Shown here piece after piece: positions 1 through 64,000 of a stretch of 64,000 nucleotides of DNA. The number at the start of each line of letters is the position of its first letter. The stretch's first letter is position 1. The translations under genes were made by a program, and so were the position numbers. The notes beneath the pieces are model-generated. The model had not been told where the DNA came from. It did not search any database and saw nothing but the letters and a program-made list of their open reading frames with translations. Location: the NCBI RefSeq assembly GCF_000732535.1, contig NZ_APNK01000021.1, forward strand, positions 1 through 64,000, in the 5' to 3' direction. This DNA is from Salinisphaera hydrothermalis C41B8 (GTDB lineage Bacteria; Pseudomonadota; Gammaproteobacteria; Nevskiales; Salinisphaeraceae).

Positions 1-759
1 CGGCTCGGGCCGCTGCGAGGCCATATCGAACAGGGCCCGGCCGCCGTTCTGCGACCCGGTGAAGCCGACCGCCTTGATCGCCGGCTCCTGCACCAGCTGG
101 GCGCCGACCTTGTCGCCGAAGATCATATTGAAGGTGCCGGCCGGCATGCCGGTCTTCTTCACCGCCGCTTCGATCGCGTTACCGACCATCTCCGAGGTCA
201 CCATATGTCCCGGATGGGCTTTCACCACCACCGGGCAACCGGCGGCAAAAGCAGAAGCCGTATCGCCACCGGCGACCGAGAACGCAAACGGGAAGTTGGA
301 GGCGCCGAATACGGCGACCGGACCGATCGCCTGCTGGATCTGGCGCAGATCCGGGGCGGCATCGGTCGCGGTATCGATACGCGCGCCGAGATAATCGCCG
401 CGACGCAGCACCTTGGCGAACAGCCGCAGCTGACCCGTCGTGCGGCCGACTTCGCCGGTCAGCCGGGCTTCCGGCAGGGCGGTCTCGCGCATGGCTTCGC
501 GAATGACCGCATCGCCCAGCGCCTCGATCTCGTCGGCACAGGCTTCGAGAAACTGGGCCCGGGTTTCCGGATCGATGGTGGAAAACGTATCGAAGGCGTC
601 ATGGGCAGCCTTGGCGGCCGCGGTGACTTCCTCGGACGTCGCTTCGAAGAAATCCTGCTTGTAGGGGGCGTTGTCCTCGGCTGCACGGCTGGCAAGCGTG
701 TTCTGGCCGGCTGCCACGCGGGCACCGCCGATGAATTGCTGGCCGGTGAGTTCGGGCAT
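1..759 (-). CDS. 2-oxoglutarate semialdehyde dehydrogenase (XylA/KGSADH-like), C-terminus outside window, in frame with upstream dehydratase
   Basis: Aldehyde dehydrogenase that would oxidise 2-oxoglutarate semialdehyde to 2-oxoglutarate, the last step of the Weimberg-type pentose pathway. Only 253 codons lie in the window. The run FGASNFPFAFSVAGGDTAS near residues 151-169 and the VVVKAHP and FTGS motifs are typical of the 2,5-dioxovalerate dehydrogenase branch of the ALDH superfamily. The catalytic Cys lies beyond the window edge. An ATG at 759 is preceded by an AGGAG about 6 nt upstream, so independent initiation is possible. However, the reading frame runs uninterrupted from the upstream dehydratase gene with no stop between them, so this may be the second half of a bifunctional protein. 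It is the last gene visible in the minus-strand pentose operon. Confidence 0.88.
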   Translation of the reverse strand, partial: MPELTGQQFIGGARVAAGQNTLASRAAEDNAPYKQDFFEATSEEVTAAAKAAHDAFDTFSTIDPETRAQFLEACADEIEALGDAVIREAMRETALPEARLTGEVGRTTGQLRLFAKVLRRGDYLGARIDTATDAAPDLRQIQQAIGPVAVFGASNFPFAFSVAGGDTASAFAAGCPVVVKAHPGHMVTSEMVGNAIEAAVKKTGMPAGTFNMIFGDKVGAQLVQEPAIKAVGFTGSQNGGRALFDMASQRPEP

Positions 760-1971
760 GGGGGACTCCTGATTGAAAGCGGTGTCGTTCGATTGCGGGG
801 CGCCGTTCTGTCGGCCCCGCGCGAGATGTTCGAAAAGACGGCGCGCGCCGAAGGTCCACGGCGGGATGGCGTCGCTGCGGTTCACGCGATTGACCAGCGC
901 GCCGAGCGTGGGCGTGGCGATGGTCACGCGGTCGCCGATGTGGTGCGTGAAACCCTGGCCTTCGCCGTCGCGATCGAGCGTGGGCGAGAACATCGTGCCG
1001 AGATACAGCACGAAGCCGTCCGGATACTGGTGATGCGAGCCGTGGGCCTGCGAGACCAGATCCAGCGGATCGCGACTGATTTCGCGCATGTCGGAGGCAT
1101 CGTCGAGCCGGAAACCGTCGTCCGCGCCTTCGATCACGAGCCGTACGCGCGCCGAGCGCACATCGTCGATATCGAAATGATCGTCGAACAGACGAATGAA
1201 CGGACCGAGCGAGGCCGAGCCGTTGTTGTCCTTGGCCTTGGACAGCAGTAGGGCGCTGCGGCCCTCCAGATCGCGCAGGTTGACGTCGTTGCCGAGCGTC
1301 GCGCCGCGGGTCCGGCCGGTGGAATCCACCGCCAGCACGATCTCCGGCTCCGGATTGTTCCAGGCCGAGGACGGATGCAACCCGACTTCGGCGCCGAAAC
1401 CCACGGCGGCCATGGGCTGGCATTTGGAAAATACTTCGGCGTCCGGGCCGATGCCGACTTCCAGATACTGCGACCAGGCACCGCGTTCGATCAGCGCCTT
1501 CTTGAGTTCCATGGCGGCGTCCGAGCCCGGCACGATCTGCGACAGATCCTCGCCGATGAGTTCGTGCAGCTGGCTGCGGACTTCGGCCGCCTTGGCCGGG
1601 TCGCCGCCGGCCTGTTCCTCGATTACGCGTTCGAGCAGGCTCACGGCGAAGGTCACGCCGCAAGCCTTGACCGCGGCCAGATCGACCGGGGCGAGCAGCC
1701 GTTCGCCGGAATCGGTTTCCAGCGACTGGGTCAGCCAGTCGCGCACGTTGCCGAGCGATTCGCCGGGGGCGTTTGTCGCGACCTCCACCAAGTCGTCGCG
1801 ATCGAGCAGATCGGTCATGGTCGGGCCATGAGCGCTGATGTCCACGACCTCGCCGCCGCGCACGGCGATGAGGGCCGGGCCGTCGACCGGTGCCGTGCGC
1901 CAGACGCGGCCGACGAGTACGGCTCGCTCCAGATCCTGCGGCAGACAATCGGACAGTTCGATCAAATCCAT
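760..1971 (-). CDS. 2-keto-3-deoxy-pentonate dehydratase, FAH superfamily (XylX-like), lacking a stop before the next gene
   Basis: Dehydrates 2-keto-3-deoxy-pentonate to 2-oxoglutarate semialdehyde. The protein strongly resembles Caulobacter XylX-type fumarylacetoacetate-hydrolase-fold enzymes: NNPEPE at residues 205-210, GNDVN at 227-231, KAKDNN at 245-250 and a C-terminal PWTFGARRLFEHLARG. Family members normally stop a few residues after that ARG. Here the frame continues through about 18 polar residues (starting RQNGAPQSND) into the ALDH start at residue 405. The start ATG at 1971 lies one base after the stop of the upstream SDR gene (TGA-A-ATG), a tightly coupled operon junction. The stereochemistry of the substrate (D-xylose or L-arabinose derived) cannot be read from sequence. 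Confidence 0.87.
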
Positions 1972-1972
1972 T

Positions 1973-2743
1973 TCAGCACCAACCGGCGTCGATAAAATAT
2001 TCGTGGGCGGTGCAGCCGGCGCTGTCGTCGGCTGCCAGGAACAGCACGGTCGGCGCGACGTGCTCGGGCAAGAGTCTTTGTTTGAGGCACTGGTTGGCCT
2101 GGATACGGGCCTCGTCCTCGGGCGTGATCCATTTGTCGAGCTGGCGCTCGGTAATGATGGCGCCGGGGATGATGGTATTGACGCGGATATTGGATTCGCC
2201 CAGGTCGCGCGCCATGCCGCGGGTCAAGCCGTGGATGGCGGCCTTGGCCGTGGTATAGCCCGGCATGCCGCCGAGCGCGACCTTCCAGCTGATCGATCCG
2301 AAGTTGATGATCGAGCCGCCCCCGGCCTCGGCCATCCCGGGGGCTGCCGCCTGAATGGCGAAGAACTGCGGGCGCAGATTGATCGCCATACGCTCGTCCC
2401 AGTAGTCGGCAGTCACCGACTGCCAGTCGTGGCGATCATCGTTGGCGGCGTTGTTGACCAGCACACGGATTGCGCCGTGCTCGGCCTCGACATCGCGGAT
2501 CGTCTGCTGGAGACGATCCACGTCGCGAATATCGCAGTGCGTGAACGCCACGCGATGGTCGCTCGATTCGTTCTGCAACCGGGCCACCAGGGCCTCGCTG
2601 GCCGCTACATCGATGTCGACGAAGTGAACGTTCGCCTTCTGCCGCGTCAGGGCCGAAACCAGTTCGGCCCCGATGCCGCTGCCGCCGCCGGTCACGAATG
2701 CCGTCCGGCCTTCCAGACTGGGGTAGATCGCGGATTGAGTCAT
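1973..2743 (-). CDS. Pentose 1-dehydrogenase, short-chain dehydrogenase family (XylB-like)
   Basis: NAD(P)-dependent SDR of 256 aa that would oxidise the pentose at C1 to its lactone or acid. Visible motifs are TGGGSGIG (residues 18-25), NNA around 96-98, Ser149 in NFGSISW and the catalytic Y162-TTA-K166. The closing HEYFIDAGW motif and the opening AIYPSLEG closely resemble Caulobacter XylB, D-xylose dehydrogenase. I place the start at the ATG at 2743; a TTG two codons upstream is the alternative. It sits 10 bp downstream of the dehydratase stop and 1 bp upstream of the XylX-like gene. No gene for the lactonase step (XylC) is visible, so lactone opening may be spontaneous or encoded elsewhere. 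Confidence 0.87.
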   Translation of the reverse strand: MTQSAIYPSLEGRTAFVTGGGSGIGAELVSALTRQKANVHFVDIDVAASEALVARLQNESSDHRVAFTHCDIRDVDRLQQTIRDVEAEHGAIRVLVNNAANDDRHDWQSVTADYWDERMAINLRPQFFAIQAAAPGMAEAGGGSIINFGSISWKVALGGMPGYTTAKAAIHGLTRGMARDLGESNIRVNTIIPGAIITERQLDKWITPEDEARIQANQCLKQRLLPEHVAPTVLFLAADDSAGCTAHEYFIDAGWC

Positions 2744-2753
2744 AGCCAACCGA

Positions 2754-4487
2754 TCAGTGGTTTTCCCGCGGGATCGCCGCGCCGCGGCAACCGCCGAGGA
2801 AATCCAGATCGGCGCCGAGATCGGCCTGCTGCACGTGGTCGAAATACAGCTTCTGGTAACCGCTGTCCATCGCCGGCGGCGGAGCCGTCCAGCGCTTGCG
2901 GCGCGCTTCGAGTTCGGCGTCGTCCACGTCCAGATGCAGGCGACGATTGTCGACGTCCAGCTCGATCATGTCGCCGTTCTCGACTAGGGCCAGCGGGCCG
3001 CCGGCGGCCGATTCGGGCGAGACATGCAGCACGACGGTGCCAAAGGCCGTGCCCGACATGCGTGCATCCGAAACGCGGACCATGTCGCGTACGCCTTTTT
3101 CCAGAATCTTGGTCGGCAGCGGCATGTTGCCGACTTCGGCCATGCCCGGATAACCCTTGGGACCAGCGCCCTTGAGCACCATCACGCAGGTTTCGTCGAT
3201 ATCCAGATCCGGATCGTCGACGCGGGCCTTGAAGTCCTCGATCGATTCGAACACCACGGCACGGCCGCGATGGTTCATCAGTTCGGCCGTGGCCGCCGAG
3301 GGTTTGAGCACCGCACCATCCGGCGCCAGGTTGCCCTTGAGCACAGCAATGCCGCCCCGCTCGTTGACCGGGTTGTCGCGCTTGCGAATCACTTCGTGAT
3401 CGAAGCATTCCACGTCGGCCAGATTCTCGCCGACGGTATGGCCGTTCACGGTCAGCGCGTCGGTGTGCAGCAGATCCTCGATCTGTTTCATCAGCGCCGG
3501 CAGGCCGCCCGCGTAACAGAAATCCTCCATCAGGAAACGGCCGGACGGCATCAGGTCGACCAGGCAGGGCACGTCGTGGCCGAGCTTGTCCCAATCCGAG
3601 AGATGCATGTCGACGCCAACGCGACGTGCCAGTGCCAGCAGATGGATGACCGCGTTGGTCGAGCCGCCGATCGCGCCGTTGGTGCGGATCGCGTTCTCGA
3701 ACGCCTTACGAGTCAGAATCTTCGAGGGCTTGAGGTCTTCCTCGACCATCTCGACGATACGCCGGCCCGACATACGCCCGAGGCGGTTGCGATGCGCGTC
3801 GACCGCGGGGAACGCCGCGTTACCGGGCAGGGCCATGCCGAGCGATTCGGCCATCGAGGCCATCGTCGAAGCGGTGCCCATGGTCATGCAGTGGCCGGCC
3901 GAGCGATGCATGCCGGATTCGGCAGCCAGGAAATCGTCGATCGACATCTTGCCGGCGCGCACGTCTTCCGAGAACTTCCAGACGTCGGTGCCGGAGCCGA
4001 GCTGACGGCCCTTGAAGCGGCCGTTGAGCATCGGGCCGCCGGAGACGACCAGAGTGGGCAGATCGCAGCTGGCCGCGCCCATCATCAGAGACGGGGTGGT
4101 CTTGTCGCAGCCGCACATCAGTACCACGCCGTCCATCGGGTTGGCGCGGATGGCTTCCTCGGTGTCCATCGCCGCGAGATTGCGGAACAGCATGGCGGTG
4201 GGGCGAAGCAGCGTCTCGCCGCAGGAAAATACCGGGAACTCCAGGGGGGTGCCGCCCGCGTCCAGAATGCCGCGCTTGATGTGCTCCACCAGACCCCGGA
4301 AGTGCGCGTTACACGGCGTGAATTCCGAGAAGGTATTGCAAATGCCGATCACCGGTCGACCATCGAAGGCATCGTCCGGCAACCCGCTGTTCTTCATCCA
4401 GCTGCGATGCAAAAACCCGTCGCGGTCATGCCCGCCGAACCAGGCCTGGGATCGCCGCTTGGGGTGGCCGTTCTCTCCGTCGCTCAT
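2754..4487 (-). CDS. Sugar-acid dehydratase, IlvD/EDD family (L-arabinonate dehydratase type)
   Basis: A 577-aa [2Fe-2S] dehydratase that would convert a pentonate to 2-keto-3-deoxy-pentonate. The expected cluster cysteines are present at C59 (FTPCN), C127 (CGCDKTTPS) and C200 (SAGHCMTMGTAS), with K129 beside C127. These positions match those I recall for Rhizobium L-arabinonate dehydratase. Overall sequence (WFGGHDRDGFLHRSWMKN, GICNTFSEFTPCNAHF) is closer to that enzyme than to Caulobacter XylD. The start ATG at 4487 is backed by a good AGGAG Shine-Dalgarno. It is the first gene of the operon and its upstream region carries paired operator-like repeats. Family members can be promiscuous for related sugar acids, so the exact substrate is uncertain. 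Confidence 0.9.
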   Translation of the reverse strand: MSDGENGHPKRRSQAWFGGHDRDGFLHRSWMKNSGLPDDAFDGRPVIGICNTFSEFTPCNAHFRGLVEHIKRGILDAGGTPLEFPVFSCGETLLRPTAMLFRNLAAMDTEEAIRANPMDGVVLMCGCDKTTPSLMMGAASCDLPTLVVSGGPMLNGRFKGRQLGSGTDVWKFSEDVRAGKMSIDDFLAAESGMHRSAGHCMTMGTASTMASMAESLGMALPGNAAFPAVDAHRNRLGRMSGRRIVEMVEEDLKPSKILTRKAFENAIRTNGAIGGSTNAVIHLLALARRVGVDMHLSDWDKLGHDVPCLVDLMPSGRFLMEDFCYAGGLPALMKQIEDLLHTDALTVNGHTVGENLADVECFDHEVIRKRDNPVNERGGIAVLKGNLAPDGAVLKPSAATAELMNHRGRAVVFESIEDFKARVDDPDLDIDETCVMVLKGAGPKGYPGMAEVGNMPLPTKILEKGVRDMVRVSDARMSGTAFGTVVLHVSPESAAGGPLALVENGDMIELDVDNRRLHLDVDDAELEARRKRWTAPPPAMDSGYQKLYFDHVQQADLGADLDFLGGCRGAAIPRENH

Positions 4488-4513
4488 CAGTTAACTCCTG
4501 TAATCGGCAACTA

Positions 4514-4544
4514 ATGTCAAACATGTCCGTTATATGTTCAACAT
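4514..4544 (-). promoter_or_regulatory. Two operator-like 11-mers (ATGTnnAACAT), 20 bp apart
   Basis: On the + strand ATGTCAAACAT (4514-4524) and ATGTTCAACAT (4534-4544) lie 20 bp apart, 27 bp and more upstream of the dehydratase start. The second is the core of the near-perfect palindrome TATGTTCAACATA. The arrangement suits a dimeric GntR/FadR-type regulator such as the one encoded at 5125-5880. Related sites with the same 20 bp spacing occur upstream of the sugar symporter near 62.4 kb. Binding is inferred. Confidence 0.6.
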
Positions 4545-4637
4545 AGACTTTGGTTTTAATCGGCGGCTGTGTCGAGCCGCTCATGGTTTGTACCGGGTCT
4601 GCCGCGCCGCGGGCGTCGAGCCGGGCGTGTGTCGGCG

Positions 4638-5061
4638 TCAGATGCGCGCTATATCGACCGCAATTCGGATGAAGCGATAGGTCAATGGATCGAGCCGCCC
4701 GGTCAGGCGCCCGTGGTCGCACGCCAGGCCATGACCGTCAACCGGGGCCACCCCATCCGGCTGGCCTTCGGTATTCGCCGCCTTGGGATCGGTATGCGAG
4801 AGCCTTCGATGCTCGAGCAGACGTGACGAGCCAAAGCCCTGCAGGTCGATATCGAGCGACACCGCGTCGTCGGGCAATCGGTTGATCGCGAAGAACGTGA
4901 TCGTGCCGGCCGCGGTCATGCCAGAGGCGTTGATGCCCACTGTATTTGGGCAGGGCAATTCGGCGTCGTGGGTTCACTCGAATGGCCCACGCCAAACGCG
5001 GCAACCACGCCACTGCCTCATACGCGGGCACGTCCGCCGCTGGATGGGAATAGGCGCTTAG
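4638..5061 (-). pseudogene. Remnant of GH51 alpha-L-arabinofuranosidase, C-terminal part
   Basis: A minus-strand stretch reading TITFFAINR, then IDLQGFGSSRLLEHRRLSH, then AANTEGQPDGVAP and finally LDPLTYRFIRI matches the C-terminal beta domain of GH51 arabinofuranosidases. There is no catalytic (beta/alpha)8 barrel. Weaker related sequence continues upstream to about 5061 in another frame (SHPAADVPAYEAVAW), implying at least one frameshift. The fragment sits between the pentose operon and its presumed regulator, so the locus probably once handled arabinose-containing oligosaccharides. Assignment to GH51 rests on recalled family consensus, not on a search. Confidence 0.65.
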
Positions 5062-5124
5062 CCGGAAATACGAAGCACTTCGCGATTCAGAATCGAGCGT
5101 GATCGTGCGATGGCAACCCGAGGG

Positions 5125-5880
5125 TCAGTCGTTCAGATGGGCGGGCACAACTTCCGGGCGGGTATGTTCGAGTCCCAGGGCGAGACTCGTACCCTCAAGA
5201 ATCGCATGCGCGGCATAGAAAGCATCCTCGACCTTGCGCATGCGGATGGCTTCCATCAGACGGCGATGACGCTCGAGGCTGTCTTCGGGGTCGGTGGCAC
5301 TGACGTTGGACTCGACCACGAGCAGGTGGATCGAGGGCCGCAGAATATGTGAAAGCTGTGACCAAACGATGTTGTGGGTCGCGCGGAAGATGGCCACGTG
5401 AAACGCGACATCCGACTCACTATCGAGTCGGCGGCGTTCGCCGGTTTTGGCTTCGTCGAGGGTGCGCGCCATGCCGTTGAAGGCTTCCTCGATGGCGACC
5501 AGGTCGTGGGCATTGGCCTGGCGCGTCGCCGCCATGGCGACATGTGGTTCCACGCTTAAGCGGAACGACAGCACTTCGCGCTGAATCTCTTCGTTCGGAG
5601 CTGCGAAACGGGTCATCCATTCGGTGACCAGTGGGTCGAGGATATGCCATTCGGAATATTCACGAACCCGGGAGCCGTACCCGGAGATGCGCTCGATCAC
5701 GCCCCCGTCCACGAGCTGCGAGAGATGACGCCGTACCACGGTACGACTCAGCCCGAATTCCTCGCAGATATGCATTTCCTTCGGGATGAAGTCGCCGGGC
5801 TTGTAGTGTCCCGAAAAAATATCGGATACGAGCCGGTCGGTCAGATTGAAATCGCTACGGGGCGAACGGGTCGTACTCAT
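5125..5880 (-). CDS. FadR-type GntR transcriptional regulator
   Basis: A 251-aa regulator with an N-terminal winged helix-turn-helix (about residues 10-75, including GDFIPKEMHICEEFGLSRTVVRRHLSQL, in part) and a C-terminal all-helical FCD ligand-binding domain. Start chosen at the ATG at 5880 (MSTTRS); an upstream in-frame start would add 12 residues without family support. It lies upstream of, and in the same orientation as, the pentose operon, separated by the GH51 remnant. FadR/FCD regulators near Weimberg genes commonly respond to sugar acids, so control of the operon through the paired sites at 4514-4544 is likely but inferred. Confidence 0.9.
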   Translation of the reverse strand: MSTTRSPRSDFNLTDRLVSDIFSGHYKPGDFIPKEMHICEEFGLSRTVVRRHLSQLVDGGVIERISGYGSRVREYSEWHILDPLVTEWMTRFAAPNEEIQREVLSFRLSVEPHVAMAATRQANAHDLVAIEEAFNGMARTLDEAKTGERRRLDSESDVAFHVAIFRATHNIVWSQLSHILRPSIHLLVVESNVSATDPEDSLERHRRLMEAIRMRKVEDAFYAAHAILEGTSLALGLEHTRPEVVPAHLND

Positions 5881-6004
5881 GAAATCACGGGACGAGCGGT
5901 GGGTGCCGGCGAACATGGCATTGAGATTACGGGCCGGATATTAGCACGCCGTGCACGGAGCACCGGCGTATCGTGACTGTGGCGAGGTCGGGCCCCGGGT
6001 GCGC

Positions 6005-7243
6005 TCAGCAACTGCTGTCGCTCAGTTTCGGCACACCCATTCCGAACAAAGGCCGCAATTTCAAGCCGACAACGGTGCCGAGCAATCCGACCGCACCCCA
6101 AAGCCAGCCGTGCAGCGAGAACGACGCGATGCCGCCAAAGTAGGCGCCGATATTGCACCCGAAGGCGATGCGCGCGCCGTAGCCCATGAGGATGCCCCCG
6201 ATGAGGCGGGCTACGATGATGCGCCAGGGCAGGTCGGTGGCGATCTTGAAGGTGCCGCCCCAGGCGGAGGCCGCCATGGCCCCAAAAATGATCCCGATGT
6301 CCATCACGCTGGTCCGGTCGGCAAAAATCGGGGTATGCAGCCCGCCCGCATGCGGACCGGACCAGTAGTACCAGCTGCCCACATCTACGCCGAGGGCGGA
6401 CAGCGCCTGCGATCCCCATAGCGCGAACGCGCTGGTAATGCCCCACGGCTTGCCGGACAGCCAGAGCGTGGCGGCATTGAGCACGGCAAGCGCCAGCGCG
6501 CCGGCCCACAGAGGCCAGGTGCCGCGCAGCACGCGTTTGATGCCATGCTCGCTCGGCGGGCCCACGCGCGGCGGCGGGTTGAGCCGGCGTTCGACCAGCC
6601 AGGTCGCGGCGACGATCGCGCCGATGATGATGAACTGGAAAATCACGGCGCCGGTATAGCCCCAGCGCGTGTCGGCCAGGGAGAGCTTGCCCCAGACGAA
6701 AGCGGGCTGGAGCCAGAAGCCGAAATCGTGCGCGCCCCAAACCGAGCCGACGATGAAGCCGAACAGAGTGATGAGAATCGAGGTCTGGCCCGAGCCAACG
6801 GTATACAGCGAACCCGAGGCACAGGCGCCGCCCAGCTGCATGCCAATGCAGAAGATGAAGCCGCCGAAGGCCACCGACAGTCCGACCGGGAAGACATAGC
6901 CGGAAAGCGGACCGCCGAACGCGGTCGTGCCGAGCGCCATCAGCGGCGCGAACAGCAGACTGGCCACGGCGAGCATGAGCATATGCGCGCGCAGGGTCTC
7001 GCCTTGGCCGACGGCCATGAGCTGGCGAAACGCCGAAGTAAAGCCGAAGCGGGCGTGATACAGCGCAATGCCGAGCCCCAGGGCGACGATGTACAGAATC
7101 CCCTGTGCCACACCGTAGCCGGCGAACAGAATGAGCAACAGGACAACGCTGATACCGCCCGCGATCGCGGTTGTCCCGGGGCGGGGGGCCGGCGGACGTT
7201 CGATGGCGCGCGCGGGGCGCTCCGGGTTACGAATATCTGACAT
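6005..7243 (-). CDS. YeeE/YedE family (TsuA-like) sulfur-compound transporter
   Basis: A 412-aa polytopic membrane protein. It contains two family hallmark regions: FIFCIGMQLGGACASGSLYT, with conserved Cys and Gly residues, and a later GYGARIAFGCNIGAYFGG with a further Cys. This matches the YeeE/YedE (DUF395, sulphur transport) family, whose characterised members take up thiosulfate. The first about 40 residues are proline- and arginine-rich and cytoplasmic. I chose the ATG at 7243 because the longer upstream extension is arginine-rich and unlike the family. It is transcribed divergently from the acoR-like gene. No TusA-like partner gene is adjacent, so the substrate is uncertain. Confidence 0.85.
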   Translation of the reverse strand: MSDIRNPERPARAIERPPAPRPGTTAIAGGISVVLLLILFAGYGVAQGILYIVALGLGIALYHARFGFTSAFRQLMAVGQGETLRAHMLMLAVASLLFAPLMALGTTAFGGPLSGYVFPVGLSVAFGGFIFCIGMQLGGACASGSLYTVGSGQTSILITLFGFIVGSVWGAHDFGFWLQPAFVWGKLSLADTRWGYTGAVIFQFIIIGAIVAATWLVERRLNPPPRVGPPSEHGIKRVLRGTWPLWAGALALAVLNAATLWLSGKPWGITSAFALWGSQALSALGVDVGSWYYWSGPHAGGLHTPIFADRTSVMDIGIIFGAMAASAWGGTFKIATDLPWRIIVARLIGGILMGYGARIAFGCNIGAYFGGIASFSLHGWLWGAVGLLGTVVGLKLRPLFGMGVPKLSDSSC

Positions 7244-7393
7244 GGTCAAATCAATTGCGCGTGATCGATCTATTGTAGCGCTGTTGCCAAGAGCGAGTGG
7301 GCTGTTGCGTACGCGCAACACAACGCGCAGCCGACTAACGTCGGGTAGCCCGCGGCGCCTGCGCGGTGACATCGTCGAGCCGGAGGTGAGGCC

Positions 7394-9268
7394 ATGTCAT
7401 CGATCAGTGCTCATCTGAAGGAAATCGAGAACGTTGCCGCCGGACGCCCATCGAGCCGCGACGGACTGGTGGTGAACTCCTGGTTGCGCTGTCTGAACGA
7501 ATATCGGCTCGACCCGAGCCAGCGCGGCAACGCCTACATCGTGCCCGGCGCCAAGTTGCGGGAGCACCAGCAGCAGGCTGAGGAACTGATCCGCATCAGC
7601 CGGGCTGCGCTCGATCATCTCTACGAGCAAGTGGCCGGGCACAACTATGTGCTGCTGCTGTCGGATGCGCGCGGCGTGTCCGTGGCCCACTATCGCAATC
7701 CCAAGCTCGACCCGGCGCTGCGCGATGCCGGGCTTTATCTGGGCGCAGACTGGGCCGAGGATCGCACCGGCACCTGTGCCGTGGGCGCCGCACTCGTCTC
7801 GCGTCAGCCGATCACCGTGCATCAGGACGATCACTTCGACCCGGCCCATATCGGGCTGACCTGTTCGGCGGCGCCCGTGTTCGACACCCTCGGCGAGCTG
7901 GTCGCCGTGGTGGATATCTCGCAGCTGCGTTCGGCGGTGCCGCGTTCCAGTCAGCAACTGGCGCGGCATCTGGTGATTGCCACCGCGCGGCGCGTGGAGT
8001 TGGCCAACCTGATGAGCCAGGCCGAAGGGCATTGGCTGCTGCGGTTGTCGCGCTCGCCGGATTTCATAGACAGCGATCCCGAAGCCGCGCTCGCCGTGGA
8101 CGGCGACGGCCGGATTCGGGGCATGACGCATGCGGCGTTCACCGCGTTGTCGCAGCGGATCGGCTTGACCGAGCACAGTGGCACCGCGCTGATCGGCCAG
8201 CCGATCGATACCTTGTTCGACCTGGATGCCGATACGCTCGACCAGTACAGGCGCGGCCAGTCGGCGCGCGATCGTATTCTGTATGCCGGTGGCCAGCCGC
8301 GACTGTTCGCCAGTGCCGAACCGCCGGCGACCCGCGCGCCGCGCACGATTCGCCGGCCGGTGGCCGAGCCGCGCGCCGATATGCCGGCTTCGCTGGCGCG
8401 TCTAACCGGTGGGGACGAGACGATGACGCGTCTGGCCCGTCGTGCCGCGCGTTTCGCTCAGCGCGATCTGCCGGTACTGATTCAGGGCGAAACCGGCACC
8501 GGCAAGGAAGTGCTGGCGCGCGCCGTGCACGCGGCTCGTTCGCACCCGGGGCCGTTCGTGGCGGTTAATTGCGCGGCGATTCCCGAGCACCTGATCGAAT
8601 CCGAACTGTTCGGCTATGCGCCGAATGCGTTCACCGGAGCGGCGCGCGGCGGCAAACGTGGTCTGATCGAAGCCGCCCATGGCGGCACCCTGTTTCTGGA
8701 CGAAATCGGCGACATGCCGCTGGCGTTGCAGAGTCGTCTGCTGCGGGTTCTGGCCGAGCGCTGCGTCACGCCCGTTGGCGCGCTGGAATCACGTCCGGTG
8801 GCGATTCATCTGATCTCGGCGACCCATGCACCGTTGGCCGATCGCGTGGCCCGCGGCGAATTCCGCGAGGATCTGTACTACCGGCTGAACGCTGCAGTAC
8901 TCAAACTGCCGCCGCTGCGAGAGCGGGCGGATTTCGACGCGCTCGCCGATACCATTCTCGACGAGATCGGTGCCGAGCACGGCGAACGCTATCAACTGTC
9001 GCGTGCAGCCCGCCGGCGGCTGGCCGCGCATCACTGGCCAGGCAATGTGCGTGAGCTGCGCAATGCGCTGTCGGTGGCGACGGCGTTGTGCGAACCGCCG
9101 ACCATCGAAGTCGACGATCTGCCCGACGAGATCGGAGCGTCCACGGGGCGTATCGGCCTGGAGGCACAGCTGGCCGAATGCGGCGGCAACGTGTCGGAAC
9201 TGGCGCGTCGACTCGGAGTGGACCGCACCACGGTCCATCGACGGCTCAAGCGATTGCGCACCCACTGA
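7394..9268 (+). CDS. acoR: Sigma-54-dependent activator, AcoR type
   Basis: A 624-aa sigma-54 enhancer-binding protein with an N-terminal GAF-like sensor (about 60-200), a central AAA+ domain and a C-terminal Fis-type helix-turn-helix (about 597-622, SELARRLGVDRTTVHRRLKR). Walker A is GETGTGKE (365-372) and Walker B GTLFLDEIGD (431-440). The sigma-54 contact loop reads NAFTGA (411-416) instead of the canonical GAFTGA. The architecture fits AcoR-type activators of alcohol, acetoin or aldehyde catabolism. It lies directly upstream of two alcohol dehydrogenase genes whose promoter region has a -24/-12 element, and a second such promoter precedes the aldehyde dehydrogenase at 15961, so both are probable targets. 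Confidence 0.92.
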   Translation: MSSISAHLKEIENVAAGRPSSRDGLVVNSWLRCLNEYRLDPSQRGNAYIVPGAKLREHQQQAEELIRISRAALDHLYEQVAGHNYVLLLSDARGVSVAHYRNPKLDPALRDAGLYLGADWAEDRTGTCAVGAALVSRQPITVHQDDHFDPAHIGLTCSAAPVFDTLGELVAVVDISQLRSAVPRSSQQLARHLVIATARRVELANLMSQAEGHWLLRLSRSPDFIDSDPEAALAVDGDGRIRGMTHAAFTALSQRIGLTEHSGTALIGQPIDTLFDLDADTLDQYRRGQSARDRILYAGGQPRLFASAEPPATRAPRTIRRPVAEPRADMPASLARLTGGDETMTRLARRAARFAQRDLPVLIQGETGTGKEVLARAVHAARSHPGPFVAVNCAAIPEHLIESELFGYAPNAFTGAARGGKRGLIEAAHGGTLFLDEIGDMPLALQSRLLRVLAERCVTPVGALESRPVAIHLISATHAPLADRVARGEFREDLYYRLNAAVLKLPPLRERADFDALADTILDEIGAEHGERYQLSRAARRRLAAHHWPGNVRELRNALSVATALCEPPTIEVDDLPDEIGASTGRIGLEAQLAECGGNVSELARRLGVDRTTVHRRLKRLRTH

Positions 9269-9288
9269 ATCTGACCTCGAGCACAGCC

Positions 9289-9303
9289 GCCACACCTGTG
9301 GCA
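9289..9303 (+). promoter_or_regulatory. Probable AcoR upstream activating site
   Basis: The 15-mer GCCACACCTGTGGCA has 6-bp inverted arms (GCCACA/TGTGGC) around CC. Its centre is 86 bp upstream of the GG of the -24/-12 promoter. A further half-site CTGTGGCA occurs at 9309-9316. The identical 15-mer occurs upstream of the aldehyde dehydrogenase gene at 16145-16159. An IHF-like AATCAGTGCCATG lies between site and promoter, as is common at sigma-54 promoters. Confidence 0.65.
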
Positions 9304-9380
9304 TCGGGCTGTGGCAGCGGCCGAGGCCGGCTCGGGGGTGTTTTTGATTAAGCCCTTTTAAATCAGTGCCATGAATTAAC

Positions 9381-9394
9381 GGCACGCGGTTTGC
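9381..9394 (+). promoter_or_regulatory. Sigma-54 (-24/-12) promoter for the alcohol dehydrogenase operon
   Basis: GGCACGCGGTTTGC has the invariant GG and GC separated by exactly 10 bp and matches the GGCACG-N4-TTGC consensus. It lies 67 bp upstream of the first alcohol dehydrogenase ATG and just downstream of the gene for a sigma-54 activator. Confidence 0.75.
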
Positions 9395-9460
9395 CATGTG
9401 TCCTCCAGAGCGTGTTCACGCGCCACAACGACACGGTCGATCGTGTCACTGAGGAGATTC

Positions 9461-10540
9461 ATGAAAGCACTGCGATTTCACGCCGCCGGCGATTTGCGTA
9501 TCGAGGACGTGGCCGAGCCTGCGGAACCGGGGCCGGATCAGGTCGTCATATCCAACCGCTTTGCCGGCATCTGTGGCACCGACCTGCATGAATATGCCTA
9601 TGGGCCGGTGTTCGTGCCGACCGAACCGCATCCGTTCACCGGGGCCACCGCGCCCCAGATTCTGGGCCACGAGTTCGGCGGGGTCGTGACCGCGGTCGGG
9701 CGGAACGTCACGCATTGCCAGCCGGGCGATCGGGTCTCGATCCAGCCGCTGCTGATGCCGCGCGTCGGCGACTACTACGCCGAGCGCGGCCTGTTCCATC
9801 TGAGCTCACAGCTCACGCTCGTGGGGCTGGGCTGGCACTCGGGCGGCATGGCCGAAGGCGCGCTGGTCAACGACTACAACGTGCAGGTGGTGCCCGAGGC
9901 GCTCACCGATCGCCAGGCCGCGCTCATCGAGCCAACCGCCGTGGCGGTGTATTCCTGCGACCGCGGTGGCGTATCGGCCGGTAACAGCGTGCTCGTCACC
10001 GGGGCCGGGCCGATCGGCATTCTGGCGCTGATGGCGGCCCGCGCGGCCGGCGCGACCCAGCTGTTCATATCGGATGTGAACGCCACGCGCCTGAAGCTGG
10101 CCGAAGCGGCGGTCCCGGGCGTGATCCCGATCAATCCGGTAGAGCAGAACGTGGGCGACACGATTCGCGATGCCACCGAAGGCCATGTCGGCTGCGATGT
10201 CGCCATCGAGTGTGCCGGCAACGAGCATGCGCTCAAGACCGGGCTGGATGCGGTGCGCAAGCAGGGCGTGATCGTACAGACCGGGCTTCACCCCGGCGAA
10301 AACCCGCTGAACTGGTTCGACGTGACGTTCAAGGACGTCGACGTGCGGGGTTCCTGGGCCTATCCAACCCATTACTGGCCGCGCGTGGCCCGGCTGATCG
10401 AGTCCGGCCAGATCCCGGCCGAGAACATCGTCACCCGCACGGTGACGCTGGACGACGCGGTGACCCGTGGTTTCGACGCCCTCATGGACCCGGCCGGCGG
10501 CCAGCTCAAGATCCTGATCGATCTCGAGAGTGCGGCCTGA
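9461..10540 (+). CDS. Zinc-dependent alcohol dehydrogenase (2,3-butanediol dehydrogenase-like), copy 1
   Basis: A 359-aa medium-chain dehydrogenase of the 2,3-butanediol/sorbitol dehydrogenase group. Zinc-binding features are visible: GICGTDLHEY (catalytic Cys), GHEFGG (His/Glu) and the nucleotide-binding VTGAGPIGILALMAARAAGA. The usual four-cysteine structural zinc lobe is not evident. Start at the ATG 9461 with GAGGAG about 5 nt upstream. It is first in a sigma-54-driven operon with a close paralogue (next gene) and a flavin monooxygenase. Likely role is oxidation of a secondary alcohol or diol to the ketone, or the reverse; the true substrate is unknown. Confidence 0.88.
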   Translation: MKALRFHAAGDLRIEDVAEPAEPGPDQVVISNRFAGICGTDLHEYAYGPVFVPTEPHPFTGATAPQILGHEFGGVVTAVGRNVTHCQPGDRVSIQPLLMPRVGDYYAERGLFHLSSQLTLVGLGWHSGGMAEGALVNDYNVQVVPEALTDRQAALIEPTAVAVYSCDRGGVSAGNSVLVTGAGPIGILALMAARAAGATQLFISDVNATRLKLAEAAVPGVIPINPVEQNVGDTIRDATEGHVGCDVAIECAGNEHALKTGLDAVRKQGVIVQTGLHPGENPLNWFDVTFKDVDVRGSWAYPTHYWPRVARLIESGQIPAENIVTRTVTLDDAVTRGFDALMDPAGGQLKILIDLESAA

Positions 10541-10571
10541 AACAGCGCTAACCCACAACAGGAGACACATC

Positions 10572-11651
10572 ATGCAGGCACTGCGCTTTCACGCCGCGAA
10601 AGATCTTCGGCTCGAAGAGGTTGATACCCCGCGCGATCCGGCCCCGGGCCAAGTGGTAGTGGCTAATCGCTTCTGCGGCATCTGTGGCACCGATCTGCAC
10701 GAATACGCCTACGGGCCGATCTTCATTCCCACGGAGCCGCATCCGTTTTCCGGCGCGCAGTTCCCGCAGACGCTCGGCCACGAGTTCGGCGGGGTCGTAA
10801 CGGCGGTAGGCGACGGCGTGAACAACGCCGCGGTGGGTGATCGGGTTTCGATCCAGCCGCTGATCATGCCGCGCACCGGCGATTATTTCGCCGAACGCGG
10901 CCTGTTTCATCTGTCCGAGCAGCTGGCGCTGGTCGGCCTGTCCTGGGATTACGGCGGCATGTCGGGGGCGGCGCTAGTCAACGACTACAACGTGCAGGTG
11001 ATTCCCGAGGCCATGACCGACGAGCAGGCCGCGCTGGTCGAGCCGACCGCGGTCGCGGTCTATGCCTGCGATCGGGGCGAAGTATCCGCCGGCAGCAGTG
11101 TTCTGGTGGCCGGTTCTGGCCCGATCGGCATTTTGATGCTGCTCGCGGCGCGGGCTGCCGGGGCGACCCAGCTGTTCGTCTCGGACATCAACCCGACCCG
11201 GCTGGCGCTGGCCGAGCAAGCCGTGCCGGGCGTGATCCCCATCAATGCCCGGAGCGAATCGGTGGGCGACGTGGTACGCGATCATACTGAAGGCCATGTC
11301 GGCTGCGATGTGGCGATCGAATGCGCCGGCAACGAGCACGCACTGAAGTCGGCGCTCGACGCCGTACGCAAGCAGGGCACGATCGTGCAGACCGGGCTGC
11401 ACCCGGGCGAGAACCCGCTGAACTGGTTCGACGTCACGTTCAAGGACGTCGACGTGCGCGGTTCCTGGTGCTACCCGACCTATTACTGGCCGCGCGTATG
11501 CCGGCTGATCGCCAGCGGCCAGATCCCGGCCGAGCGGGCGGTAACGCGCCGTATCGCGCTGGAAGACGCCGTCGAGCACGGCTTCGATGCGCTGCTCGAT
11601 CCGGCCGGCACCGAACTCAAGATCCTGATCGATCTCGAAAACGCGGCCTGA
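10572..11651 (+). CDS. Zinc-dependent alcohol dehydrogenase (2,3-butanediol dehydrogenase-like), copy 2
   Basis: A 359-aa tandem paralogue of the preceding gene, with the same length and long identical blocks, for example LHPGENPLNWFDVTFKDVDV and CDVAIECAGNEHALK. Zinc and NAD motifs are conserved (GICGTDLHEY, GHEFGG, VAGSGPIGILMLLAARAAGA). Start at 10572 is supported by an AGGAGA Shine-Dalgarno; it begins 32 bp after copy 1. The duplication has diverged enough that the copies may differ in stereospecificity or substrate. Co-transcription with copy 1 and the monooxygenase is inferred from spacing and the single terminator after the third gene. Confidence 0.88.
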   Translation: MQALRFHAAKDLRLEEVDTPRDPAPGQVVVANRFCGICGTDLHEYAYGPIFIPTEPHPFSGAQFPQTLGHEFGGVVTAVGDGVNNAAVGDRVSIQPLIMPRTGDYFAERGLFHLSEQLALVGLSWDYGGMSGAALVNDYNVQVIPEAMTDEQAALVEPTAVAVYACDRGEVSAGSSVLVAGSGPIGILMLLAARAAGATQLFVSDINPTRLALAEQAVPGVIPINARSESVGDVVRDHTEGHVGCDVAIECAGNEHALKSALDAVRKQGTIVQTGLHPGENPLNWFDVTFKDVDVRGSWCYPTYYWPRVCRLIASGQIPAERAVTRRIALEDAVEHGFDALLDPAGTELKILIDLENAA

Positions 11652-11690
11652 CCCGATTATTCCAAAAACAGCGAAAGAGAGGAGAAAACC

Positions 11691-13493
11691 ATGCTGGACA
11701 CTGCCGCAGGCACCAAGATCCAGAATGTGCTGTCGGCGCTCAACAAGGCGCTGATCAATCGCAACATCGACGAGGCCCTGGAGCTGTTCGCCGAGGACTG
11801 CTACTGGCGGGATCTCGTGGCCTTTACCTGGAACATCAAAACCGTCGAGGGCAAGGCGCAGATCCGCGACATGCTGGAAAGCCGGCTCGACGACGTGCAA
11901 CCGGCCGACTGGACCGTGGACGACAACGAGGAACCCTCGCACGCCGACGGCATCACCGAGGGCTTCATCGAGTTCGATACGGGTGTTGCCCGTGGTTACG
12001 GCTATATCCGGCTCAAGAACGGGCTGATCTGGACGCTGCTGACCACGATGCACGAGCTCAAGGGCTATGAAGAACCGAAAGGCCTGTCGCGCCCGCTCGG
12101 GGCCAAGCACGGCGAGCATCAGGGCGAGCCGACCTGGGCCGAGGAACGCGAGGCGGAGCTGGCCGAACTCGGCGTCACGACTCAGCCCTATGTCCTGATC
12201 ATCGGCGGCGGGCAGGGCGGCATCGCGTTGGCCGCCCGGTTGCGCCAGCATGGCGTGCCGGCACTGATCGTCGAGAAGAACGAACGTCCGGGCGATTCCT
12301 GGCGTAAGCGCTACAAGTCGCTGTGTCTGCACGACCCGGTGTGGTACGACCACCTCCCGTACATCAAATTTCCGGACAACTGGCCGGTGTTCTCGCCGAA
12401 GGACAAGGTCGGCGACTGGTTGGAGATGTACGCCAAGGTCATGGAACTGAACTTCTGGGGTTCGACTGCGGCCAAGCGCGCCAGCTACGACGAAGCGACT
12501 CAGACCTGGACCGTCGTGGTCGACAAAGACGGCGAAGAAATCACCCTGAAGCCGAAGCAGCTGGTGCTGGCCACCGGCATGTCGGCCAAGCCGAACGTAC
12601 CCGCGATTCCCGGCCAGGATCGCTTCCAGGGCATCCAGCAGCATTCCTCCGAGCACCCCGGGCCGGACGGGATGGAAGGTAAGAAAGTTGTCGTCATCGG
12701 CTCGAACAACTCATCGCACGACATCTGCGCGGCGCTCGCCGAACACGGCGTGGACGTGACCATGGTGCAGCGTTCGTCGACGCACATCTCGCGTTCGGAA
12801 TCGCTGATGAAGCACTCGCTGGGGCCGCTGTATTCAGAGGAAGCGCTGGCCAACGGCATTACGACCGAGAAGGCGGATCTGCTGTTTGCTTCCATCCCCT
12901 ACGGCATCATGGCCGACTTCCAGAAGCCGATCTTCGACACCATTCGCGAAGAGGACGCCGAGTTCTATCGGCAGCTGGAAGAGGCCGGCTTCATGCTGGA
13001 TTTCGGGCCCGACGATTCCGGCCTTTTCATGAAGTACCTGCGCCGGGCCTCGGGCTATTACATCGATGTCGGCGCATCGCAGCTGATCATCGACGGCAAA
13101 ATCAAGCTCGCGAGCGGCTCGGACGTGAAAGAGCTGACCGAGCACAGCGTCCTGCTCGAAGATGGCCGCGAACTGCCCGCCGATGTGGTCATCTATGCGA
13201 CCGGCTATGGCTCGATGAACGGCTGGGCGGCCGACCTGATTTCCCAGGACGTGGCGGACAAGGTCGGCAAGGTCTGGGGGCTGGGCTCCGACACGCCCAA
13301 GGATCCCGGCCCGTGGGAAGGCGAGCAGCGCAACATGTGGAAGCCCACACAACAGGACGGGCTGTGGTTCCACGGCGGCAATCTGGCGCAGTCGCGCCAT
13401 TATTCCCACTACTTGGCGCTGCAGCTCAAGGCTCGGATGGAAGGCATTCCGACCCCGGTCTACGGGCTGCAGGAAACTCATCACCTGAGCTGA
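11691..13493 (+). CDS. Flavin-containing monooxygenase with N-terminal NTF2/SnoaL-like domain
   Basis: A 600-aa protein in two parts. Residues 1-125 form an NTF2/SnoaL-like alpha+beta barrel (nuclear transport factor 2 fold). From about 165 onward is a class B flavin monooxygenase with the FAD motif GGGQGG (172-177). A Baeyer-Villiger/FMO-like fingerprint FQGIQQHSSEH (312-322) ends in His where most relatives have Trp or Tyr. The second dinucleotide motif is unusual, GSNNSS (337-342) rather than GxGxSG/A. It would use NAD(P)H and O2 to oxygenate a ketone, aldehyde or soft nucleophile. It follows the dehydrogenases by 39 bp and ends the operon. Substrate unknown. Confidence 0.82.
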   Translation: MLDTAAGTKIQNVLSALNKALINRNIDEALELFAEDCYWRDLVAFTWNIKTVEGKAQIRDMLESRLDDVQPADWTVDDNEEPSHADGITEGFIEFDTGVARGYGYIRLKNGLIWTLLTTMHELKGYEEPKGLSRPLGAKHGEHQGEPTWAEEREAELAELGVTTQPYVLIIGGGQGGIALAARLRQHGVPALIVEKNERPGDSWRKRYKSLCLHDPVWYDHLPYIKFPDNWPVFSPKDKVGDWLEMYAKVMELNFWGSTAAKRASYDEATQTWTVVVDKDGEEITLKPKQLVLATGMSAKPNVPAIPGQDRFQGIQQHSSEHPGPDGMEGKKVVVIGSNNSSHDICAALAEHGVDVTMVQRSSTHISRSESLMKHSLGPLYSEEALANGITTEKADLLFASIPYGIMADFQKPIFDTIREEDAEFYRQLEEAGFMLDFGPDDSGLFMKYLRRASGYYIDVGASQLIIDGKIKLASGSDVKELTEHSVLLEDGRELPADVVIYATGYGSMNGWAADLISQDVADKVGKVWGLGSDTPKDPGPWEGEQRNMWKPTQQDGLWFHGGNLAQSRHYSHYLALQLKARMEGIPTPVYGLQETHHLS

Positions 13494-13513
13494 CTCCGGC
13501 TCCTCCAGACTTT

Positions 13514-13538
13514 GCGGGGCTTCGGCCCCGCTTTTTTT
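13514..13538 (+). terminator. Rho-independent terminator after the monooxygenase
   Basis: GCGGGGC-TTCG-GCCCCGC stem-loop followed by seven T residues, 20 bp after the monooxygenase stop. Confidence 0.92.
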
Positions 13539-13676
13539 GACCGCCGATGTGTGAATAGTCGGCCAGGCGTCGTGAGACCGATTGCCGCGGCGTCGCTGGG
13601 GTTCGCGCTCTATGCTCGCAATTTACCAAAGCGTCGGCCGGCGACCGATCGGTCCGATCGCCGGCTCGTAAGCGTT

Positions 13677-14081
13677 TTATTCGCGGCCTTCGTATTGAGC
13701 GTCGGTGACTTTTTCGAGCCAGGTCACCGGGCCGTCTTCGCCTTTTTCCTGGATTGCGATGTGAGTCATCGCGGTGTCCGGCCCGGCGCCGTGCCAGTGT
13801 CGTTCACCCGGCGGAAACCAGATCACGTCGCCCGGATGGATGGTTTCGATGGGCCCGTCTTCGCGCTGTACGCGGCCACAGCCGGACGTCACGATCAGCG
13901 TCTGGCCGTAGGGATGGGTATGCCAGGCGGTACGGGCCTTGGGTTCGAACGTGACGCTGGCGCCGGCCGCCCGGGCCGGGGCGGCCGCACTGAACAGCGG
14001 GTCGATTCGCACGGTGCCGGTGAAATAGTCCTCGGGGCCCGGGTTCGATGGCCGGGTGCCGTTGCGGCTGATATCCATCAT
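13677..14081 (-). CDS. Cupin-domain protein
   Basis: A 134-aa single-domain cupin. The metal-binding motif 1 reads [17 protein letters not shown] with the two His, and motif 2 includes [16 protein letters not shown]. Small cupins of this type occur as quercetinase-like, mandelonitrile-lyase-like or ketone-related enzymes, so the reaction cannot be assigned. The start was placed at the double ATG at 14081/14078, preceded by GAGGA. It lies between the AcoR operon and the aldehyde dehydrogenase gene, so membership of the same catabolic set is possible, but no shared promoter is visible. Confidence 0.8.
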
Positions 14082-14394
14082 GGAGTCCTCGATTGGCGTG
14101 AGTGATGTTGTCGCTGCGATCCATCGACCGGCGCGCTGCGAGCGCTGTACGGCTTGGGCGGCTGCGCGTTGGGACGTGGGCGGTGCATTTTCCAACAACG
14201 TGCCATCGCTGCGGGCGTTGGCGAGCCCATGGTATGTCGAAACGCTTCAACGCCTGGATAACGCGGTGTCGATCGACGCCGCCATGCTTGTTGCTGATTT
14301 TGCGGGCATCCATCTTCGGTTTTGAACCGCCTGATTGCGTCGCGGCGTTACGGTCGAGCGGGTGGCGTGCGCGATGGGCGCGCGTTGTCAGCAC

Positions 14395-14426
14395 AATAAA
14401 AAGCCGGCTCCTGCTGGAGCCGGCTT
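14395..14426 (-). terminator. Rho-independent terminator of the aldehyde dehydrogenase gene
   Basis: AAGCCGGCTCC and GGAGCCGGCTT form an 11-bp stem with a 4-nt loop; on the minus strand it continues into TTTTTATT, 24 bp after the gene's stop. Confidence 0.88.
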
Positions 14427-14449
14427 GTTTGCAGGCGTGTATACGGACG

Positions 14450-15961
14450 TTACAGCGACACCGCGACCGCCTTGGTTTCGGTGTAGTTGTTGAGCACTTG
14501 TTCGCCCATTTCACGGCCCCAGCCGGACTGCTTGAAACCGCCGAAGGGCAAGGCGGCATCGAAGATGTTGTAGCAGTTTACCCATACGGTGCCGGCGCGG
14601 ATCTTGGCCGCCAGCTTGTGGGCTTTGCCGATGTCCTGGGTCCAGACGCCGGAGGCCAGGCCGAAGACGGTGTCGTTGGCGCGCTTGATGAGATCGGCAT
14701 CGACATCCTTGAACTTCGTGGCGGCCACGACCGGTCCGAAGATTTCTTCCTGATAGACGCTCATGTCGTCCGATACGTCGACCAGCACGGTGGGTTTGAC
14801 GAAATAGCCGTCGCCTTCGCCGCGCTCGCCGCCCGCGGCGGCCCGGGCGCCCTGTTTGCGGCCGGCTTCGAGATAGCCGGTGACGCGCTCGAGCTGGGTT
14901 CGGGACACCAGCGGGCCCATCTGGGTTTCCGGGTCCAGGCCCGGGCCAAGCTTGATGTTGCGCGCGTATTCAGCCACGCCTTCCACGACCTGGTCGTAGA
15001 CTTTCTCGTGCACGAACAGACGCGAGCCGGCGGCACAGCACTGGCCGTGATTGAAGAAGATGGCGTTGGCGGCGCCGGGGATGGCCTTCTCGAGATCGGC
15101 GTCGTCCAGAATGATGTTCGGCGACTTGCCGCCCAGCTCCAGCGACACTTTCTTGAGGTTGCCCTGGGCGGCGTTGACGATCAGCCGGCCGACTTCGGTC
15201 GAGCCGGTGAAAGCGATCTTGTCGACGTGCGGATGTGCCGCGATCGGCGCGCCGGCTTCCTCGCCGAAGCCGGTGAGCATGTTGACCACGCCGTCCGGTA
15301 CGCCGGCTTCCTGCATGATCTCGGCGAGCTTCAGGCCCGACAGCGGCGTTTCCTCGGCGAGTTTCATGACGACCGTGTTACCGCAGGCTAGCGCCGGGCC
15401 GAGTTTCCAGGCGGCCATCAACAGCGGGAAGTTCCAAGGAATGATCTGGCCACAGACGCCGACCGGCTCGCGGCGGGTATAGGCATGCCATTCGGCGCCC
15501 GGCGCGTAGGGCACGGTCAGGCCAATCTGCTCGCCGTTGAGCTTGGTCGCCCAGCCGGCCATGTACTGAAACAACTCGGCGGCCAAGGGGACATCCGCCG
15601 CGCGGGCGATGGAAATCGGCTTGCCGTTGTCGAGTGCTTCGAGCTGAGCCAGTTCTTCCTGATGTTCCATGATCAGGTCGCCGATCTTCCAGACGATGCG
15701 GCCGCGCTCGGCGGGCGACATCTGCGTCCAGGGCCCGTCGTCGAACGCTTTACGCGCGGCTCGCACCGCCTTGTCGACGTCGGCCTTGGCCGCCGACTGG
15801 GCCTGGGCGATGACTTCATCGGTGGCGGGGTTGTAGACCTCGAAGGTCTTGCCGGATTCGGCGGCGACCCACTGGCCGCCAATCAACATCTTGCGGGGGG
15901 TATCAATGAACTCTCGGACGCTGGATTCGAGTTCGACTTCGCGGGCAGCGACTGCGCACAT
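14450..15961 (-). CDS. NAD-dependent aldehyde dehydrogenase (phenylacetaldehyde/acetaldehyde dehydrogenase type)
   Basis: A 503-aa ALDH with all catalytic motifs: IIPWNFPLLMAAWKLGPAL, FTGSTEVGR, the general-base Glu in LELGGKSPN and the active-site Cys in FFNHGQCCAAGSR. It would oxidise an aldehyde to the acid with NAD+. The gene has its own terminator and, upstream, a consensus -24/-12 promoter (16054-16067) plus two copies of the palindrome found before the alcohol dehydrogenases. It is therefore probably under the AcoR-like activator and would handle the aldehyde formed by that pathway. Overall similarity suggests the FeaB/StyD or general acetaldehyde group; the exact substrate is open. 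Confidence 0.9.
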   Translation of the reverse strand: MCAVAAREVELESSVREFIDTPRKMLIGGQWVAAESGKTFEVYNPATDEVIAQAQSAAKADVDKAVRAARKAFDDGPWTQMSPAERGRIVWKIGDLIMEHQEELAQLEALDNGKPISIARAADVPLAAELFQYMAGWATKLNGEQIGLTVPYAPGAEWHAYTRREPVGVCGQIIPWNFPLLMAAWKLGPALACGNTVVMKLAEETPLSGLKLAEIMQEAGVPDGVVNMLTGFGEEAGAPIAAHPHVDKIAFTGSTEVGRLIVNAAQGNLKKVSLELGGKSPNIILDDADLEKAIPGAANAIFFNHGQCCAAGSRLFVHEKVYDQVVEGVAEYARNIKLGPGLDPETQMGPLVSRTQLERVTGYLEAGRKQGARAAAGGERGEGDGYFVKPTVLVDVSDDMSVYQEEIFGPVVAATKFKDVDADLIKRANDTVFGLASGVWTQDIGKAHKLAAKIRAGTVWVNCYNIFDAALPFGGFKQSGWGREMGEQVLNNYTETKAVAVSL

Positions 15962-16053
15962 GGTGTTCTCCTCGGTTATATACGTTATGGCGCCCCGTTC
16001 GCGACGGAGCGGACGACGAACCTATGCTCGAACGTCGGTCCCCATGTAATAAC

Positions 16054-16068
16054 GCAAGTTCTACGCCA
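16054..16068 (-). promoter_or_regulatory. Sigma-54 (-24/-12) promoter for the aldehyde dehydrogenase gene
   Basis: On the minus strand TGGCGTAGAACTTGC has GG and GC exactly 10 bp apart and fits TGGC-N7-TTGC. It lies about 93 bp upstream of the aldehyde dehydrogenase ATG. Confidence 0.72.
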
Positions 16069-16144
16069 GTGGGAAGTCGTGCCATCAATCAGCGCCAACG
16101 CAGCGTCGTGGGATCGTGTGCGACCGTATTGCGCCGTCTTTATT

Positions 16145-16181
16145 GCCACACCTGTGGCAGCGCTGATGCCACAGGTGTCGC
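16145..16181 (-). promoter_or_regulatory. Paired AcoR-type upstream activating sites
   Basis: GCCACACCTGTGGCA (16145-16159) is identical to the site upstream of the alcohol dehydrogenases. A second copy in reverse orientation, TGCCACAGGTGTCGC (16167-16181), has one mismatch and is 22 bp away, two helical turns. The first site's centre is 85 bp from the GG of the -24/-12 promoter, against 86 bp at the other locus. The rest of the gene-free interval 15962-16442 shows nothing else I can name. Confidence 0.65.
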
Positions 16182-16442
16182 CGGCGGCGGCACGCGGGTT
16201 GATGAGCCGAGGCGGGGCGTTATCCGCAGTGTGCCGGGCCGAGGCGCCGTCTCGTATCGAACAGGTAGCGAACCCGCCCGCCGGGCGATACACGCGGGTG
16301 TGTCTGGTATCACCGAGGCCCGGCTGATCTCCCTGCAATCACCGCCGGGACGAATTCAGCTTGGCCGAACGCCCTTGGCAAGCTGCGCCGGTTGATCGAC
16401 GCTGCGTCAGTTCAGCGTGCGCTCGACCGGGGCGCGTCGCGA

Positions 16443-17108
16443 TCAGAGTTCCATCCACATCCGATACAGCCCCGTACGCACTGATTCCATCAGTAACCGA
16501 TCGGTTTCGTCGGCCTTGTGGCCCATACGTGCGACCAGTTGATAATAATGCGATAGCACTTGGCGGTGTTTGAGTTCGGGGATCTGGCTCTGTATCCACG
16601 TCACAGCGGCGTAGCGCGTACCGCGGGTCACCGGTCGCACCTGATGAATGAGGCCGGTGGGGTAGATCACCGCGTCGCCGGCATCGAGTTTCACGAGCTG
16701 CGGTTCCGTGCCGGTCCACAGTTCGAGTTCGCCGCCGTCGTATTCGTCGCCCGACGACAGGAACACCGTCACCGATAAATCCGTGCGCAACGGTTTCGGC
16801 TTGGTGTTCATGATTGCTTCGTCCATATGCAGCCCGTAATACATGCCGGGCTGATAGCGGGAGAAGGTCGGGCTGGGCACGCCCCGGGGGAAGGCGGTAT
16901 TCAGCACGTCGTCGTTATTGAGCAGCGCCTGAACCACTATCCGGCCGATCTCGGATTGGTCCGAATCGTTTTCGCTGATCTGTTCGTTGTTCTTGATATT
17001 CGATCCGCGGTTCGTGGCTTTGCCTTCCACGAACTCGGCTTGTTCGACGAATGCGCGTGCTTTGCGGGTCTGCGACGCGTCAAGCAGGCGGGTGATCTGA
17101 GTAATCAT
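16443..17108 (-). CDS. PKHD-type Fe(II)/2-oxoglutarate hydroxylase, PiuC family
   Basis: A 221-aa Fe(II)/2OG dioxygenase. The metal ligands are visible as H94-x-D96 in YYGLHMDEA and H155 in TGLIHQVRPV, with R165 placed to bind 2-oxoglutarate. Length and the N-terminal region fit the PiuC/YbiX family of Fe2+-dependent prolyl-4-hydroxylase-like proteins. These are often linked to TonB-dependent siderophore receptors, but no receptor gene is adjacent here. Start at the ATG 17108. The physiological substrate of the family is unknown. Confidence 0.9.
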   Translation of the reverse strand: MITQITRLLDASQTRKARAFVEQAEFVEGKATNRGSNIKNNEQISENDSDQSEIGRIVVQALLNNDDVLNTAFPRGVPSPTFSRYQPGMYYGLHMDEAIMNTKPKPLRTDLSVTVFLSSGDEYDGGELELWTGTEPQLVKLDAGDAVIYPTGLIHQVRPVTRGTRYAAVTWIQSQIPELKHRQVLSHYYQLVARMGHKADETDRLLMESVRTGLYRMWMEL

Positions 17109-17252
17109 AAAGGCCCCTCGGGTAGCGCTACGGCGCCGACTTCAAGCAACCGCGGCGATCACGATAGACGTTAACCGATGTCGTGTGTATGCCCTAAACA
17201 CGCGCGACCGCGGCTGGGTTCGTCGACATCCGCCGGCACCACGCCCGCCAGC

Positions 17253-17283
17253 AAAAAAACCTCGCCGAGACTCCCCGGCGAGG
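17253..17283 (-). terminator. Rho-independent terminator of glpK
   Basis: On the minus strand CCTCGCCG, a short loop and CGGCGAGG are followed by seven T residues, about 75 bp after the glpK stop. Confidence 0.88.
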
Positions 17284-17357
17284 CAAGCGCATCGGAGGAG
17301 ATGCGTTCGGACAAACTGAATGGGCTTGCCAATAGGCGTGTCATCGGACGGCAGCGA

Positions 17358-19377
<2,020 letters not shown>

Positions 19378-20874
19378 TCAGGCGTAGGCACGCTCGCGCA
19401 GATATGCCGCCAGGCGTTCGATCTCGTCGGCGGTCAGCCGCAGGCCGAGCTTGGAGCGGCGCCAGACGATATCCTCGGCGGTACGCGCCCATTCGTGTTC
19501 GCACAGATAGTCCACTTCGGCGGCGTAGAGATCGGCGCCGAAATGTTCGCCCAAATCGTCCAGGCTCTTGGCGTCGGCGACGATATCGCGCACGCGGGTG
19601 CCGTAGTTGAAGACCATGCGGTTGGCCATGCCCAGCGGAATGAAGGGATGGCTGGCCCGGAGCGATTCGAACAAGTGCTGCGGCTTGGTTTCCTCGCCGC
19701 CGGGCAGCGGATGGCCGGACCCGGTCCATGCCTTCCCGCGATTACCGAGCTTGGGCGCGATCTGATCGACTGCGTCTTCCGCCAGTCGGCGGAAGGTGGT
19801 TAATTTGCCGCCAAACACGTTGAGCAGCGGCGCGCCGTCGGTATCGAGCTGGATCCGGTAATCGCGCGTGATTTCGCTCGCGTTGTCTTCCTGGTCGTCG
19901 AGCAGCGGGCGCACGCCGGAGTAGCTCCAGACCACATCGTCCGGCCCGATCGACTGTTCGAAATAGCGGTTCGCTGATTCACACAGATAGGCGATCTCGT
20001 CTTCTTCGATAGCGACCTTGCCGGGTGCGCCCTCGTGTTCGACATCGGTGGTGCCGATGAGGGTGAAATCCTGTTCGTAGGGGATGGCGAACACGATGCG
20101 CCCGTCGGGCTGCTGGAAGATATAGGCATATTCGTGGTCGAACAGTTTCGGGACGACGATATGGCTGCCCTTGATCAGCCGCAGCGCGTAACGATGGTCC
20201 ATCGTCGCGACGTCGTCGAGAAAACGTACGGCCCAGGGGCCAGCGGCGTTGGCCAGCCCGCGTGCTTTCGCCGAGATGGTCTCGCCGTCGGTGGTTTTGA
20301 GCGTCACCTCCCAGCCATCGGCGTTACGCCGGGCCGATTCGCAGCGCGTGCGCGTCAGGATCGTTGCGCCGCGGTTGGCCGCGTCCATGCAATTGAGGAC
20401 CACCAGGCGTGCGTCCTGAACCCAGGCATCCGAGTAGACGAAGCCCTTGCTGAATTCCGGTTTGAGCGGTGCGCCGGACGGATGATCCTGGAATTTCACC
20501 CCGTGCGAGCCTGCCAGGGTCTGGCGGCCGCCGAGATGATCGTAAAGAAACAGACCGGTGCGAATCATCCAGGCCGGGCGCAGATGCTTCTGGTGCGGAA
20601 GAATGAAGCGCATCGGCCAGATGATGTGCGGTGCCGCTTTGAGCAGGACCTCCCGTTCAGACAGGGCCTTGGCGACAAGCTTGAACTCGTACTGCTCGAG
20701 ATAACGCAGCCCGCCGTGGATGAGCTTGGTCGAAGCCGAGGAGGTATGGCTCGCCAGATCGTCCGCTTCGCACAGCAGAACCGACAACCCTCGGCCCGCG
20801 GCGTCGCGGGCGATGCCGGCGCCATTGATGCCGCCACCGACCACAACCAAATCATACGTCTGCGGAGAGCTCAT
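19378..20874 (-). CDS. glpD: Glycerol-3-phosphate dehydrogenase, aerobic FAD-dependent
   Basis: Membrane-associated flavoenzyme that oxidises sn-glycerol 3-phosphate to dihydroxyacetone phosphate and feeds electrons to quinone. 498 aa. The FAD-binding motif VVVGGGINGAGIARDAAGRG starts near residue 10, and the GlpD signatures TKLIHGGLRYLE and GVRPLLDD are present. Divergent from glpR, with 271 bp between them. That interval holds two GlpR-like operator sequences close to the glpD start, so repression by GlpR and induction by glycerol 3-phosphate is likely. Confidence 0.97.
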   Translation of the reverse strand: MSSPQTYDLVVVGGGINGAGIARDAAGRGLSVLLCEADDLASHTSSASTKLIHGGLRYLEQYEFKLVAKALSEREVLLKAAPHIIWPMRFILPHQKHLRPAWMIRTGLFLYDHLGGRQTLAGSHGVKFQDHPSGAPLKPEFSKGFVYSDAWVQDARLVVLNCMDAANRGATILTRTRCESARRNADGWEVTLKTTDGETISAKARGLANAAGPWAVRFLDDVATMDHRYALRLIKGSHIVVPKLFDHEYAYIFQQPDGRIVFAIPYEQDFTLIGTTDVEHEGAPGKVAIEEDEIAYLCESANRYFEQSIGPDDVVWSYSGVRPLLDDQEDNASEITRDYRIQLDTDGAPLLNVFGGKLTTFRRLAEDAVDQIAPKLGNRGKAWTGSGHPLPGGEETKPQHLFESLRASHPFIPLGMANRMVFNYGTRVRDIVADAKSLDDLGEHFGADLYAAEVDYLCEHEWARTAEDIVWRRSKLGLRLTADEIERLAAYLRERAYA

Positions 20875-20889
20875 ATCGGGATCACCTTA

Positions 20890-20925
20890 TGTTCGGATTA
20901 AAACTCTAGTGTTCGAAACCGAAAA
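20890..20925 (-). promoter_or_regulatory. GlpR-like operator sites upstream of glpD
   Basis: TGTTCGGATTAAAAC (from 20890) and TGTTCGAAACCGAAAA (20910-20925) resemble the perfect palindrome TGTTCGGTTCCGAACA found at 22007-22022. They lie 16-51 bp upstream of the glpD start. Both are imperfect matches; the assignment to GlpR is inferred from gene context. Confidence 0.6.
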
Positions 20926-21145
20926 CAAAAATACAACAAAAGTTGTAGCCGGCGCTCAGCGATAGACGGCTAATATGCAAATTGCAGTCAAAACCGCGTC
21001 CGGGCTTGGGCCGGGCGGGTGGCCGTCGGCGGATTTCTAGCTTGTCGGCGCCATGAAACCGGCGATACGGGCGAGGGCGCGAGTTCGAACGCCCGGCTGC
21101 GTCGTTACGAGTCGCCCCGCGTGGATTCGAAAGGAGAGCAATCGA

Positions 21146-21943
21146 GTGAAACCGCCTAGCCGCCCCGCGTCGGACGAGGAGATGCCGACACCGCGCCAGC
21201 GCGAGATCGTTAATCTGGTCGAGCAGCAAGGATTTGTTGCCATCGAGGCGCTGGCTCGCAGTTTCGATATCACGCAGCAAACCGCGCGACGCGATGTGAA
21301 CGCGCTGTGCAAGGCGGGGTTATTACGGCGTTATCACGGCGGCGCGGGCTTGCCATCGACGGTCGAGAACATTGCCTACGAGGCGCGCCAGGTGCTCAAC
21401 CTCGAGGGTAAACGCAAGATCGCGGAATTGGTGGCGCGCGAAATTCCCGACCATGCCTCGCTGTTTCTCACGCTGGGCACCACGACCAAGGAAGCCGCGC
21501 GGGCATTGGTTGACCACAAGGGGTTGCGCGTGATCACCAACAACCTCCAGATCGCCGGCATGCTCTCGTCTTCGACCGATGCCGAAGTGATGGTGGCCGG
21601 CGGGACGGTGCGTTCCATCGATGCGGGCGTCACCGGCGAAATGACCCTCGATTTTTTCAACAATTTCAAGGTCGACTATGCATTGATGAGTATCTCCGGC
21701 ATCGAGTCGGACGGGACATTGTTCGATTTCGATTACCGCGAGGTTCGGTTGTTGCGCGTGATCATCGCCAACGCGCGGCGCGTCTTCCTGCTGGCCGATC
21801 AAACCAAGTACAACCGCCATGCGCTGGTTCGGGCGGGCAACATCGTGGATTGTATCGATGCGCTGTACACCGATGTGCCGCCGCCCAAGCCGCTCGCCGA
21901 CCTCCTGGCCGAGGCGCGGGTGTCGGTCCATGTCGCCGAATAG
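21146..21943 (+). CDS. glpR: DeoR-family repressor of glycerol genes (GlpR)
   Basis: A 265-aa DeoR-family regulator. An N-terminal helix-turn-helix (PTPRQREIVNLVEQQGFVAI through QTARRDVNALCKAGLLRRYHGGA) is followed by a sugar-phosphate-sensing DeoR C-terminal domain, with FLTLGTTTKEAA, VMVAGGTVR and SGIESDG. GlpR proteins are released from DNA by glycerol 3-phosphate. Start chosen at the GTG 21146 because AAGGAGAG lies about 8 nt upstream; ATG at 21182 is the alternative. It sits between glpD (divergent) and the ABC importer operon (same strand), and GlpR-like palindromes occur in front of both. Confidence 0.92.
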   Translation: MKPPSRPASDEEMPTPRQREIVNLVEQQGFVAIEALARSFDITQQTARRDVNALCKAGLLRRYHGGAGLPSTVENIAYEARQVLNLEGKRKIAELVAREIPDHASLFLTLGTTTKEAARALVDHKGLRVITNNLQIAGMLSSSTDAEVMVAGGTVRSIDAGVTGEMTLDFFNNFKVDYALMSISGIESDGTLFDFDYREVRLLRVIIANARRVFLLADQTKYNRHALVRAGNIVDCIDALYTDVPPPKPLADLLAEARVSVHVAE

Positions 21944-22006
21944 GCGGCACGGAAACCGTGATGGCCGGCTTATCCGGCGAGCCTACGACTTTTGACTAGT
22001 TGTTGA

Positions 22007-22022
22007 TGTTCGGTTCCGAACA
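22007..22022 (+). promoter_or_regulatory. GlpR-like operator upstream of glpS
   Basis: TGTTCGGTTCCGAACA is a perfect 16-bp palindrome 135 bp before the glpS start and 63 bp after glpR. It is the best copy of the motif also seen before glpD. Confidence 0.7.
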
Positions 22023-22156
22023 CTAAGCTCGAATTAAGTAACGCGTGGCCTGTGGGCAGCGCGTGCCTGATTCACGAAGCAACCGGGGCATCACTTGATG
22101 CAAATGCATGAGGCAGCCGCTGGTACCCACCGGCGGTATTTCGGAGGAGGGTGGCT

Positions 22157-23263
22157 ATGTCGCTAGTGCTCGACAATGTGTCCAAGGTCGTAGGTGGGGA
22201 GACTCACATCGCGCCGATGGATCTCGAGCTGGAAAGCGGTTCGCTGTCGCTTTTGCTCGGCCTGACGCTGTCGGGCAAGACGTCGCTCATGCGTTTGATG
22301 GCCGGTCTGGACAAACCCTCGTCCGGGCGCATTCTCGTCGATGGTCGCGATGTCACCGGGCTTTCAGTGCGAAAGCGCAATGTCGCGATGGTCTATCAGC
22401 AGTTCATCAACTACCCGTCGCTGACGGTCTACGAGAATATCGCATCGCCCCTGCGCATCGCTGGCGTTTCGAGCTCGGAGATCGATCGCCGCGTGCGCGC
22501 CGAAGCCGAACGCCTGCATATCGACGCCATGCTCGACCGTTTGCCGGCGGAACTGTCCGGCGGCCAGCAGCAGCGTACGGCCATGGCACGCGCGCTGGTT
22601 CGCGATGCCGAACTCGTGCTGTTGGACGAGCCGCTCGTGAACCTCGATTACAAGCTGCGCGAGACCTTGCGCGAAGAGTTGCCGAAGGCGCTCGAAGGGC
22701 GGCGTTCCATCGTCGTCTATGCCACCACCGATCCGTGGGAAGCGCTGGCATTCGGCGGCCGTACCGCGGTGCTCGAAGAAGGCAATCTGCTGCAGTACGA
22801 CTACGCGGCGAACGTTTACTCGGCGCCGGCCACGACCCACGTCGCGAGCGTATTCAGTGATCCGCCGATGAACATCATCGATGGCGAAATCCGCGGCGAC
22901 GAATTGCGGGTGGGCGACAGCCTCCGTACCGCGCGGCCTGCGGCGTTGTCCAGTCTGTCGGATGGGTCGTATCTGTTCGGCGTTCGTCCGCCGCATTTGA
23001 CGGTTAATTCTGACGCCGATAAGGGCGGCCAGCGCATCGATACGGCGGTCGACGTTACAGAAATCAGTGGCTCGGATACTTATGTGCATTGTCAGGTCGA
23101 GGGTCGGCCCTGGGTAGCGGTGCAGCCCGGCGTGCATCAGCACGATCTCGGTGCGCGTCTTTCGCTGGGTTTTCATCCGGACAAACTGTTCGTCTTCGAT
23201 CGGAACGAACAGCTGGTGCATTCGCCCGAAGCCGGCGCCGACCGACAAGACGAGGGAGCCTGA
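22157..23263 (+). CDS. glpS: Glycerol ABC transporter ATP-binding protein 1
   Basis: A 368-aa ABC ATPase of the carbohydrate (CUT1/MalK-like) type. The phosphate-binding loop is non-canonical, LGLTLSGKTS instead of GxxGxGKST, as I recall for GlpS proteins of rhizobial glpSTPQUV systems. The signature LSGGQQQRTAMARAL and Walker B LVLLDEP are intact, and a C-terminal TOBE-like regulatory domain follows. The ATG at 22157 is preferred to a GTG two codons upstream because GGAGGAGG then has a 7-nt spacing. First gene of a six-gene operon; GlpS and GlpT probably form a heterodimeric ATPase. Confidence 0.92.
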   Translation: MSLVLDNVSKVVGGETHIAPMDLELESGSLSLLLGLTLSGKTSLMRLMAGLDKPSSGRILVDGRDVTGLSVRKRNVAMVYQQFINYPSLTVYENIASPLRIAGVSSSEIDRRVRAEAERLHIDAMLDRLPAELSGGQQQRTAMARALVRDAELVLLDEPLVNLDYKLRETLREELPKALEGRRSIVVYATTDPWEALAFGGRTAVLEEGNLLQYDYAANVYSAPATTHVASVFSDPPMNIIDGEIRGDELRVGDSLRTARPAALSSLSDGSYLFGVRPPHLTVNSDADKGGQRIDTAVDVTEISGSDTYVHCQVEGRPWVAVQPGVHQHDLGARLSLGFHPDKLFVFDRNEQLVHSPEAGADRQDEGA

Positions 23264-23267
23264 CACC

Positions 23268-24374
23268 ATGGCCTTGATTCGTTTCGATGGCGTAGCGCAC
23301 AGCTATTCCGGCCACGCCGAAAAGCCGGCAGATTATGCGCTGCAACCGATGAACTTCAGCTGGGACGACGGTGGGGCGTATGCGCTACTCGGCCCGTCCG
23401 GCTGCGGCAAGAGTACGTTGTTGAACATCTGTTCCGGGCTGCTCAAGCCGTCCGAAGGGCGGGTGTTCTTCGGCGATCGCGATGTCACCGATCTATCGCC
23501 GGAGCGTCGCAACATCGCGCAGGTATTCCAGTTTCCGGTGTTGTACGACTCGATGAGCGTGTACGACAACCTGGCGTTTCCGTTGCGCAACCGCAAGGTC
23601 CAGCGCAGCCACATCGACCGGCGTGTGCGGGAAGTCGCCGAGATGCTCGATCTGGGCAGCGTGCTCAAGCGCCGCGCGAGCGGGCTGGGTGCCGAACTCA
23701 AGCAGAAGATTTCCATGGGGCGCGGACTGGTGCGCGACGACACCTCGGCCATTCTCTTCGATGAGCCGCTGACGGTCATCGACCCGCAGCTGAAGTGGCG
23801 TTTGCGGCGCCAGCTCAAGGAAGTGCACAAGCAGTTCAGCCATACGATGATCTATGTCACCCACGATCAGATCGAGGCGCTCACGTTTGCCGACAAGGTC
23901 GTGGTGATGTCCGATGGCGAAATCGTGCAGGTGGGCACGCCGCAGGAGTTGTTCGAGCGCCCCGAGCATACCTTCGTCGGGTTTTTCATCGGCAGCCCGG
24001 GTATGAACTTCATCGAATGCCGAATCGACGGCGATTCGGCCGTGATCGGCGAGCGTCGTGTGTCGCTGAGCGCGTCGCAGGCCAACGCTGCCGCGCAGGC
24101 GGGCAGCGGTGATTTCAAGCTGGGTATCCGGCCCGAATTCGTCGAGGCGGCGCGGCCGGGCGAGGGCTTTGCGGCGCGCGTGACCGCGGTCGCGGACATG
24201 GGCGAATTTCATCTCGTGACCGCCGATCTGGACGGTAACGAGCTCAAGATCAAGCTTCCCGACGCCCACGCCCATATCCAGGACGACACGTTGCACGTGC
24301 AATTCCCGTCCGAATGGCTCTGCCTGTATCACAACGAGCGTCTCATCGGTCACGAAGTCGAGGTGGCGGCATGA
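23268..24374 (+). CDS. glpT: Glycerol ABC transporter ATP-binding protein 2
   Basis: A 368-aa ABC ATPase with canonical Walker A GPSGCGKST and Walker B AILFDEP. The signature region is degenerate, SGLGAELKQKISMGRGLVRD in place of LSGGQ. In GlpS the Walker A is atypical and the signature normal, the reverse of this gene, consistent with a complementary heterodimer with one functional composite site. Start at ATG 23268, 4 bp after the glpS stop, with GAGGGAG upstream. The stop overlaps the next start (ATGA). The symbol follows the rhizobial glpSTPQUV naming and is not the MFS antiporter GlpT of enterics. Confidence 0.9.
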   Translation: MALIRFDGVAHSYSGHAEKPADYALQPMNFSWDDGGAYALLGPSGCGKSTLLNICSGLLKPSEGRVFFGDRDVTDLSPERRNIAQVFQFPVLYDSMSVYDNLAFPLRNRKVQRSHIDRRVREVAEMLDLGSVLKRRASGLGAELKQKISMGRGLVRDDTSAILFDEPLTVIDPQLKWRLRRQLKEVHKQFSHTMIYVTHDQIEALTFADKVVVMSDGEIVQVGTPQELFERPEHTFVGFFIGSPGMNFIECRIDGDSAVIGERRVSLSASQANAAAQAGSGDFKLGIRPEFVEAARPGEGFAARVTAVADMGEFHLVTADLDGNELKIKLPDAHAHIQDDTLHVQFPSEWLCLYHNERLIGHEVEVAA

Positions 24375-25255
24375 ATAACAACCGTTTCGCCGACAATCGG
24401 GCGTGGTTTCTGGTACTGCCAGCAACGCTTCTTGTCGCTTTTTCGTCGTTGATCCCGTTCATCGCGGTCGTCAACTACAGCCTGCAGATCGTGTTCAACA
24501 TGAACACGCACTCGTTCGTCGGCTGGTCGACTTTCCATGATGCGCTGACCAACGAAGAGTTCCGTGGCGCGCTCGGCCGTCAGGTCCTGTTCACCGCGAT
24601 CGTTCTTGCGATCGAGGTGCCGCTGGGTATCGGCGTAGCGCTCACGATGCCGCGCAGCGGACGAGCGGTCGGGCCGATCATGGTCGTGCTTGCATTGCCC
24701 TTGCTGGTGCCCTGGAACGTGGTCGGTCTGATCTGGCAGATCTTCGCGCGCGGCGACATTGGTTTGTTCGGGGCGTTCGTCAATAACGTCCTGCACATCA
24801 ACTACAACTACGCGACCGGCAGCGTTTCGGCCTGGTTCACGGTGGTGTTGATGAGCGTGTGGCACTGGACCTCGCTGATCGCGCTGCTGTGCTATGCAGG
24901 GCTGTGTGCGATTCCCGGCGCGTTCTACCAGGCCGCGCGTATCGACGGCGCCTCGCGCTGGGCGGTGTTCCGGTTCATCGAGCTGCCCAAACTACGCGGC
25001 GTGCTGACGATCGCCATCCTTCTGCGCTTCGTCTACAGCTTCAAGGTCTATGCCGAGCCGCTGACCGTGACTGGCGGTGGCCCGGGCAGCAGTACGACCT
25101 TCATGACCGAGATGCTCACCAATACGGCCATCGGTCAGTTCGCTTATGGCAAGGCGGCGGCCTACGGGCTGCTCTACTTCCTGATCATCCTGTTGATCAG
25201 CTATGTGTTCTATATCGTGCTGACCCGCGTGGGCACGAGCGAGGGGGACCAATAA
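24371..25255 (+). CDS. glpP: Glycerol ABC transporter permease 1
   Basis: A 294-aa CUT1-type permease with an N-terminal transmembrane segment (AWFLVLPATLLVAFSSLIPF) and about six membrane spans. The EAA-like cytoplasmic loop is AARIDGASRWAVFRFIELPKL. ATGA overlap with the preceding ATPase gene gives translational coupling. With GlpQ it should form the channel across the inner membrane. Confidence 0.92.
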   Translation: MNNNRFADNRAWFLVLPATLLVAFSSLIPFIAVVNYSLQIVFNMNTHSFVGWSTFHDALTNEEFRGALGRQVLFTAIVLAIEVPLGIGVALTMPRSGRAVGPIMVVLALPLLVPWNVVGLIWQIFARGDIGLFGAFVNNVLHINYNYATGSVSAWFTVVLMSVWHWTSLIALLCYAGLCAIPGAFYQAARIDGASRWAVFRFIELPKLRGVLTIAILLRFVYSFKVYAEPLTVTGGGPGSSTTFMTEMLTNTAIGQFAYGKAAAYGLLYFLIILLISYVFYIVLTRVGTSEGDQ

Positions 25256-25256
25256 G

Positions 25257-26054
25257 ATGACGATCCGTCGTATCTGTCTGACGCTGTTCATCCTGTTCCT
25301 GCTGATCCCGATCTATTGGCTGGTCATGATGTCGTTCAAGTCCAACACCGAGATCACGAGTCAGCTGACGTTCTTTCCCAAGGACTGGACGCTCGTCCAC
25401 TACCACGACATCTTCAACAGCGGTAAATGGACCGGGTCGTTCCTGCATTCGCTGTCTTATGTGGCGCTCAACGTGGCGATTACGTTGCCATTGGCGATCC
25501 CGGCAGCCTATGCGTTCTCGCGCTACGACTTTCTCGCCGACAAGCATCTGTTCTTCTGGTTCCTGACCAACCTGATGGCGCCGCCGGCGGTGTTCCTGAT
25601 CCCGTATTTCCAGCTGTATCACAGCATTCATCTGTTCGATACGGTCTATGCGGTAGCGCTGGCCCATACCCTGTTCAACCTGCCGCTGGCGGTGTGGATC
25701 CTGGAAGGGTTTATGTCCGGCGTGCCGCGGGAGATCGATGAAACGGCGTATCTGGACGGCTATTCGCTGCCCCGGTTCTTCATCAAGATCTTTCTGCCGC
25801 TGATCGGCTCGGGTATCGGTGTCGCCGCGTTCTTCTGCTTCATGTTCAGCTGGATCGAGCTGTTGCTCGCCAACACGCTGACTTCGAGCAACGCCATGCC
25901 GTTCGCCACCATGATGAGCAGTGCCTTCACCGCCTCGGGTACCGACTGGGGCATTCTCGCAGCCGCCGGCACGCTCACGCTCATCCCGGGTGTTCTGGTG
26001 ATCTGGTTCGTGCGTCATCGGATCGCCTCCGGTTTCGCCCTGGGTCGGGTCTAG
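25257..26054 (+). CDS. glpQ: Glycerol ABC transporter permease 2
   Basis: A 265-aa binding-protein-dependent permease with an N-terminal span (ICLTLFILFLLIPIYWLVMM) and the EAA-like motif DETAYLDGYSLPRFFIKIFLPL. It begins one base after the GlpP stop. The symbol follows the rhizobial operon naming and does not mean glycerophosphodiesterase. Confidence 0.92.
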   Translation: MTIRRICLTLFILFLLIPIYWLVMMSFKSNTEITSQLTFFPKDWTLVHYHDIFNSGKWTGSFLHSLSYVALNVAITLPLAIPAAYAFSRYDFLADKHLFFWFLTNLMAPPAVFLIPYFQLYHSIHLFDTVYAVALAHTLFNLPLAVWILEGFMSGVPREIDETAYLDGYSLPRFFIKIFLPLIGSGIGVAAFFCFMFSWIELLLANTLTSSNAMPFATMMSSAFTASGTDWGILAAAGTLTLIPGVLVIWFVRHRIASGFALGRV

Positions 26055-26069
26055 TCAGGAGTTCACGAC

Positions 26070-26345
26070 ATGCAATGGATGCTTTGGACCTTACCCACCG
26101 CCGCGTTTTTCATCGGCATCGTGGCCATATTGATCGTGATGACGATCTGGCAATTCATTCAGCCCACGCGCGAGCGTCGCGGTTGGATCATTCCGATGCG
26201 TACCACGCGAGGGGATCGACTGTTCATCGGCTTGCTCAGTTCGGCTTATCTGACGGCGCTCTGGGTGGCACTGGTGCCGCTGACGAGCTGGATTTTGCTG
26301 GTGCTGGTCGTGCTGTGGATCGTCGGACTCATTCTGTTCGGTTAA
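26070..26345 (+). CDS. glpU: Small membrane protein of the glycerol transporter operon (DUF2160)
   Basis: A 91-aa hydrophobic protein with about three predicted spans: TAAFFIGIVAILIVMTIW, SSAYLTALWVALVPL and ILLVLVVLWIVGLILF. Its position between permease and binding-protein genes matches the small GlpU/DUF2160 protein of glycerol ABC operons. Function is not established; an accessory subunit of the permease is a reasonable guess. Confidence 0.85.
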   Translation: MQWMLWTLPTAAFFIGIVAILIVMTIWQFIQPTRERRGWIIPMRTTRGDRLFIGLLSSAYLTALWVALVPLTSWILLVLVVLWIVGLILFG

Positions 26346-26467
26346 CACGGCACTAGCACAAGAGTTCAGGCTGATCGTATCGCGACGGTTCGCAGGCGAT
26401 GCGCGCGGCCCTACCACCGGTTCGTTTTGCTCGGGCCGGCTCATACTGCGATCGGAAGGAGATCGAA

Positions 26468-28393
26468 ATGACTAAAAAGCATGAGGACGACCCGCAGGGT
26501 CGGGCGGGGGAGAAAGCTCCGCGGGGATTCAACGCCAACCGTCGCAATTTCCTGCGCACGGGCGCAGCCGCGGCCGCCGGCGTGGCCGCCGTACCGTTCA
26601 TCGGTACATCGGCCAAGGCGGCGACGGCGTCGACCTCCGGCGGTATCAAAAACTTGCCGCCGCTGGGTGAAGTCCCCAATTACAAGGACTACGGTCGCGG
26701 CAAGAAAGGGATGGAAGCGGCCGAGAACTGGGTGACCGACTTCCTCCAGCCCTCCACGCTGACCAAGGATCAGCAGATGGCGGAGATGAAATTCCTGCAC
26801 GAGGCGGCAGCGCCTTACCGCGGGATGGAAGTCAACGTCGTCTCGGAAGTCACCGCGACTCACCAGTTCGAGGCCAATATCCTGTCGAAGGCCTTCGAGC
26901 AGATCACCGGGATCAAGGTCAATCACGACACGATGCAGGAAGGCGATACCGTCTCGAAGCTCGAGACGCAGATGGCCACCGGCACCGACGTCTATGACCT
27001 GTTCATCAACGACTCGGACTTCATCGGTACGCATCCGCGTATGGACGACGTGGTTCCGATTACGGACTACATCACCGGCGCGGGCAAGGACATCACGCTG
27101 TCCACGCTGGACGTAGACGACTTCATCGGCAAGAGCTTCGTGACCTGGCCGCTCAATAACAAGATGTACATGATTCCGGACGGCCAGTTCGCGAATCTGT
27201 ACTGGTACCGCAAGGACTGGTTCGACCGTCCCGACCTGAAAAAACGGTTCAAGGACAAGTACGGCTACGAGCTCGATGTGCCGGTCAACTGGTCGGCCTA
27301 CGAAGACATCGCCGAATTCTTCACCAACGACGTGAAGCATCTCGACGGCAAGCGGATCTACGGCCATATGGACTATGGCAAGAAGGATCCGTCTCTCGGC
27401 TGGCGTATCCATGACTCCTGGCTGTCGATGGCCGGCATGAGCGACAAGGGCCTGCCGTTCGGCCATCCGGTGGACGACTGGGGTATCCGTGTCAACGAGC
27501 AGCAGAACCCGGTCGGCGCCAGCGTCGAACGCGGTGGGGCCACGAACAGCCCGGCGGCGGTGTATGCCATCACCAAGTACAAGGAATGGCTGCAGAAGTA
27601 CGCACCGCCGGAAGCCGCGGGCATGACTTTCTCGGAAGCCGGTCCGGTGCCGGCGCAGGGTCATATTGCGCAGCAGATCTTCTGGTACACCGCGTTTGCG
27701 TCGAGCATGACCAAGCCCGGTCTGCCGGTGGTGAACGAGGACGGTACGCCGAAATGGCGTATGGCGCCGTCGCCGCACGGACCGTACTGGGAAGCCGGCA
27801 TGAAGCTCGGCTATCAGGATTGCGGTTCCTGGATCCTGCCCAAGACCACCCCGGCGAAAAAACGGGCGGCAAGCTGGCTGTATGCCCAGTTCTGTATCTG
27901 TAAGTCGGTGTCCCTGCGCAAGAGCTGGGCGGCGCTCACGCCGTTCCGCACCTCGGATATCAATTCCAAGGAAATGGGCGAGGCCGCGCCGTACCTCGGC
28001 GGTCTGGTCGAATTCTTCCGCAGCCCGGCGCATAAGTACTGGACGCCTACCGGTACGAACGTCCCGGCCTACGGCAAGATGACCTCGGCCTGGTGGAAGA
28101 ACATCGCGCAGATCAACAGCGGTGCGCTGACGCCACAGGAGGGCATGGATAAAGTAGCCGAGGAACTCGACGAGGTCATGCATCGCATCCAGATCGCGGG
28201 TCTGGAAAAAGTGGCCCCGCCGAAGCTCAATCCGAAAAAGAGCAAGGAATACTGGTTCAAACAGCCGGGTTCGCCGAAGCCGAAACTGGCCAACGAGAAC
28301 CCGCCCGGCGAAACGCTGCCCTACGACGAGTTGTTGAAGGCCTTCAACGACCCCTCGTCGATCGGTAAGAAAGCGTCCAAGGGCGACAGTTGA
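26468..28393 (+). CDS. glpV: Glycerol ABC transporter substrate-binding protein, Tat-exported
   Basis: A 641-aa periplasmic binding protein, long for the class but typical of the glycerol system. The N-terminus has a twin-arginine signal (NRRNFLRTG, then a hydrophobic alanine-rich stretch ending SAKAA), implying export in folded form. Start at ATG 26468 with GGAAGGAGA just upstream. It is the last gene of the operon and is followed by a terminator. It presumably captures glycerol and delivers it to GlpPQ. Confidence 0.92.
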   Translation: MTKKHEDDPQGRAGEKAPRGFNANRRNFLRTGAAAAAGVAAVPFIGTSAKAATASTSGGIKNLPPLGEVPNYKDYGRGKKGMEAAENWVTDFLQPSTLTKDQQMAEMKFLHEAAAPYRGMEVNVVSEVTATHQFEANILSKAFEQITGIKVNHDTMQEGDTVSKLETQMATGTDVYDLFINDSDFIGTHPRMDDVVPITDYITGAGKDITLSTLDVDDFIGKSFVTWPLNNKMYMIPDGQFANLYWYRKDWFDRPDLKKRFKDKYGYELDVPVNWSAYEDIAEFFTNDVKHLDGKRIYGHMDYGKKDPSLGWRIHDSWLSMAGMSDKGLPFGHPVDDWGIRVNEQQNPVGASVERGGATNSPAAVYAITKYKEWLQKYAPPEAAGMTFSEAGPVPAQGHIAQQIFWYTAFASSMTKPGLPVVNEDGTPKWRMAPSPHGPYWEAGMKLGYQDCGSWILPKTTPAKKRAASWLYAQFCICKSVSLRKSWAALTPFRTSDINSKEMGEAAPYLGGLVEFFRSPAHKYWTPTGTNVPAYGKMTSAWWKNIAQINSGALTPQEGMDKVAEELDEVMHRIQIAGLEKVAPPKLNPKKSKEYWFKQPGSPKPKLANENPPGETLPYDELLKAFNDPSSIGKKASKGDS

Positions 28394-28430
28394 TGGGCTA
28401 GGCGTCATCAACGATCCTTCGTGATGGCAA

Positions 28431-28465
28431 GCGGCCCGGCGTAGTACGTCGGGCCGCGTCTTTTT
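28431..28465 (+). terminator. Rho-independent terminator of the glp transporter operon
   Basis: GCGGCCCG and CGGGCCGC arms around an 11-nt loop, followed by GTCTTTTT, about 40 bp after the glpV stop. Confidence 0.85.
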
Positions 28466-28549
28466 GCGGTCTGCGATCTTTCGGGGTTTCGTCGACGCAT
28501 GCGGCGGGCCATTCTTTGACAGCGCGTTTCGATACGAGGGACAAAGTCC

Positions 28550-29203
28550 ATGAGCGATTCCGAGCTTGATATGCAGGTGGGGCATTTCTTCGCCACGCCG
28601 GTGGCAGCAACGCTTCTCGACGACAGCGAGGCACGCAATGCCGAGCTCAAGGAGCGGATCCTCGCCGAGCGCGCGCGCGAGGGATCGATCTCGGCGTCCA
28701 ATCTCGGCGGCTGGCATTCCGGTCGCCCGGTGAGTGAATGGGCCGGGCCGCGGATGGACGAGGTACTGGCGGCCGCACGCCAGATGGCCAATCGCCTCAC
28801 CATGGATCGCTCCGGCCAGTCTGTTCGAATCGATTGGTCAGCCCGGGCGTGGGCGAATATCAACGAATACGGCCACGCTAACGAATTCCATTATCATCCC
28901 GGCGTATACTGGTCGGGCACGTACTACGTCGACGATGGGGGCCGGGCCAGCGATGCATCGCTCGGCGGCGAGTTCGAAATCATGGACCCGCGCGGTCCGG
29001 GAGTCGCGATGTACGCGCCCTCACTGGTGTTTCGGGACGGCGGCCACAACACGGGCGGTACGAACGTACAGTTCACGCCGCGAGCGGGGCTGCTCATGTT
29101 GTTTCCCGGCTGGCTGCACCATCAGGTACGGCCTTATCTTGGGTCGACGCAGCGCATATCGATTGCATTCAATCTGAGTCTGGGCGATAACCGGACACCC
29201 TGA
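28550..29203 (+). CDS. Putative 2OG-Fe(II) oxygenase (TIGR02466 family)
   Basis: A 217-aa protein resembling the TIGR02466 group of putative Fe(II)/2-oxoglutarate oxygenases. The region NEFHYHPGVYWSGTYYVD carries H114 and H116, a later MDPRGP is typical, and the distal H190/H191 with R202 in WLHHQVRPYLGSTQRISIAFN fit the second metal His and the 2OG-binding Arg. Substrates of the family are unknown. Its stop overlaps the start of the next gene (TGATG), so the two are probably co-translated and act together. Confidence 0.8.
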   Translation: MSDSELDMQVGHFFATPVAATLLDDSEARNAELKERILAERAREGSISASNLGGWHSGRPVSEWAGPRMDEVLAAARQMANRLTMDRSGQSVRIDWSARAWANINEYGHANEFHYHPGVYWSGTYYVDDGGRASDASLGGEFEIMDPRGPGVAMYAPSLVFRDGGHNTGGTNVQFTPRAGLLMLFPGWLHHQVRPYLGSTQRISIAFNLSLGDNRTP

Positions 29204-29919
29204 TGCGCGTCATCTTTCGTTGCGATCCCAACCTCGAGGGGCACCTGCCGAAACCATTGCCGGCAAGGTCCGCTTTGCCCGACTGGTTGCGACGCATGCC
29301 CAGCACCGCGTATTCCGATACGCACGGCGGCGATATACGCACGGTGAAGCAGTGTCCGCCGTTCGTGGATGCCATGACCCACGGCTTCGTGTTCACGCTG
29401 CCCTGCGATGTACGCGTGCACAACGGCATGTTTTCCTGGGATTGGGATCTGCCGCAGCCGGCGGCTCGCATGCACCCGCGCGCGCCACTGAGTTTTCACG
29501 TGCCCGCTCAGGTCGAGGGCACGCCGTTTCATGCCGACGATCGCGTGGTCGTCAAGTTCAACAGTTTCTGGACGGTGGAATTGCCGGACGGCTGGTCGCT
29601 TTTCGCCATGCCAACGGCCAATCGCCAGGACCTGCCGTTCCAGGCGCTGTCCGGCCTGGTCGACGCTGATCGCTATCACGACGTCGGCATATTGTTTCCG
29701 GCGATATGGACGCAGCCCGATTTCGAGGGCGTGCTGGCGCGGGGGACGCCGGTCGTGCAGTGCTTTCCGGTACAGCGCGAGCCGCTGGAATACGTCTTCG
29801 AGGCGTTCGATGCCGATGAAACCGCGGCCTACGACGCGCTGGGACGGCGCTTGCTGGACGACAAGGGCATCTACCGCAAGCAGTACCGCGCGCCGCGTTT
29901 ACGTCCGAGCGGCAAGTGA
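29203..29919 (+). CDS. Protein of unknown function paired with the oxygenase (DUF6065-like)
   Basis: A 238-aa soluble protein with no signal peptide or membrane span. The segment TVKQCPPFVDAMTHGFVFTLPCDVRV recalls a family of unknown function (DUF6065 is my best guess) that often occurs near 2OG oxygenases. Tight TGATG coupling to the oxygenase gene suggests a shared role, perhaps as substrate or partner. The last 21 bp overlap the end of the convergent TPR gene. I cannot assign a reaction. Confidence 0.75.
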   Translation: MRVIFRCDPNLEGHLPKPLPARSALPDWLRRMPSTAYSDTHGGDIRTVKQCPPFVDAMTHGFVFTLPCDVRVHNGMFSWDWDLPQPAARMHPRAPLSFHVPAQVEGTPFHADDRVVVKFNSFWTVELPDGWSLFAMPTANRQDLPFQALSGLVDADRYHDVGILFPAIWTQPDFEGVLARGTPVVQCFPVQREPLEYVFEAFDADETAAYDALGRRLLDDKGIYRKQYRAPRLRPSGK

Positions 29920-30651
29920 CCGGCGCAGGGCGTTCGGGTCGAGCCAAAGGCGACCGGTCGATGCCGACGTGAGCGCTTGCGCCACTCGATTGAAACATCC
30001 CGGTTCGATTCGAACGGCTTGCGCGTAGGCATCCATCGCCGGCTCCATGGCCCCGGTATCCTGCAGGCTGATGCCGAGATTGAGCGCCGCCTCGAACATC
30101 CCGGGCCGGGCCGACAGCGCCTTGCCGTAGGCCGTGGCGGCCGCCGCCGGGCGATCGAGATCCTGTTCCACCAGACCGAGATGAAACCAGGCTTCGGCGA
30201 AATCCGGCGCCTGGTCGACCGCGGCCTGCAGCGCCGCATGTGCGGCTTCGAGGTTGCCGGCGGCGTAATGCGCTCGCCCGAGTCGGTGGGTGAGTCGGAC
30301 GTCGTCGTTACCGCGTTGCTGGATCTCGGCGAGCCAACGGGCTGCATCGGCGGGCTGACCGGACGCGATCATGAGGTCGGCTTTTTCGAGCGCGGCTGCG
30401 AGCGGCGCCTGGCACGCGGCCAGCGCCTGATCGAACGCCACCATGGCCGCGCCCGACTGCTCGAGCCGAGTGAGCACGCGCCCGAGCTGCAGCCAGCCCT
30501 GGGCATGTTGCGGATACGCCTGCAGCCGCGACAATAGGTTGTTGGCACGCGGATCGCCGCGTTGGAGCAGGTCGCAGACCTCGTCAAACAGCGCCTGGGG
30601 CGACGACGTTTCGGTTGTCGGATCGTGGCCGCTTGCGGAATGGTCGGGCAT
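29899..30651 (-). CDS. Tetratricopeptide-repeat protein
   Basis: A 250-aa protein made largely of degenerate TPR units, for example AWFHLGLVEQDLDRPAAAATAYGKAL and AALNLGISLQDTGAMEPAMDAYAQAV. No signal peptide is apparent, so it is probably cytoplasmic. TPR proteins are scaffolds, so no specific role follows. It converges on the oxygenase/unknown gene pair with a short 3' overlap. TPR proteins next to 2OG oxygenase genes recur in bacteria, which makes a functional link possible. Confidence 0.8.
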   Translation of the reverse strand: MPDHSASGHDPTTETSSPQALFDEVCDLLQRGDPRANNLLSRLQAYPQHAQGWLQLGRVLTRLEQSGAAMVAFDQALAACQAPLAAALEKADLMIASGQPADAARWLAEIQQRGNDDVRLTHRLGRAHYAAGNLEAAHAALQAAVDQAPDFAEAWFHLGLVEQDLDRPAAAATAYGKALSARPGMFEAALNLGISLQDTGAMEPAMDAYAQAVRIEPGCFNRVAQALTSASTGRLWLDPNALRRSLAART

Positions 30652-30751
30652 GACGTGCCGTATTCTCGTGTCCCCGGTCTAGTGGGCAATATATCGCGCC
30701 ACGCCGGCGAGCCCAATGTTCCGCGATGACCCGGGGCGCAAATTTCGAACG

Positions 30752-30782
30752 AAAAAAGGCCCGAACGTCGGCGTTCGGGCCT
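30752..30782 (-). terminator. Rho-independent terminator of the SDR gene
   Basis: AAGGCCCGAACG and CGTTCGGGCCTT form a 12-bp stem; on the minus strand it is followed by TTTTTTC, about 38 bp after the SDR stop. Confidence 0.88.
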
Positions 30783-30819
30783 TGATCGCGGCCGATATTT
30801 GGGCGGCGAGCAATGCGTA

Positions 30820-31614
30820 TCAGGTCAGCGTATCGACCACGCCGCCATCGACGCGCAGCGCGGCGCCGGTGGTCGCCGAAGACAGCGGCGAACAGACATA
30901 AACCACCATGTTGGCGACTTCCTCGACCGTGGCCGCGCGCTGGATGATGGAGCTAGGTCGGGCGGTCTGTACGAATTCGGCCGCGAATTCCTCCATCGAC
31001 TTGCCGGATTTTTCCTGATCTTCACGCAGCATGTCGGCCACGCCTTCGGACAGCGTGGGCCCGGGCAGCACGGCGTTGACGGTCACCCCGGTACCCGACA
31101 GCCGTTTGGCCAGCCCGCGCGAGACCGACAGGTTCGCGCTTTTGGTGAAACCGTAGTGGATCATCTCGGCGGGAATGTTGATGCCGGATTCGGACGACAT
31201 GAACACGATCCGGCCCCAGCCTTTGTCTTCCATGCGCGGCGCATAGGCACGGGACAGGCGCACGCCCGACATCACGTTGACGTCGAAGTACTGCTGCCAT
31301 TTGTCATCCGGCACGTCGAAGAAATCATGCGGGCCGAACAGGCCGACGTTGTTGACCAGGATGTCCACATCCGGCTCACGCTCGACGACCGACTGGCAGC
31401 CCTCGGCCGTTCCCAGATCGGCAGCGACACCGCGCACCTCGGCTTGGGGGAAATCCTGCTTGAGCTGGTCGACCGCGGCATCCACGCGATCCTGCTGGCG
31501 CCCGTTGAGAATGACAGTGGCGCCGGCCTCGGCCAGCCCCCGGCCGATGGCCAGACCGATGCCGCCGGTGGAGCCGGTGATCAGGGCCGTCTTGCCGTTC
31601 AGTTCTATCTTCAT
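30820..31614 (-). CDS. Short-chain dehydrogenase/reductase
   Basis: A 264-aa SDR with the cofactor motif TGSTGGIG near residue 14, NNVG around 88, a Ser in SSESGI and the catalytic Y-GFT-K. The pattern is the 3-oxoacyl-reductase-like classical SDR fold, NAD(P)-dependent. It stands alone with its own terminator, so the substrate cannot be predicted. Confidence 0.85.
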   Translation of the reverse strand: MKIELNGKTALITGSTGGIGLAIGRGLAEAGATVILNGRQQDRVDAAVDQLKQDFPQAEVRGVAADLGTAEGCQSVVEREPDVDILVNNVGLFGPHDFFDVPDDKWQQYFDVNVMSGVRLSRAYAPRMEDKGWGRIVFMSSESGINIPAEMIHYGFTKSANLSVSRGLAKRLSGTGVTVNAVLPGPTLSEGVADMLREDQEKSGKSMEEFAAEFVQTARPSSIIQRAATVEEVANMVVYVCSPLSSATTGAALRVDGGVVDTLT

Positions 31615-31855
31615 AAACCGTTCCTGATGCCGCCCGAATCATGGGCGGTAGATGAAACATGAGCCGGCCGGCCATGCGGCCAGCCGGGCGTTGATTGGGA
31701 CGCGGTCGGGCCGCGCGAGCCAGGTTCAATGCCGCTATCGCGCGCGGCGTTGGGGCCGAATCGCGCGCGACGGAGGACCGATGCCGCCGGGATCAAGCGT
31801 GACGCCCCGGGCACAGAGATGGGCGCGCTTTCGGCTTGGTCAAGGCATCCCGACC

Positions 31856-32230
31856 TCACGGCGGCGGCGCCGTACGGGCGACGAGCTCCAGTAGAATCCC
31901 GGTCGGGGTCACGGTGAACAGTCGATGCTCGCCGAGTTCGGCGAGGGTTTGCTCGGAATAGGGGATGCTGCCGGCATCCAGCCGTTGCCGGACGTCGTCG
32001 ATATCATCGATGCGCAGTCCGACGTGATCGATGGTTTCGGCGTTACGCTCCACAGCGCCGCCGGGCCCCGGAATCAGATGCACGATGGGCGTGTTGCCAG
32101 CGTAGAGCCAGTAGCCGGGGAACCCGAAGTCCGGGCGATAGCCGACTTCGAGATCCAGCAGCTCGACGAGAAAATCCCGGGTCTCGTCGAGCGCTTGGGT
32201 GCGCAACGTGACGTGATCGAGCGCGACCAT
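31856..32230 (-). CDS. VOC (glyoxalase/bleomycin-resistance) family protein
   Basis: A 124-aa vicinal-oxygen-chelate protein with paired beta-alpha-beta-beta-beta modules: LDHVTLRT and IVHLIP in the first, IDHVGLRI and GILLELV in the second. Potential metal ligands are the His residues and the terminal Glu. The start ATG shares its A with the TGA stop of the upstream SDR gene, so the two genes form an operon. It may be a lyase, isomerase or dioxygenase of a small carbonyl compound. Confidence 0.82.
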   Translation of the reverse strand: MVALDHVTLRTQALDETRDFLVELLDLEVGYRPDFGFPGYWLYAGNTPIVHLIPGPGGAVERNAETIDHVGLRIDDIDDVRQRLDAGSIPYSEQTLAELGEHRLFTVTPTGILLELVARTAPPP

Positions 32231-32943
32231 CAGGCGATGGCGCCACCGCCGTCGACGCGAACCACCGAACCGGTGGCAAAGCCCGTGATCATTAAGTAGT
32301 GCACGGCATTGGCAATATCGCCCGCGCGGCCGACGCGACCGACCGGCAGATCCGACGCCGCGGTTTTCATGAGCTCGCGCCGGCGTGCCTCCGGCATGTC
32401 GGCCCAGAGCGGGGTGTCGATCATGCCGGGCGATACGGCGTTAACCCGCACCGGCGCTAGTTCCAGCGCCAGGCCGCGCATCAGGCCTTCGAGCGCGGCA
32501 TTGATCGCGCCTTGAAGCGTGGCGCCGGCCGAGGGCCGTTCCGACAAGAATCCCGAGACCAGGGTGATGGTGCCGCCGTCGGTCATGCGTGCGGCGCGCA
32601 CCGCGCGGTATGCGCCCCAGAACTTGCTGTCCATCGAAGCATAGGCATCTTCCAGCGACATGCTTCGCATGCCACCGCGCGCCGTGGCGGCCGATGAAAC
32701 GATCAGATGATCCCAGGGGGCGTTGTCGGCGAAAAAGCCCTCGATGGCCGTGTTGTCGCGCGTGTCCAGCACGGCCGTTTGGACGCCGTGACCGATGGTT
32801 TCGGCCGCGCGGGTCAGCTTGTCGGCCGAGCGTGACGCGATGGTGACTTCTGCCCCCGACTCGGCGCTGCGCCGGGCGACGGCCTCACCGATGCCGGAAC
32901 TCCCGCCGATGACCAGAACCCGGGTATTCGCCAGCGATGCCAT
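32230..32943 (-). CDS. SDR-family protein with altered catalytic residues
   Basis: A 237-aa SDR-fold protein. The cofactor motif GGSSGIGEAV is intact, but where the classical YxxxK should stand the sequence reads QGAIN (in TLQGAINAALEGL), so the catalytic Tyr and Lys are replaced by Gln and Asn. The motif VSPGMIDTPLW is conserved. Loss of the YxxxK pair suggests either a divergent SDR subfamily using other residues or a non-catalytic NAD(P)-binding protein. Coupled to the VOC gene by a one-base overlap. Confidence 0.8.
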   Translation of the reverse strand: MASLANTRVLVIGGSSGIGEAVARRSAESGAEVTIASRSADKLTRAAETIGHGVQTAVLDTRDNTAIEGFFADNAPWDHLIVSSAATARGGMRSMSLEDAYASMDSKFWGAYRAVRAARMTDGGTITLVSGFLSERPSAGATLQGAINAALEGLMRGLALELAPVRVNAVSPGMIDTPLWADMPEARRRELMKTAASDLPVGRVGRAGDIANAVHYLMITGFATGSVVRVDGGGAIA

Positions 32944-32945
32944 GA

Positions 32946-33635
<690 letters not shown>

Positions 33636-33707
33636 ATGCGCTGCGGTGAAGGAAATTCTTCGAACCGCGTATAGGCGCGGCCGTTCTGGCAGTGGTAGCC
33701 TCGCCGG

Positions 33708-34865
33708 ATGAGCGCAAAAAAGACATGGCACGTCGCGGTTCTGCCCGGCGACGGCATCGGCCCCGAAGTGATCGCCCAGGCAACCCGAGCGCTGGATGCG
33801 CTCGCGGAAGTCGACTCCGAGCTGGCGATCGAATACGACACGTTCGACTGGCCTTCGCATGCCTGGCACGAGGCACACGGCGAATCGGCGCCGGCCGACT
33901 ATCTCGAGCGACTGGCGGGTTACGACGCGATCCTGCTCGGTGCGCTTGGCGATCCGGGCCCGACGACCGATCCGAACCGCTATCTGTTGTCCGATTCGGA
34001 CTCGCTGGCGCCATTGCTGGAGATCCGCAAGGGCTTCGATCAGTGGGTGTGCGAACGCCCCGTCCGTCGGCTCGAAGGCGCGCCCCAGTATCTGGCGGAT
34101 CCGAGAGCGGCCGATATCGACATGCTCGTCATTCGCGAGAACAGCGAGGGCGAATACGTGAACCAGGGCGGGCGGCTGGCCGCCGGCACGCCCAATGAAG
34201 TGGTTACGCAGACGGCGGTGTTCACGCACCGCGCGACCGATCGCATCATCCGCCATGCCTTCGAACAGGCGCGCATGCGCGCGACCTCGCGCGAGGCCGA
34301 GGGGCGGGTGCGCGATTTCGGCGGCAAGACCGCCCAGGTTTGTCTGATCACCAAACGCAACGCCCAGAAATTCTGGGGCGACATGTACACCGAGATGTTC
34401 GCGGCCATCGCCGAAGACTATCCGGATGTCGCCACGCATCACGAGCTGGTGGACGCCGCCTGCATGAAGTTCGTCTCGCATCCCTGGATGTTCGACGTGG
34501 TCGTCGCGTCCAACCTGCACGGCGATATCCTGACCGATCTGGCGGCGGTGTTGAACGGCGGCATGGGCGTCTCGCCCTCGGCCAACCTCAACCCCAGCGA
34601 TCGCTCGCGCCCGCCCATGTTCGAGCCGACCCATGGCAGCGCGCCGGATATCGCCGGCCAGAACAAGGCCGGTCCGGCGGCGATGCTGTTGACGGCGGCG
34701 ATGATGCTCGACTGGATGGGCGAAGAAGATCCCGCGGCCGCGCGCGCGGGAGCGCGCCTGCGCGATGCCGTGGCCGCCGATCTGGCCGCTCATGCCGGCG
34801 ATATGCGGGCCACGGATGCGATCGGCGATGCTGTTGTTGCCGGGGTTCGCGCGGGTCGCGACTGA
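33708..34865 (+). CDS. Isocitrate/isopropylmalate dehydrogenase family enzyme (tartrate dehydrogenase-like)
   Basis: A 385-aa beta-decarboxylating dehydrogenase. VLPGDGIGPEV opens the fold, VIRENSEGEYVNQGG carries the substrate/metal motif in a form close to tartrate/D-malate dehydrogenases, and FEPTHGSAPDIAGQNKA is the cofactor loop. It would oxidatively decarboxylate a 2-hydroxy-dicarboxylate (tartrate, D-malate or 3-isopropylmalate). No leuC/leuD neighbours are present, so leucine synthesis is less likely. An aminotransferase gene follows 130 bp downstream. Confidence 0.85.
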   Translation: MSAKKTWHVAVLPGDGIGPEVIAQATRALDALAEVDSELAIEYDTFDWPSHAWHEAHGESAPADYLERLAGYDAILLGALGDPGPTTDPNRYLLSDSDSLAPLLEIRKGFDQWVCERPVRRLEGAPQYLADPRAADIDMLVIRENSEGEYVNQGGRLAAGTPNEVVTQTAVFTHRATDRIIRHAFEQARMRATSREAEGRVRDFGGKTAQVCLITKRNAQKFWGDMYTEMFAAIAEDYPDVATHHELVDAACMKFVSHPWMFDVVVASNLHGDILTDLAAVLNGGMGVSPSANLNPSDRSRPPMFEPTHGSAPDIAGQNKAGPAAMLLTAAMMLDWMGEEDPAAARAGARLRDAVAADLAAHAGDMRATDAIGDAVVAGVRAGRD

Positions 34866-34995
34866 CAGAAGGCGGTCGCGGCCGCAGGCCGTGCCGACGA
34901 GTGGATTGCAACCGCGGCATAACAGGTCTAGCCTCGCGCCCAGCGACGATCCCCGCACTACCCAGAAACGACCCAACATAGCCAGGAGTACAGCC

Positions 34996-36258
34996 ATGAC
35001 GGCCAATCGCCCGGGTAATCTGTCCCCGCTGCTCAAGCAGGCCACCGACGTCTATGCCGAGCGAGGCGAGGGCTGCTATCTGTTCGACACCGAAGGACGT
35101 CGTTATATCGACTTCACCTCCGGTATCGGTGTGACCAGCACGGGCCACTGCCATCCCAAGGTCGTGGCCGCGGCGCAGGAACAGGTCGGCAAGCTGATCC
35201 ACGGTCAGTACACGACCATCATGCACAAGCCGATTCAGGACCTGTCGGCTCGCCTGGCCGAAAAAATGCCGGGCGACATCGACACGATCTTCTACGCCAG
35301 CGCCGGCACCGAAGCAGCCGAAGGCGCGATGCGCCTGATGCGTCAGGCGACCGGTCGGCCGAACATCGTGGTCTTCCATGGCGGCTTCCACGGCCGGACC
35401 ATGGGCTCGGCGTCCATGACCACGTCGGGCACGGCCTATACCGCCGGGCTGCAGCCGATCATGGGCGGCGTCGTGGTCGCGCCCTTCCCGAATGCTTTCC
35501 GTTACGGCTGGTCGGAAGAGCAGGCGACCGAGTTCTGCCTGCGTGAACTGGACTATATCTTCGATACGATCAGCTCGCCGAAGGATACCGCCGGCTTCCT
35601 GATCGAGCCGATTCAGGGCGAAGGCGGCTTCGTGCCGGCCAACACGAAATTCATGCAGGGCCTGCGTGAGCGCGCCGACCATCACGGCATGGTGCTGGGC
35701 GTGGACGAAGTCCAGGCTGGCTATGGCCGCACCGGCAAGTTCTGGTCGCACACCCACTTCGATGTGCAGCCGGATATCGTGATGACGGCCAAGGGGCTGG
35801 CGTCCGGCTTCCCGCTGTCCGGCTTCGCGGCGTCGCGCAGCCTGATGGAAAAAGGCTGGCCGGGTTCGCAGGGCGGGACCTACGGTGGTAACGCCGTGGC
35901 CTGTGCGGCCGCGCTGGCCACGCTCGACGTGATCGAGGAAGAAGGCCTGGTGGAGAATGCGGGCGAGCAGGGCGCGCATCTCAAGGAACGCCTGGAATCG
36001 CTCAAGGCCCAGCACGAATGCATTGTCGACGTACGTGGCAAGGGCTTCATGATTGGCTGCGAAATCCACAAGGATGGGCAGCCGGATGGTGACCGTGCCG
36101 ATCGCATCGTCAAGGCCTGCGAGGCGTCGAACCTGTTGCTGCTGCGCTGCGGCCCGCGCAAGCAGGTGATCCGCTGGCTGCCGCCGCTGATCGCCACGCG
36201 TCAGCAGATCGACGAAGCACTCGATATTTTCGCCAAGGCGCTGGACGCCACCGCGTAA
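34996..36258 (+). CDS. Class III PLP-dependent aminotransferase (4-aminobutyrate/acetylornithine type)
   Basis: A 420-aa fold-type I aminotransferase. The PLP-binding Lys is in DIVMTAKGLASGFPLSG, the phosphate loop in YASAGTEAAEGAMRLMR, and VFHGGFHGRTMGS and VDEVQAGYGRTG are typical. It resembles GabT/PuuE-type enzymes that move the omega-amino group of GABA or related amines to 2-oxoglutarate. Start at ATG 34996 after AGGAG. No succinate-semialdehyde dehydrogenase is adjacent. Substrate not assignable with confidence. Confidence 0.88.
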   Translation: MTANRPGNLSPLLKQATDVYAERGEGCYLFDTEGRRYIDFTSGIGVTSTGHCHPKVVAAAQEQVGKLIHGQYTTIMHKPIQDLSARLAEKMPGDIDTIFYASAGTEAAEGAMRLMRQATGRPNIVVFHGGFHGRTMGSASMTTSGTAYTAGLQPIMGGVVVAPFPNAFRYGWSEEQATEFCLRELDYIFDTISSPKDTAGFLIEPIQGEGGFVPANTKFMQGLRERADHHGMVLGVDEVQAGYGRTGKFWSHTHFDVQPDIVMTAKGLASGFPLSGFAASRSLMEKGWPGSQGGTYGGNAVACAAALATLDVIEEEGLVENAGEQGAHLKERLESLKAQHECIVDVRGKGFMIGCEIHKDGQPDGDRADRIVKACEASNLLLLRCGPRKQVIRWLPPLIATRQQIDEALDIFAKALDATA

Positions 36259-36286
36259 GCGCGGCGAATCAATGCGGTAACAATGC

Positions 36287-36318
36287 CGTCGATCGTGCCT
36301 GCGATCGGCGGCTTTTTT
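36287..36318 (+). terminator. Rho-independent terminator of the aminotransferase gene
   Basis: GCCGTCGATCG and CGATCGGCGGC form an 11-bp stem with one G-U pair, followed by six T residues. Confidence 0.82.
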
Positions 36319-36358
36319 GTGGGCGGGCGTCGTGCCCGCGCCCCGGAGAGAACAGACC

Positions 36359-37696
36359 ATGCGTGCACGGGTGTACGAATTCTGGGAACTGGCGCGGTCC
36401 AGTTTCTGGTTCCTGCCGTCGTTGATGATGCTCGTCGGCCTGGCGTTGTTCGCGGTCACGCTGACCATCGACGAGCTACACCTTGCCGGCGGCGTACTGC
36501 ATACGTTGTTTTATTCCGGAGGCACGACGAACGCGGCCAACCTGCTGCAGACGCTGACCGGCGCGATGGTGGCGATCGCGACGGTGGTGTTTTCGACCAT
36601 GATGGTGGTGCTGACCCTGGCCACCAGCCAGTTCGGGCATCGACTGATTCGCAGCTTCATGCGCGATCGGGCCAATCAGGCCGTGCTCGGTATTTTTCTG
36701 GCGACCTTCGTGTACTGCATGCTGGTTTTTCACATGGTCGGCAACGACCCGAAGAACCAGTTCGTGCCGGGCGTGTCGCTCAGCGTCGGCTTCGTGCTCG
36801 CGTTGTTCTCGACCTGCACGCTGATCTACTTCACGCACCATATGGCGCAGCTGTTTGCCGCGCCCGAAGTGCTGGAAACCGTGGGGGTGGAGTTTGATCA
36901 GGCCATCGATCGCATGTACCCGGATCGTGAGGGCGACGACGGAGCGGCGGCCCCCGAGCTGGGCCATGGCACACAAGATCTTATCGCCCACGACGGCGGC
37001 TATGTGCAGGCCATCGGCATCGAGGCGCTGCTTGAGATCGCCGAGAGTCAAGGCATCGTGATCGAATCGCGCGTGAGCTACGGCGATTACGTGCTGCCGG
37101 GCAGCGTGCTGGCGCGGTTGCACGGCGCCGAACTTGATGACGAAACAGCACGCCACGCGGCCCGTGAGTACATCCTCGGCCGCAGCCGGATGACCGATCA
37201 CGACTTATTGTTCGCGGTCAATCAGATGGCCGAGATTGGCGTGCGCGCGCTGTCGCCGGCGTTGAACAATCCCTTTACGGCCCTGGATTGCGTCAACCGT
37301 ATCGGCCGATCGCTTGCGGTCTTGATCACGCGGCCGATTCCGCCCGAAGTGGTCACCGACGACGCCGGCGATATGCGCCTGATCGTGCGCGTGCCGAACT
37401 TTCATCAGCTACTCGACGCGGCCTTTATGCCCATTCGCAACTATGGCCGCACCAGCGTAATTACCATGCGCGAAATGCTGCGCGTGATTGGGAAACTCGC
37501 GCCGCTAACCCGTCGCGATATGGAGCGTCGGGCGTTGGCACGCCATGCCGAGACGATTCTCGAAGCGGCACGTAACGGCTTATCGGAGCGTACCGATCTG
37601 GCGCACATTCGCTCCTGTTTCTTCGATACTCGGCGCGCGCTCGGCGACGTTGGCATCATTCTGCCCGAGGAACCGGACAACCAACGGTACGATTAG
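36359..37696 (+). CDS. DUF2254 membrane protein
   Basis: A 445-aa protein with four probable N-terminal membrane spans: LPSLMMLVGLALFAVTL, GAMVAIATVVFSTMMVVLTL, AVLGIFLATFVYCMLVF and LSVGFVLALFSTCTLIYF. A large soluble domain follows, including the family-typical ALSPALNNPFTALDC. DUF2254 proteins are widespread but uncharacterised. Start at ATG 36359 behind GGAGAG. It stands alone between terminators. Confidence 0.85.
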   Translation: MRARVYEFWELARSSFWFLPSLMMLVGLALFAVTLTIDELHLAGGVLHTLFYSGGTTNAANLLQTLTGAMVAIATVVFSTMMVVLTLATSQFGHRLIRSFMRDRANQAVLGIFLATFVYCMLVFHMVGNDPKNQFVPGVSLSVGFVLALFSTCTLIYFTHHMAQLFAAPEVLETVGVEFDQAIDRMYPDREGDDGAAAPELGHGTQDLIAHDGGYVQAIGIEALLEIAESQGIVIESRVSYGDYVLPGSVLARLHGAELDDETARHAAREYILGRSRMTDHDLLFAVNQMAEIGVRALSPALNNPFTALDCVNRIGRSLAVLITRPIPPEVVTDDAGDMRLIVRVPNFHQLLDAAFMPIRNYGRTSVITMREMLRVIGKLAPLTRRDMERRALARHAETILEAARNGLSERTDLAHIRSCFFDTRRALGDVGIILPEEPDNQRYD

Positions 37697-38388
37697 AGCC
37701 CGGTGCAGCGTCGAGCGTTGCCAACGGACCCCGCGGGTGATGTCCGCCCACTGGTCGGGCGGCTTGGCATGGCATGACCGTCACGCCGCCACGTTCGGCG
37801 CAATACGCGTTGCCTGTCACGATGGGCGGGCGTCATCCGCCTGTCATCGCGTGCATCTAATCTGCGGCCGGGCTCGACGACGCGAGAGACGGACGTGCGA
37901 TCGAAACGCTTGGGCGACCGACGTGGCCGGTCGACGCGGCGCCTCTTATGGGCGCTGGCGGCGCTGGCATGTCTGATTTCGGCCGTGGTGAGAGCAGCGC
38001 CGATCAATGCCGGCGCAGGCGCCCGACACGCGGCGTCGGCAATCGAATGGGTGCAGTCGGCGCCATAACGCCGGCTCGGATACGGGGCGTGTCTCGGGCC
38101 GATCGATGAGTCTCACTGGCGCTGCACAATCCAAGGCGCGGCAGACCGCCCTGGCTGAGTCGTGCTGCGGCGCGCGCCGGAAATCAGCGCATGGCGGCCG
38201 AAGGGGGTGTGTTTTTGCCATGGGACCGGGGCCGCGTCATACCGCGCTGTCGATCGCGCACGATTGTTTGATGCGACAAGGGACGGCATCATTGGCCCTT
38301 CGAGTCTGGGGTCAGAGCGTCTTTATGCTTCGCAATGATGGCCTCAGGCGTGATATCCAAGGATAAATCGCCAAAAGGTAGACCGCCC
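37697..38388. other. Long gene-poor interval upstream of the MscS-type gene
   Basis: The interval holds only one small candidate reading frame (37895-38068, listed separately) and no repeats or clear terminator for the DUF2254 gene. Just before the channel gene is an AAAAGGT weak ribosome-binding site. Confidence 0.4.
37895..38068 (+). CDS. Possible small exported peptide (57 aa)
   Basis: A GTG-initiated frame encoding a basic N-terminus (RSKRLGDRRGRSTRRLL), a hydrophobic segment (WALAALACLISAVV) and then RAAPINAGAG and a short tail ending at TAA. This is the shape of a Sec signal peptide with an A-x-A-like cleavage site (VRAAP). A weak purine-rich GAGAGAC lies upstream. It does not resemble any family I know and may be spurious. 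Confidence 0.3.
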   Translation: MRSKRLGDRRGRSTRRLLWALAALACLISAVVRAAPINAGAGARHAASAIEWVQSAP

Positions 38389-40809
38389 ATGGATCAATAC
38401 CGCGCGTCGTGTTCGAAAGCTGGCTTCATGCGGGCTTTTCTCGCTTACGCTCTGGTCTGTCTGTTCATGCTCGCGCCGTTGGCACAGGCCCACGCCGCGC
38501 AGTCGAGTCAGAGTTCTGCGAAGGGCGGTTCCGACCAGTCGGTGTCGCTGAATCAGCTCGCCGATTTGCTGGAAAACGACAAGACGCGTCAGCAATTGAT
38601 CACGGAGCTGCGTCAGGCGGCGGCTCAGGATCAGAAGAAAAACGCGGTGCAGCCGCCGCCCAAGGGGAAAGACAAGGCGCTGGAGCACGCGCCCACGACC
38701 GAGAACGCCACCCAGGCGCAGAAGCAGGAAGCTGCCTCGCACCAACGCGTTTCGTTCGCGCGGCGCTTTGCCGAACTGACGTCGTCTTGGTCGGAAACCA
38801 TTGGGGCGCGCATCGTCGCGACCTGGGGCATGATCACGGCGTTGGCGCAGAGCGGCAATGGCGATCACGTGTCGTTCAGTGCCGGGGTATTTTTTAATGC
38901 CCTGCTGATGTTCGCGATCGTCGTCGGTTCGACCGTCATTGCGTTCTGGGTGCTGCGGGCACTGGCCCGCTTTCTGTTCTCGGCCATCAGCGGTTTCGCG
39001 TCGCGTGCCGATTCGGGTAGCGGCGCGCTGGTGCGACGGGGCTCGGCGGTTATTGTCGGGATCATTCTCGACGTCGTCATCGTGTTGCTCGCCGGTGGCG
39101 CCGGTTATCTGGCCGGTCTTTACGTGATCGGCGACAACGGCACGATGGGTACGCGCGAGTCGTTGTTCATCAACGCCTTCGTGCTGGTCGAACTCGTCAA
39201 GGTCGGGATTCGGGCCTTGTTCGCCGCGCGTTACGACAGCCTGCGGCTGTTGAACATCGAGCGCGATGTGGCGGCCTGGTGGAGTATCCGGCTGCGCTGG
39301 TTTGTGGGTGTGGTCGGTTATGGCCTGCTCGTGGCGGTGCCTATCGTCAACGCACAGCTGTCGTTTTTCCTTGGCGCGGTGCTGACTTTCCTGATCATGG
39401 GCGTCGCCTATATCTATGCGCTCAAGGTGATCTTCGGCAATCGCAAGTTGCTCACCGACCGGCTCAAGCACAAGGCCGACGTGGCCACCGTAGGCTTTTT
39501 CTCGGTGCTCTATCGGCTGTTCGCCCGCTTGTGGGTGTTGATTGCGATTGCTTACTTCACCGTGCTGTTCCTGGCCAGCCAGATTGATCCGGCCGGCGCG
39601 TTGCCATTCATGCTCTCGGCGACGCTGCAGACCGTGATTGCGGCGGGCATCGGCTTCGGGCTGTCCGGGCTGTTGTCCAAGGCCATCGGCCATCGCATGA
39701 CGTTCCCGGAATCGATCCGTGACAAGCTGCCGATGCTCGAGGCGCGGGTGAACTCCTATGTGCCCAACGCCCTCAAGGTCGTCCGGGTGATCATCCTGCT
39801 GGTGGTGGGCGCGCTCATCGCCAACGCGTGGCAAGTGTTCAATCTGAACGAGTGGCTGTCGTCGGACGCCGGTCTCACCGCGCTGTCGGTTTCGGCCAAG
39901 GTGGCGCTGATTCTGGTAGCGGCGGCGCTGCTGTGGCTGGTGGCCGCCAGCGTGATCGAGCACCGACTGAGCCCCAATACCGGGGGCGGGGCACCGAGCG
40001 CGCGTCAACAAACGCTGCTGGTGCTGTTCCGCAACGCGCTGGCGATCCTCATAGCCACGTTCACGATCATGATTACGCTGTCGCAGATCGGTGTGAACAT
40101 CGGGCCGCTGATCGCCGGTGCCGGTGTGTTCGGTCTGGCCATCGGTTTCGGCGCGCAGAAGCTGGTGCAGGACATCATCACCGGTGTGTTCATCCAGCTC
40201 GAGAACGCGATGAACACGGGCGACGTGGTGACCGTGGGCGGTGTCACCGGCACGGCCGAGCGCCTGACCATTCGCTCGGTATCGATCCGCGACATCGACG
40301 GCTGTTACCACATCGTGCCGTTCTCCTCGGCCAGTGTCGTGTCGAACTACATGCGCGACTGGGCGTACTTCCGGACCGAGTACGGCATTGCCTACCGCGA
40401 GGATATCGACAACGCGATCTACTATCTGCGCGAGGCTTTCGAGGATCTCAAGTCGGATCCGGACCACGGGCCGAACATTCTTGAGGATATGACGGTGCCC
40501 GGCGTGACCGCGCTGGCCGACAGTTCGGTCAACATCCGGATCATGATCAAGACCAAGCCCGGCACGCAGTGGGGCGTGGGGCGTGCGTTCAATCGTCTGG
40601 TCAAGATCCATTTCGATCGGGCCGGCATCGAGATTCCGTTCCCGCATCAGACGCTGTGGTTCGGCGAGGATCGGCAGGGCAAGTCACCGGCGGCCAATAT
40701 TCGCGTGCTGGAAGCCGACGACGAGTCCGACGATCCGAACTATCGGCCGAAGCATCGCCGCCGGGGCGACGATGCCGCGCCGGAGGAAACAGGCGACGCG
40801 CCGTCCTGA
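38389..40809 (+). CDS. Large mechanosensitive ion channel, MscS superfamily
   Basis: An 806-aa inner-membrane protein. A signal peptide (AFLAYALVCLFMLAPLAQAHA) is followed by a short charged periplasmic region with K/Q-rich helices, about ten membrane spans, and a C-terminal MscS core. The pore-lining helix and beta domain read GVFGLAIGFGAQKLVQDIIT and NTGDVVTVGGVTGTAERLTI. This is the multi-span YbdG/YbiO-like layout rather than small MscS. It would open under hypo-osmotic membrane tension. Start at ATG 38389. The osmoprotectant genes betBA follow after a terminator and a gene-free gap. Confidence 0.9.
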   Translation: MDQYRASCSKAGFMRAFLAYALVCLFMLAPLAQAHAAQSSQSSAKGGSDQSVSLNQLADLLENDKTRQQLITELRQAAAQDQKKNAVQPPPKGKDKALEHAPTTENATQAQKQEAASHQRVSFARRFAELTSSWSETIGARIVATWGMITALAQSGNGDHVSFSAGVFFNALLMFAIVVGSTVIAFWVLRALARFLFSAISGFASRADSGSGALVRRGSAVIVGIILDVVIVLLAGGAGYLAGLYVIGDNGTMGTRESLFINAFVLVELVKVGIRALFAARYDSLRLLNIERDVAAWWSIRLRWFVGVVGYGLLVAVPIVNAQLSFFLGAVLTFLIMGVAYIYALKVIFGNRKLLTDRLKHKADVATVGFFSVLYRLFARLWVLIAIAYFTVLFLASQIDPAGALPFMLSATLQTVIAAGIGFGLSGLLSKAIGHRMTFPESIRDKLPMLEARVNSYVPNALKVVRVIILLVVGALIANAWQVFNLNEWLSSDAGLTALSVSAKVALILVAAALLWLVAASVIEHRLSPNTGGGAPSARQQTLLVLFRNALAILIATFTIMITLSQIGVNIGPLIAGAGVFGLAIGFGAQKLVQDIITGVFIQLENAMNTGDVVTVGGVTGTAERLTIRSVSIRDIDGCYHIVPFSSASVVSNYMRDWAYFRTEYGIAYREDIDNAIYYLREAFEDLKSDPDHGPNILEDMTVPGVTALADSSVNIRIMIKTKPGTQWGVGRAFNRLVKIHFDRAGIEIPFPHQTLWFGEDRQGKSPAANIRVLEADDESDDPNYRPKHRRRGDDAAPEETGDAPS

Positions 40810-40832
40810 TCGGAAGGCGCGACGCCTTTCGC

Positions 40833-40867
40833 GAACCCGTGGCCGATCAACCGGTCACGGGTTTTTT
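40833..40867 (+). terminator. Rho-independent terminator of the MscS-type gene
   Basis: AACCCGTGGCCG and CCGGTCACGGGTT pair with one mismatch and are followed by six T residues, about 25 bp after the stop. Confidence 0.85.
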
Positions 40868-40951
40868 CATGGCTGAAACGCGCGCGACACGTGGCATTGG
40901 TCAGTTTCTAACCAGTCTGCTGCAAGCCGCGTGGCGACGGCGATTGCGCTT

Positions 40952-41372
40952 TTGGCCACAGAGTTATGCACAAGCTTGTCCAGCGCGTCTGTGAAAAACA
41001 TGCGGAGCGAACCTGCGCGTGCTCGCGTTGCGAGGCAGGCCGTGGCGCGCCGCCCGTAGCGAACCCTCGGATGCTGCATTGGGTTTGCAGCCTATGGCCA
41101 CGATGGGAACATGCTTCTGCGCAAGATTTGATCAAAACGCCTGGAACGCCCGTATGGCGGGCGATCGAGATGGTTATCACCGGCTCATCCACAGCCTTGC
41201 CCAACGGCTGTGTGTAAAAACCGGGCTGAGTGCGATGACTTATGGGCCGGCCTGCTCGCAGTGATGATTCGAGCGCGTTTCGGGTTGGTTATTGTTTGTC
41301 CACTCTGGTTGGATTCTCATGCTCTGGCGGTTTCGCGAGTTCTCCCGTGTTTTGTCCACAGGCTTATCCCCG
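40952..41372. other. Gene-free region with a cluster of DnaA-box-like 9-mers
   Basis: Between the channel terminator and betB lie about 600 bp without a gene. Several sequences match the DnaA-box consensus TTATNCACA exactly or with one or two differences: TTATGCACA (40964-40972, exact), TTGGCCACA (40952-40960), TCATCCACA (41185-41193), TTACACACA on the minus strand (41209-41217), TTGTCCACT (41296-41304), TTGTCCACA (41352-41360) and TTATCCCCG (41364-41372). No dnaA, dnaN, gidA or parAB genes are nearby, so a chromosomal origin is not indicated. A DnaA-titration or DnaA-reactivation site (datA- or DARS-like) is one reading; chance is another. Confidence 0.35.
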
Positions 41373-41479
41373 GTCGATGTTGAAAACCCGGGCCGCAGTC
41401 GTTCACCGGGTTAAAAGAGGTGTCAAAACCGCGTGCTAAACTAGGCAGTTTTCCGAAGCCATAGCACGGCAGGTGGGAT

Positions 41480-42946
41480 ATGACAGCATCGAGCGAGCAG
41501 AAACTGCTTTGGATCGACGGCGCGTACGTCGCGGCGAAATCGGGCGAGTTCTTTGACACGGTGAATCCGGCGACCGGCGAGTTGCTGGCCCAGGTGTCCA
41601 AGGCCGGTGAAGCCGATATCGACGCGGCCGTGGCGGCTGCGCGTGCCGCGCTCGGGCCCTGGAAGGCGATGAGTGGCGTCGAGCGCGGCCGTATCCTGCA
41701 TCGGCTGTCGCAACTGCTGCGTGAGCACCGCGATGAGCTGGCCCGCCTGGAAATGCTCGACGGCGGCAAGCCGATTGCCGAAACGCCGGAAGCCGACGTC
41801 GATTCCGGGGCCGATTGCCTCGAATACTTCGCCGGGCAGGCCAGTTCCATCCAGGGCGAATATCAGGAAGTCGACGGCGGCTTCTTCTACACCCGGCCGG
41901 AACCGCTCGGCGTGGTCGGCGCGATCGGCGCCTGGAACTATCCTTTGCAGATCGCCTGCTGGAAGTCCGCACCGGCATTGGCCGCTGGCAACACGGTGGT
42001 GTTCAAACCCTCCGAGCTGACGCCGTTGTCGGCCCTGCGCCTGGCCGAGCTGGCCAAGGAAGCGGGTCTGCCGGACGGTGTGCTCAACATTGTTCAGGGT
42101 TTCGGCGATGCCGGGCAGGCGCTGTCGCATCATGCCGGCATCGACAAAATCTCGCTCACCGGCGGTGCCGATACCGGCAAGAAAGTCATGGCCGATGCCG
42201 CGTCGACGCTCAAGACGGTGTCGCTGGAGCTCGGCGGCAAGTCGCCGCTGGTGATCTTCGACGACGCGGATCTGGATAACGCGGTGTCGGGCGCGTTGCT
42301 CGCCAACTTCTTTACCCAGGGCGAAATCTGCACCAACGGTACGCGCGTATTCGTGCACGAGTCGGTGCGCGAAGCGTTCCTGGAAAAACTCGTCGCCCGC
42401 GTCGAGAAACTCAAGATCGGCAACCCGGCCGATGCCGATACGGATGTGGGCCCGATGATCAGCCCCGAGCACGGCCAGATCGTGCTCGACTATATCGAGG
42501 CCGGCAAATCGGGCGGCGCGAAGCTGGTGATCGGCGGCGAGCAAGTGGCCGTCGACGGCTGTGATCACGGCGTGTTCATCCAGCCCACGGTGTTCGATGC
42601 CTGTACCGACGATATGAAGATCGTCAACGAAGAGATCTTCGGCCCCGTGATGTCGGTGCTGTCGTTCACGGACGAAGCCGAGGTGATCGAGCGCGCGAAC
42701 AACACCGAGTTCGGTCTCGCGGCCGGCGTGTTCACACGCGACCTCGAACGCGCGCATCGCGTGATCGGCGAGCTGGAAGCCGGCATCTGCTGGATCAACC
42801 ACTACAACATCACGCCGATCGAGATGCCGTTCGGCGGTATCAAGGGCTCCGGCATCGGCAAGGAGAACAGCCGACGCGCGCTCGAGCATTACGTGCGGAT
42901 CAAGAGCGTGTTCGTTGCCCGCGGTGCCATCGACGCGCCGTACTGA
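41480..42946 (+). CDS. betB: Betaine aldehyde dehydrogenase
   Basis: Oxidises betaine aldehyde to glycine betaine with NAD(P)+. A 488-aa ALDH with IGAWNYPLQIACWKSAPALA, LTGGADTGKK, LELGGKSP (general base) and the catalytic Cys in QGEICTNGTRVF. The C-terminal GIKGSGIGKENSRRALEHY fits BetB. It is followed 19 bp later by the choline dehydrogenase gene. Neither betI nor a betT transporter is adjacent. Confidence 0.95.
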   Translation: MTASSEQKLLWIDGAYVAAKSGEFFDTVNPATGELLAQVSKAGEADIDAAVAAARAALGPWKAMSGVERGRILHRLSQLLREHRDELARLEMLDGGKPIAETPEADVDSGADCLEYFAGQASSIQGEYQEVDGGFFYTRPEPLGVVGAIGAWNYPLQIACWKSAPALAAGNTVVFKPSELTPLSALRLAELAKEAGLPDGVLNIVQGFGDAGQALSHHAGIDKISLTGGADTGKKVMADAASTLKTVSLELGGKSPLVIFDDADLDNAVSGALLANFFTQGEICTNGTRVFVHESVREAFLEKLVARVEKLKIGNPADADTDVGPMISPEHGQIVLDYIEAGKSGGAKLVIGGEQVAVDGCDHGVFIQPTVFDACTDDMKIVNEEIFGPVMSVLSFTDEAEVIERANNTEFGLAAGVFTRDLERAHRVIGELEAGICWINHYNITPIEMPFGGIKGSGIGKENSRRALEHYVRIKSVFVARGAIDAPY

Positions 42947-42965
42947 TTCGAACGAGGGGAAGCGT

Positions 42966-44630
42966 ATGAGCAATCCGAAGAAGAAGTACGATTACGTCAT
43001 CGTTGGCGCCGGCTCGGCCGGCGCGGTCATGGCCCATCGGCTCACCGAGGACAAGGATGTCTCGGTGCTGCTGGTCGAGGCCGGTCCGATGGACTACTCC
43101 ATTTTCATCCATATGCCGTCGGCGTTCGCTTATCCGATGAACGGCGATACCTACAGCTGGAATTACCACACCGAAGCCGATCCTTATATGGACAACCGCG
43201 TGATGCACTGCCCGCGCGGGCGGGTGCTGGGCGGTTCGTCGTCGATCAACGGCATGGCCTATGTCCGCGGCAACGCCATGGACTTCGAGAATTGGGCCCA
43301 GGACTTCGGCCTCGACGACTGGCGTTACAAGAACGTGCTCGGCTATTTCCGCAAGGCCGAGGACTTCGACCAGGGCGAGAACGAGTACCACGGCGGGGGC
43401 GGCCCGCTGCATGTAACCACGGGGCCGGGCCGTAATCCGCTATATCACGCCTTCATCGAGTCGGGCATGCAGGCGGGCTACCCCTATACGCCGGACATGA
43501 ACGGCTTCCAGCAGGAAGGCGTGGGCCCGATGTTCATGACCACCAAGGATGGCGTGCGCTGGTCCACGGCCAACGCCTATCTGCGCGGCGGCGCCATGCG
43601 GCGTTCGAACCTGACCGTGATGACGCGCACCTACACGCGCAAGATCCTGATGGACGGCAAGAAAGCCGTCGGCATCGAGGTCGATCATCTGGGGACGCGT
43701 TCCAAGGTCGAGGCCGAGCGCGAGGTGCTGCTGTGTGCCGGTGCGATCAATTCGCCGCAGCTGTTGATGCTGTCGGGCATCGGCCCGCGCGACCAGTTGC
43801 GCGAACACGGCATTACCCCGGTGCACGAAAACCCGAACGTCGGCCAGAACCTGCAGGACCACCTGGAAGTCTACGTCCAGTACGAATGCAAGGAACCGAT
43901 TACGCTGTACTCGGCCCAGAACAAAGCGGCCATGGGCAAGATCGGCGCCGAGTGGATGCTTACCCGCAAGGGGCTCGGGGCGACCAACCACTTCGAGTCC
44001 GGTGGTTTCATCCGCAGTGAGCCGGGCGTGGAATACCCGAACATCCAGTACCATTTCCTGCCGATGGCCGTGTCCTACGACGGCAGCGCCAAGGCCACCT
44101 GTCACGGTTTTCAGGCGCACGTGGGCCCGATGCGGCCGGAATCGCGCGGCGAAGTACGCCTGGCCTCGTCGTTCTACAAAGCCGCGCCCAAGATCGTGTT
44201 CAACTACATGGCGACCGAGCGCGACCGGCGCGAAATGCGCGATTCGGTTCGACTGACGCGCGAGATCATCGCGCAGTCGCCGTTCGACCGCTATCGCGGC
44301 AAGGAGCTCGGCCCGGGGCCGGACGCCCAATCCGACGACGAGATCGACGCCTGGGTGCGGCAGATGGGCGAGTCCGCCTATCATCCGTCGGGCACCTGCG
44401 CGATGGGCACGCACGACGAGGCGGTCGTCGACGGCGAGGGCCGGGTGCATGGCATCGACTCGCTGCGCGTGGTGGATGCCTCGATTATGCCGCGCATCAC
44501 CACCGGTAATCTCAATGCGCCGACCATCATGATGGCGGAAAAGATCGCCGATGCCGTGCGCGGTCGGACGCCGGTCGTCGAGGACCGACCCTGGTACACG
44601 GCGGCCGACTGGCAGAACAGCCAGCGCTGA
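42966..44630 (+). CDS. betA: Choline dehydrogenase
   Basis: FAD-dependent GMC oxidoreductase of 554 aa that oxidises choline to betaine aldehyde at the membrane. Visible are YVIVGAGSAGAVMAHRL (FAD), GRVLGGSSSINGMAYVRGNA (GMC signature 1), GAINSPQLLMLSGIGP (signature 2) and the catalytic His region YHPSGTCAMG. Start at ATG 42966 preceded by GAGGGGAAG. Forms an operon with betB for osmoprotectant synthesis. Confidence 0.95.
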   Translation: MSNPKKKYDYVIVGAGSAGAVMAHRLTEDKDVSVLLVEAGPMDYSIFIHMPSAFAYPMNGDTYSWNYHTEADPYMDNRVMHCPRGRVLGGSSSINGMAYVRGNAMDFENWAQDFGLDDWRYKNVLGYFRKAEDFDQGENEYHGGGGPLHVTTGPGRNPLYHAFIESGMQAGYPYTPDMNGFQQEGVGPMFMTTKDGVRWSTANAYLRGGAMRRSNLTVMTRTYTRKILMDGKKAVGIEVDHLGTRSKVEAEREVLLCAGAINSPQLLMLSGIGPRDQLREHGITPVHENPNVGQNLQDHLEVYVQYECKEPITLYSAQNKAAMGKIGAEWMLTRKGLGATNHFESGGFIRSEPGVEYPNIQYHFLPMAVSYDGSAKATCHGFQAHVGPMRPESRGEVRLASSFYKAAPKIVFNYMATERDRREMRDSVRLTREIIAQSPFDRYRGKELGPGPDAQSDDEIDAWVRQMGESAYHPSGTCAMGTHDEAVVDGEGRVHGIDSLRVVDASIMPRITTGNLNAPTIMMAEKIADAVRGRTPVVEDRPWYTAADWQNSQR

Positions 44631-44634
44631 TGTA

Positions 44635-44671
44635 GCCCCGGGCCCGGGCATTGACGCCCCGGGCCCGGGCA
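44635..44671. repeat. Two 16-bp GC palindromic direct repeats after betA
   Basis: GCCCCGGGCCCGGGCA occurs at 44635-44650 and again at 44656-44671. Each contains the self-complementary CCCGGGCCCGGG, so the two can pair internally or with each other. It begins four bases after the betA stop. There is no T-tract, so a Rho-independent terminator is not supported. Confidence 0.7.
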
Positions 44672-45261
44672 GCCCGGCTCGTTCGAGTCCGGAACTACCC
44701 GCGGATTTCGCAAATTATTAGGGCCTGTGAACGGAATAACCGAGAGCACGGCCGAATGCGGCATATGCGCGGGTGTCCGTTTTCTTTGGTTCTTCGTGTG
44801 TTTGCGGGACCGAGACAAGCGGGATGATGCGCCGGCTAAAGGGCTAGATGGGCCGCAGCTCCGCTCACACGCTATGGATCACCACCGTTGCTTCGAAGGC
44901 GGCGCCACTGTTAACGGAATACGCCAAGCCCCGATGCGCCGCGTCTGTAGCCCAGTCCCGTTGTGCGGCGCCGGCACGACGGCTCGACGTGAACCCGCGA
45001 AGCCGGCGCCGCGCCGGGCTCTATTCTCTTGGTTACATCTGCCGAGCAAGCAAGAAAAGTGACTCGCGCTGCAGCGCGAAGCCAAAGGTCGGCAAAGACG
45101 CTTGGGGTGGGGCTTTCCGAGCGCGTGCTCGACATTATCGACCCCGTGCCTTGCTTATCCGTAACTATCCCGCTTAACCCGCCGGGCTTGCAGAAGCCAC
45201 GACCCCGGCAATCTGCGAAGAACCGTTTCCAATCGGCGCAATCTGCGGATAAACGTCTCTA
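44672..45261. other. Gene-free interval with a dispersed-repeat fragment
   Basis: No credible gene. Positions 45048-45083, read on the minus strand, resemble 58255-58290 in 32 of 36 bases, so the interval includes a dispersed intergenic sequence. The interval ends at the 10-bp-arm palindrome described separately. Confidence 0.45.
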
Positions 45262-45283
45262 AGAGCCTATTGGAATAGGCTCT
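45262..45283. repeat. Short palindrome, family member 1 (3' of the SLC13 gene)
   Basis: AGAGCCTATT-GG-AATAGGCTCT, with perfect 10-bp arms around GG. It lies about 25 bp after the SLC13 stop. A second copy at 51601-51622, after dinB, has the same centre but a compensated A-T to C-G pair in the arm. It may terminate transcription or be a REP-like element; there is no T-run. Confidence 0.75.
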
Positions 45284-45307
45284 AAGCAAGGTTTTTAAAA
45301 CGCAGGC

Positions 45308-47080
45308 TTAGACCCCGGGCGGCCAGATCAACGGCACCAGCGTGACCGTGAGTGCGCCGATCAGCAGCGTTAACGGCCCGCCGAGCCGCAGGAAGTCGGT
45401 AAAACGATAGCCGCCCGGGCCGTACACCATCAGGTTGGTCTGATAGCCAATCGGCGTGAGAAAACTCGCAGACGCGCCGATGATGACCGTGATCGCGTAG
45501 GGCCAGATGCTCGCGCCGGCATCGTGCGCCAGCGACGCCGCGATCGGGAATACGATGACGGCCGCCGCGTTGTTGGTGATCACTGCGCTGATCATGACGG
45601 TGGTCACGAATAGCGCGATCAATGCGGCGTGCAGACCCGGACCGGCCAGTGTGGTCAGGCCCTCGGCCAGCCCGGCGGCGAGGCCGGTGTTCTGTACCGC
45701 CTCGCCGATACCGATCGCCGCACCGATCGCGACCAGTAACGGCCAGTCGATGGCCCGCCGGGCGGCTTCCGGCGTACTGCAGCGCGACAACAGAATCGCG
45801 CCGGCGCCAAGCAGTGAGGCTTGCAGAATATCGATCACACCCAAGGCGACGCTGAGCACGAGTGCTGCGAGTATCGCCAGCGCGATGGTGGCTTTCTGGT
45901 GCTGTGGCGGTTGCGAGTCTTCGATCTGGCTCACCAGAAAGAAGTCGCGTGAGTGACGTTGCTGCGCCACGAATGCCGGGCGTGCTTCCAGCAACAGCGT
46001 ATCGCCGGGACGCAGCACGATATCGCCGATCTTGGCCCGCACGCGTTCGCCGTCGCGCGCCACAGCCAGGACCACGGCGTTGTAGCGGGTACGAAACCCG
46101 CCGTCGCGAATGCTGCGGCCGGCGAGGGGACAGCTCGGCGATACGACCGCTTCGATCAACACGCGGGCCCGCCGCGGGCTGTCGAGCTTGAAGATTTGTT
46201 CTGTGGCCGGCCGCAGGCCGCGAATCCGCTGCAGATCGACCACCGAATCGACGATGCCGACGAATACCAGCCGATCATCGGCAGCTAGTGGCTGGCGTGG
46301 TGAAACGGCGGGCAGCAACGCGCCGTCGCGCTCGATCTCGGCCAGGAACATGCCGGGCAAATGACGCAGCCCGGCCTGCTCGATGGTCTGGCCCGGCAGC
46401 GGCCCGTCGGCGGCGACGATCATCTCCACGCTGTATTCGCGCGGGTTGTCGAGCTGAGCGGCGGGTGTCCGTCGGTCGGGGATCAGCCAGCGGCCGGCGC
46501 CGATGATCAGGGCCAGGCCGGCGAGGGCGATCGGCAGGCCGATCCACGCCAGCTCGAACATGCCCAGTCCGTGGCCGGTACGGCGGACCAGCAACGAATC
46601 GATCACGAGGTTGGTGCTGGTGCCGATCAGCGTGCAGGTGCCGCCGAGAATGGCGGCGAAACTCAGCGGCATGAGCAGCTGCGATACCGGCAGGCGATAC
46701 TTGCGTGCCCAATCCCCGATCACGGGAATCAGCGCGGCCACCACCGGCGTATTGTTGAGAAACGCGCTCATGACGGTGGTCGGCAGCATGACGCGGGCCT
46801 GCGCCTGGCGAATCGAGCGCGGCCGGCCCAGAACGCGGCCGATCAGCAGCTCGGTGGCCCCGGTATCGCGCAGCCCGGCAACTACGATATACAGGGCAGC
46901 GATGGTCACGACCCCGGGGTTGGCGAAGCCCGATAGCGCCTGGGCCGGCGTCACCACGTCGCAAACGAGCAGCACGACCAGTCCCGCCATGAGGACCAGA
47001 TCGGCACCGAGCGCGGTCACGGCGAGGGTGATCAGAACCGTCGTCAATACAGCCAGCGTGATCAGGGCATGAACGGGCAT
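45308..47080 (-). CDS. SLC13/DASS-family transporter with internal TrkA-C (RCK_C) domains
   Basis: A 590-aa membrane protein. N-terminal spans include the family helix MPLSFAAILGGTCTLIGTSTN. A central soluble part holds two TrkA-C-like modules (for example GRSIRDGGFRTRYNAVVLAVARDG), and C-terminal spans include LGAGAILLSRC and FLTPIGYQTNLMVYGPGGY. The layout fits divalent anion:Na+ symporter-like permeases of the SLC13/CitT group, transporting dicarboxylates or sulfate. It is divergent from the malic enzyme gene, so C4-dicarboxylate uptake feeding malate metabolism is plausible but unproven. Confidence 0.88.
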   Translation of the reverse strand: MPVHALITLAVLTTVLITLAVTALGADLVLMAGLVVLLVCDVVTPAQALSGFANPGVVTIAALYIVVAGLRDTGATELLIGRVLGRPRSIRQAQARVMLPTTVMSAFLNNTPVVAALIPVIGDWARKYRLPVSQLLMPLSFAAILGGTCTLIGTSTNLVIDSLLVRRTGHGLGMFELAWIGLPIALAGLALIIGAGRWLIPDRRTPAAQLDNPREYSVEMIVAADGPLPGQTIEQAGLRHLPGMFLAEIERDGALLPAVSPRQPLAADDRLVFVGIVDSVVDLQRIRGLRPATEQIFKLDSPRRARVLIEAVVSPSCPLAGRSIRDGGFRTRYNAVVLAVARDGERVRAKIGDIVLRPGDTLLLEARPAFVAQQRHSRDFFLVSQIEDSQPPQHQKATIALAILAALVLSVALGVIDILQASLLGAGAILLSRCSTPEAARRAIDWPLLVAIGAAIGIGEAVQNTGLAAGLAEGLTTLAGPGLHAALIALFVTTVMISAVITNNAAAVIVFPIAASLAHDAGASIWPYAITVIIGASASFLTPIGYQTNLMVYGPGGYRFTDFLRLGGPLTLLIGALTVTLVPLIWPPGV

Positions 47081-47279
47081 GAACGAAGCTCTTGGCGGGC
47101 CGCGCGCCGCATTGTACGAGCTGTCGATATTCGCCGCTGGTCGCTGTCGGCGATATGAACCGGGACGTGACGCCGCCCGGAAGCGTGACCGCGTGCGATC
47201 TCGGTAATCTGTCGGGTGGCCATGGCGGGCAGAGAGGTTATGCTAGGCACCCCATTCATTGCTGCCCGCACGCCACGTC

Positions 47280-48971
47280 ATGACCGATCGCGAAAAACGT
47301 CCGCTTTATATCCCGTATGCGGGCCCGACGCTGCTCGAGATGCCGCTTCTCAACAAGGGCAGTGCTTTTTCCGCCGACGAGCGGGTGGATTTCAACCTGA
47401 TCGGTCTGCTGCCACAGAACGTCGAATCCATCGAGGAACAGGTCGAGCGCGCGTACAAGCAGTACAAGGCCTGCGATACCGCGCTCGACAAGCACATCTA
47501 TCTGCGCGGCATTCAGGACGACAACGAAACCATGTTCTTCCGGCTGCTTGAAGAGCATCTGGAAGAGATGATGCCGATCATCTATACGCCGACCGTCGGC
47601 GAGGCCTGCGAGCAGTTCTCCGAGATTTATCGCAACCACCGCGGGTTGTTCATCTCGTACCCCGACCGGCATCGCATGGACGACATGCTGCGCTCCGCCA
47701 CCAAGGACAACGTCCGCGTGATCGTGGTCACCGACGGCGAGCGCATCCTGGGCCTGGGCGACCAGGGCATCGGCGGCATGGGCATCCCGATCGGCAAACT
47801 GTCGCTATACACGGCCTGCGGTGGCGTGTCGCCGGCCTATACGCTGCCGGTCGTGCTGGATGTGGGTACCAACAACCAGCAGCTGCTCGACGATCCGATG
47901 TACATGGGGTGGCGCCACGAGCGGATCTCGGACGAGGCCTACGCCGAGTTCGTGGATCTGTTCGTCCAGGCCGTCAAGCGGCGCTGGCCGAAAGTGCTGC
48001 TGCAGTTCGAGGATTTCGCCCAGACCAACGCGAACCCGCTACTCAAGCGCTATCGCGATCAGATCTGCTGCTTCAACGACGATATCCAGGGCACCGCGTC
48101 CATCTGTGTCGGCTCGCTGCTCGCGGCGTGCAAGGCCAAGAAAGAGAAGGTCTCGGACCAGCGCATTGTGTTCGTCGGCGCCGGCTCCGCCGGTTGTGGC
48201 ATTGCCGAGCAGATCATCGTGGCCATGACCGACGAAGGCCTGTCGGACGAAGAAGCACGCCAGCGTATCTTCATGATCGACAAAGCCGGTTTGCTGACCG
48301 ACGACATGGATAATCTCTACGACTTCCAGCAGAAGTTGGCGCAGAAGAAAAGCGACCTGTCGGACTGGTCGGGTGATCTCGGCGACGAGGCCTTGATGAC
48401 CACGGTGGAGAATGCCGAGCCGACGGTGCTGATCGGCGTATCCGGCCAGCGCGGGCTGTTCTCCGAAAAAGTCATCAAGCAGATGCACAGCCAGTGCAAG
48501 CATCCGTTCGTGATGCCGTTGTCGAACCCGACGTCGCGCGTGGAAGCCACGCCGGAAGAAATCCTCACCTGGACCGACGGCGATGCGCTGGTGGCCACCG
48601 GCAGCCCGTTCGACGACGTCGAGATCAACGGCCGCAAGATCCCGATCGCCCAGTGCAACAACGCCTATATTTTCCCCGGTGTCGGCCTGGGCGTGATCGC
48701 CGCGAATGCCTCGAAGGTCACCGACGAGATGCTCATGGCAGCTTCGCGCGCGCTGGCCGAAAATTCCCCGCTGGCGCATTCGGATACCGGCGCGCTGCTG
48801 CCCGCGTTGTCGGACGTGCGCGACTTATCCAAGGCGATCGCGTTTGCCGTGGCCAAGCAGGCACAGAAAGACGGCGTGGCGTTGTCGTCCTCGGACGAAG
48901 CGATCGAGGCCTCGGTCGAGCGCAATTTCTGGTTCCCGCGCTATCGGCGTTATCGGCGGGCGGCGTTCTAG
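47280..48971 (+). CDS. maeA: NAD-dependent malic enzyme
   Basis: Oxidative decarboxylation of malate to pyruvate. 563 aa, the length of E. coli MaeA (SfcA). Visible features are [13 protein letters not shown] (substrate site), the metal/substrate region around [26 protein letters not shown] and the nucleotide motif [12 protein letters not shown]. Start chosen at ATG 47280 ([10 protein letters not shown]), as in MaeA proteins; an in-frame start seven codons earlier exists. The TAG stop (48969-48971) overlaps the CTAG at the left end of the inverted-repeat element that follows. Confidence 0.95.
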
Positions 48972-49241
48972 GGCGTATTGAGGTTTCGTGCGAGCGCCGC
49001 GTTGGCGTCCGCAAATCGTGTCCGGCAAGGCGCGAGTCGCCGCGTCGTGGCGTGCCACGACCCAGACTCGTAACGCCGCCGGGCGGGATTTGCGGCCCAA
49101 CCCGAAGGGCCAAGCGCTGTTTTGCGGCAATCCAGCGTTATAGCTCTCTCGCGTAGAACAACTACGCCACGTTCGCTACGCCTCGTCTTGCCGCAAAACA
49201 GCGCTTGGCGCGGACTCGCACGAAACCTCAACACGCCCTAG
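48968..49241. repeat. Inverted-repeat element copy 1 (274 bp, MITE-like)
   Basis: The ends are a 27-bp inverted repeat with one mismatch. The left end starts CTAGGGCGTATTGAGGTTTC and the right end finishes CTCAACACGCCCTAG. An internal perfect 20-bp inverted repeat, CAAGCGCTGTTTTGCGGCAA (49111-49130) against 49188-49207, encloses a 57-bp loop. No transposase or convincing reading frame. Both termini carry CTAG, possibly a target duplication. About 90% similar to copy 2 at 49661-49928 by eye. It lies directly after maeA and uses the maeA stop codon as its edge. Confidence 0.85.
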
Positions 49242-49356
49242 CGAACGGTTTTACCCGGAGATTTCCGCTGATATAGCGAGTCGCTCGGTCTTCGGGCGTC
49301 TCGTGACCCGGAAAAAAACGTGCCGGGCGGGGGCGGGTTGCCGCGCGGTGGTTCGC

Positions 49357-50075
49357 TCAGCGGTCGCGTCGCTTGCGCCGGATATAGAGCTGTTTGCGTA
49401 CGCGGGCGATCACCGTGCCGTCGGCCGTGGTGATGTCGTTCTCGTACCAGCGCAGGAACTTGTCGCCGCCTTCGGTGGCGGCGACGGCTTCGGCGCGCAG
49501 GGCGTCGTCGAACACGAACTCGGCATGTACCGTTTCGCGCCCGGGGGCGACGAACTCGATCTCGCCGGCCTTGTCCCACACGATGTAGTCGTGCCCCAGG
49601 CGTTCCATCGCCAGCAGCATCCAGAACGGATCGCACATCTTGAACAGGTTGCCACCGAACGGGCGTGTTGAAGTGTCGTGCGAGCGCCGCGTTGGCGTCC
49701 GCAAATCGTGTCCGGCAAGGCGCGAGTCGCCGCGCCGTGGCGTGCCACGACCCAGACTCGCAACGCCGCCGGGCGGGATTTGCGGCCCAACCCGAAGGGA
49801 CAAGCGCTGTTTTGCGGCAATCCAGCGTTGTTGCTCTCTCGCGTAGGCCCACTACGCCGCGTTCGCTACGCCTCGTCTTGCCGCAAAACAGCGCTTGGCG
49901 CGGACTCGCACGACACTTCAACACGCCCGGTCCCAACGTAATTGCGGTTCCACCGGCGCAGCCGCAGCGTCACGCGGGCCACACTCCAGTCGTCGGCGAG
50001 ATGGGCGACGTGGATGCCGCTGGCCGCAAAGGGCGGCCAGACGTTCATGAAATGCTTGAGCAGGCGCGGTTGCAT
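49357..50075 (-). pseudogene. DUF4442 (hotdog thioesterase-like) gene interrupted by element copy 2
   Basis: Two halves of one DUF4442 protein lie either side of the element. The 5' half (50075 down to about 49929) encodes MQPRLLKHFMNVWPPFAASG and ends LRRWNRNYVGT. The 3' half (about 49660 down to 49357) resumes PFGGNLFKMCDPFWMLLAME and continues DYIVWDKAGEIEF to the stop. Family members read NRNYVGT-x-FGG without a break, so the 268-bp element splits the gene at this point. Translation from the 5' half runs into a stop inside the element at 49866. DUF4442 proteins have a hotdog thioesterase-like fold. Confidence 0.85.
49661..49928. repeat. Inverted-repeat element copy 2 (268 bp), inserted in the DUF4442 gene
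   Basis: Perfect 24-bp terminal inverted repeats: the left begins GGGCGTGTTGAAGTGTCGTG and the right ends CACTTCAACACGCCC. The internal 20-bp stem is the same as in copy 1. The terminal bases that differ from copy 1 (GAAGTGTC here, GAGGTTTC in copy 1) differ at both ends together, so pairing is preserved. Orientation matches copy 1. No obvious direct duplication of flanking bases. Confidence 0.88.
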
Positions 50076-50146
50076 GCCGAGGCGTGAACGGGCGTTAACG
50101 CGATCTCAGCACGAATCGCGTTATTCGACAAGGCGTGTTTTCAGAT

Positions 50147-50803
50147 TTAGCGCCGCACGATGCGATAAATGCCGTCGCGTGCGTCGGTCAGCCCGCGCTC
50201 GCGCAGGTGATCGCTATCCGGCAGGCCGCGTCGTTCTGCCAGCAGATCGACATGGGCGTAGCGGCCATAGAGTTCGCCGACATCCTCATCATCGACGTTG
50301 AAGGGCGGGCCGTCCATGATCGCCGGGTCGTAACCGAAGGTGATCAGCAGGCCGGTGGCACCGCGGCGCAGCCCCGACATGAGGTGATCGACGTACGCGC
50401 GTCGCATGTCTTCGGGCAGGGCGATGAGCGCGGCGCGATCGTAGAAACCCTCGAAGCGGGCGAGATCGGCAGCCGGCAGATCGAAGAAATCGCCCACGCG
50501 GATCTCGACCTGATCGCCCACGAAGCAGTCGAAGGCGCCCACGCGTTGGCGCCGGTAGGTCAGCTCGGCCTCCTCGAAGAACTCGCGCGCGGCGATCGCG
50601 CTCAGCTCGACCCCGGTGACGCGATGCCCCTGCTCGGCGAGCCAGAGCATATCGCGAGATTTGCCGCAGAGCGGTACGAGGATGCGGCTGTTCGGCACCA
50701 GCGACAGCTGCGACCAGTGCTCGCGCAGGAGAGGATGCCCCTCGGGTTGATGAAACCCGATCTGTTTCTTATCCCAACGTTCGAGCCAGAAATCCTGCTT
50801 CAT
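50147..50803 (-). CDS. tpm: Thiopurine S-methyltransferase
   Basis: A 218-aa SAM-dependent methyltransferase. The N-terminus QDFWLERWDKKQIGFHQPEG, the segment RILVPLCGKSRDMLWLAEQGH (SAM site) and DRAALIALPEDMRRAYVDHL match bacterial Tpm, which methylates thiopurines and may methylate selenium or tellurium compounds. The start overlaps the stop of the upstream GST gene by 4 bp (ATGA). Confidence 0.93.
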   Translation of the reverse strand: MKQDFWLERWDKKQIGFHQPEGHPLLREHWSQLSLVPNSRILVPLCGKSRDMLWLAEQGHRVTGVELSAIAAREFFEEAELTYRRQRVGAFDCFVGDQVEIRVGDFFDLPAADLARFEGFYDRAALIALPEDMRRAYVDHLMSGLRRGATGLLITFGYDPAIMDGPPFNVDDEDVGELYGRYAHVDLLAERRGLPDSDHLRERGLTDARDGIYRIVRR

Positions 50804-51504
50804 TGATCGGGCCTGTCGAGCTCGGGGTAGCGGCGGAATACGCCGTCCTCGTTAAAACCGATGCAACGCTCGCTGTCGAGATACCGGGCAATACGCCGGC
50901 GCCGGGCAACCCGCCGTGTGAGTTCGTCGAGCGCTGGTGTTTCGTTTTCGGCGAGTGCATTCGGGAACGCGTAGCGCAGGCCGCGCATAACCTGGAACAG
51001 CGAGAGATCGAGTGTGGTGCAGCGGCGACCGATAGCCCATTCGTCGCTGTCCGGATTGTCGGTGAGCACGCGTTCGAAATAGGCGAGGAACTTCGGCAGC
51101 CGATCATCGATGAACACGGCGCTGCGGCGGGCCGCTGCTTCCTTCTGTTCTTCGTAATACAGACTGGCGCCGAGCGGATGATGGGTGTCGTGGATTTCCG
51201 CCACGAAATCCGTAAGCGTGAGCTGCATTTGATGCATACGCCGGAAATCGCGCTCGTCTTGCGGCGCGAGATCGAGCGGCCGGCTGATCCACGCCAGGAT
51301 ATGCGCCACATGCGAGACGGATTCGTGTTCGTCGGCGAGGATCGGCGGGGCGAAGTGGTCGCCGTTGTGGATCATCTGCGCGACAGCGTTGGCGCCCCGG
51401 TCGCGACCGACATCGACATAGTCGACGCCAGCGTCCTCCAGTGCCAGACGTACGAATTCGCCGCGGCCGGCAATGCTCGGCCAGTAATAGAGCCAATAAC
51501 CCAT
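50800..51504 (-). CDS. Glutathione S-transferase-like protein
   Basis: A 234-aa protein with a thioredoxin-fold N-terminal domain (MGYWLYYWPSIAGRGEFVRLALEDAGVDY, in part) and a helical C-terminal domain (WAIGRRCTTLDLSLFQVMRGL). The Tyr residues near the N-terminus could activate glutathione as in Pi/Sigma-type GSTs. Translationally coupled to tpm, so the pair may act in detoxification of electrophiles or metalloids. Confidence 0.85.
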   Translation of the reverse strand: MGYWLYYWPSIAGRGEFVRLALEDAGVDYVDVGRDRGANAVAQMIHNGDHFAPPILADEHESVSHVAHILAWISRPLDLAPQDERDFRRMHQMQLTLTDFVAEIHDTHHPLGASLYYEEQKEAAARRSAVFIDDRLPKFLAYFERVLTDNPDSDEWAIGRRCTTLDLSLFQVMRGLRYAFPNALAENETPALDELTRRVARRRRIARYLDSERCIGFNEDGVFRRYPELDRPDQ

Positions 51505-51600
51505 CGATGCTACCGGTGCGAGTTATTTTCATATCGCAGCAAAGCGCTCGGCTGTCGTCAATCCGGGATCGAGCGGGGCGTCAGCAACTTTAGGCGACTA

Positions 51601-51622
51601 AGCGCCTATTGGAATAGGCGCT
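51601..51622. repeat. Short palindrome, family member 2 (3' of dinB)
   Basis: AGCGCCTATT-GG-AATAGGCGCT, with perfect 10-bp arms. It lies 8 bp after the dinB stop. It differs from the copy at 45262-45283 by one paired substitution (A-T to C-G), which keeps the stem intact. Confidence 0.75.
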
Positions 51623-51629
51623 AAGTTCG

Positions 51630-52715
51630 TCAGAACAGGGCTGTTTGTCGCGTCGCTTCATGATCCGCGACGAACCCGGACAGGCCCACGCCGACCAGCC
51701 GATAGCGTTCGTTCGGATCGCGGCCGACGCGATCTCGCAGGGCGCAGGCGATTTCTGCGAGCTCCGCGGCGCTGCGTGGCGGGGCGACCGGGGTATAACT
51801 GCGGGTGAGGATCTGGAAGTCGGAGGTCTTGAGTTTGAGCACGATCGTGCAGGCGACGCGTTCGGCCTTGCGCTGGTAGTTCGACCAGGTCTTGTCCGCC
51901 ATGCGCTGGATGTGCGGCGCCAGTTCCGACAACGGCAGATCCTCCCGCAGCGTGTCTTCGGCCGAAATCTGCACCGCCTCGCGATGCGACTTCACCGGGC
52001 GATCATCGATGCCCTCGGCGAGCTCGGACAGACGCTGGCCCCAGCGGCCGAAGCGCTCTACGAGCACGGCGGCGCCGACCGCGCGCAGATCGCCGGCGGT
52101 GGTCACATTCATCTCCGCCAGCTTGGATCGCATCACCTGGCCGACGCCGGGGATCTTGCCGACTTCCAGATCCACGAGAAAGCGATCGACGTGGTGTGGT
52201 TTGATCACGAACTGGCCATCGGGTTTGCGCCAGTCGGAGGCGATCTTGGCCAGAAATTTATTCGGCGCAATCCCGGCCGAGGCGGTGAGCCCGGTTTCTT
52301 CGCGAATCGCCGATCGAATCGCGCGCGCTGTTTCGGTGGCGGACGGCGAGGGGATCAACGGTTCGGTGACATCGAGATAGGCTTCGTCCAGCGACAACGG
52401 CTCGACGTGCGGCGTGTAACGAAAGAAGATTTCGCGAATCTGCGCCGACACCGCCCGATAACGCGCGAAATCCGGGGGCACGAAGATCGCCTCGGGGCAG
52501 AGCTTGGCCGCGCGTAATGCCGGCATGGCCGAATGAATCCCGAACGGCCGGGCCTCGTAACTTGCCGCGGTGACCACCGCCCGCGCGCTGCGCTGGGCCA
52601 CCACCACTGGCTTGCCGCGCAGTGCAGGGTCGTCGCGCTGTTCCACCGACGCATAGAACGCGTCCATGTCGACGTGGACGATCTTTCGCAGATGATTCGG
52701 AGCGCTGGCACTCAT
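51630..52715 (-). CDS. dinB: DNA polymerase IV (translesion, Y family)
   Basis: A 361-aa error-prone polymerase. The metal-binding motifs are HVDMDAFYASVE and SLDEAYLDVT, and the palm/finger region includes KPVVVAQ and SAGIAPNKFLAKIASD. Start at ATG 52715; longer upstream frames are unsupported. No clear LexA box was seen in the short upstream region. Confidence 0.95.
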   Translation of the reverse strand: MSASAPNHLRKIVHVDMDAFYASVEQRDDPALRGKPVVVAQRSARAVVTAASYEARPFGIHSAMPALRAAKLCPEAIFVPPDFARYRAVSAQIREIFFRYTPHVEPLSLDEAYLDVTEPLIPSPSATETARAIRSAIREETGLTASAGIAPNKFLAKIASDWRKPDGQFVIKPHHVDRFLVDLEVGKIPGVGQVMRSKLAEMNVTTAGDLRAVGAAVLVERFGRWGQRLSELAEGIDDRPVKSHREAVQISAEDTLREDLPLSELAPHIQRMADKTWSNYQRKAERVACTIVLKLKTSDFQILTRSYTPVAPPRSAAELAEIACALRDRVGRDPNERYRLVGVGLSGFVADHEATRQTALF

Positions 52716-52762
52716 GCGCGCATATATGACGTCAGAATCGGCCGTGTGCAACCGTCCGCCGG

Positions 52763-53867
52763 TCAGACGTGCTTCGGATCGGCGTCGGGCGGTACGGCCG
52801 ACACCACCTGATCGCGGTTGTTGAGTTTGCCGCAATAAAGCCGCGCATCGGCCCGGGCGAGTAACGTATCGAGGCTTTCGCCACGGTGACGCACGGCGAC
52901 GCCCAGCGTCGCGGTAATCTCGATCGGTCGGCTCTTGTCGCGCCCGTGGGACGACGCGATCGCATAACGAATACGCTCGGCAACCCGCCGCGTCTGGTCC
53001 AGATCGCGATCAGGCAGCAGTACGACGAATTCCTCGCCGCCCAGCCGGCCCGCGGTGTCCCCGGACTCGATATGGGTATCGATACAGCGCGCGACGCGGC
53101 GCAATACGCGATCGCCGGCATGATGCCCGTGTGTATCGTTGACGCGCTTGAAATGGTCGAGGTCGAGAAGAATCAGCCCGAGGGCGGCGGGCACGTCGGC
53201 CGCGGCTTCTTCGTAGTAGTCAAAGCGCACGTTCAATCCGGTGCGATTGAACGTGCCGGTTAGCGAATCGCGAAGCGCGGAGGCGCGCAGCTGGCGCTCG
53301 GTATTGGCCCTTACGACTTCATAGACGTGCGCCAGGCCGGCCACCGAAATGAAGCAAACCGCGAGGTTCAGCGAGGCGGCTTCCCAGGCGACGTGCGAGT
53401 CGCCCAGCTTGATGACCGAGCTCCCCACCGCCAGGGCGAAGAAAACCACGGTCACGGCGAAGCCGAGCCATTGCCCCAGCAGGATGTAGGACACAACCGG
53501 GATCGCCAGCATCCAGACATAGAGCGATTCGCTCAGCGGCACCGCCATATAGCCGAACAGGCCCTGGGCCGAGCGGTACCACAAACCCCAGCGCGTAATA
53601 GCCGGGATCGGACCGCCCGCGAGTCGCCCACAACAGGATTAAGGCATAGCCGGCCAGAACGAATTCGACGGCCGCCAAAGCGATATGCTGGTAGAACAGA
53701 TTCCAGACGGTGAACAACAGCGACCCGACCGCCGTGATCCAGAGCAGCAAAGTGAGTACGGCGGCTCGATGCGAGGCATCACGTGGCACACCGCCGGTAT
53801 CGCCAAGACACGGCTCGCTCGGCGCACGGCATGGCGCGCGGTGTCGCTTGGATTTGTCCTGCACCAT
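52763..53867 (-). pseudogene. Membrane-anchored diguanylate cyclase (GGDEF), frameshifted
   Basis: Two overlapping frames make one protein. The 5' frame (from 53867) gives an N-terminus and spans AVLTLLLWITAVGSLLFTVW and AAVEFVLAGYALILLW, ending YYALGFV. The 3' frame continues WYRSAQGLFGYMAVPLSES, further spans and the GGDEF domain with active-site GGEEF (in AGRLGGEEFVVLLPD) and DSLTGTFNRTGL. The switch falls at about 53570-53595, near GGGGTTTGTGG. Restored length would be about 365 aa. An I-site RxxD five residues before GGEEF is not obvious. A homopolymer sequencing error could also explain it; if real, c-di-GMP synthesis from this gene is lost unless translation restarts. Confidence 0.75.
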
Positions 53868-54107
53868 CAGCGTCGGTCGGCCCGGGCTGCCTCCCCCCTT
53901 TTTTGATTATGAGGTCCGTGTTCGGGGTTTTTCCCGCAGACCGCTTTATTCCCACTATAGGGCAGCGTCTGTCGGGTGCGCCAGCGGTTCTTGTAGGGTC
54001 TGGTGCGCTATGGGCGTCTCAGTGTTTTTGTAGAAACCGGCCTCGATCGATTCGCCTCGATGCATGAAGAGGCCCGCCGCCGCAGCGGACGTTTTCTTAC
54101 GCCCGGA

Positions 54108-55739
54108 TCAGTGCAGATTGCGCACCAGATCCAGCGGCTGGTCGAGCGCGGCCAGCAGCGCTTGATCGCGGGCGTAGATATCCGGTTTGAACGCCAGCCG
54201 CCCGTCTGCGCCGACATTGACCGTCCAGTAGTGCACGATCACCGGCACCGGATGGACGAGATTCACGCGGGTCGTTTTGCCGGAGGCCACGACACGGTCG
54301 ATGTCGGCGGCGTTCCAGTGCTGGGCATCGTCGAGCAAAAGCCGAGCGAATTCGAGCGCGTGTTGGACCCGCATGCAGCCGTGGCTGAACGCGCGGCGCG
54401 GTTGGTCGAATAGCGACTGGCTCGGCGTGTCGTGCAAATAAACCGTATACGGATTCGGGAATCGAAAGACCACCCGACCAAGTGCATTGTCCGGCCCGGC
54501 GCTCTGCCGGAGCACGATCAGCGGTGGCTGCGACCAATCGATCGCCGCGGGGTTGAGTACGTGCCCCGAGGGCGAGAGCACGCGCAGGTGTTCGCGTGCC
54601 AGATAACCGGGACTGCGACGGATGCGCGGCAGCATTTCGCGATACGTGATCGACGCGGGAACAGTCCACGTCGGGTTGAAGGTCAGATGCGTGATGTCCG
54701 AGCGCAATGACGGCGTGCGCCGATACGGCAAACCGACCACGATGCGTGTGCGCCAGACTTGCCCATCCGGTCGGTAATACGTGAGTCGATAACCGGCAAT
54801 ATCCACCAGCACGAATGATCGCGGCAGGTTATGCATGAGCAGTCGCGCTCGTTCGAGATTGACGCGAATCTGGTCGATACGAGCGGCCACGCCGACGTTC
54901 AATGCCGCACGGGTCTGGGCCCCGACCACGGCATCGGCGTTCAGGTAATGCGCGCGCTGGAAGCGACGCACGGCGGCGGCGAGTGCGTCGTTGTATACAT
55001 CGGGCGCGGCCGACGGGGTCGGAATATCGTCGACCGCGGCCAGTCGCTGGCGCAGCAGAGGCACGGCCGGGTTGATATCGCCCGGACGTAACGTGCCGGC
55101 CGCGGCGGGTAGCGTCGGCCAGCCGCCACGATTCTGGATGTCCCGATAGCGGGCGAGCGCGGCGCGCAACCGCTGGTAGGTCGGGTGGGTCGGGCGCGCC
55201 ATGGCAAAAGCGTGCTCGAAGTCGAGCGTATCTACCGACCGCGACAGCGCGGCCATATCGGGATGATATCGCTCGACCGGCAAGCCCCATACGGGGGCCA
55301 GTAGCGCCGGGTCGACCTTGCCCCGGTTCAGGTCGTCGAGCACGCTTAGATAAAGCCGCGTGGCGACCAGATCGAAGGCGGCGCGGGTCGCTGAATTGCC
55401 ATCGGGCGCGTAGGCGCGGCGATAGGCGGCCTCGATACGGCCCGCGCCGTAATCGCTCGGCTCGAGGCCGTCGTCGACCAGCGTGTAGAGCGCGGCCACG
55501 AACGCGGGCACGGCGTCGGGTCGATTCCACACCGGTCGAAAATCGCGTGTCTGGTAGAAACGCCGGACCTGGTCCAGGCTTGCATCGGCCGGCGCGTTCG
55601 ACCATTGCGTCTGCGCGAGCATCGTCTGCAACTGTTGTGCGACCGCCGGGTCAGGGCCGGTGTCGCCCCAGGCCGGACCGAGTGTCGCGCAAAGCAACAG
55701 ACCGATGCCGAGTGTTGCCAGATAGCGTCGTGCGCGCAC
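54108..55739 (-). CDS. L,D-transpeptidase with peptidoglycan-binding domain (LdtD/YcbB-like)
   Basis: A 543-aa exported enzyme. The N-terminal signal RARRYLATLGIGLLLCATLGPAWG is followed by a helical scaffold, a PG_binding_1-like repeat (ALAAAVRRFQRAHYLNADAVVGAQTRAAL, in part) and a YkuD catalytic domain with SHGCMRV (Cys455). It forms 3-3 cross-links in peptidoglycan. Start chosen at the GTG 55739 because GGAG is 8-9 nt upstream and the signal peptide begins there; the open frame extends much further but is arginine-rich and unsupported. Divergent from another L,D-transpeptidase-fold gene 124 bp away. Confidence 0.9.
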   Translation of the reverse strand: MRARRYLATLGIGLLLCATLGPAWGDTGPDPAVAQQLQTMLAQTQWSNAPADASLDQVRRFYQTRDFRPVWNRPDAVPAFVAALYTLVDDGLEPSDYGAGRIEAAYRRAYAPDGNSATRAAFDLVATRLYLSVLDDLNRGKVDPALLAPVWGLPVERYHPDMAALSRSVDTLDFEHAFAMARPTHPTYQRLRAALARYRDIQNRGGWPTLPAAAGTLRPGDINPAVPLLRQRLAAVDDIPTPSAAPDVYNDALAAAVRRFQRAHYLNADAVVGAQTRAALNVGVAARIDQIRVNLERARLLMHNLPRSFVLVDIAGYRLTYYRPDGQVWRTRIVVGLPYRRTPSLRSDITHLTFNPTWTVPASITYREMLPRIRRSPGYLAREHLRVLSPSGHVLNPAAIDWSQPPLIVLRQSAGPDNALGRVVFRFPNPYTVYLHDTPSQSLFDQPRRAFSHGCMRVQHALEFARLLLDDAQHWNAADIDRVVASGKTTRVNLVHPVPVIVHYWTVNVGADGRLAFKPDIYARDQALLAALDQPLDLVRNLH

Positions 55740-55862
55740 GCGGTTTTCTCCAAGCGGTTGTCTCAGATCGTTATTTGGTGATAATGGCGGCTTGTGCCGC
55801 GGTGGACCTTGATTGGAATCAATACGCCGGGCCGTCATCATGGCTACACGGGCCCGCGAACG

Positions 55863-56615
55863 ATGCTGATCCAACCGCTGTCGTGCCTTGTTTCGTCCAT
55901 TATTGCCCGCGCCGGTCGGCGACCGGCGGTCCCCAAAACCCTCGGGTATGCGTTGGTAAGCTGGGGCGCGCTGGCGGGTGCCGCGCATGCCGCCAGTTTG
56001 TCCGATACGCTCGAACGCCTGGCGCCGAGCGCCGATCCGAAGGTGCTCGCTCTGGCGGCCTCGGCCATGAGTTGCGCCGAGCGGCACGGCCAACCGGTCG
56101 CGGATCGACTGGCCGTAATCGATTATTCGCTGCCCTCGACCGAGCGCCGCTTGTGGGTGTTCGATCTGTCCCGCCCGCGATTGTTGTTCAAGGAATGGGT
56201 GGCGCATGGCCGCGCCAGCGGCGCGAACGAGGCCGTACGCTTCTCCAACGTGCCGGACAGCCACGAGTCCAGCCTTGGCCTGTTCCGTACGCTCAACAGC
56301 TATGAAGGCCACGACGGTTATGCGCTCCGGCTCAAGGGGCTGGAGCCGGGCATCAACAGCAATGCCTACAGTCGTGCGATCGTCATTCACGGCGCCAGCT
56401 ATGCCACCCCGGCGTTCATTCACCGTGTCGGTCGGCTGGGCCGAAGCCTGGGCTGTCCGGCCGTGCGGCCGGCGATCGTCAAACCGCTGATCAATAGCCT
56501 CAAGGATGGCCAGTACGTGTTTGCGTACTACCCCAAGTCCAAATGGATCAAGCACTCGCGATATCTGCATTGCGGTGCGCCGTCGTCGAGCCGCTTGATT
56601 GCCAGTACGCCGTAA
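55863..56615 (+). CDS. Murein L,D-transpeptidase catalytic-domain protein (YkuD_2 family)
   Basis: A 250-aa exported protein. The segment TLGYALVSWGALAGAAHA is a probable signal peptide. The catalytic region reads AIVIHGASYATPAFI with GRSLGCPAV, giving the His and Cys of the YkuD_2 (DUF4377-independent, L,D-transpeptidase-like) group. It is transcribed divergently from the LdtD-like gene, and both probably remodel the cell wall. Start at ATG 55863. Confidence 0.87.
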   Translation: MLIQPLSCLVSSIIARAGRRPAVPKTLGYALVSWGALAGAAHAASLSDTLERLAPSADPKVLALAASAMSCAERHGQPVADRLAVIDYSLPSTERRLWVFDLSRPRLLFKEWVAHGRASGANEAVRFSNVPDSHESSLGLFRTLNSYEGHDGYALRLKGLEPGINSNAYSRAIVIHGASYATPAFIHRVGRLGRSLGCPAVRPAIVKPLINSLKDGQYVFAYYPKSKWIKHSRYLHCGAPSSSRLIASTP

Positions 56616-56901
56616 AGCGATAGCCACGACGGGTATCGTATCGGTCGGGGCGTGCGCGCTGACGGGCCGTATGACCGGTTTTGGGGCGCCGTGCGTCGCG
56701 TTGCTGTCGGCGCGGCCCGTGTTCGGGCGCCCGGCCGCCATGTGTATGGGTTCAACGAAACATGCGCTGGCGGGGCCGGTGCGGTCCCGCGTTGCAGCGT
56801 GCGTGCACGGATGTGCGGCCGAATCGGTCGTCATGCGCTATGATTTATAGGCTGGCCCGGCCCGAACCTGTCCTTCACGAATCCCGGCCTGTTTTTGTGA
56901 C

Positions 56902-58092
56902 ATGACAAACAAAGCCATTGAATACCGTCTGCGTCAGCAATCGCTGATTTCGGAATTCGGTCTGTATGCGTTGGATAACCGAGATCTGGCCGCTCTGGCG
57001 CACGAGGCAGCCCGACTGGCCGCCGAAGGCGTCAACTCCAGGCTGGCCAAGGTCCTGCGCTATCAGCCCGAGGATAATCGTCTGCTGGTGTACGCCGGTG
57101 TCGGCTGGCGCGAAGGCGTGGTCGGCCAAACCACGATCGACGGCGAGCTGGGTTCGCCGGCCGGTTATGCGTTACACACCGGGCAGGCGGTGATCGCCAA
57201 CCATCTTCAGGATGAAGATCGTTTTCGTATGCCCGAGTTGCTCGCCGAGCACGGCGTCGACAAGGCCATCAACGTTATTATTCAGGGCAAGGGCAAGCCG
57301 TTTGGCGTACTCGAGGCCGATACGTCGGCCCGCAACCGGGTGTTCGACGCCGACGACGCCGCATTTCTGCAGTCGCTGGCCAACGTCGTGGCATCGGCTT
57401 ACGAGCGGACGCAGACCGAAGCGGCGCTCGAGGAGGCGGTTCGCGAGAAGGATGGCCTGCTGCGCGAGAAAGAAGCGCTGCTCGACGAGCTCAATCACAG
57501 AGTGAAGAACAATCTGCAGGTCGTGAGCAACCTACTGTCCATCGAGACGGCACGGCTTGACGACCCGGTGGCACAACAACGTTTTCGCGCGGTGCGCAAT
57601 CGCGTGACCACGCTTGGCCGTTTGCACCAGCATCTGTATCAGTCCGGTCGTGCCCGGGTTGTCGAGTTCGGGCAATATCTCGAAGAGCTCTGCGAGAACC
57701 TCAACCTGTTCTATGCGAGCGACGAGAGTAACGTAACCATCGTGCCGGACATCGCCCCGGCGCACGCCGATCTCGATCGTGCGATCCCGTTGGCACTGAT
57801 TGTCAACGAGCTGATCGCCAACAGCAGCAAACATGCCTTTCAGCAAGGCGAGCAGGGGACGGTGCGCGTTCGGCTGCGGCGCGATGCCGGCTATCTCACG
57901 ATCACGGTTGCGGACAACGGGCAGGGCATGAAATCGACGCCGGAGCAGGGCGACGGTCACGAACTGATCGCTTTGCTCGGCGAGCGTATCGATGCCGAGG
58001 TACAGACCCAGACCGATAACGGCATGACCGTCACGATCAAAGTGCCCGAGCAGGCGCTGCGGACGCCCGAGCAGGATGTGAATGTTGCCTGA
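56902..58092 (+). CDS. GAF-domain sensor histidine kinase (HisKA_2/HATPase)
   Basis: A 396-aa soluble kinase with an N-terminal GAF domain (about 20-168), a charged coiled linker, a HisKA_2 dimerisation domain with phospho-acceptor H199 in LLDELNHRVKNNLQVVSNLL, and an ATPase domain (N-box ALIVNELIANSSKHAF, G-box VADNGQGMK). This class usually phosphorylates stand-alone receivers of the general stress or light response. No response regulator is adjacent, so it is an orphan here. Lack of a PHY domain or chromophore Cys argues against a photoreceptor. Confidence 0.88.
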   Translation: MTNKAIEYRLRQQSLISEFGLYALDNRDLAALAHEAARLAAEGVNSRLAKVLRYQPEDNRLLVYAGVGWREGVVGQTTIDGELGSPAGYALHTGQAVIANHLQDEDRFRMPELLAEHGVDKAINVIIQGKGKPFGVLEADTSARNRVFDADDAAFLQSLANVVASAYERTQTEAALEEAVREKDGLLREKEALLDELNHRVKNNLQVVSNLLSIETARLDDPVAQQRFRAVRNRVTTLGRLHQHLYQSGRARVVEFGQYLEELCENLNLFYASDESNVTIVPDIAPAHADLDRAIPLALIVNELIANSSKHAFQQGEQGTVRVRLRRDAGYLTITVADNGQGMKSTPEQGDGHELIALLGERIDAEVQTQTDNGMTVTIKVPEQALRTPEQDVNVA

Positions 58093-58448
58093 GGCAACCG
58101 CGGACTAAAGAATGAATGGCGCATTCCCGGGGCGGCTGCGCCCGGGGCTTACCGGCGGGCCGGGGCCGACGCAAGGCGAATGCACGGCTTAGTCAGGCCG
58201 GGATACTGAACACGCGCGGCTACAAGTCTTGCGCCGCCCGCCATCGCCGATTCTGGCTTCGCGCGGCAGCGCGAGTCGCTTCTGTTGCTTACTATCGCCG
58301 GTAACCCCCGGACGCGCCCCCGGCGCGGGAGGTCTCGTCGTGCTCGCGAACGGGGCCCGCCACAGCCCACGCGGATCGACAGGGCGTGAACGAGCGCCGT
58401 GTCCTGCCCAGCCCTCTGGCGTATGCCGGTGCCGCAAATTCGTGGGCC
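58093..58448. other. Gene-free interval between the kinase and ahpF
   Basis: No credible gene. Positions 58255-58290 match the minus strand of 45048-45083 in 32 of 36 bases, indicating a dispersed intergenic repeat. Confidence 0.4.
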
Positions 58449-58479
58449 AAAAAAAGCGGCCCGCCAATAGCGGGCCGCT
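58449..58479 (-). terminator. Rho-independent terminator of ahpF
   Basis: AGCGGCCCGC-TATT-GGCGGGCCGCT-like stem on the minus strand followed by seven T residues, about 30 bp after the ahpF stop. Confidence 0.9.
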
Positions 58480-58509
58480 CGGCTCGGGGCTTATCAGCCC
58501 GGGAGGCGG

Positions 58510-60102
58510 TTAGGCTGGCTCAGTGGCCGCGGTCTCGTTGGCTTCGGTCGCCGGTGCCGACGTGCGGATCAGATGATCGAACGCGCCGAGCGAGGCGGTC
58601 GCGCCTTCGCCCATGGCGATCACGATCTGCTTGTACGGCACGGTGGTCACGTCGCCGGCGGCAAACACGCCGGGCAGCGACGTCTGGCCGCGTTCGTCGG
58701 TGATGATCTCGCCACGCGGGGTGAGGTCGACCACGCCCTTGAGCCAGTCGGTATTCGGGATCAGGCCGATCTGGACGAACACGCCTTCCAGGGCGATGTC
58801 GTGCATCTCGTCGCTCGTGCGATCGAGATATTTCAGCCCGGTGACCTTCTTGCCGTCGCCAACCACTTCGGTGGTCTGCGCGCTGGTGATGATGGTGACG
58901 TTGCCCAGGCTACGCAGCTTGCTCTGCAGTACGGCGTCCGCGCGCAGCTGGCCGTCGAATTCGATCAGCGTGACATGCGAGACGATGCCGGCCAGATCGA
59001 TCGCGGCCTCGACGCCGGAGTTGCCGCCGCCGATCACCGCCACGTGCTTGCCTTTGTACAGCGGCCCGTCGCAGTGCGGGCAATACGCCACGCCGCGATT
59101 GCGGTATTCGGCCTCGCCGGGCACGTTCATCTGGCGCCAGCGTGCACCGGTCGACAGAATCACCGAACGCGACTGCAGCGTGGCGCCCGATGCCAGCTTG
59201 ACCTCGAACAGCTCGCCCGGGACCAGCTCGGCCGCAGTCTGCGGCTTCATGATGTCCACTTCGTAGGACAACACATGCTGCTCCAGCTGGGTGGCCAGCT
59301 TCGGACCTTCGGTTTCGGGCACCGAGATGAAGTTCTCGATCCCAGCCGTGTCCAGCACTTGGCCGCCGAAACGATCCGCCACCACGCCGGTACGAATGCC
59401 CTTGCGCGCGGCATAGATCGCGGCCGAAGCGCCGGCCGGGCCGCCGCCGACCACCAGCACGTCGAACGGATCCTTGGCGTTGATCTCGGCGGCATCGCGC
59501 TCCGCGGCGCTGTCGTCGATACGGTTAACGATCTCTTCCAGGCTGATGCGGCCGGAGTGGAACGCTTCGCCGTTCAAGAAGATCGTGGGCACCGCCATCA
59601 CATCGCGGGACTCGACTTCATCCTGGAAATGCGCGCCGTCGATCATGGTGGCGTGCACGTTCGGGTTGAGCACGGCCATCACGTTGATCGCCTGCACGAC
59701 GTCCGGGCAGATCTGGCACGACAACGAAATATAGGTTTCGAAATGGAACTCGCCATCGAGGTTCTCGATCTGCGAGATCACCGATTCGCTGGCCTTGACC
59801 GGGTGGCCGCCGGCCTGCAGCAGCGCCAGCACCAGCGAGGTGAATTCGTGCCCGCTCGGGATACCGGCAAAGCGCAGATGCATGTCGCCACCGGCGCGGC
59901 TGACGTTGAACGAGGGTTTGCGCTCGTTGTCGTCGCGCGACTCGTGCAGCGAGATCTTCGGCGACAGGGCGGCCAGTTCTTCGAGCATCGACAGCATATC
60001 GGTCGACCCCTTGCCGTCGTCGACCGAGGCCACGATCTCGATGTCGTGCGTGATCTTGTCGAAATGCGCGGTCAGCTGTTGCTTGATGTTGTCATCCAAC
60101 AT
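58510..60102 (-). CDS. ahpF: Alkyl hydroperoxide reductase flavoprotein subunit
   Basis: NADH-dependent reductase of AhpC. 530 aa with an N-terminal double thioredoxin-like domain (redox pair C129-QI-C132 in SCQICPD), an FAD domain ([19 protein letters not shown]), the second redox pair YCPHCDG and the NAD motif [17 protein letters not shown]. It lies 102 bp downstream of ahpC in the same orientation, with two hairpins between them, so expression relative to ahpC may be attenuated. Confidence 0.96.
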
Positions 60103-60126
60103 GGAAGAAACGCTCCGTTGATGCGA

Positions 60127-60192
60127 AAACGGCCGGCCCGCGGGCCGGCCGTCTGGGGAAGGGCGTGGGCCGGTTGAAGCGTCAACCGGCCC
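60127..60192 (-). terminator. Hairpins between ahpC and ahpF (possible attenuator)
   Basis: A 13-bp-arm palindrome ACGGCCGGCCCGCGGGCCGG (60129-60151 region) followed on the minus strand by TTTTCG, and a second small hairpin CCGGTTGAAGCGTCAACCGG (60171-60190) close after the ahpC stop. Partial termination would give more AhpC than AhpF. Confidence 0.65.
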
Positions 60193-60204
60193 GACAAGCG
60201 TCGG

Positions 60205-60768
60205 TTAGATCTTGCCGACCAGATCCAGCGACGGGTTCAGCGTTTCCTCGCCTTCCTTCCACTTGGCCGGGCACACTTCGTCCGGATGCGCGGCCACGTA
60301 CTGTGCGGCGCGAACCTTGCGCAGCATCTCGTTGGCGTCGCGACCGATACCTTCGTCGTTGACCTCGAACAGCTTGATCTGGCCTTCCGGGTTGATCAGG
60401 AAGGTGCCGCGCAGGGCCACGCCCTGATCCTCGACCATCACTTCGAAGTTACGCGCCAGCGTGCCGGTCGGGTCGCCGATCAGCGGGTACTGCACCTTGC
60501 TGATGGCTTCCGAGGTGTCGTGCCAGGCCTTGTGAGCGAAGTGCGTGTCACAGGAGATGCCGTAGACCTCGACGCCGCGCGAGGAGAACTCGTCGTAGAG
60601 ATCGGCCAGGTCCTCGAGCTCGGTGGGGCAGACGAACGTGAAGTCGGCCGGGTAAAAGCACAGCACCGACCACTGACCCTTCAACGTCTCGTCGGAAACC
60701 TCGACGAATTCACCGTTGTGATAAGCGGTGGCCTTGAACGGTTTCACGAACGTATTGATCAGCGACAT
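60205..60768 (-). CDS. ahpC: Alkyl hydroperoxide reductase peroxiredoxin subunit
   Basis: A 187-aa typical 2-Cys peroxiredoxin that reduces H2O2 and organic hydroperoxides. Peroxidatic C47 is in FTFVCPTE and the resolving Cys in HPDEVCPAKW. Length and sequence match enterobacterial-type AhpC. An AT-rich upstream region contains an OxyR-like half-site. Forms an operon with ahpF. Confidence 0.97.
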   Translation of the reverse strand: MSLINTFVKPFKATAYHNGEFVEVSDETLKGQWSVLCFYPADFTFVCPTELEDLADLYDEFSSRGVEVYGISCDTHFAHKAWHDTSEAISKVQYPLIGDPTGTLARNFEVMVEDQGVALRGTFLINPEGQIKLFEVNDEGIGRDANEMLRKVRAAQYVAAHPDEVCPAKWKEGEETLNPSLDLVGKI

Positions 60769-60860
60769 ATCTGCTCCTGTTAAGACTTAAGGACTAAAAC
60801 GGAAGTCGTATTCTGCCGGCAATCGCTCGTAAGTTTAAATCTATTATTGAAATAAAATAG

Positions 60861-60875
60861 ATAGCTAAAACCTAT
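60861..60875 (-). promoter_or_regulatory. OxyR-like site upstream of ahpC
   Basis: ATAGCTAAAACCTAT matches the OxyR half-element ATAG-N7-CTAT, about 95 bp upstream of the ahpC start in a locally AT-rich stretch. The adjoining second half (CTATTATTGAAATAAAAT region) is a poor match, so assignment is tentative. Confidence 0.5.
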
Positions 60876-60972
60876 AATAATGCACGCAACTTAATCTGCG
60901 TGACTTATCACCCGAGGTTCGACGACACACCTCAACCTACGCGCGCACGACCGCTGGCCGCCCGGGCGATGA

Positions 60973-62376
60973 TCAGGCGCCGAGCGCTCGCAGGCGGTTG
61001 CCGGCGAACAGGTTGTTTTCGATGTGTTCCAGCGAAACGCCCTTGGTTTCCGGTATCAGGGCCAGCGTGAATCCGATGAACAGGAAATTGAGCGCGGCGT
61101 ACAGCCAGAACGTATTCGCATTGCCGAGCATGTTCAGCAGGCTGAGGAAGCTCACGCCGATCACGAAGTTGGACAGCCAGTTCGTGACGGTCGAGCAGGC
61201 CACGCCGAAGTCCCGGCCTTTGAGCGGCTGAATCTCGGAACACAGAATCCACACCATCGGGGCCGCCGACATGGCATAGCTGATCACGAAGATGGCCAGC
61301 AACCCGAGCGCGGCGTATTGCAGCGTCGTGTCGTGCTGCAGACCGATGGCATAGAGCACGCCGAGCAGGACCATACAGGCGCCCATGACGGTGAAGCCGA
61401 TATATAGCAGCGGCTTGCGTCCGACACGATCGACGAAAGTAATGGCGATCAATGTGGCCAGCGTCATAACGAGGCCGATGAGGACGGTGCCCCACATTTG
61501 TTCGCTGGAACTGCTATAGCCGGCCATCTTAAGGATATGCGGGGCGTAATACAGAATCACGTTGGCCCCGGTGAACTGCTGCATGAACTGCAACAACATG
61601 CCCAGACCGACCGAGCGGCGAAAATTCTTGTCCTCGCGGAACAGCTGCCAGCCCACCGCACTGCGCTGGGTGCTCTGGTCGATGCGGGCCATTTCCGCGT
61701 CGACGGTCGCCTGATCCTGGCGCAGGCGCATGAGTACATCACGCGCTTTGTCGCGTCGTTGATTATTGGCAAGCCAGCGTGGGCTGCGCGGCAGGATGTA
61801 CATGCCCAGCACCATGATGCCCGCGGGAATGGCGATCACCCCGAGCATCCAGCGCCAGCCGCCGGGATAGTTGAAGCCCGCGTCCACGAGGTAAGCCACG
61901 AAAATGCCGCCCATGATCATCAACTGGTAAAACGAGATGAGCGTGCCGCGAATGCGTTCCGGGGCGATCTCCGACAGATAGACCGGCGCGATGTAAGACG
62001 AGATGCCGACCGCCACGCCGAGTACGACGCGTGTCGCGATCAGCATGGCCGGGGAGACCGACAGCGCGCAGCCGATGGCCCCAAGAATAAAGACCGTCCC
62101 GCTGACGGTCAGCGTCATCTTGCGGCCGAATTTCCGAGATAACCAACCACTGGCGGCGGCACCCAGGGCAGCGCCGAGCATCATCGAGCTGACGATGAAC
62201 TCCTGTGTCACGTCGCCGATATGGAACGTCTTCTTGATCCACGGAAGCGCCCCGGGAATGATGCCGATGTCCATACCGAACAAAAGCCCGGCCAGCGCGG
62301 CGATCGTAACGATGATGTAAATGAGGGTGCGTTGCTGCGCCGAATCGAGCGGCGACGCGTCGGCGTCGGAAGCCAT
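60973..62376 (-). CDS. Sugar-proton symporter, MFS sugar porter family (GalP/AraE-like)
   Basis: A 467-aa twelve-span transporter. Sugar-porter signatures are visible: GMDIGIIPGALPWI in helix 1, SRKFGRK between helices 2 and 3, and later FVDRVGRKPLL and ending PETKGVSLEHIE. It would bring a hexose or pentose in with H+. Start at ATG 62376 after AAGGAC. Its upstream region carries a pair of sites resembling those before the pentose operon at 4.5 kb, with the same 20-bp spacing, which makes a pentose (xylose or arabinose) the likeliest substrate. Confidence 0.9.
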   Translation of the reverse strand: MASDADASPLDSAQQRTLIYIIVTIAALAGLLFGMDIGIIPGALPWIKKTFHIGDVTQEFIVSSMMLGAALGAAASGWLSRKFGRKMTLTVSGTVFILGAIGCALSVSPAMLIATRVVLGVAVGISSYIAPVYLSEIAPERIRGTLISFYQLMIMGGIFVAYLVDAGFNYPGGWRWMLGVIAIPAGIMVLGMYILPRSPRWLANNQRRDKARDVLMRLRQDQATVDAEMARIDQSTQRSAVGWQLFREDKNFRRSVGLGMLLQFMQQFTGANVILYYAPHILKMAGYSSSSEQMWGTVLIGLVMTLATLIAITFVDRVGRKPLLYIGFTVMGACMVLLGVLYAIGLQHDTTLQYAALGLLAIFVISYAMSAAPMVWILCSEIQPLKGRDFGVACSTVTNWLSNFVIGVSFLSLLNMLGNANTFWLYAALNFLFIGFTLALIPETKGVSLEHIENNLFAGNRLRALGA

Positions 62377-62424
62377 GGCGAATGTCCTTGCGCAAAACCG
62401 CAGTAGTAAGCGTGACTTCAATAA

Positions 62425-62455
62425 ATGTTGAACCTTTGAAATGTATGGTCGACAT
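62425..62455 (-). promoter_or_regulatory. Operator-like pair matching the pentose operon sites
   Basis: ATGTTGAACCT (62425-62435) and ATGGTCGACAT (62445-62455) are diverged copies of ATGTTGAACAT, 20 bp apart, 49-79 bp upstream of the symporter start. The first keeps 9 of 11 bases, the second 8 of 11. The pair at 4514-4544 has the same motif and spacing. Confidence 0.5.
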
Positions 62456-62670
62456 GCCACTTTGGTTGTATTGCGCAGCTTTTTAGTGGCCGTCGTTCGA
62501 TCGAACGATTCGTGCCAAGGCGCTGCAAGCCGTGTTTGGGGCGGCTGGTGTACCGCGCCACCCCGGATCTGCGGCCCCGCGAGCGAGCCACGCGCGTCGA
62601 TGCCATCTCGTCCAGCCCGTATGACGCGTGGCGGATCGACGAATGCCGCGGTCGGTAAGCATGGCGCGCC

Positions 62671-62708
62671 TCGCTACGGACTCGCACGAAACGGCAACAG
62701 GCTCTAAG
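62671..62708. repeat. Solo end of the inverted-repeat element family
   Basis: CGGACTCGCACGAAACGGCA followed by ACAGGCTCTAAG resembles the right end of element copy 1 (GGACTCGCACGAAAC, then CAACACGCCCTAG). No matching left end is visible nearby. It lies about 30 bp upstream of rlmJ. Confidence 0.55.
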
Positions 62709-62737
62709 CTGATGCGCTCCAATCGAAGCCTGTTGCC

Positions 62738-63595
62738 ATGCTCTCCTACCAGCACGCCTATCACGCCGGTAACTTCGCCGATGTGCACAAGCACGTGGCG
62801 CTGTATACGCTGCTGCAGTCCCTGCACCGCAAGGATTCGGCGATCACGCTTGTCGATACGCATGCCGGTCGTGGCGTGTACGAGCTCGCCGACAAGGCGT
62901 CGCAGAAGAACGGCGAATATCGCAATGGCGTCGTCCCGCTGTGGGAACAACGCGATGCCATCGCGGCCGACTCGCCACTCGGCGAATGGATCGGCCGCTT
63001 GGCGACGTTGCAGGGCGGGGCGACGCTACGGCGCTACCCCGGGTCGCCGTGGTGGTTTGCCGATCTGCAGCGCAAGCAGGATCAGCTGTCGCTGTTCGAG
63101 CTGCACCCGGCCGAACACCAAGCCCTCGAGGCCGATGCGTTGTCAGCGCCTGGCAAGCGCCAGCAACGTCTGCACGCAGACGGACTGGAAGGGCTGCGCA
63201 AGATGTTGCCGGTGGATACGCCGCGTCTGTGCGTGCTCATCGACCCGAGCTACGAAGTGAAAACCGAGTACAAAGAGGTCGGCAAGGCGCTGCGCCATAT
63301 CGTGCGCAAGGCCCGCCATGCGGTTGTCGTGATCTGGTATCCGCTGCTGGCCGCCCGGCGCCACGAACGGCTGCTCGATAGCCTGCGTCAATCCGGCATT
63401 CCCAAGCTGTGGAACAGTGAACTCCGGCTTGGACAAGACGCCGACGAGCACGGGATGTACGGCAGTGGTCTCGTGGTCCTGAACCCGCCGTGGCAGCTGG
63501 ATCAACGGCTGAACGAGACGTTCAAGACGGTGGCAAAACGGCTCGGCGGAGGCGCGAGCCATCGCAGCGGTTGGCTGACCGGCGAGGCGCCCTGA
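62738..63595 (+). CDS. rlmJ: 23S rRNA (adenine(2030)-N6)-methyltransferase
   Basis: A 285-aa SAM-dependent methyltransferase of 23S rRNA A2030. The N-terminus MLSYQHAYHAGNFADVHKH is highly characteristic, VDTHAGRGVYEL is the SAM site, LIDPSYE and the catalytic VVLNPPW follow. Start at ATG 62738. Probably constitutive. Confidence 0.96.
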   Translation: MLSYQHAYHAGNFADVHKHVALYTLLQSLHRKDSAITLVDTHAGRGVYELADKASQKNGEYRNGVVPLWEQRDAIAADSPLGEWIGRLATLQGGATLRRYPGSPWWFADLQRKQDQLSLFELHPAEHQALEADALSAPGKRQQRLHADGLEGLRKMLPVDTPRLCVLIDPSYEVKTEYKEVGKALRHIVRKARHAVVVIWYPLLAARRHERLLDSLRQSGIPKLWNSELRLGQDADEHGMYGSGLVVLNPPWQLDQRLNETFKTVAKRLGGGASHRSGWLTGEAP

Positions 63596-63790
63596 GTCCG
63601 GCGATTTATGCCGTGCAACCGATCGGTGCGGGACCGGGCTGGGCGGAAGCGCTATCGCCGTCGATCCGGATTGGGGCCTCTGATGGGGCGCCTGTCATGC
63701 GGCATAGTGGGTTAAATTGGCCCGCAGAATCGCGCGAGGGCTGACCCGACGCGATTCTTCCATCGTTTTTCGTCCCGAGCATCATTTGTC

Positions 63791-64000
63791 ATGGACCGTA
63801 GCCGTTTCTATACCTTGCGTTTCTCCTGCCCGGACACCGTCGGCATCGTGGCGCGCGTGGCCAGCTTCATCGCCGAGCATGGCGGCTGGATTCTGCGTTC
63901 GAGCCAGCATTCCGATGAGGAGTCCGGCCGCTTCTTCATGCGGGTAGAAGTTCGGGCCGACTCGCTGCCGTTCTCGTTCGAGGCATTACAAGAACGCTTC
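63791..64000 (+). CDS. purU: Formyltetrahydrofolate deformylase (N-terminal part)
   Basis: The first 70 codons encode an ACT-domain start, RFYTLRFSCPDTVGIVARVA and then HSDEESGRFFMRVEV, matching the regulatory N-terminus of PurU. PurU hydrolyses 10-formyl-THF to formate and THF for purine synthesis balance. The catalytic domain lies beyond the window edge. Confidence 0.88.
   Translation, partial: MDRSRFYTLRFSCPDTVGIVARVASFIAEHGGWILRSSQHSDEESGRFFMRVEVRADSLPFSFEALQERF

Follow-up and report, generated by a model that had tools for sequence, protein, structure and literature searches.

Correia elements, Nezha and ERIC are small inverted-repeat elements at high copy number, and the family described here is likened to them by description alone. 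A closer parallel is offered by the prokaryotic MITEs, which are typically AT-rich and can be mobilised in trans by related IS, according to the sections of PMC10969869 drawn on here. The Salinisphaera family resembles the MITEs of these sections (PMC10969869) in that its copies are short, lack a transposase gene, possess terminal inverted repeats (TIRs) and target duplications and have stable predicted folds, but it departs from the typical AT-rich form in a G+C content of 65-67%, against 63.5% for the window as a whole. A correspondence of end types over many subtypes does not feature in these sections of PMC10969869, and the words 'covary' and 'gene conversion' do not occur in that paper. 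The second relevant system is the IS427 group of the IS5 family. In the parts of PMC3281130 used here, its members measure 832-865 bp, all but one have 2-bp target repeats, and two overlapping frames with a frameshift motif are usual, with a single-frame member also reported. An IS on contig C8 of Salinisphaera hydrothermalis C41B8 agrees with the group as portrayed there in its length of 860 bp, its 17-18 bp ends, its TA flanks and its IS5-family transposase, but differs from the usual member in having a single frame of 267 aa instead of two overlapping ones. The MITE-like family itself, in contrast to the IS427 group, is without transposase, and its body has nothing in common with the C8 IS beyond the ends. 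Literature searches on Salinisphaera combined with insertion sequences or MITEs returned no description of the family, and a search on the covariation of MITE terminal inverted repeats with transposase found nothing.

The window, i.e. the whole stretch of 64,000 nucleotides analysed here, contains two copies of 268 nt with 95% identity and a spacing of 690 bp (Table 1). An earlier sequence-only reading had placed copy 1 at 48968-49241, which includes the C-TA and TA-G of the target, and copy 2 at its exact limits. It had correctly described ends that differ between the copies (GAGGTTTC versus GAAGTGTC) and are identical on both ends within each copy; the perfect 20-bp internal stem that it reported applies to copy 2, the stem of copy 1 being perfect over 22 bp. 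End to end, the terminal 24-nt repeats match at 24/24 positions in copy 2 and at 23/24 in copy 1, whose lone mismatch lies at position 7 (GTATTG vs GTGTTG). Copy 2 is without flanking TA and sits inside a predicted DUF4442 reading frame (minus strand, 49357-50075), which it splits. A solo end had been announced at 62671-62708; a right end is indeed present there, but it comprises 29 nt with two mismatches, and its match to copy 1 extends over only 26 nt. Read by eye, the stop codon TAG of the frame upstream of copy 1 (48969-48971) consists of the TA duplication and the first G of the element.

Table 1. Positions of the two MITE-like copies, their parts and neighbouring features in the window.
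Feature	Position	Strand	Remarks
MITE-like copy 1	48971..49238	+	268 nt; begins GGG, ends CCC; end type CGT-AGG
MITE-like copy 2	49661..49928	+	268 nt; begins GGG, ends CCC; end type CGT-AAG
TA target duplication, left flank of copy 1	48969..48970		C precedes
TA target duplication, right flank of copy 1	49239..49240		G comes next
Copy 1 left terminal repeat, outer 16 nt	48971..48986	+	covarying, common to IS
Copy 1 right terminal repeat, outer 16 nt	49223..49238	-	
Copy 1 left inner repeat, positions 17-24	48987..48994	+	rich in mismatches among own copies
Copy 1 right inner repeat, positions 17-24	49215..49222	-	
Copy 1 internal stem, 5' arm	49109..49130	+	
Copy 1 internal stem, 3' arm	49188..49209	+	
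Solo right end, remnant	62676..62704	+	type CCT-CCG; 29 nt, 2 mismatches
DUF4442 frame, first part, broken by copy 2	49932..50075	-	profile 6-46, 23.2 bits, just below cut-off 25
DUF4442 frame, second part, broken by copy 2	49357..49659	-	profile 49-132, 30.9 bits

The S. hydrothermalis genome (4.28 Mb, 91 contigs) holds about 100 copies of the family; the 66 of them used below are too short for a transposase gene, in line with the non-autonomous element proposed from the sequence. At least 40 near full-length matches, copy 1 included, have 89-100% identity (166 candidates, 40 scored). End matches with up to three mismatches numbered 116, of which 100 were listed, and end sites with at most one mismatch numbered 202, against 2 in the control. 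The family was found in 13 of 13 sampled Salinisphaera relatives and, as weaker matches, in 6 of 27 genomes outside the genus (best E 2.1e-25). As expected of MITEs, the copies are short, many and dispersed, with 24-nt TIRs and a TA duplication (lacking in copy 2), and they share their ends with an autonomous element, the C8 IS, over 17-18 bp, which applies to some end types and not to every one. For the counts that follow, the copies of the S. hydrothermalis genome (own copies) were drawn from the 40 near full-length matches and from 52 regions round listed ends; the resulting 74 end pairs, minus seven shorter than 230 nt and minus L047, which was out of register, left 66 copies of 232-312 nt. 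The full genus set of 126 end pairs adds 60 copies from the genomes of the 13 relatives, which were taken from the best BLAST matches and are therefore biased to bodies resembling copy 1 of the window.

TA stands on both flanks in 79 of the 117 copies that begin with GGG and end with CCC; a pyrimidine (C or T) precedes the left TA in 92/95, and a purine (G or A) follows the right TA in 84/95. The target is therefore YTAR, with the TA duplicated. When the 60 relatives' copies were compared with the own loci through 195 bp of flank per side, no site came to light that seemed to carry the element in both and to be similar on either side. Nor was a clean empty site found; two sites had homologous flanks and no own-genome element, and were not clean.

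The central observation is the agreement between the two ends of a copy. With the end type defined by the bases at positions 4-6 and 11-13, 62 of the 66 own copies have the same type on both sides, against a mean of 25.8 and a maximum of 39 in 5000 random pairings, which bears out the covarying ends claimed from the two window copies. Over the full set, 111/126 copies are like-ended (within-genome shuffling: mean 56.2, maximum 70 in 3000). Among the 66 own copies, position 4 was changed alike on both ends 15 times against one mismatch, position 5 23 times against one, and positions 11 and 12 nine and ten times against two each. Nine like-ended types occur among the 62 own copies and 16 overall; the commonest own types are CGT-AGG (37/66) and TCT-AGG (13/66). 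Copies with unmatched ends, which the sequence-only reading had named as counter-evidence, do exist, namely 4/66 own and 11/60 relatives' copies, an example being L055 with TCT-AGG at one end and CCT-CCG at the other.

This covariation is nearly confined to the outer part of the repeat. In the own copies, positions 1-16 hold 60 paired changes and 21 mismatch cells of 1056, compared with 4 paired changes and 52 mismatch cells of 528 at positions 17-24 (mismatch rate, Fisher p 1.6e-11). The corresponding figures for all 126 copies are 191 alike and 55 mismatched at positions 1-16, and 44 alike and 93 mismatched at 17-24. Partial covariation extends across the genus to positions 18, 20 and 23 (20, 14 and 8 alike vs 8, 34 and 15 mismatched); the boundary is therefore not absolute and is softer than in the own copies. 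Rare variants follow the same division, with 23 paired and 43 unpaired at positions 1-16, 2 and 61 at 17-24, and 11 and 291 (11/302) in the interior stems. The covarying outer stretch nearly coincides with the 17-18 bp common to the IS5-family IS of the same genome.

Three IS5-family elements of 860 bp are present in the own genome, on contigs C8, C57 and C9. C8 and C57 carry GGGCGTGTTGAGGTTTC at both ends, and GGGCGTGTTGAGG stands on both ends of two of the own IS copies; GGGTCTGTTGAGG occurs at one end of one copy, and the ends of C9 are unlike, GGGTCTGTTGAGG and GGACGTGTTGAGG. The frame is intact only in C8, those of C57 and C9 being interrupted by TGA. The C8 transposase scores 257.7 bits against NF033580 (IS5 family; cut-off 110) and also passes Pfam DUF4096 and DDE_Tnp_1. 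The two ends of the C8 IS are alike at 17/18 positions. Its matches to MITE copy 1 are of 18 and 17 bp without mismatch at the right end and of 17/18 at the left, and beyond the termini there was no match better than E 0.33. Two more end sites, on C13 (10993) and C6 (9773), were considered as further matching IS and rejected, the transposases there having AGAGCCTGTTTCAAAAC-like and GGGCGTGTCGTCACGAGAT-like ends; an IS630/Tc1-type partner was ruled out by the lack of a DDE_3 match in the own genome. On contig C23 (53666), a single end GGGCGTGTTGAGGTTTCAT has A at position 18, as on one C8 IS end, and may mark an IS remnant.

Related IS were found in Nitrosomonas, Pseudomonas, Methylomonas, Azomonas and others, and their ends vary at positions 4, 5 and 10-14. 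The IS-end set comprises 58 related transposase loci (53 of the 80 found and 5 of the genus); the other 27 of the 80, mostly partial matches, were left outside. Both ends were found at 50/58 loci, with TA on both sides in 45/50. Among 31 distinct IS end pairs, 108/124 cells match at positions 4, 5, 11 and 12, compared with a mean of 75 and a maximum of 88 in 2000 random pairings. Because the IS ends were located by an anchor on GGG, TGTT and TT with two mismatches allowed, their constancy there, positions 3, 6, 7 and 15 included, is in part a product of the search.

Given the termini and TA flanks that the MITE-like copies share with the IS, we consider the family to be probably served by IS427-type IS5-family transposases, which would move it in trans by reading its outer ~16-17 bp. 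This reading builds on the copy number, the TA flanks, the termini common to the IS, the near-confined covariation and the recurrence of the same variable positions in the IS, all of which were seen directly. The transposase would recognise each end by this stretch and insert the element at a YTAR site with duplication of the TA. Unlike-ended copies would spread less, leaving like-ended survivors, and the several end types would represent several transposase lineages, past or present. Recombination would exchange bodies between copies, with the end pairs staying in place. With about 100 copies per genome and nine own like-ended types, the family would then provide a map of the end bases that an IS5-type transposase tolerates or reads.

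MITE and IS end types correspond well where the main own-genome types are concerned and partially elsewhere. CGT-AGG and TCT-AGG, the two commonest own MITE types, recur on IS ends within the own genome, and the possibility raised earlier that a full-length IS already explains the ends largely holds for these two, but not for several others. In the genus, CGT-CCG is found on both ends of IS in genomes G003 and G006 and on single IS ends in G002 and G005; G002 has this type in two of six sampled MITEs and on two IS ends, but the lone sampled MITEs of G003 and G005 are not CGT-CCG, unlike the IS there. In G001, CCT-ATG is present at one end of one IS and on both ends of one of eight sampled MITEs. 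A second G001 IS (L214) has one CCT-ATG end with G at position 15 and lies outside the 58-locus set because its mate end was not found; 37 ends of this genome, mostly CCT-ATG, carry G at 15. CCT-CCG, the top type in the relatives, accounts for 34/126 MITE copies, but among the IS it stands on both ends only in L271 of Azotobacter, which differs at position 10. The IS-end set contains no IS with the ends ACT-CCG, CGT-CGG, CCA-AGG or CGT-AAG, the last being the type of window copy 2. Furthermore, no transposase match was obtained in 6 of the 14 genus genomes (G004, G007, G008, G009, G010 and G013), all of which have MITEs. G013 has 110 exact end sites, many of those listed being GGGCCTGTTGCCGTTTCAT and GGGGCTGTTGCCGTTTCGT; it gave no DDE_Tnp_1 match at E 0.001, and its family has seemingly been left without its helper.

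Transposase recognition accounts less readily for the rare changes of the outer 16 positions, among which pairing is frequent (23 paired vs 43 unpaired). Two private changes, to A at position 12 and to G at position 15, stand on each end of window copy 2; an exact-pattern search found this combination on no other own end, and it is present in no IS of the IS-end set. Paired private changes of the same kind were seen in L034 (position 6), L095 and L183 (position 7) and L199 (position 3). Such changes in single copies, some of them at positions nearly invariant in the IS ends examined, are not explained with confidence. These changes, the end types without an IS and the reassortment of end pairs with the body could stem from more than one transposase specificity or from end-to-end copying in the course of transposition. 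The sampled IS and copies may miss lineages, as the G at 15 in G001 suggests.

Copying of one end from the other, already offered as an alternative by the sequence-only reading, is the main rival, although we regard it as rather unlikely. The ends would meet in transposition, one would template the other, and both would change in one step. This might take place in a circle junction, where CCC-TA-GGG would be the centre of a palindrome, and the transposase would then only filter which variants persist, a tentative picture in which the circle junction is an assumed intermediate. The outer ~16 bp would be rewritten together, the element would track a drifting transposase specificity in single steps, and end pairs would travel as a unit independently of the body, consequences that are as doubtful as the copying itself. 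Private pairs such as those of copy 2 should arise rarely by one-sided mutation, and paired rare variants are far scarcer at positions 17-24 and in the interior than in the outer 16, as copying of the ends would have it; position 4, moreover, is better matched in the MITEs than in the IS (mismatches in 6/126 vs 10/31, p 8e-5). The interior hairpin arms are closer-spaced and are not homogenised, and the ends would therefore have to meet in a transposition intermediate. However, of 12 genus ends with T at position 7 no two are mates among those listed, and only one end of L095 fits the pattern. In addition, 15 of the 23 rare paired cells fall on positions variable in IS (4, 10, 12-14), four more are the G at 15 that was found in a G001 IS end, and L159, L160 and L188 look like a single lineage counted repeatedly. 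End-to-end copying, if it occurs, would account for the ability of short elements to follow a transposase that changes, a feat that demands the simultaneous alteration of both ends.

Matching end positions, ~240 bp apart, are in strong LD (r2 0.79-0.94), but bin averages between end and interior do not exceed 0.042, with 0.28 as the largest single value. For interior sites less than 10 bp apart LD is 0.37; it drops to 0.03 at 10-19 bp and lies at 0.01-0.12 over larger distances, where it peaks at 70-79 bp, the distance at which one internal stem pairs. On a tree of the bodies, from which the outer 30 nt had been removed, the 62 like-ended own copies require at least 25 end-type changes, as many as shuffled labels do (mean 23.6, minimum 20), and all 111 like-ended copies require 44 (shuffled mean 61.0, minimum 52), but these counts are only a guide, since the tree is weakly resolved (24/121 inner branches starred, bootstrap not settled) and bodies seem to recombine between copies. 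Length class, whether 267-268 nt (the script also counts 266), 280-284, 292-295 or 307-312 nt, was not associated with which of the three main end types a copy has (p 0.81, small counts). End pairs reassort with the body, a pattern that can come from recombination keeping the ends in place or from joint exchange of the ends.

That selection on a folded RNA or a DNA cruciform keeps the ends paired, the first explanation proposed from the sequence, is improbable. The whole element does have a strong predicted fold (z -13.7 on the plus strand, -14.8 on the minus strand), and some interior pairs show compensatory types across the genus, namely alignment columns 219:233 (45 cells) and 57:113 (28 cells), these cells being sequences rather than events and the pairs having been picked by RNA folding. 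However, the covariation does not track the predicted fold: in the own copies it ends at position 16, inside a repeat that reaches position 24, and rare changes of the interior stems are paired in only the 11/302 cases given above. G-T mismatches, at 20 vs 16 A-C at positions 1-16 and 23 vs 26 for variants present in exactly one copy in all stems, are not in excess there, and in basal arm 2 A-C cells (72) outnumber G-T cells (29). The 575 G-T against 184 A-C cells over all pairs include consensus G-T pairs and come from pairs that RNA folding had selected. A mild per-pair G-T excess is left standing in arm 1 (29 vs 19 among pairs with a variant; 26 vs 12 in the relatives), as the folding explanation would have it. 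No Rfam family matched in the window at gathering thresholds. Folding of RNA or cruciform is not needed to account for the covarying ends.

The body triplet between CCC and GGG (window 49101-49109) is GAA in 47/126 copies and its reverse complement TTC in 57/126, a pattern that resembles the inversion of a tiny loop; none of the 84/126 copies from which the apical segment could be cut out has this segment inverted. In-place correction of imperfect inverted repeats by template switching in replication, without transposition, would give such loop inversion, but it should affect positions 17-24 and the interior stems at least as strongly as the outer ends, which is not the case, and we consider it very improbable.

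Seven own contigs (C3, C5, C29, C39, C41, C46 and C68) start less than 500 bases from an element end, and the assembly may therefore break at these repeats. At two loci (L040, L077), two elements abut head to head with one common TA (CCCTAGGG), and at L054 two elements stand head to head with one common CA; the TA created by an earlier copy may serve as an insertion site for another element.
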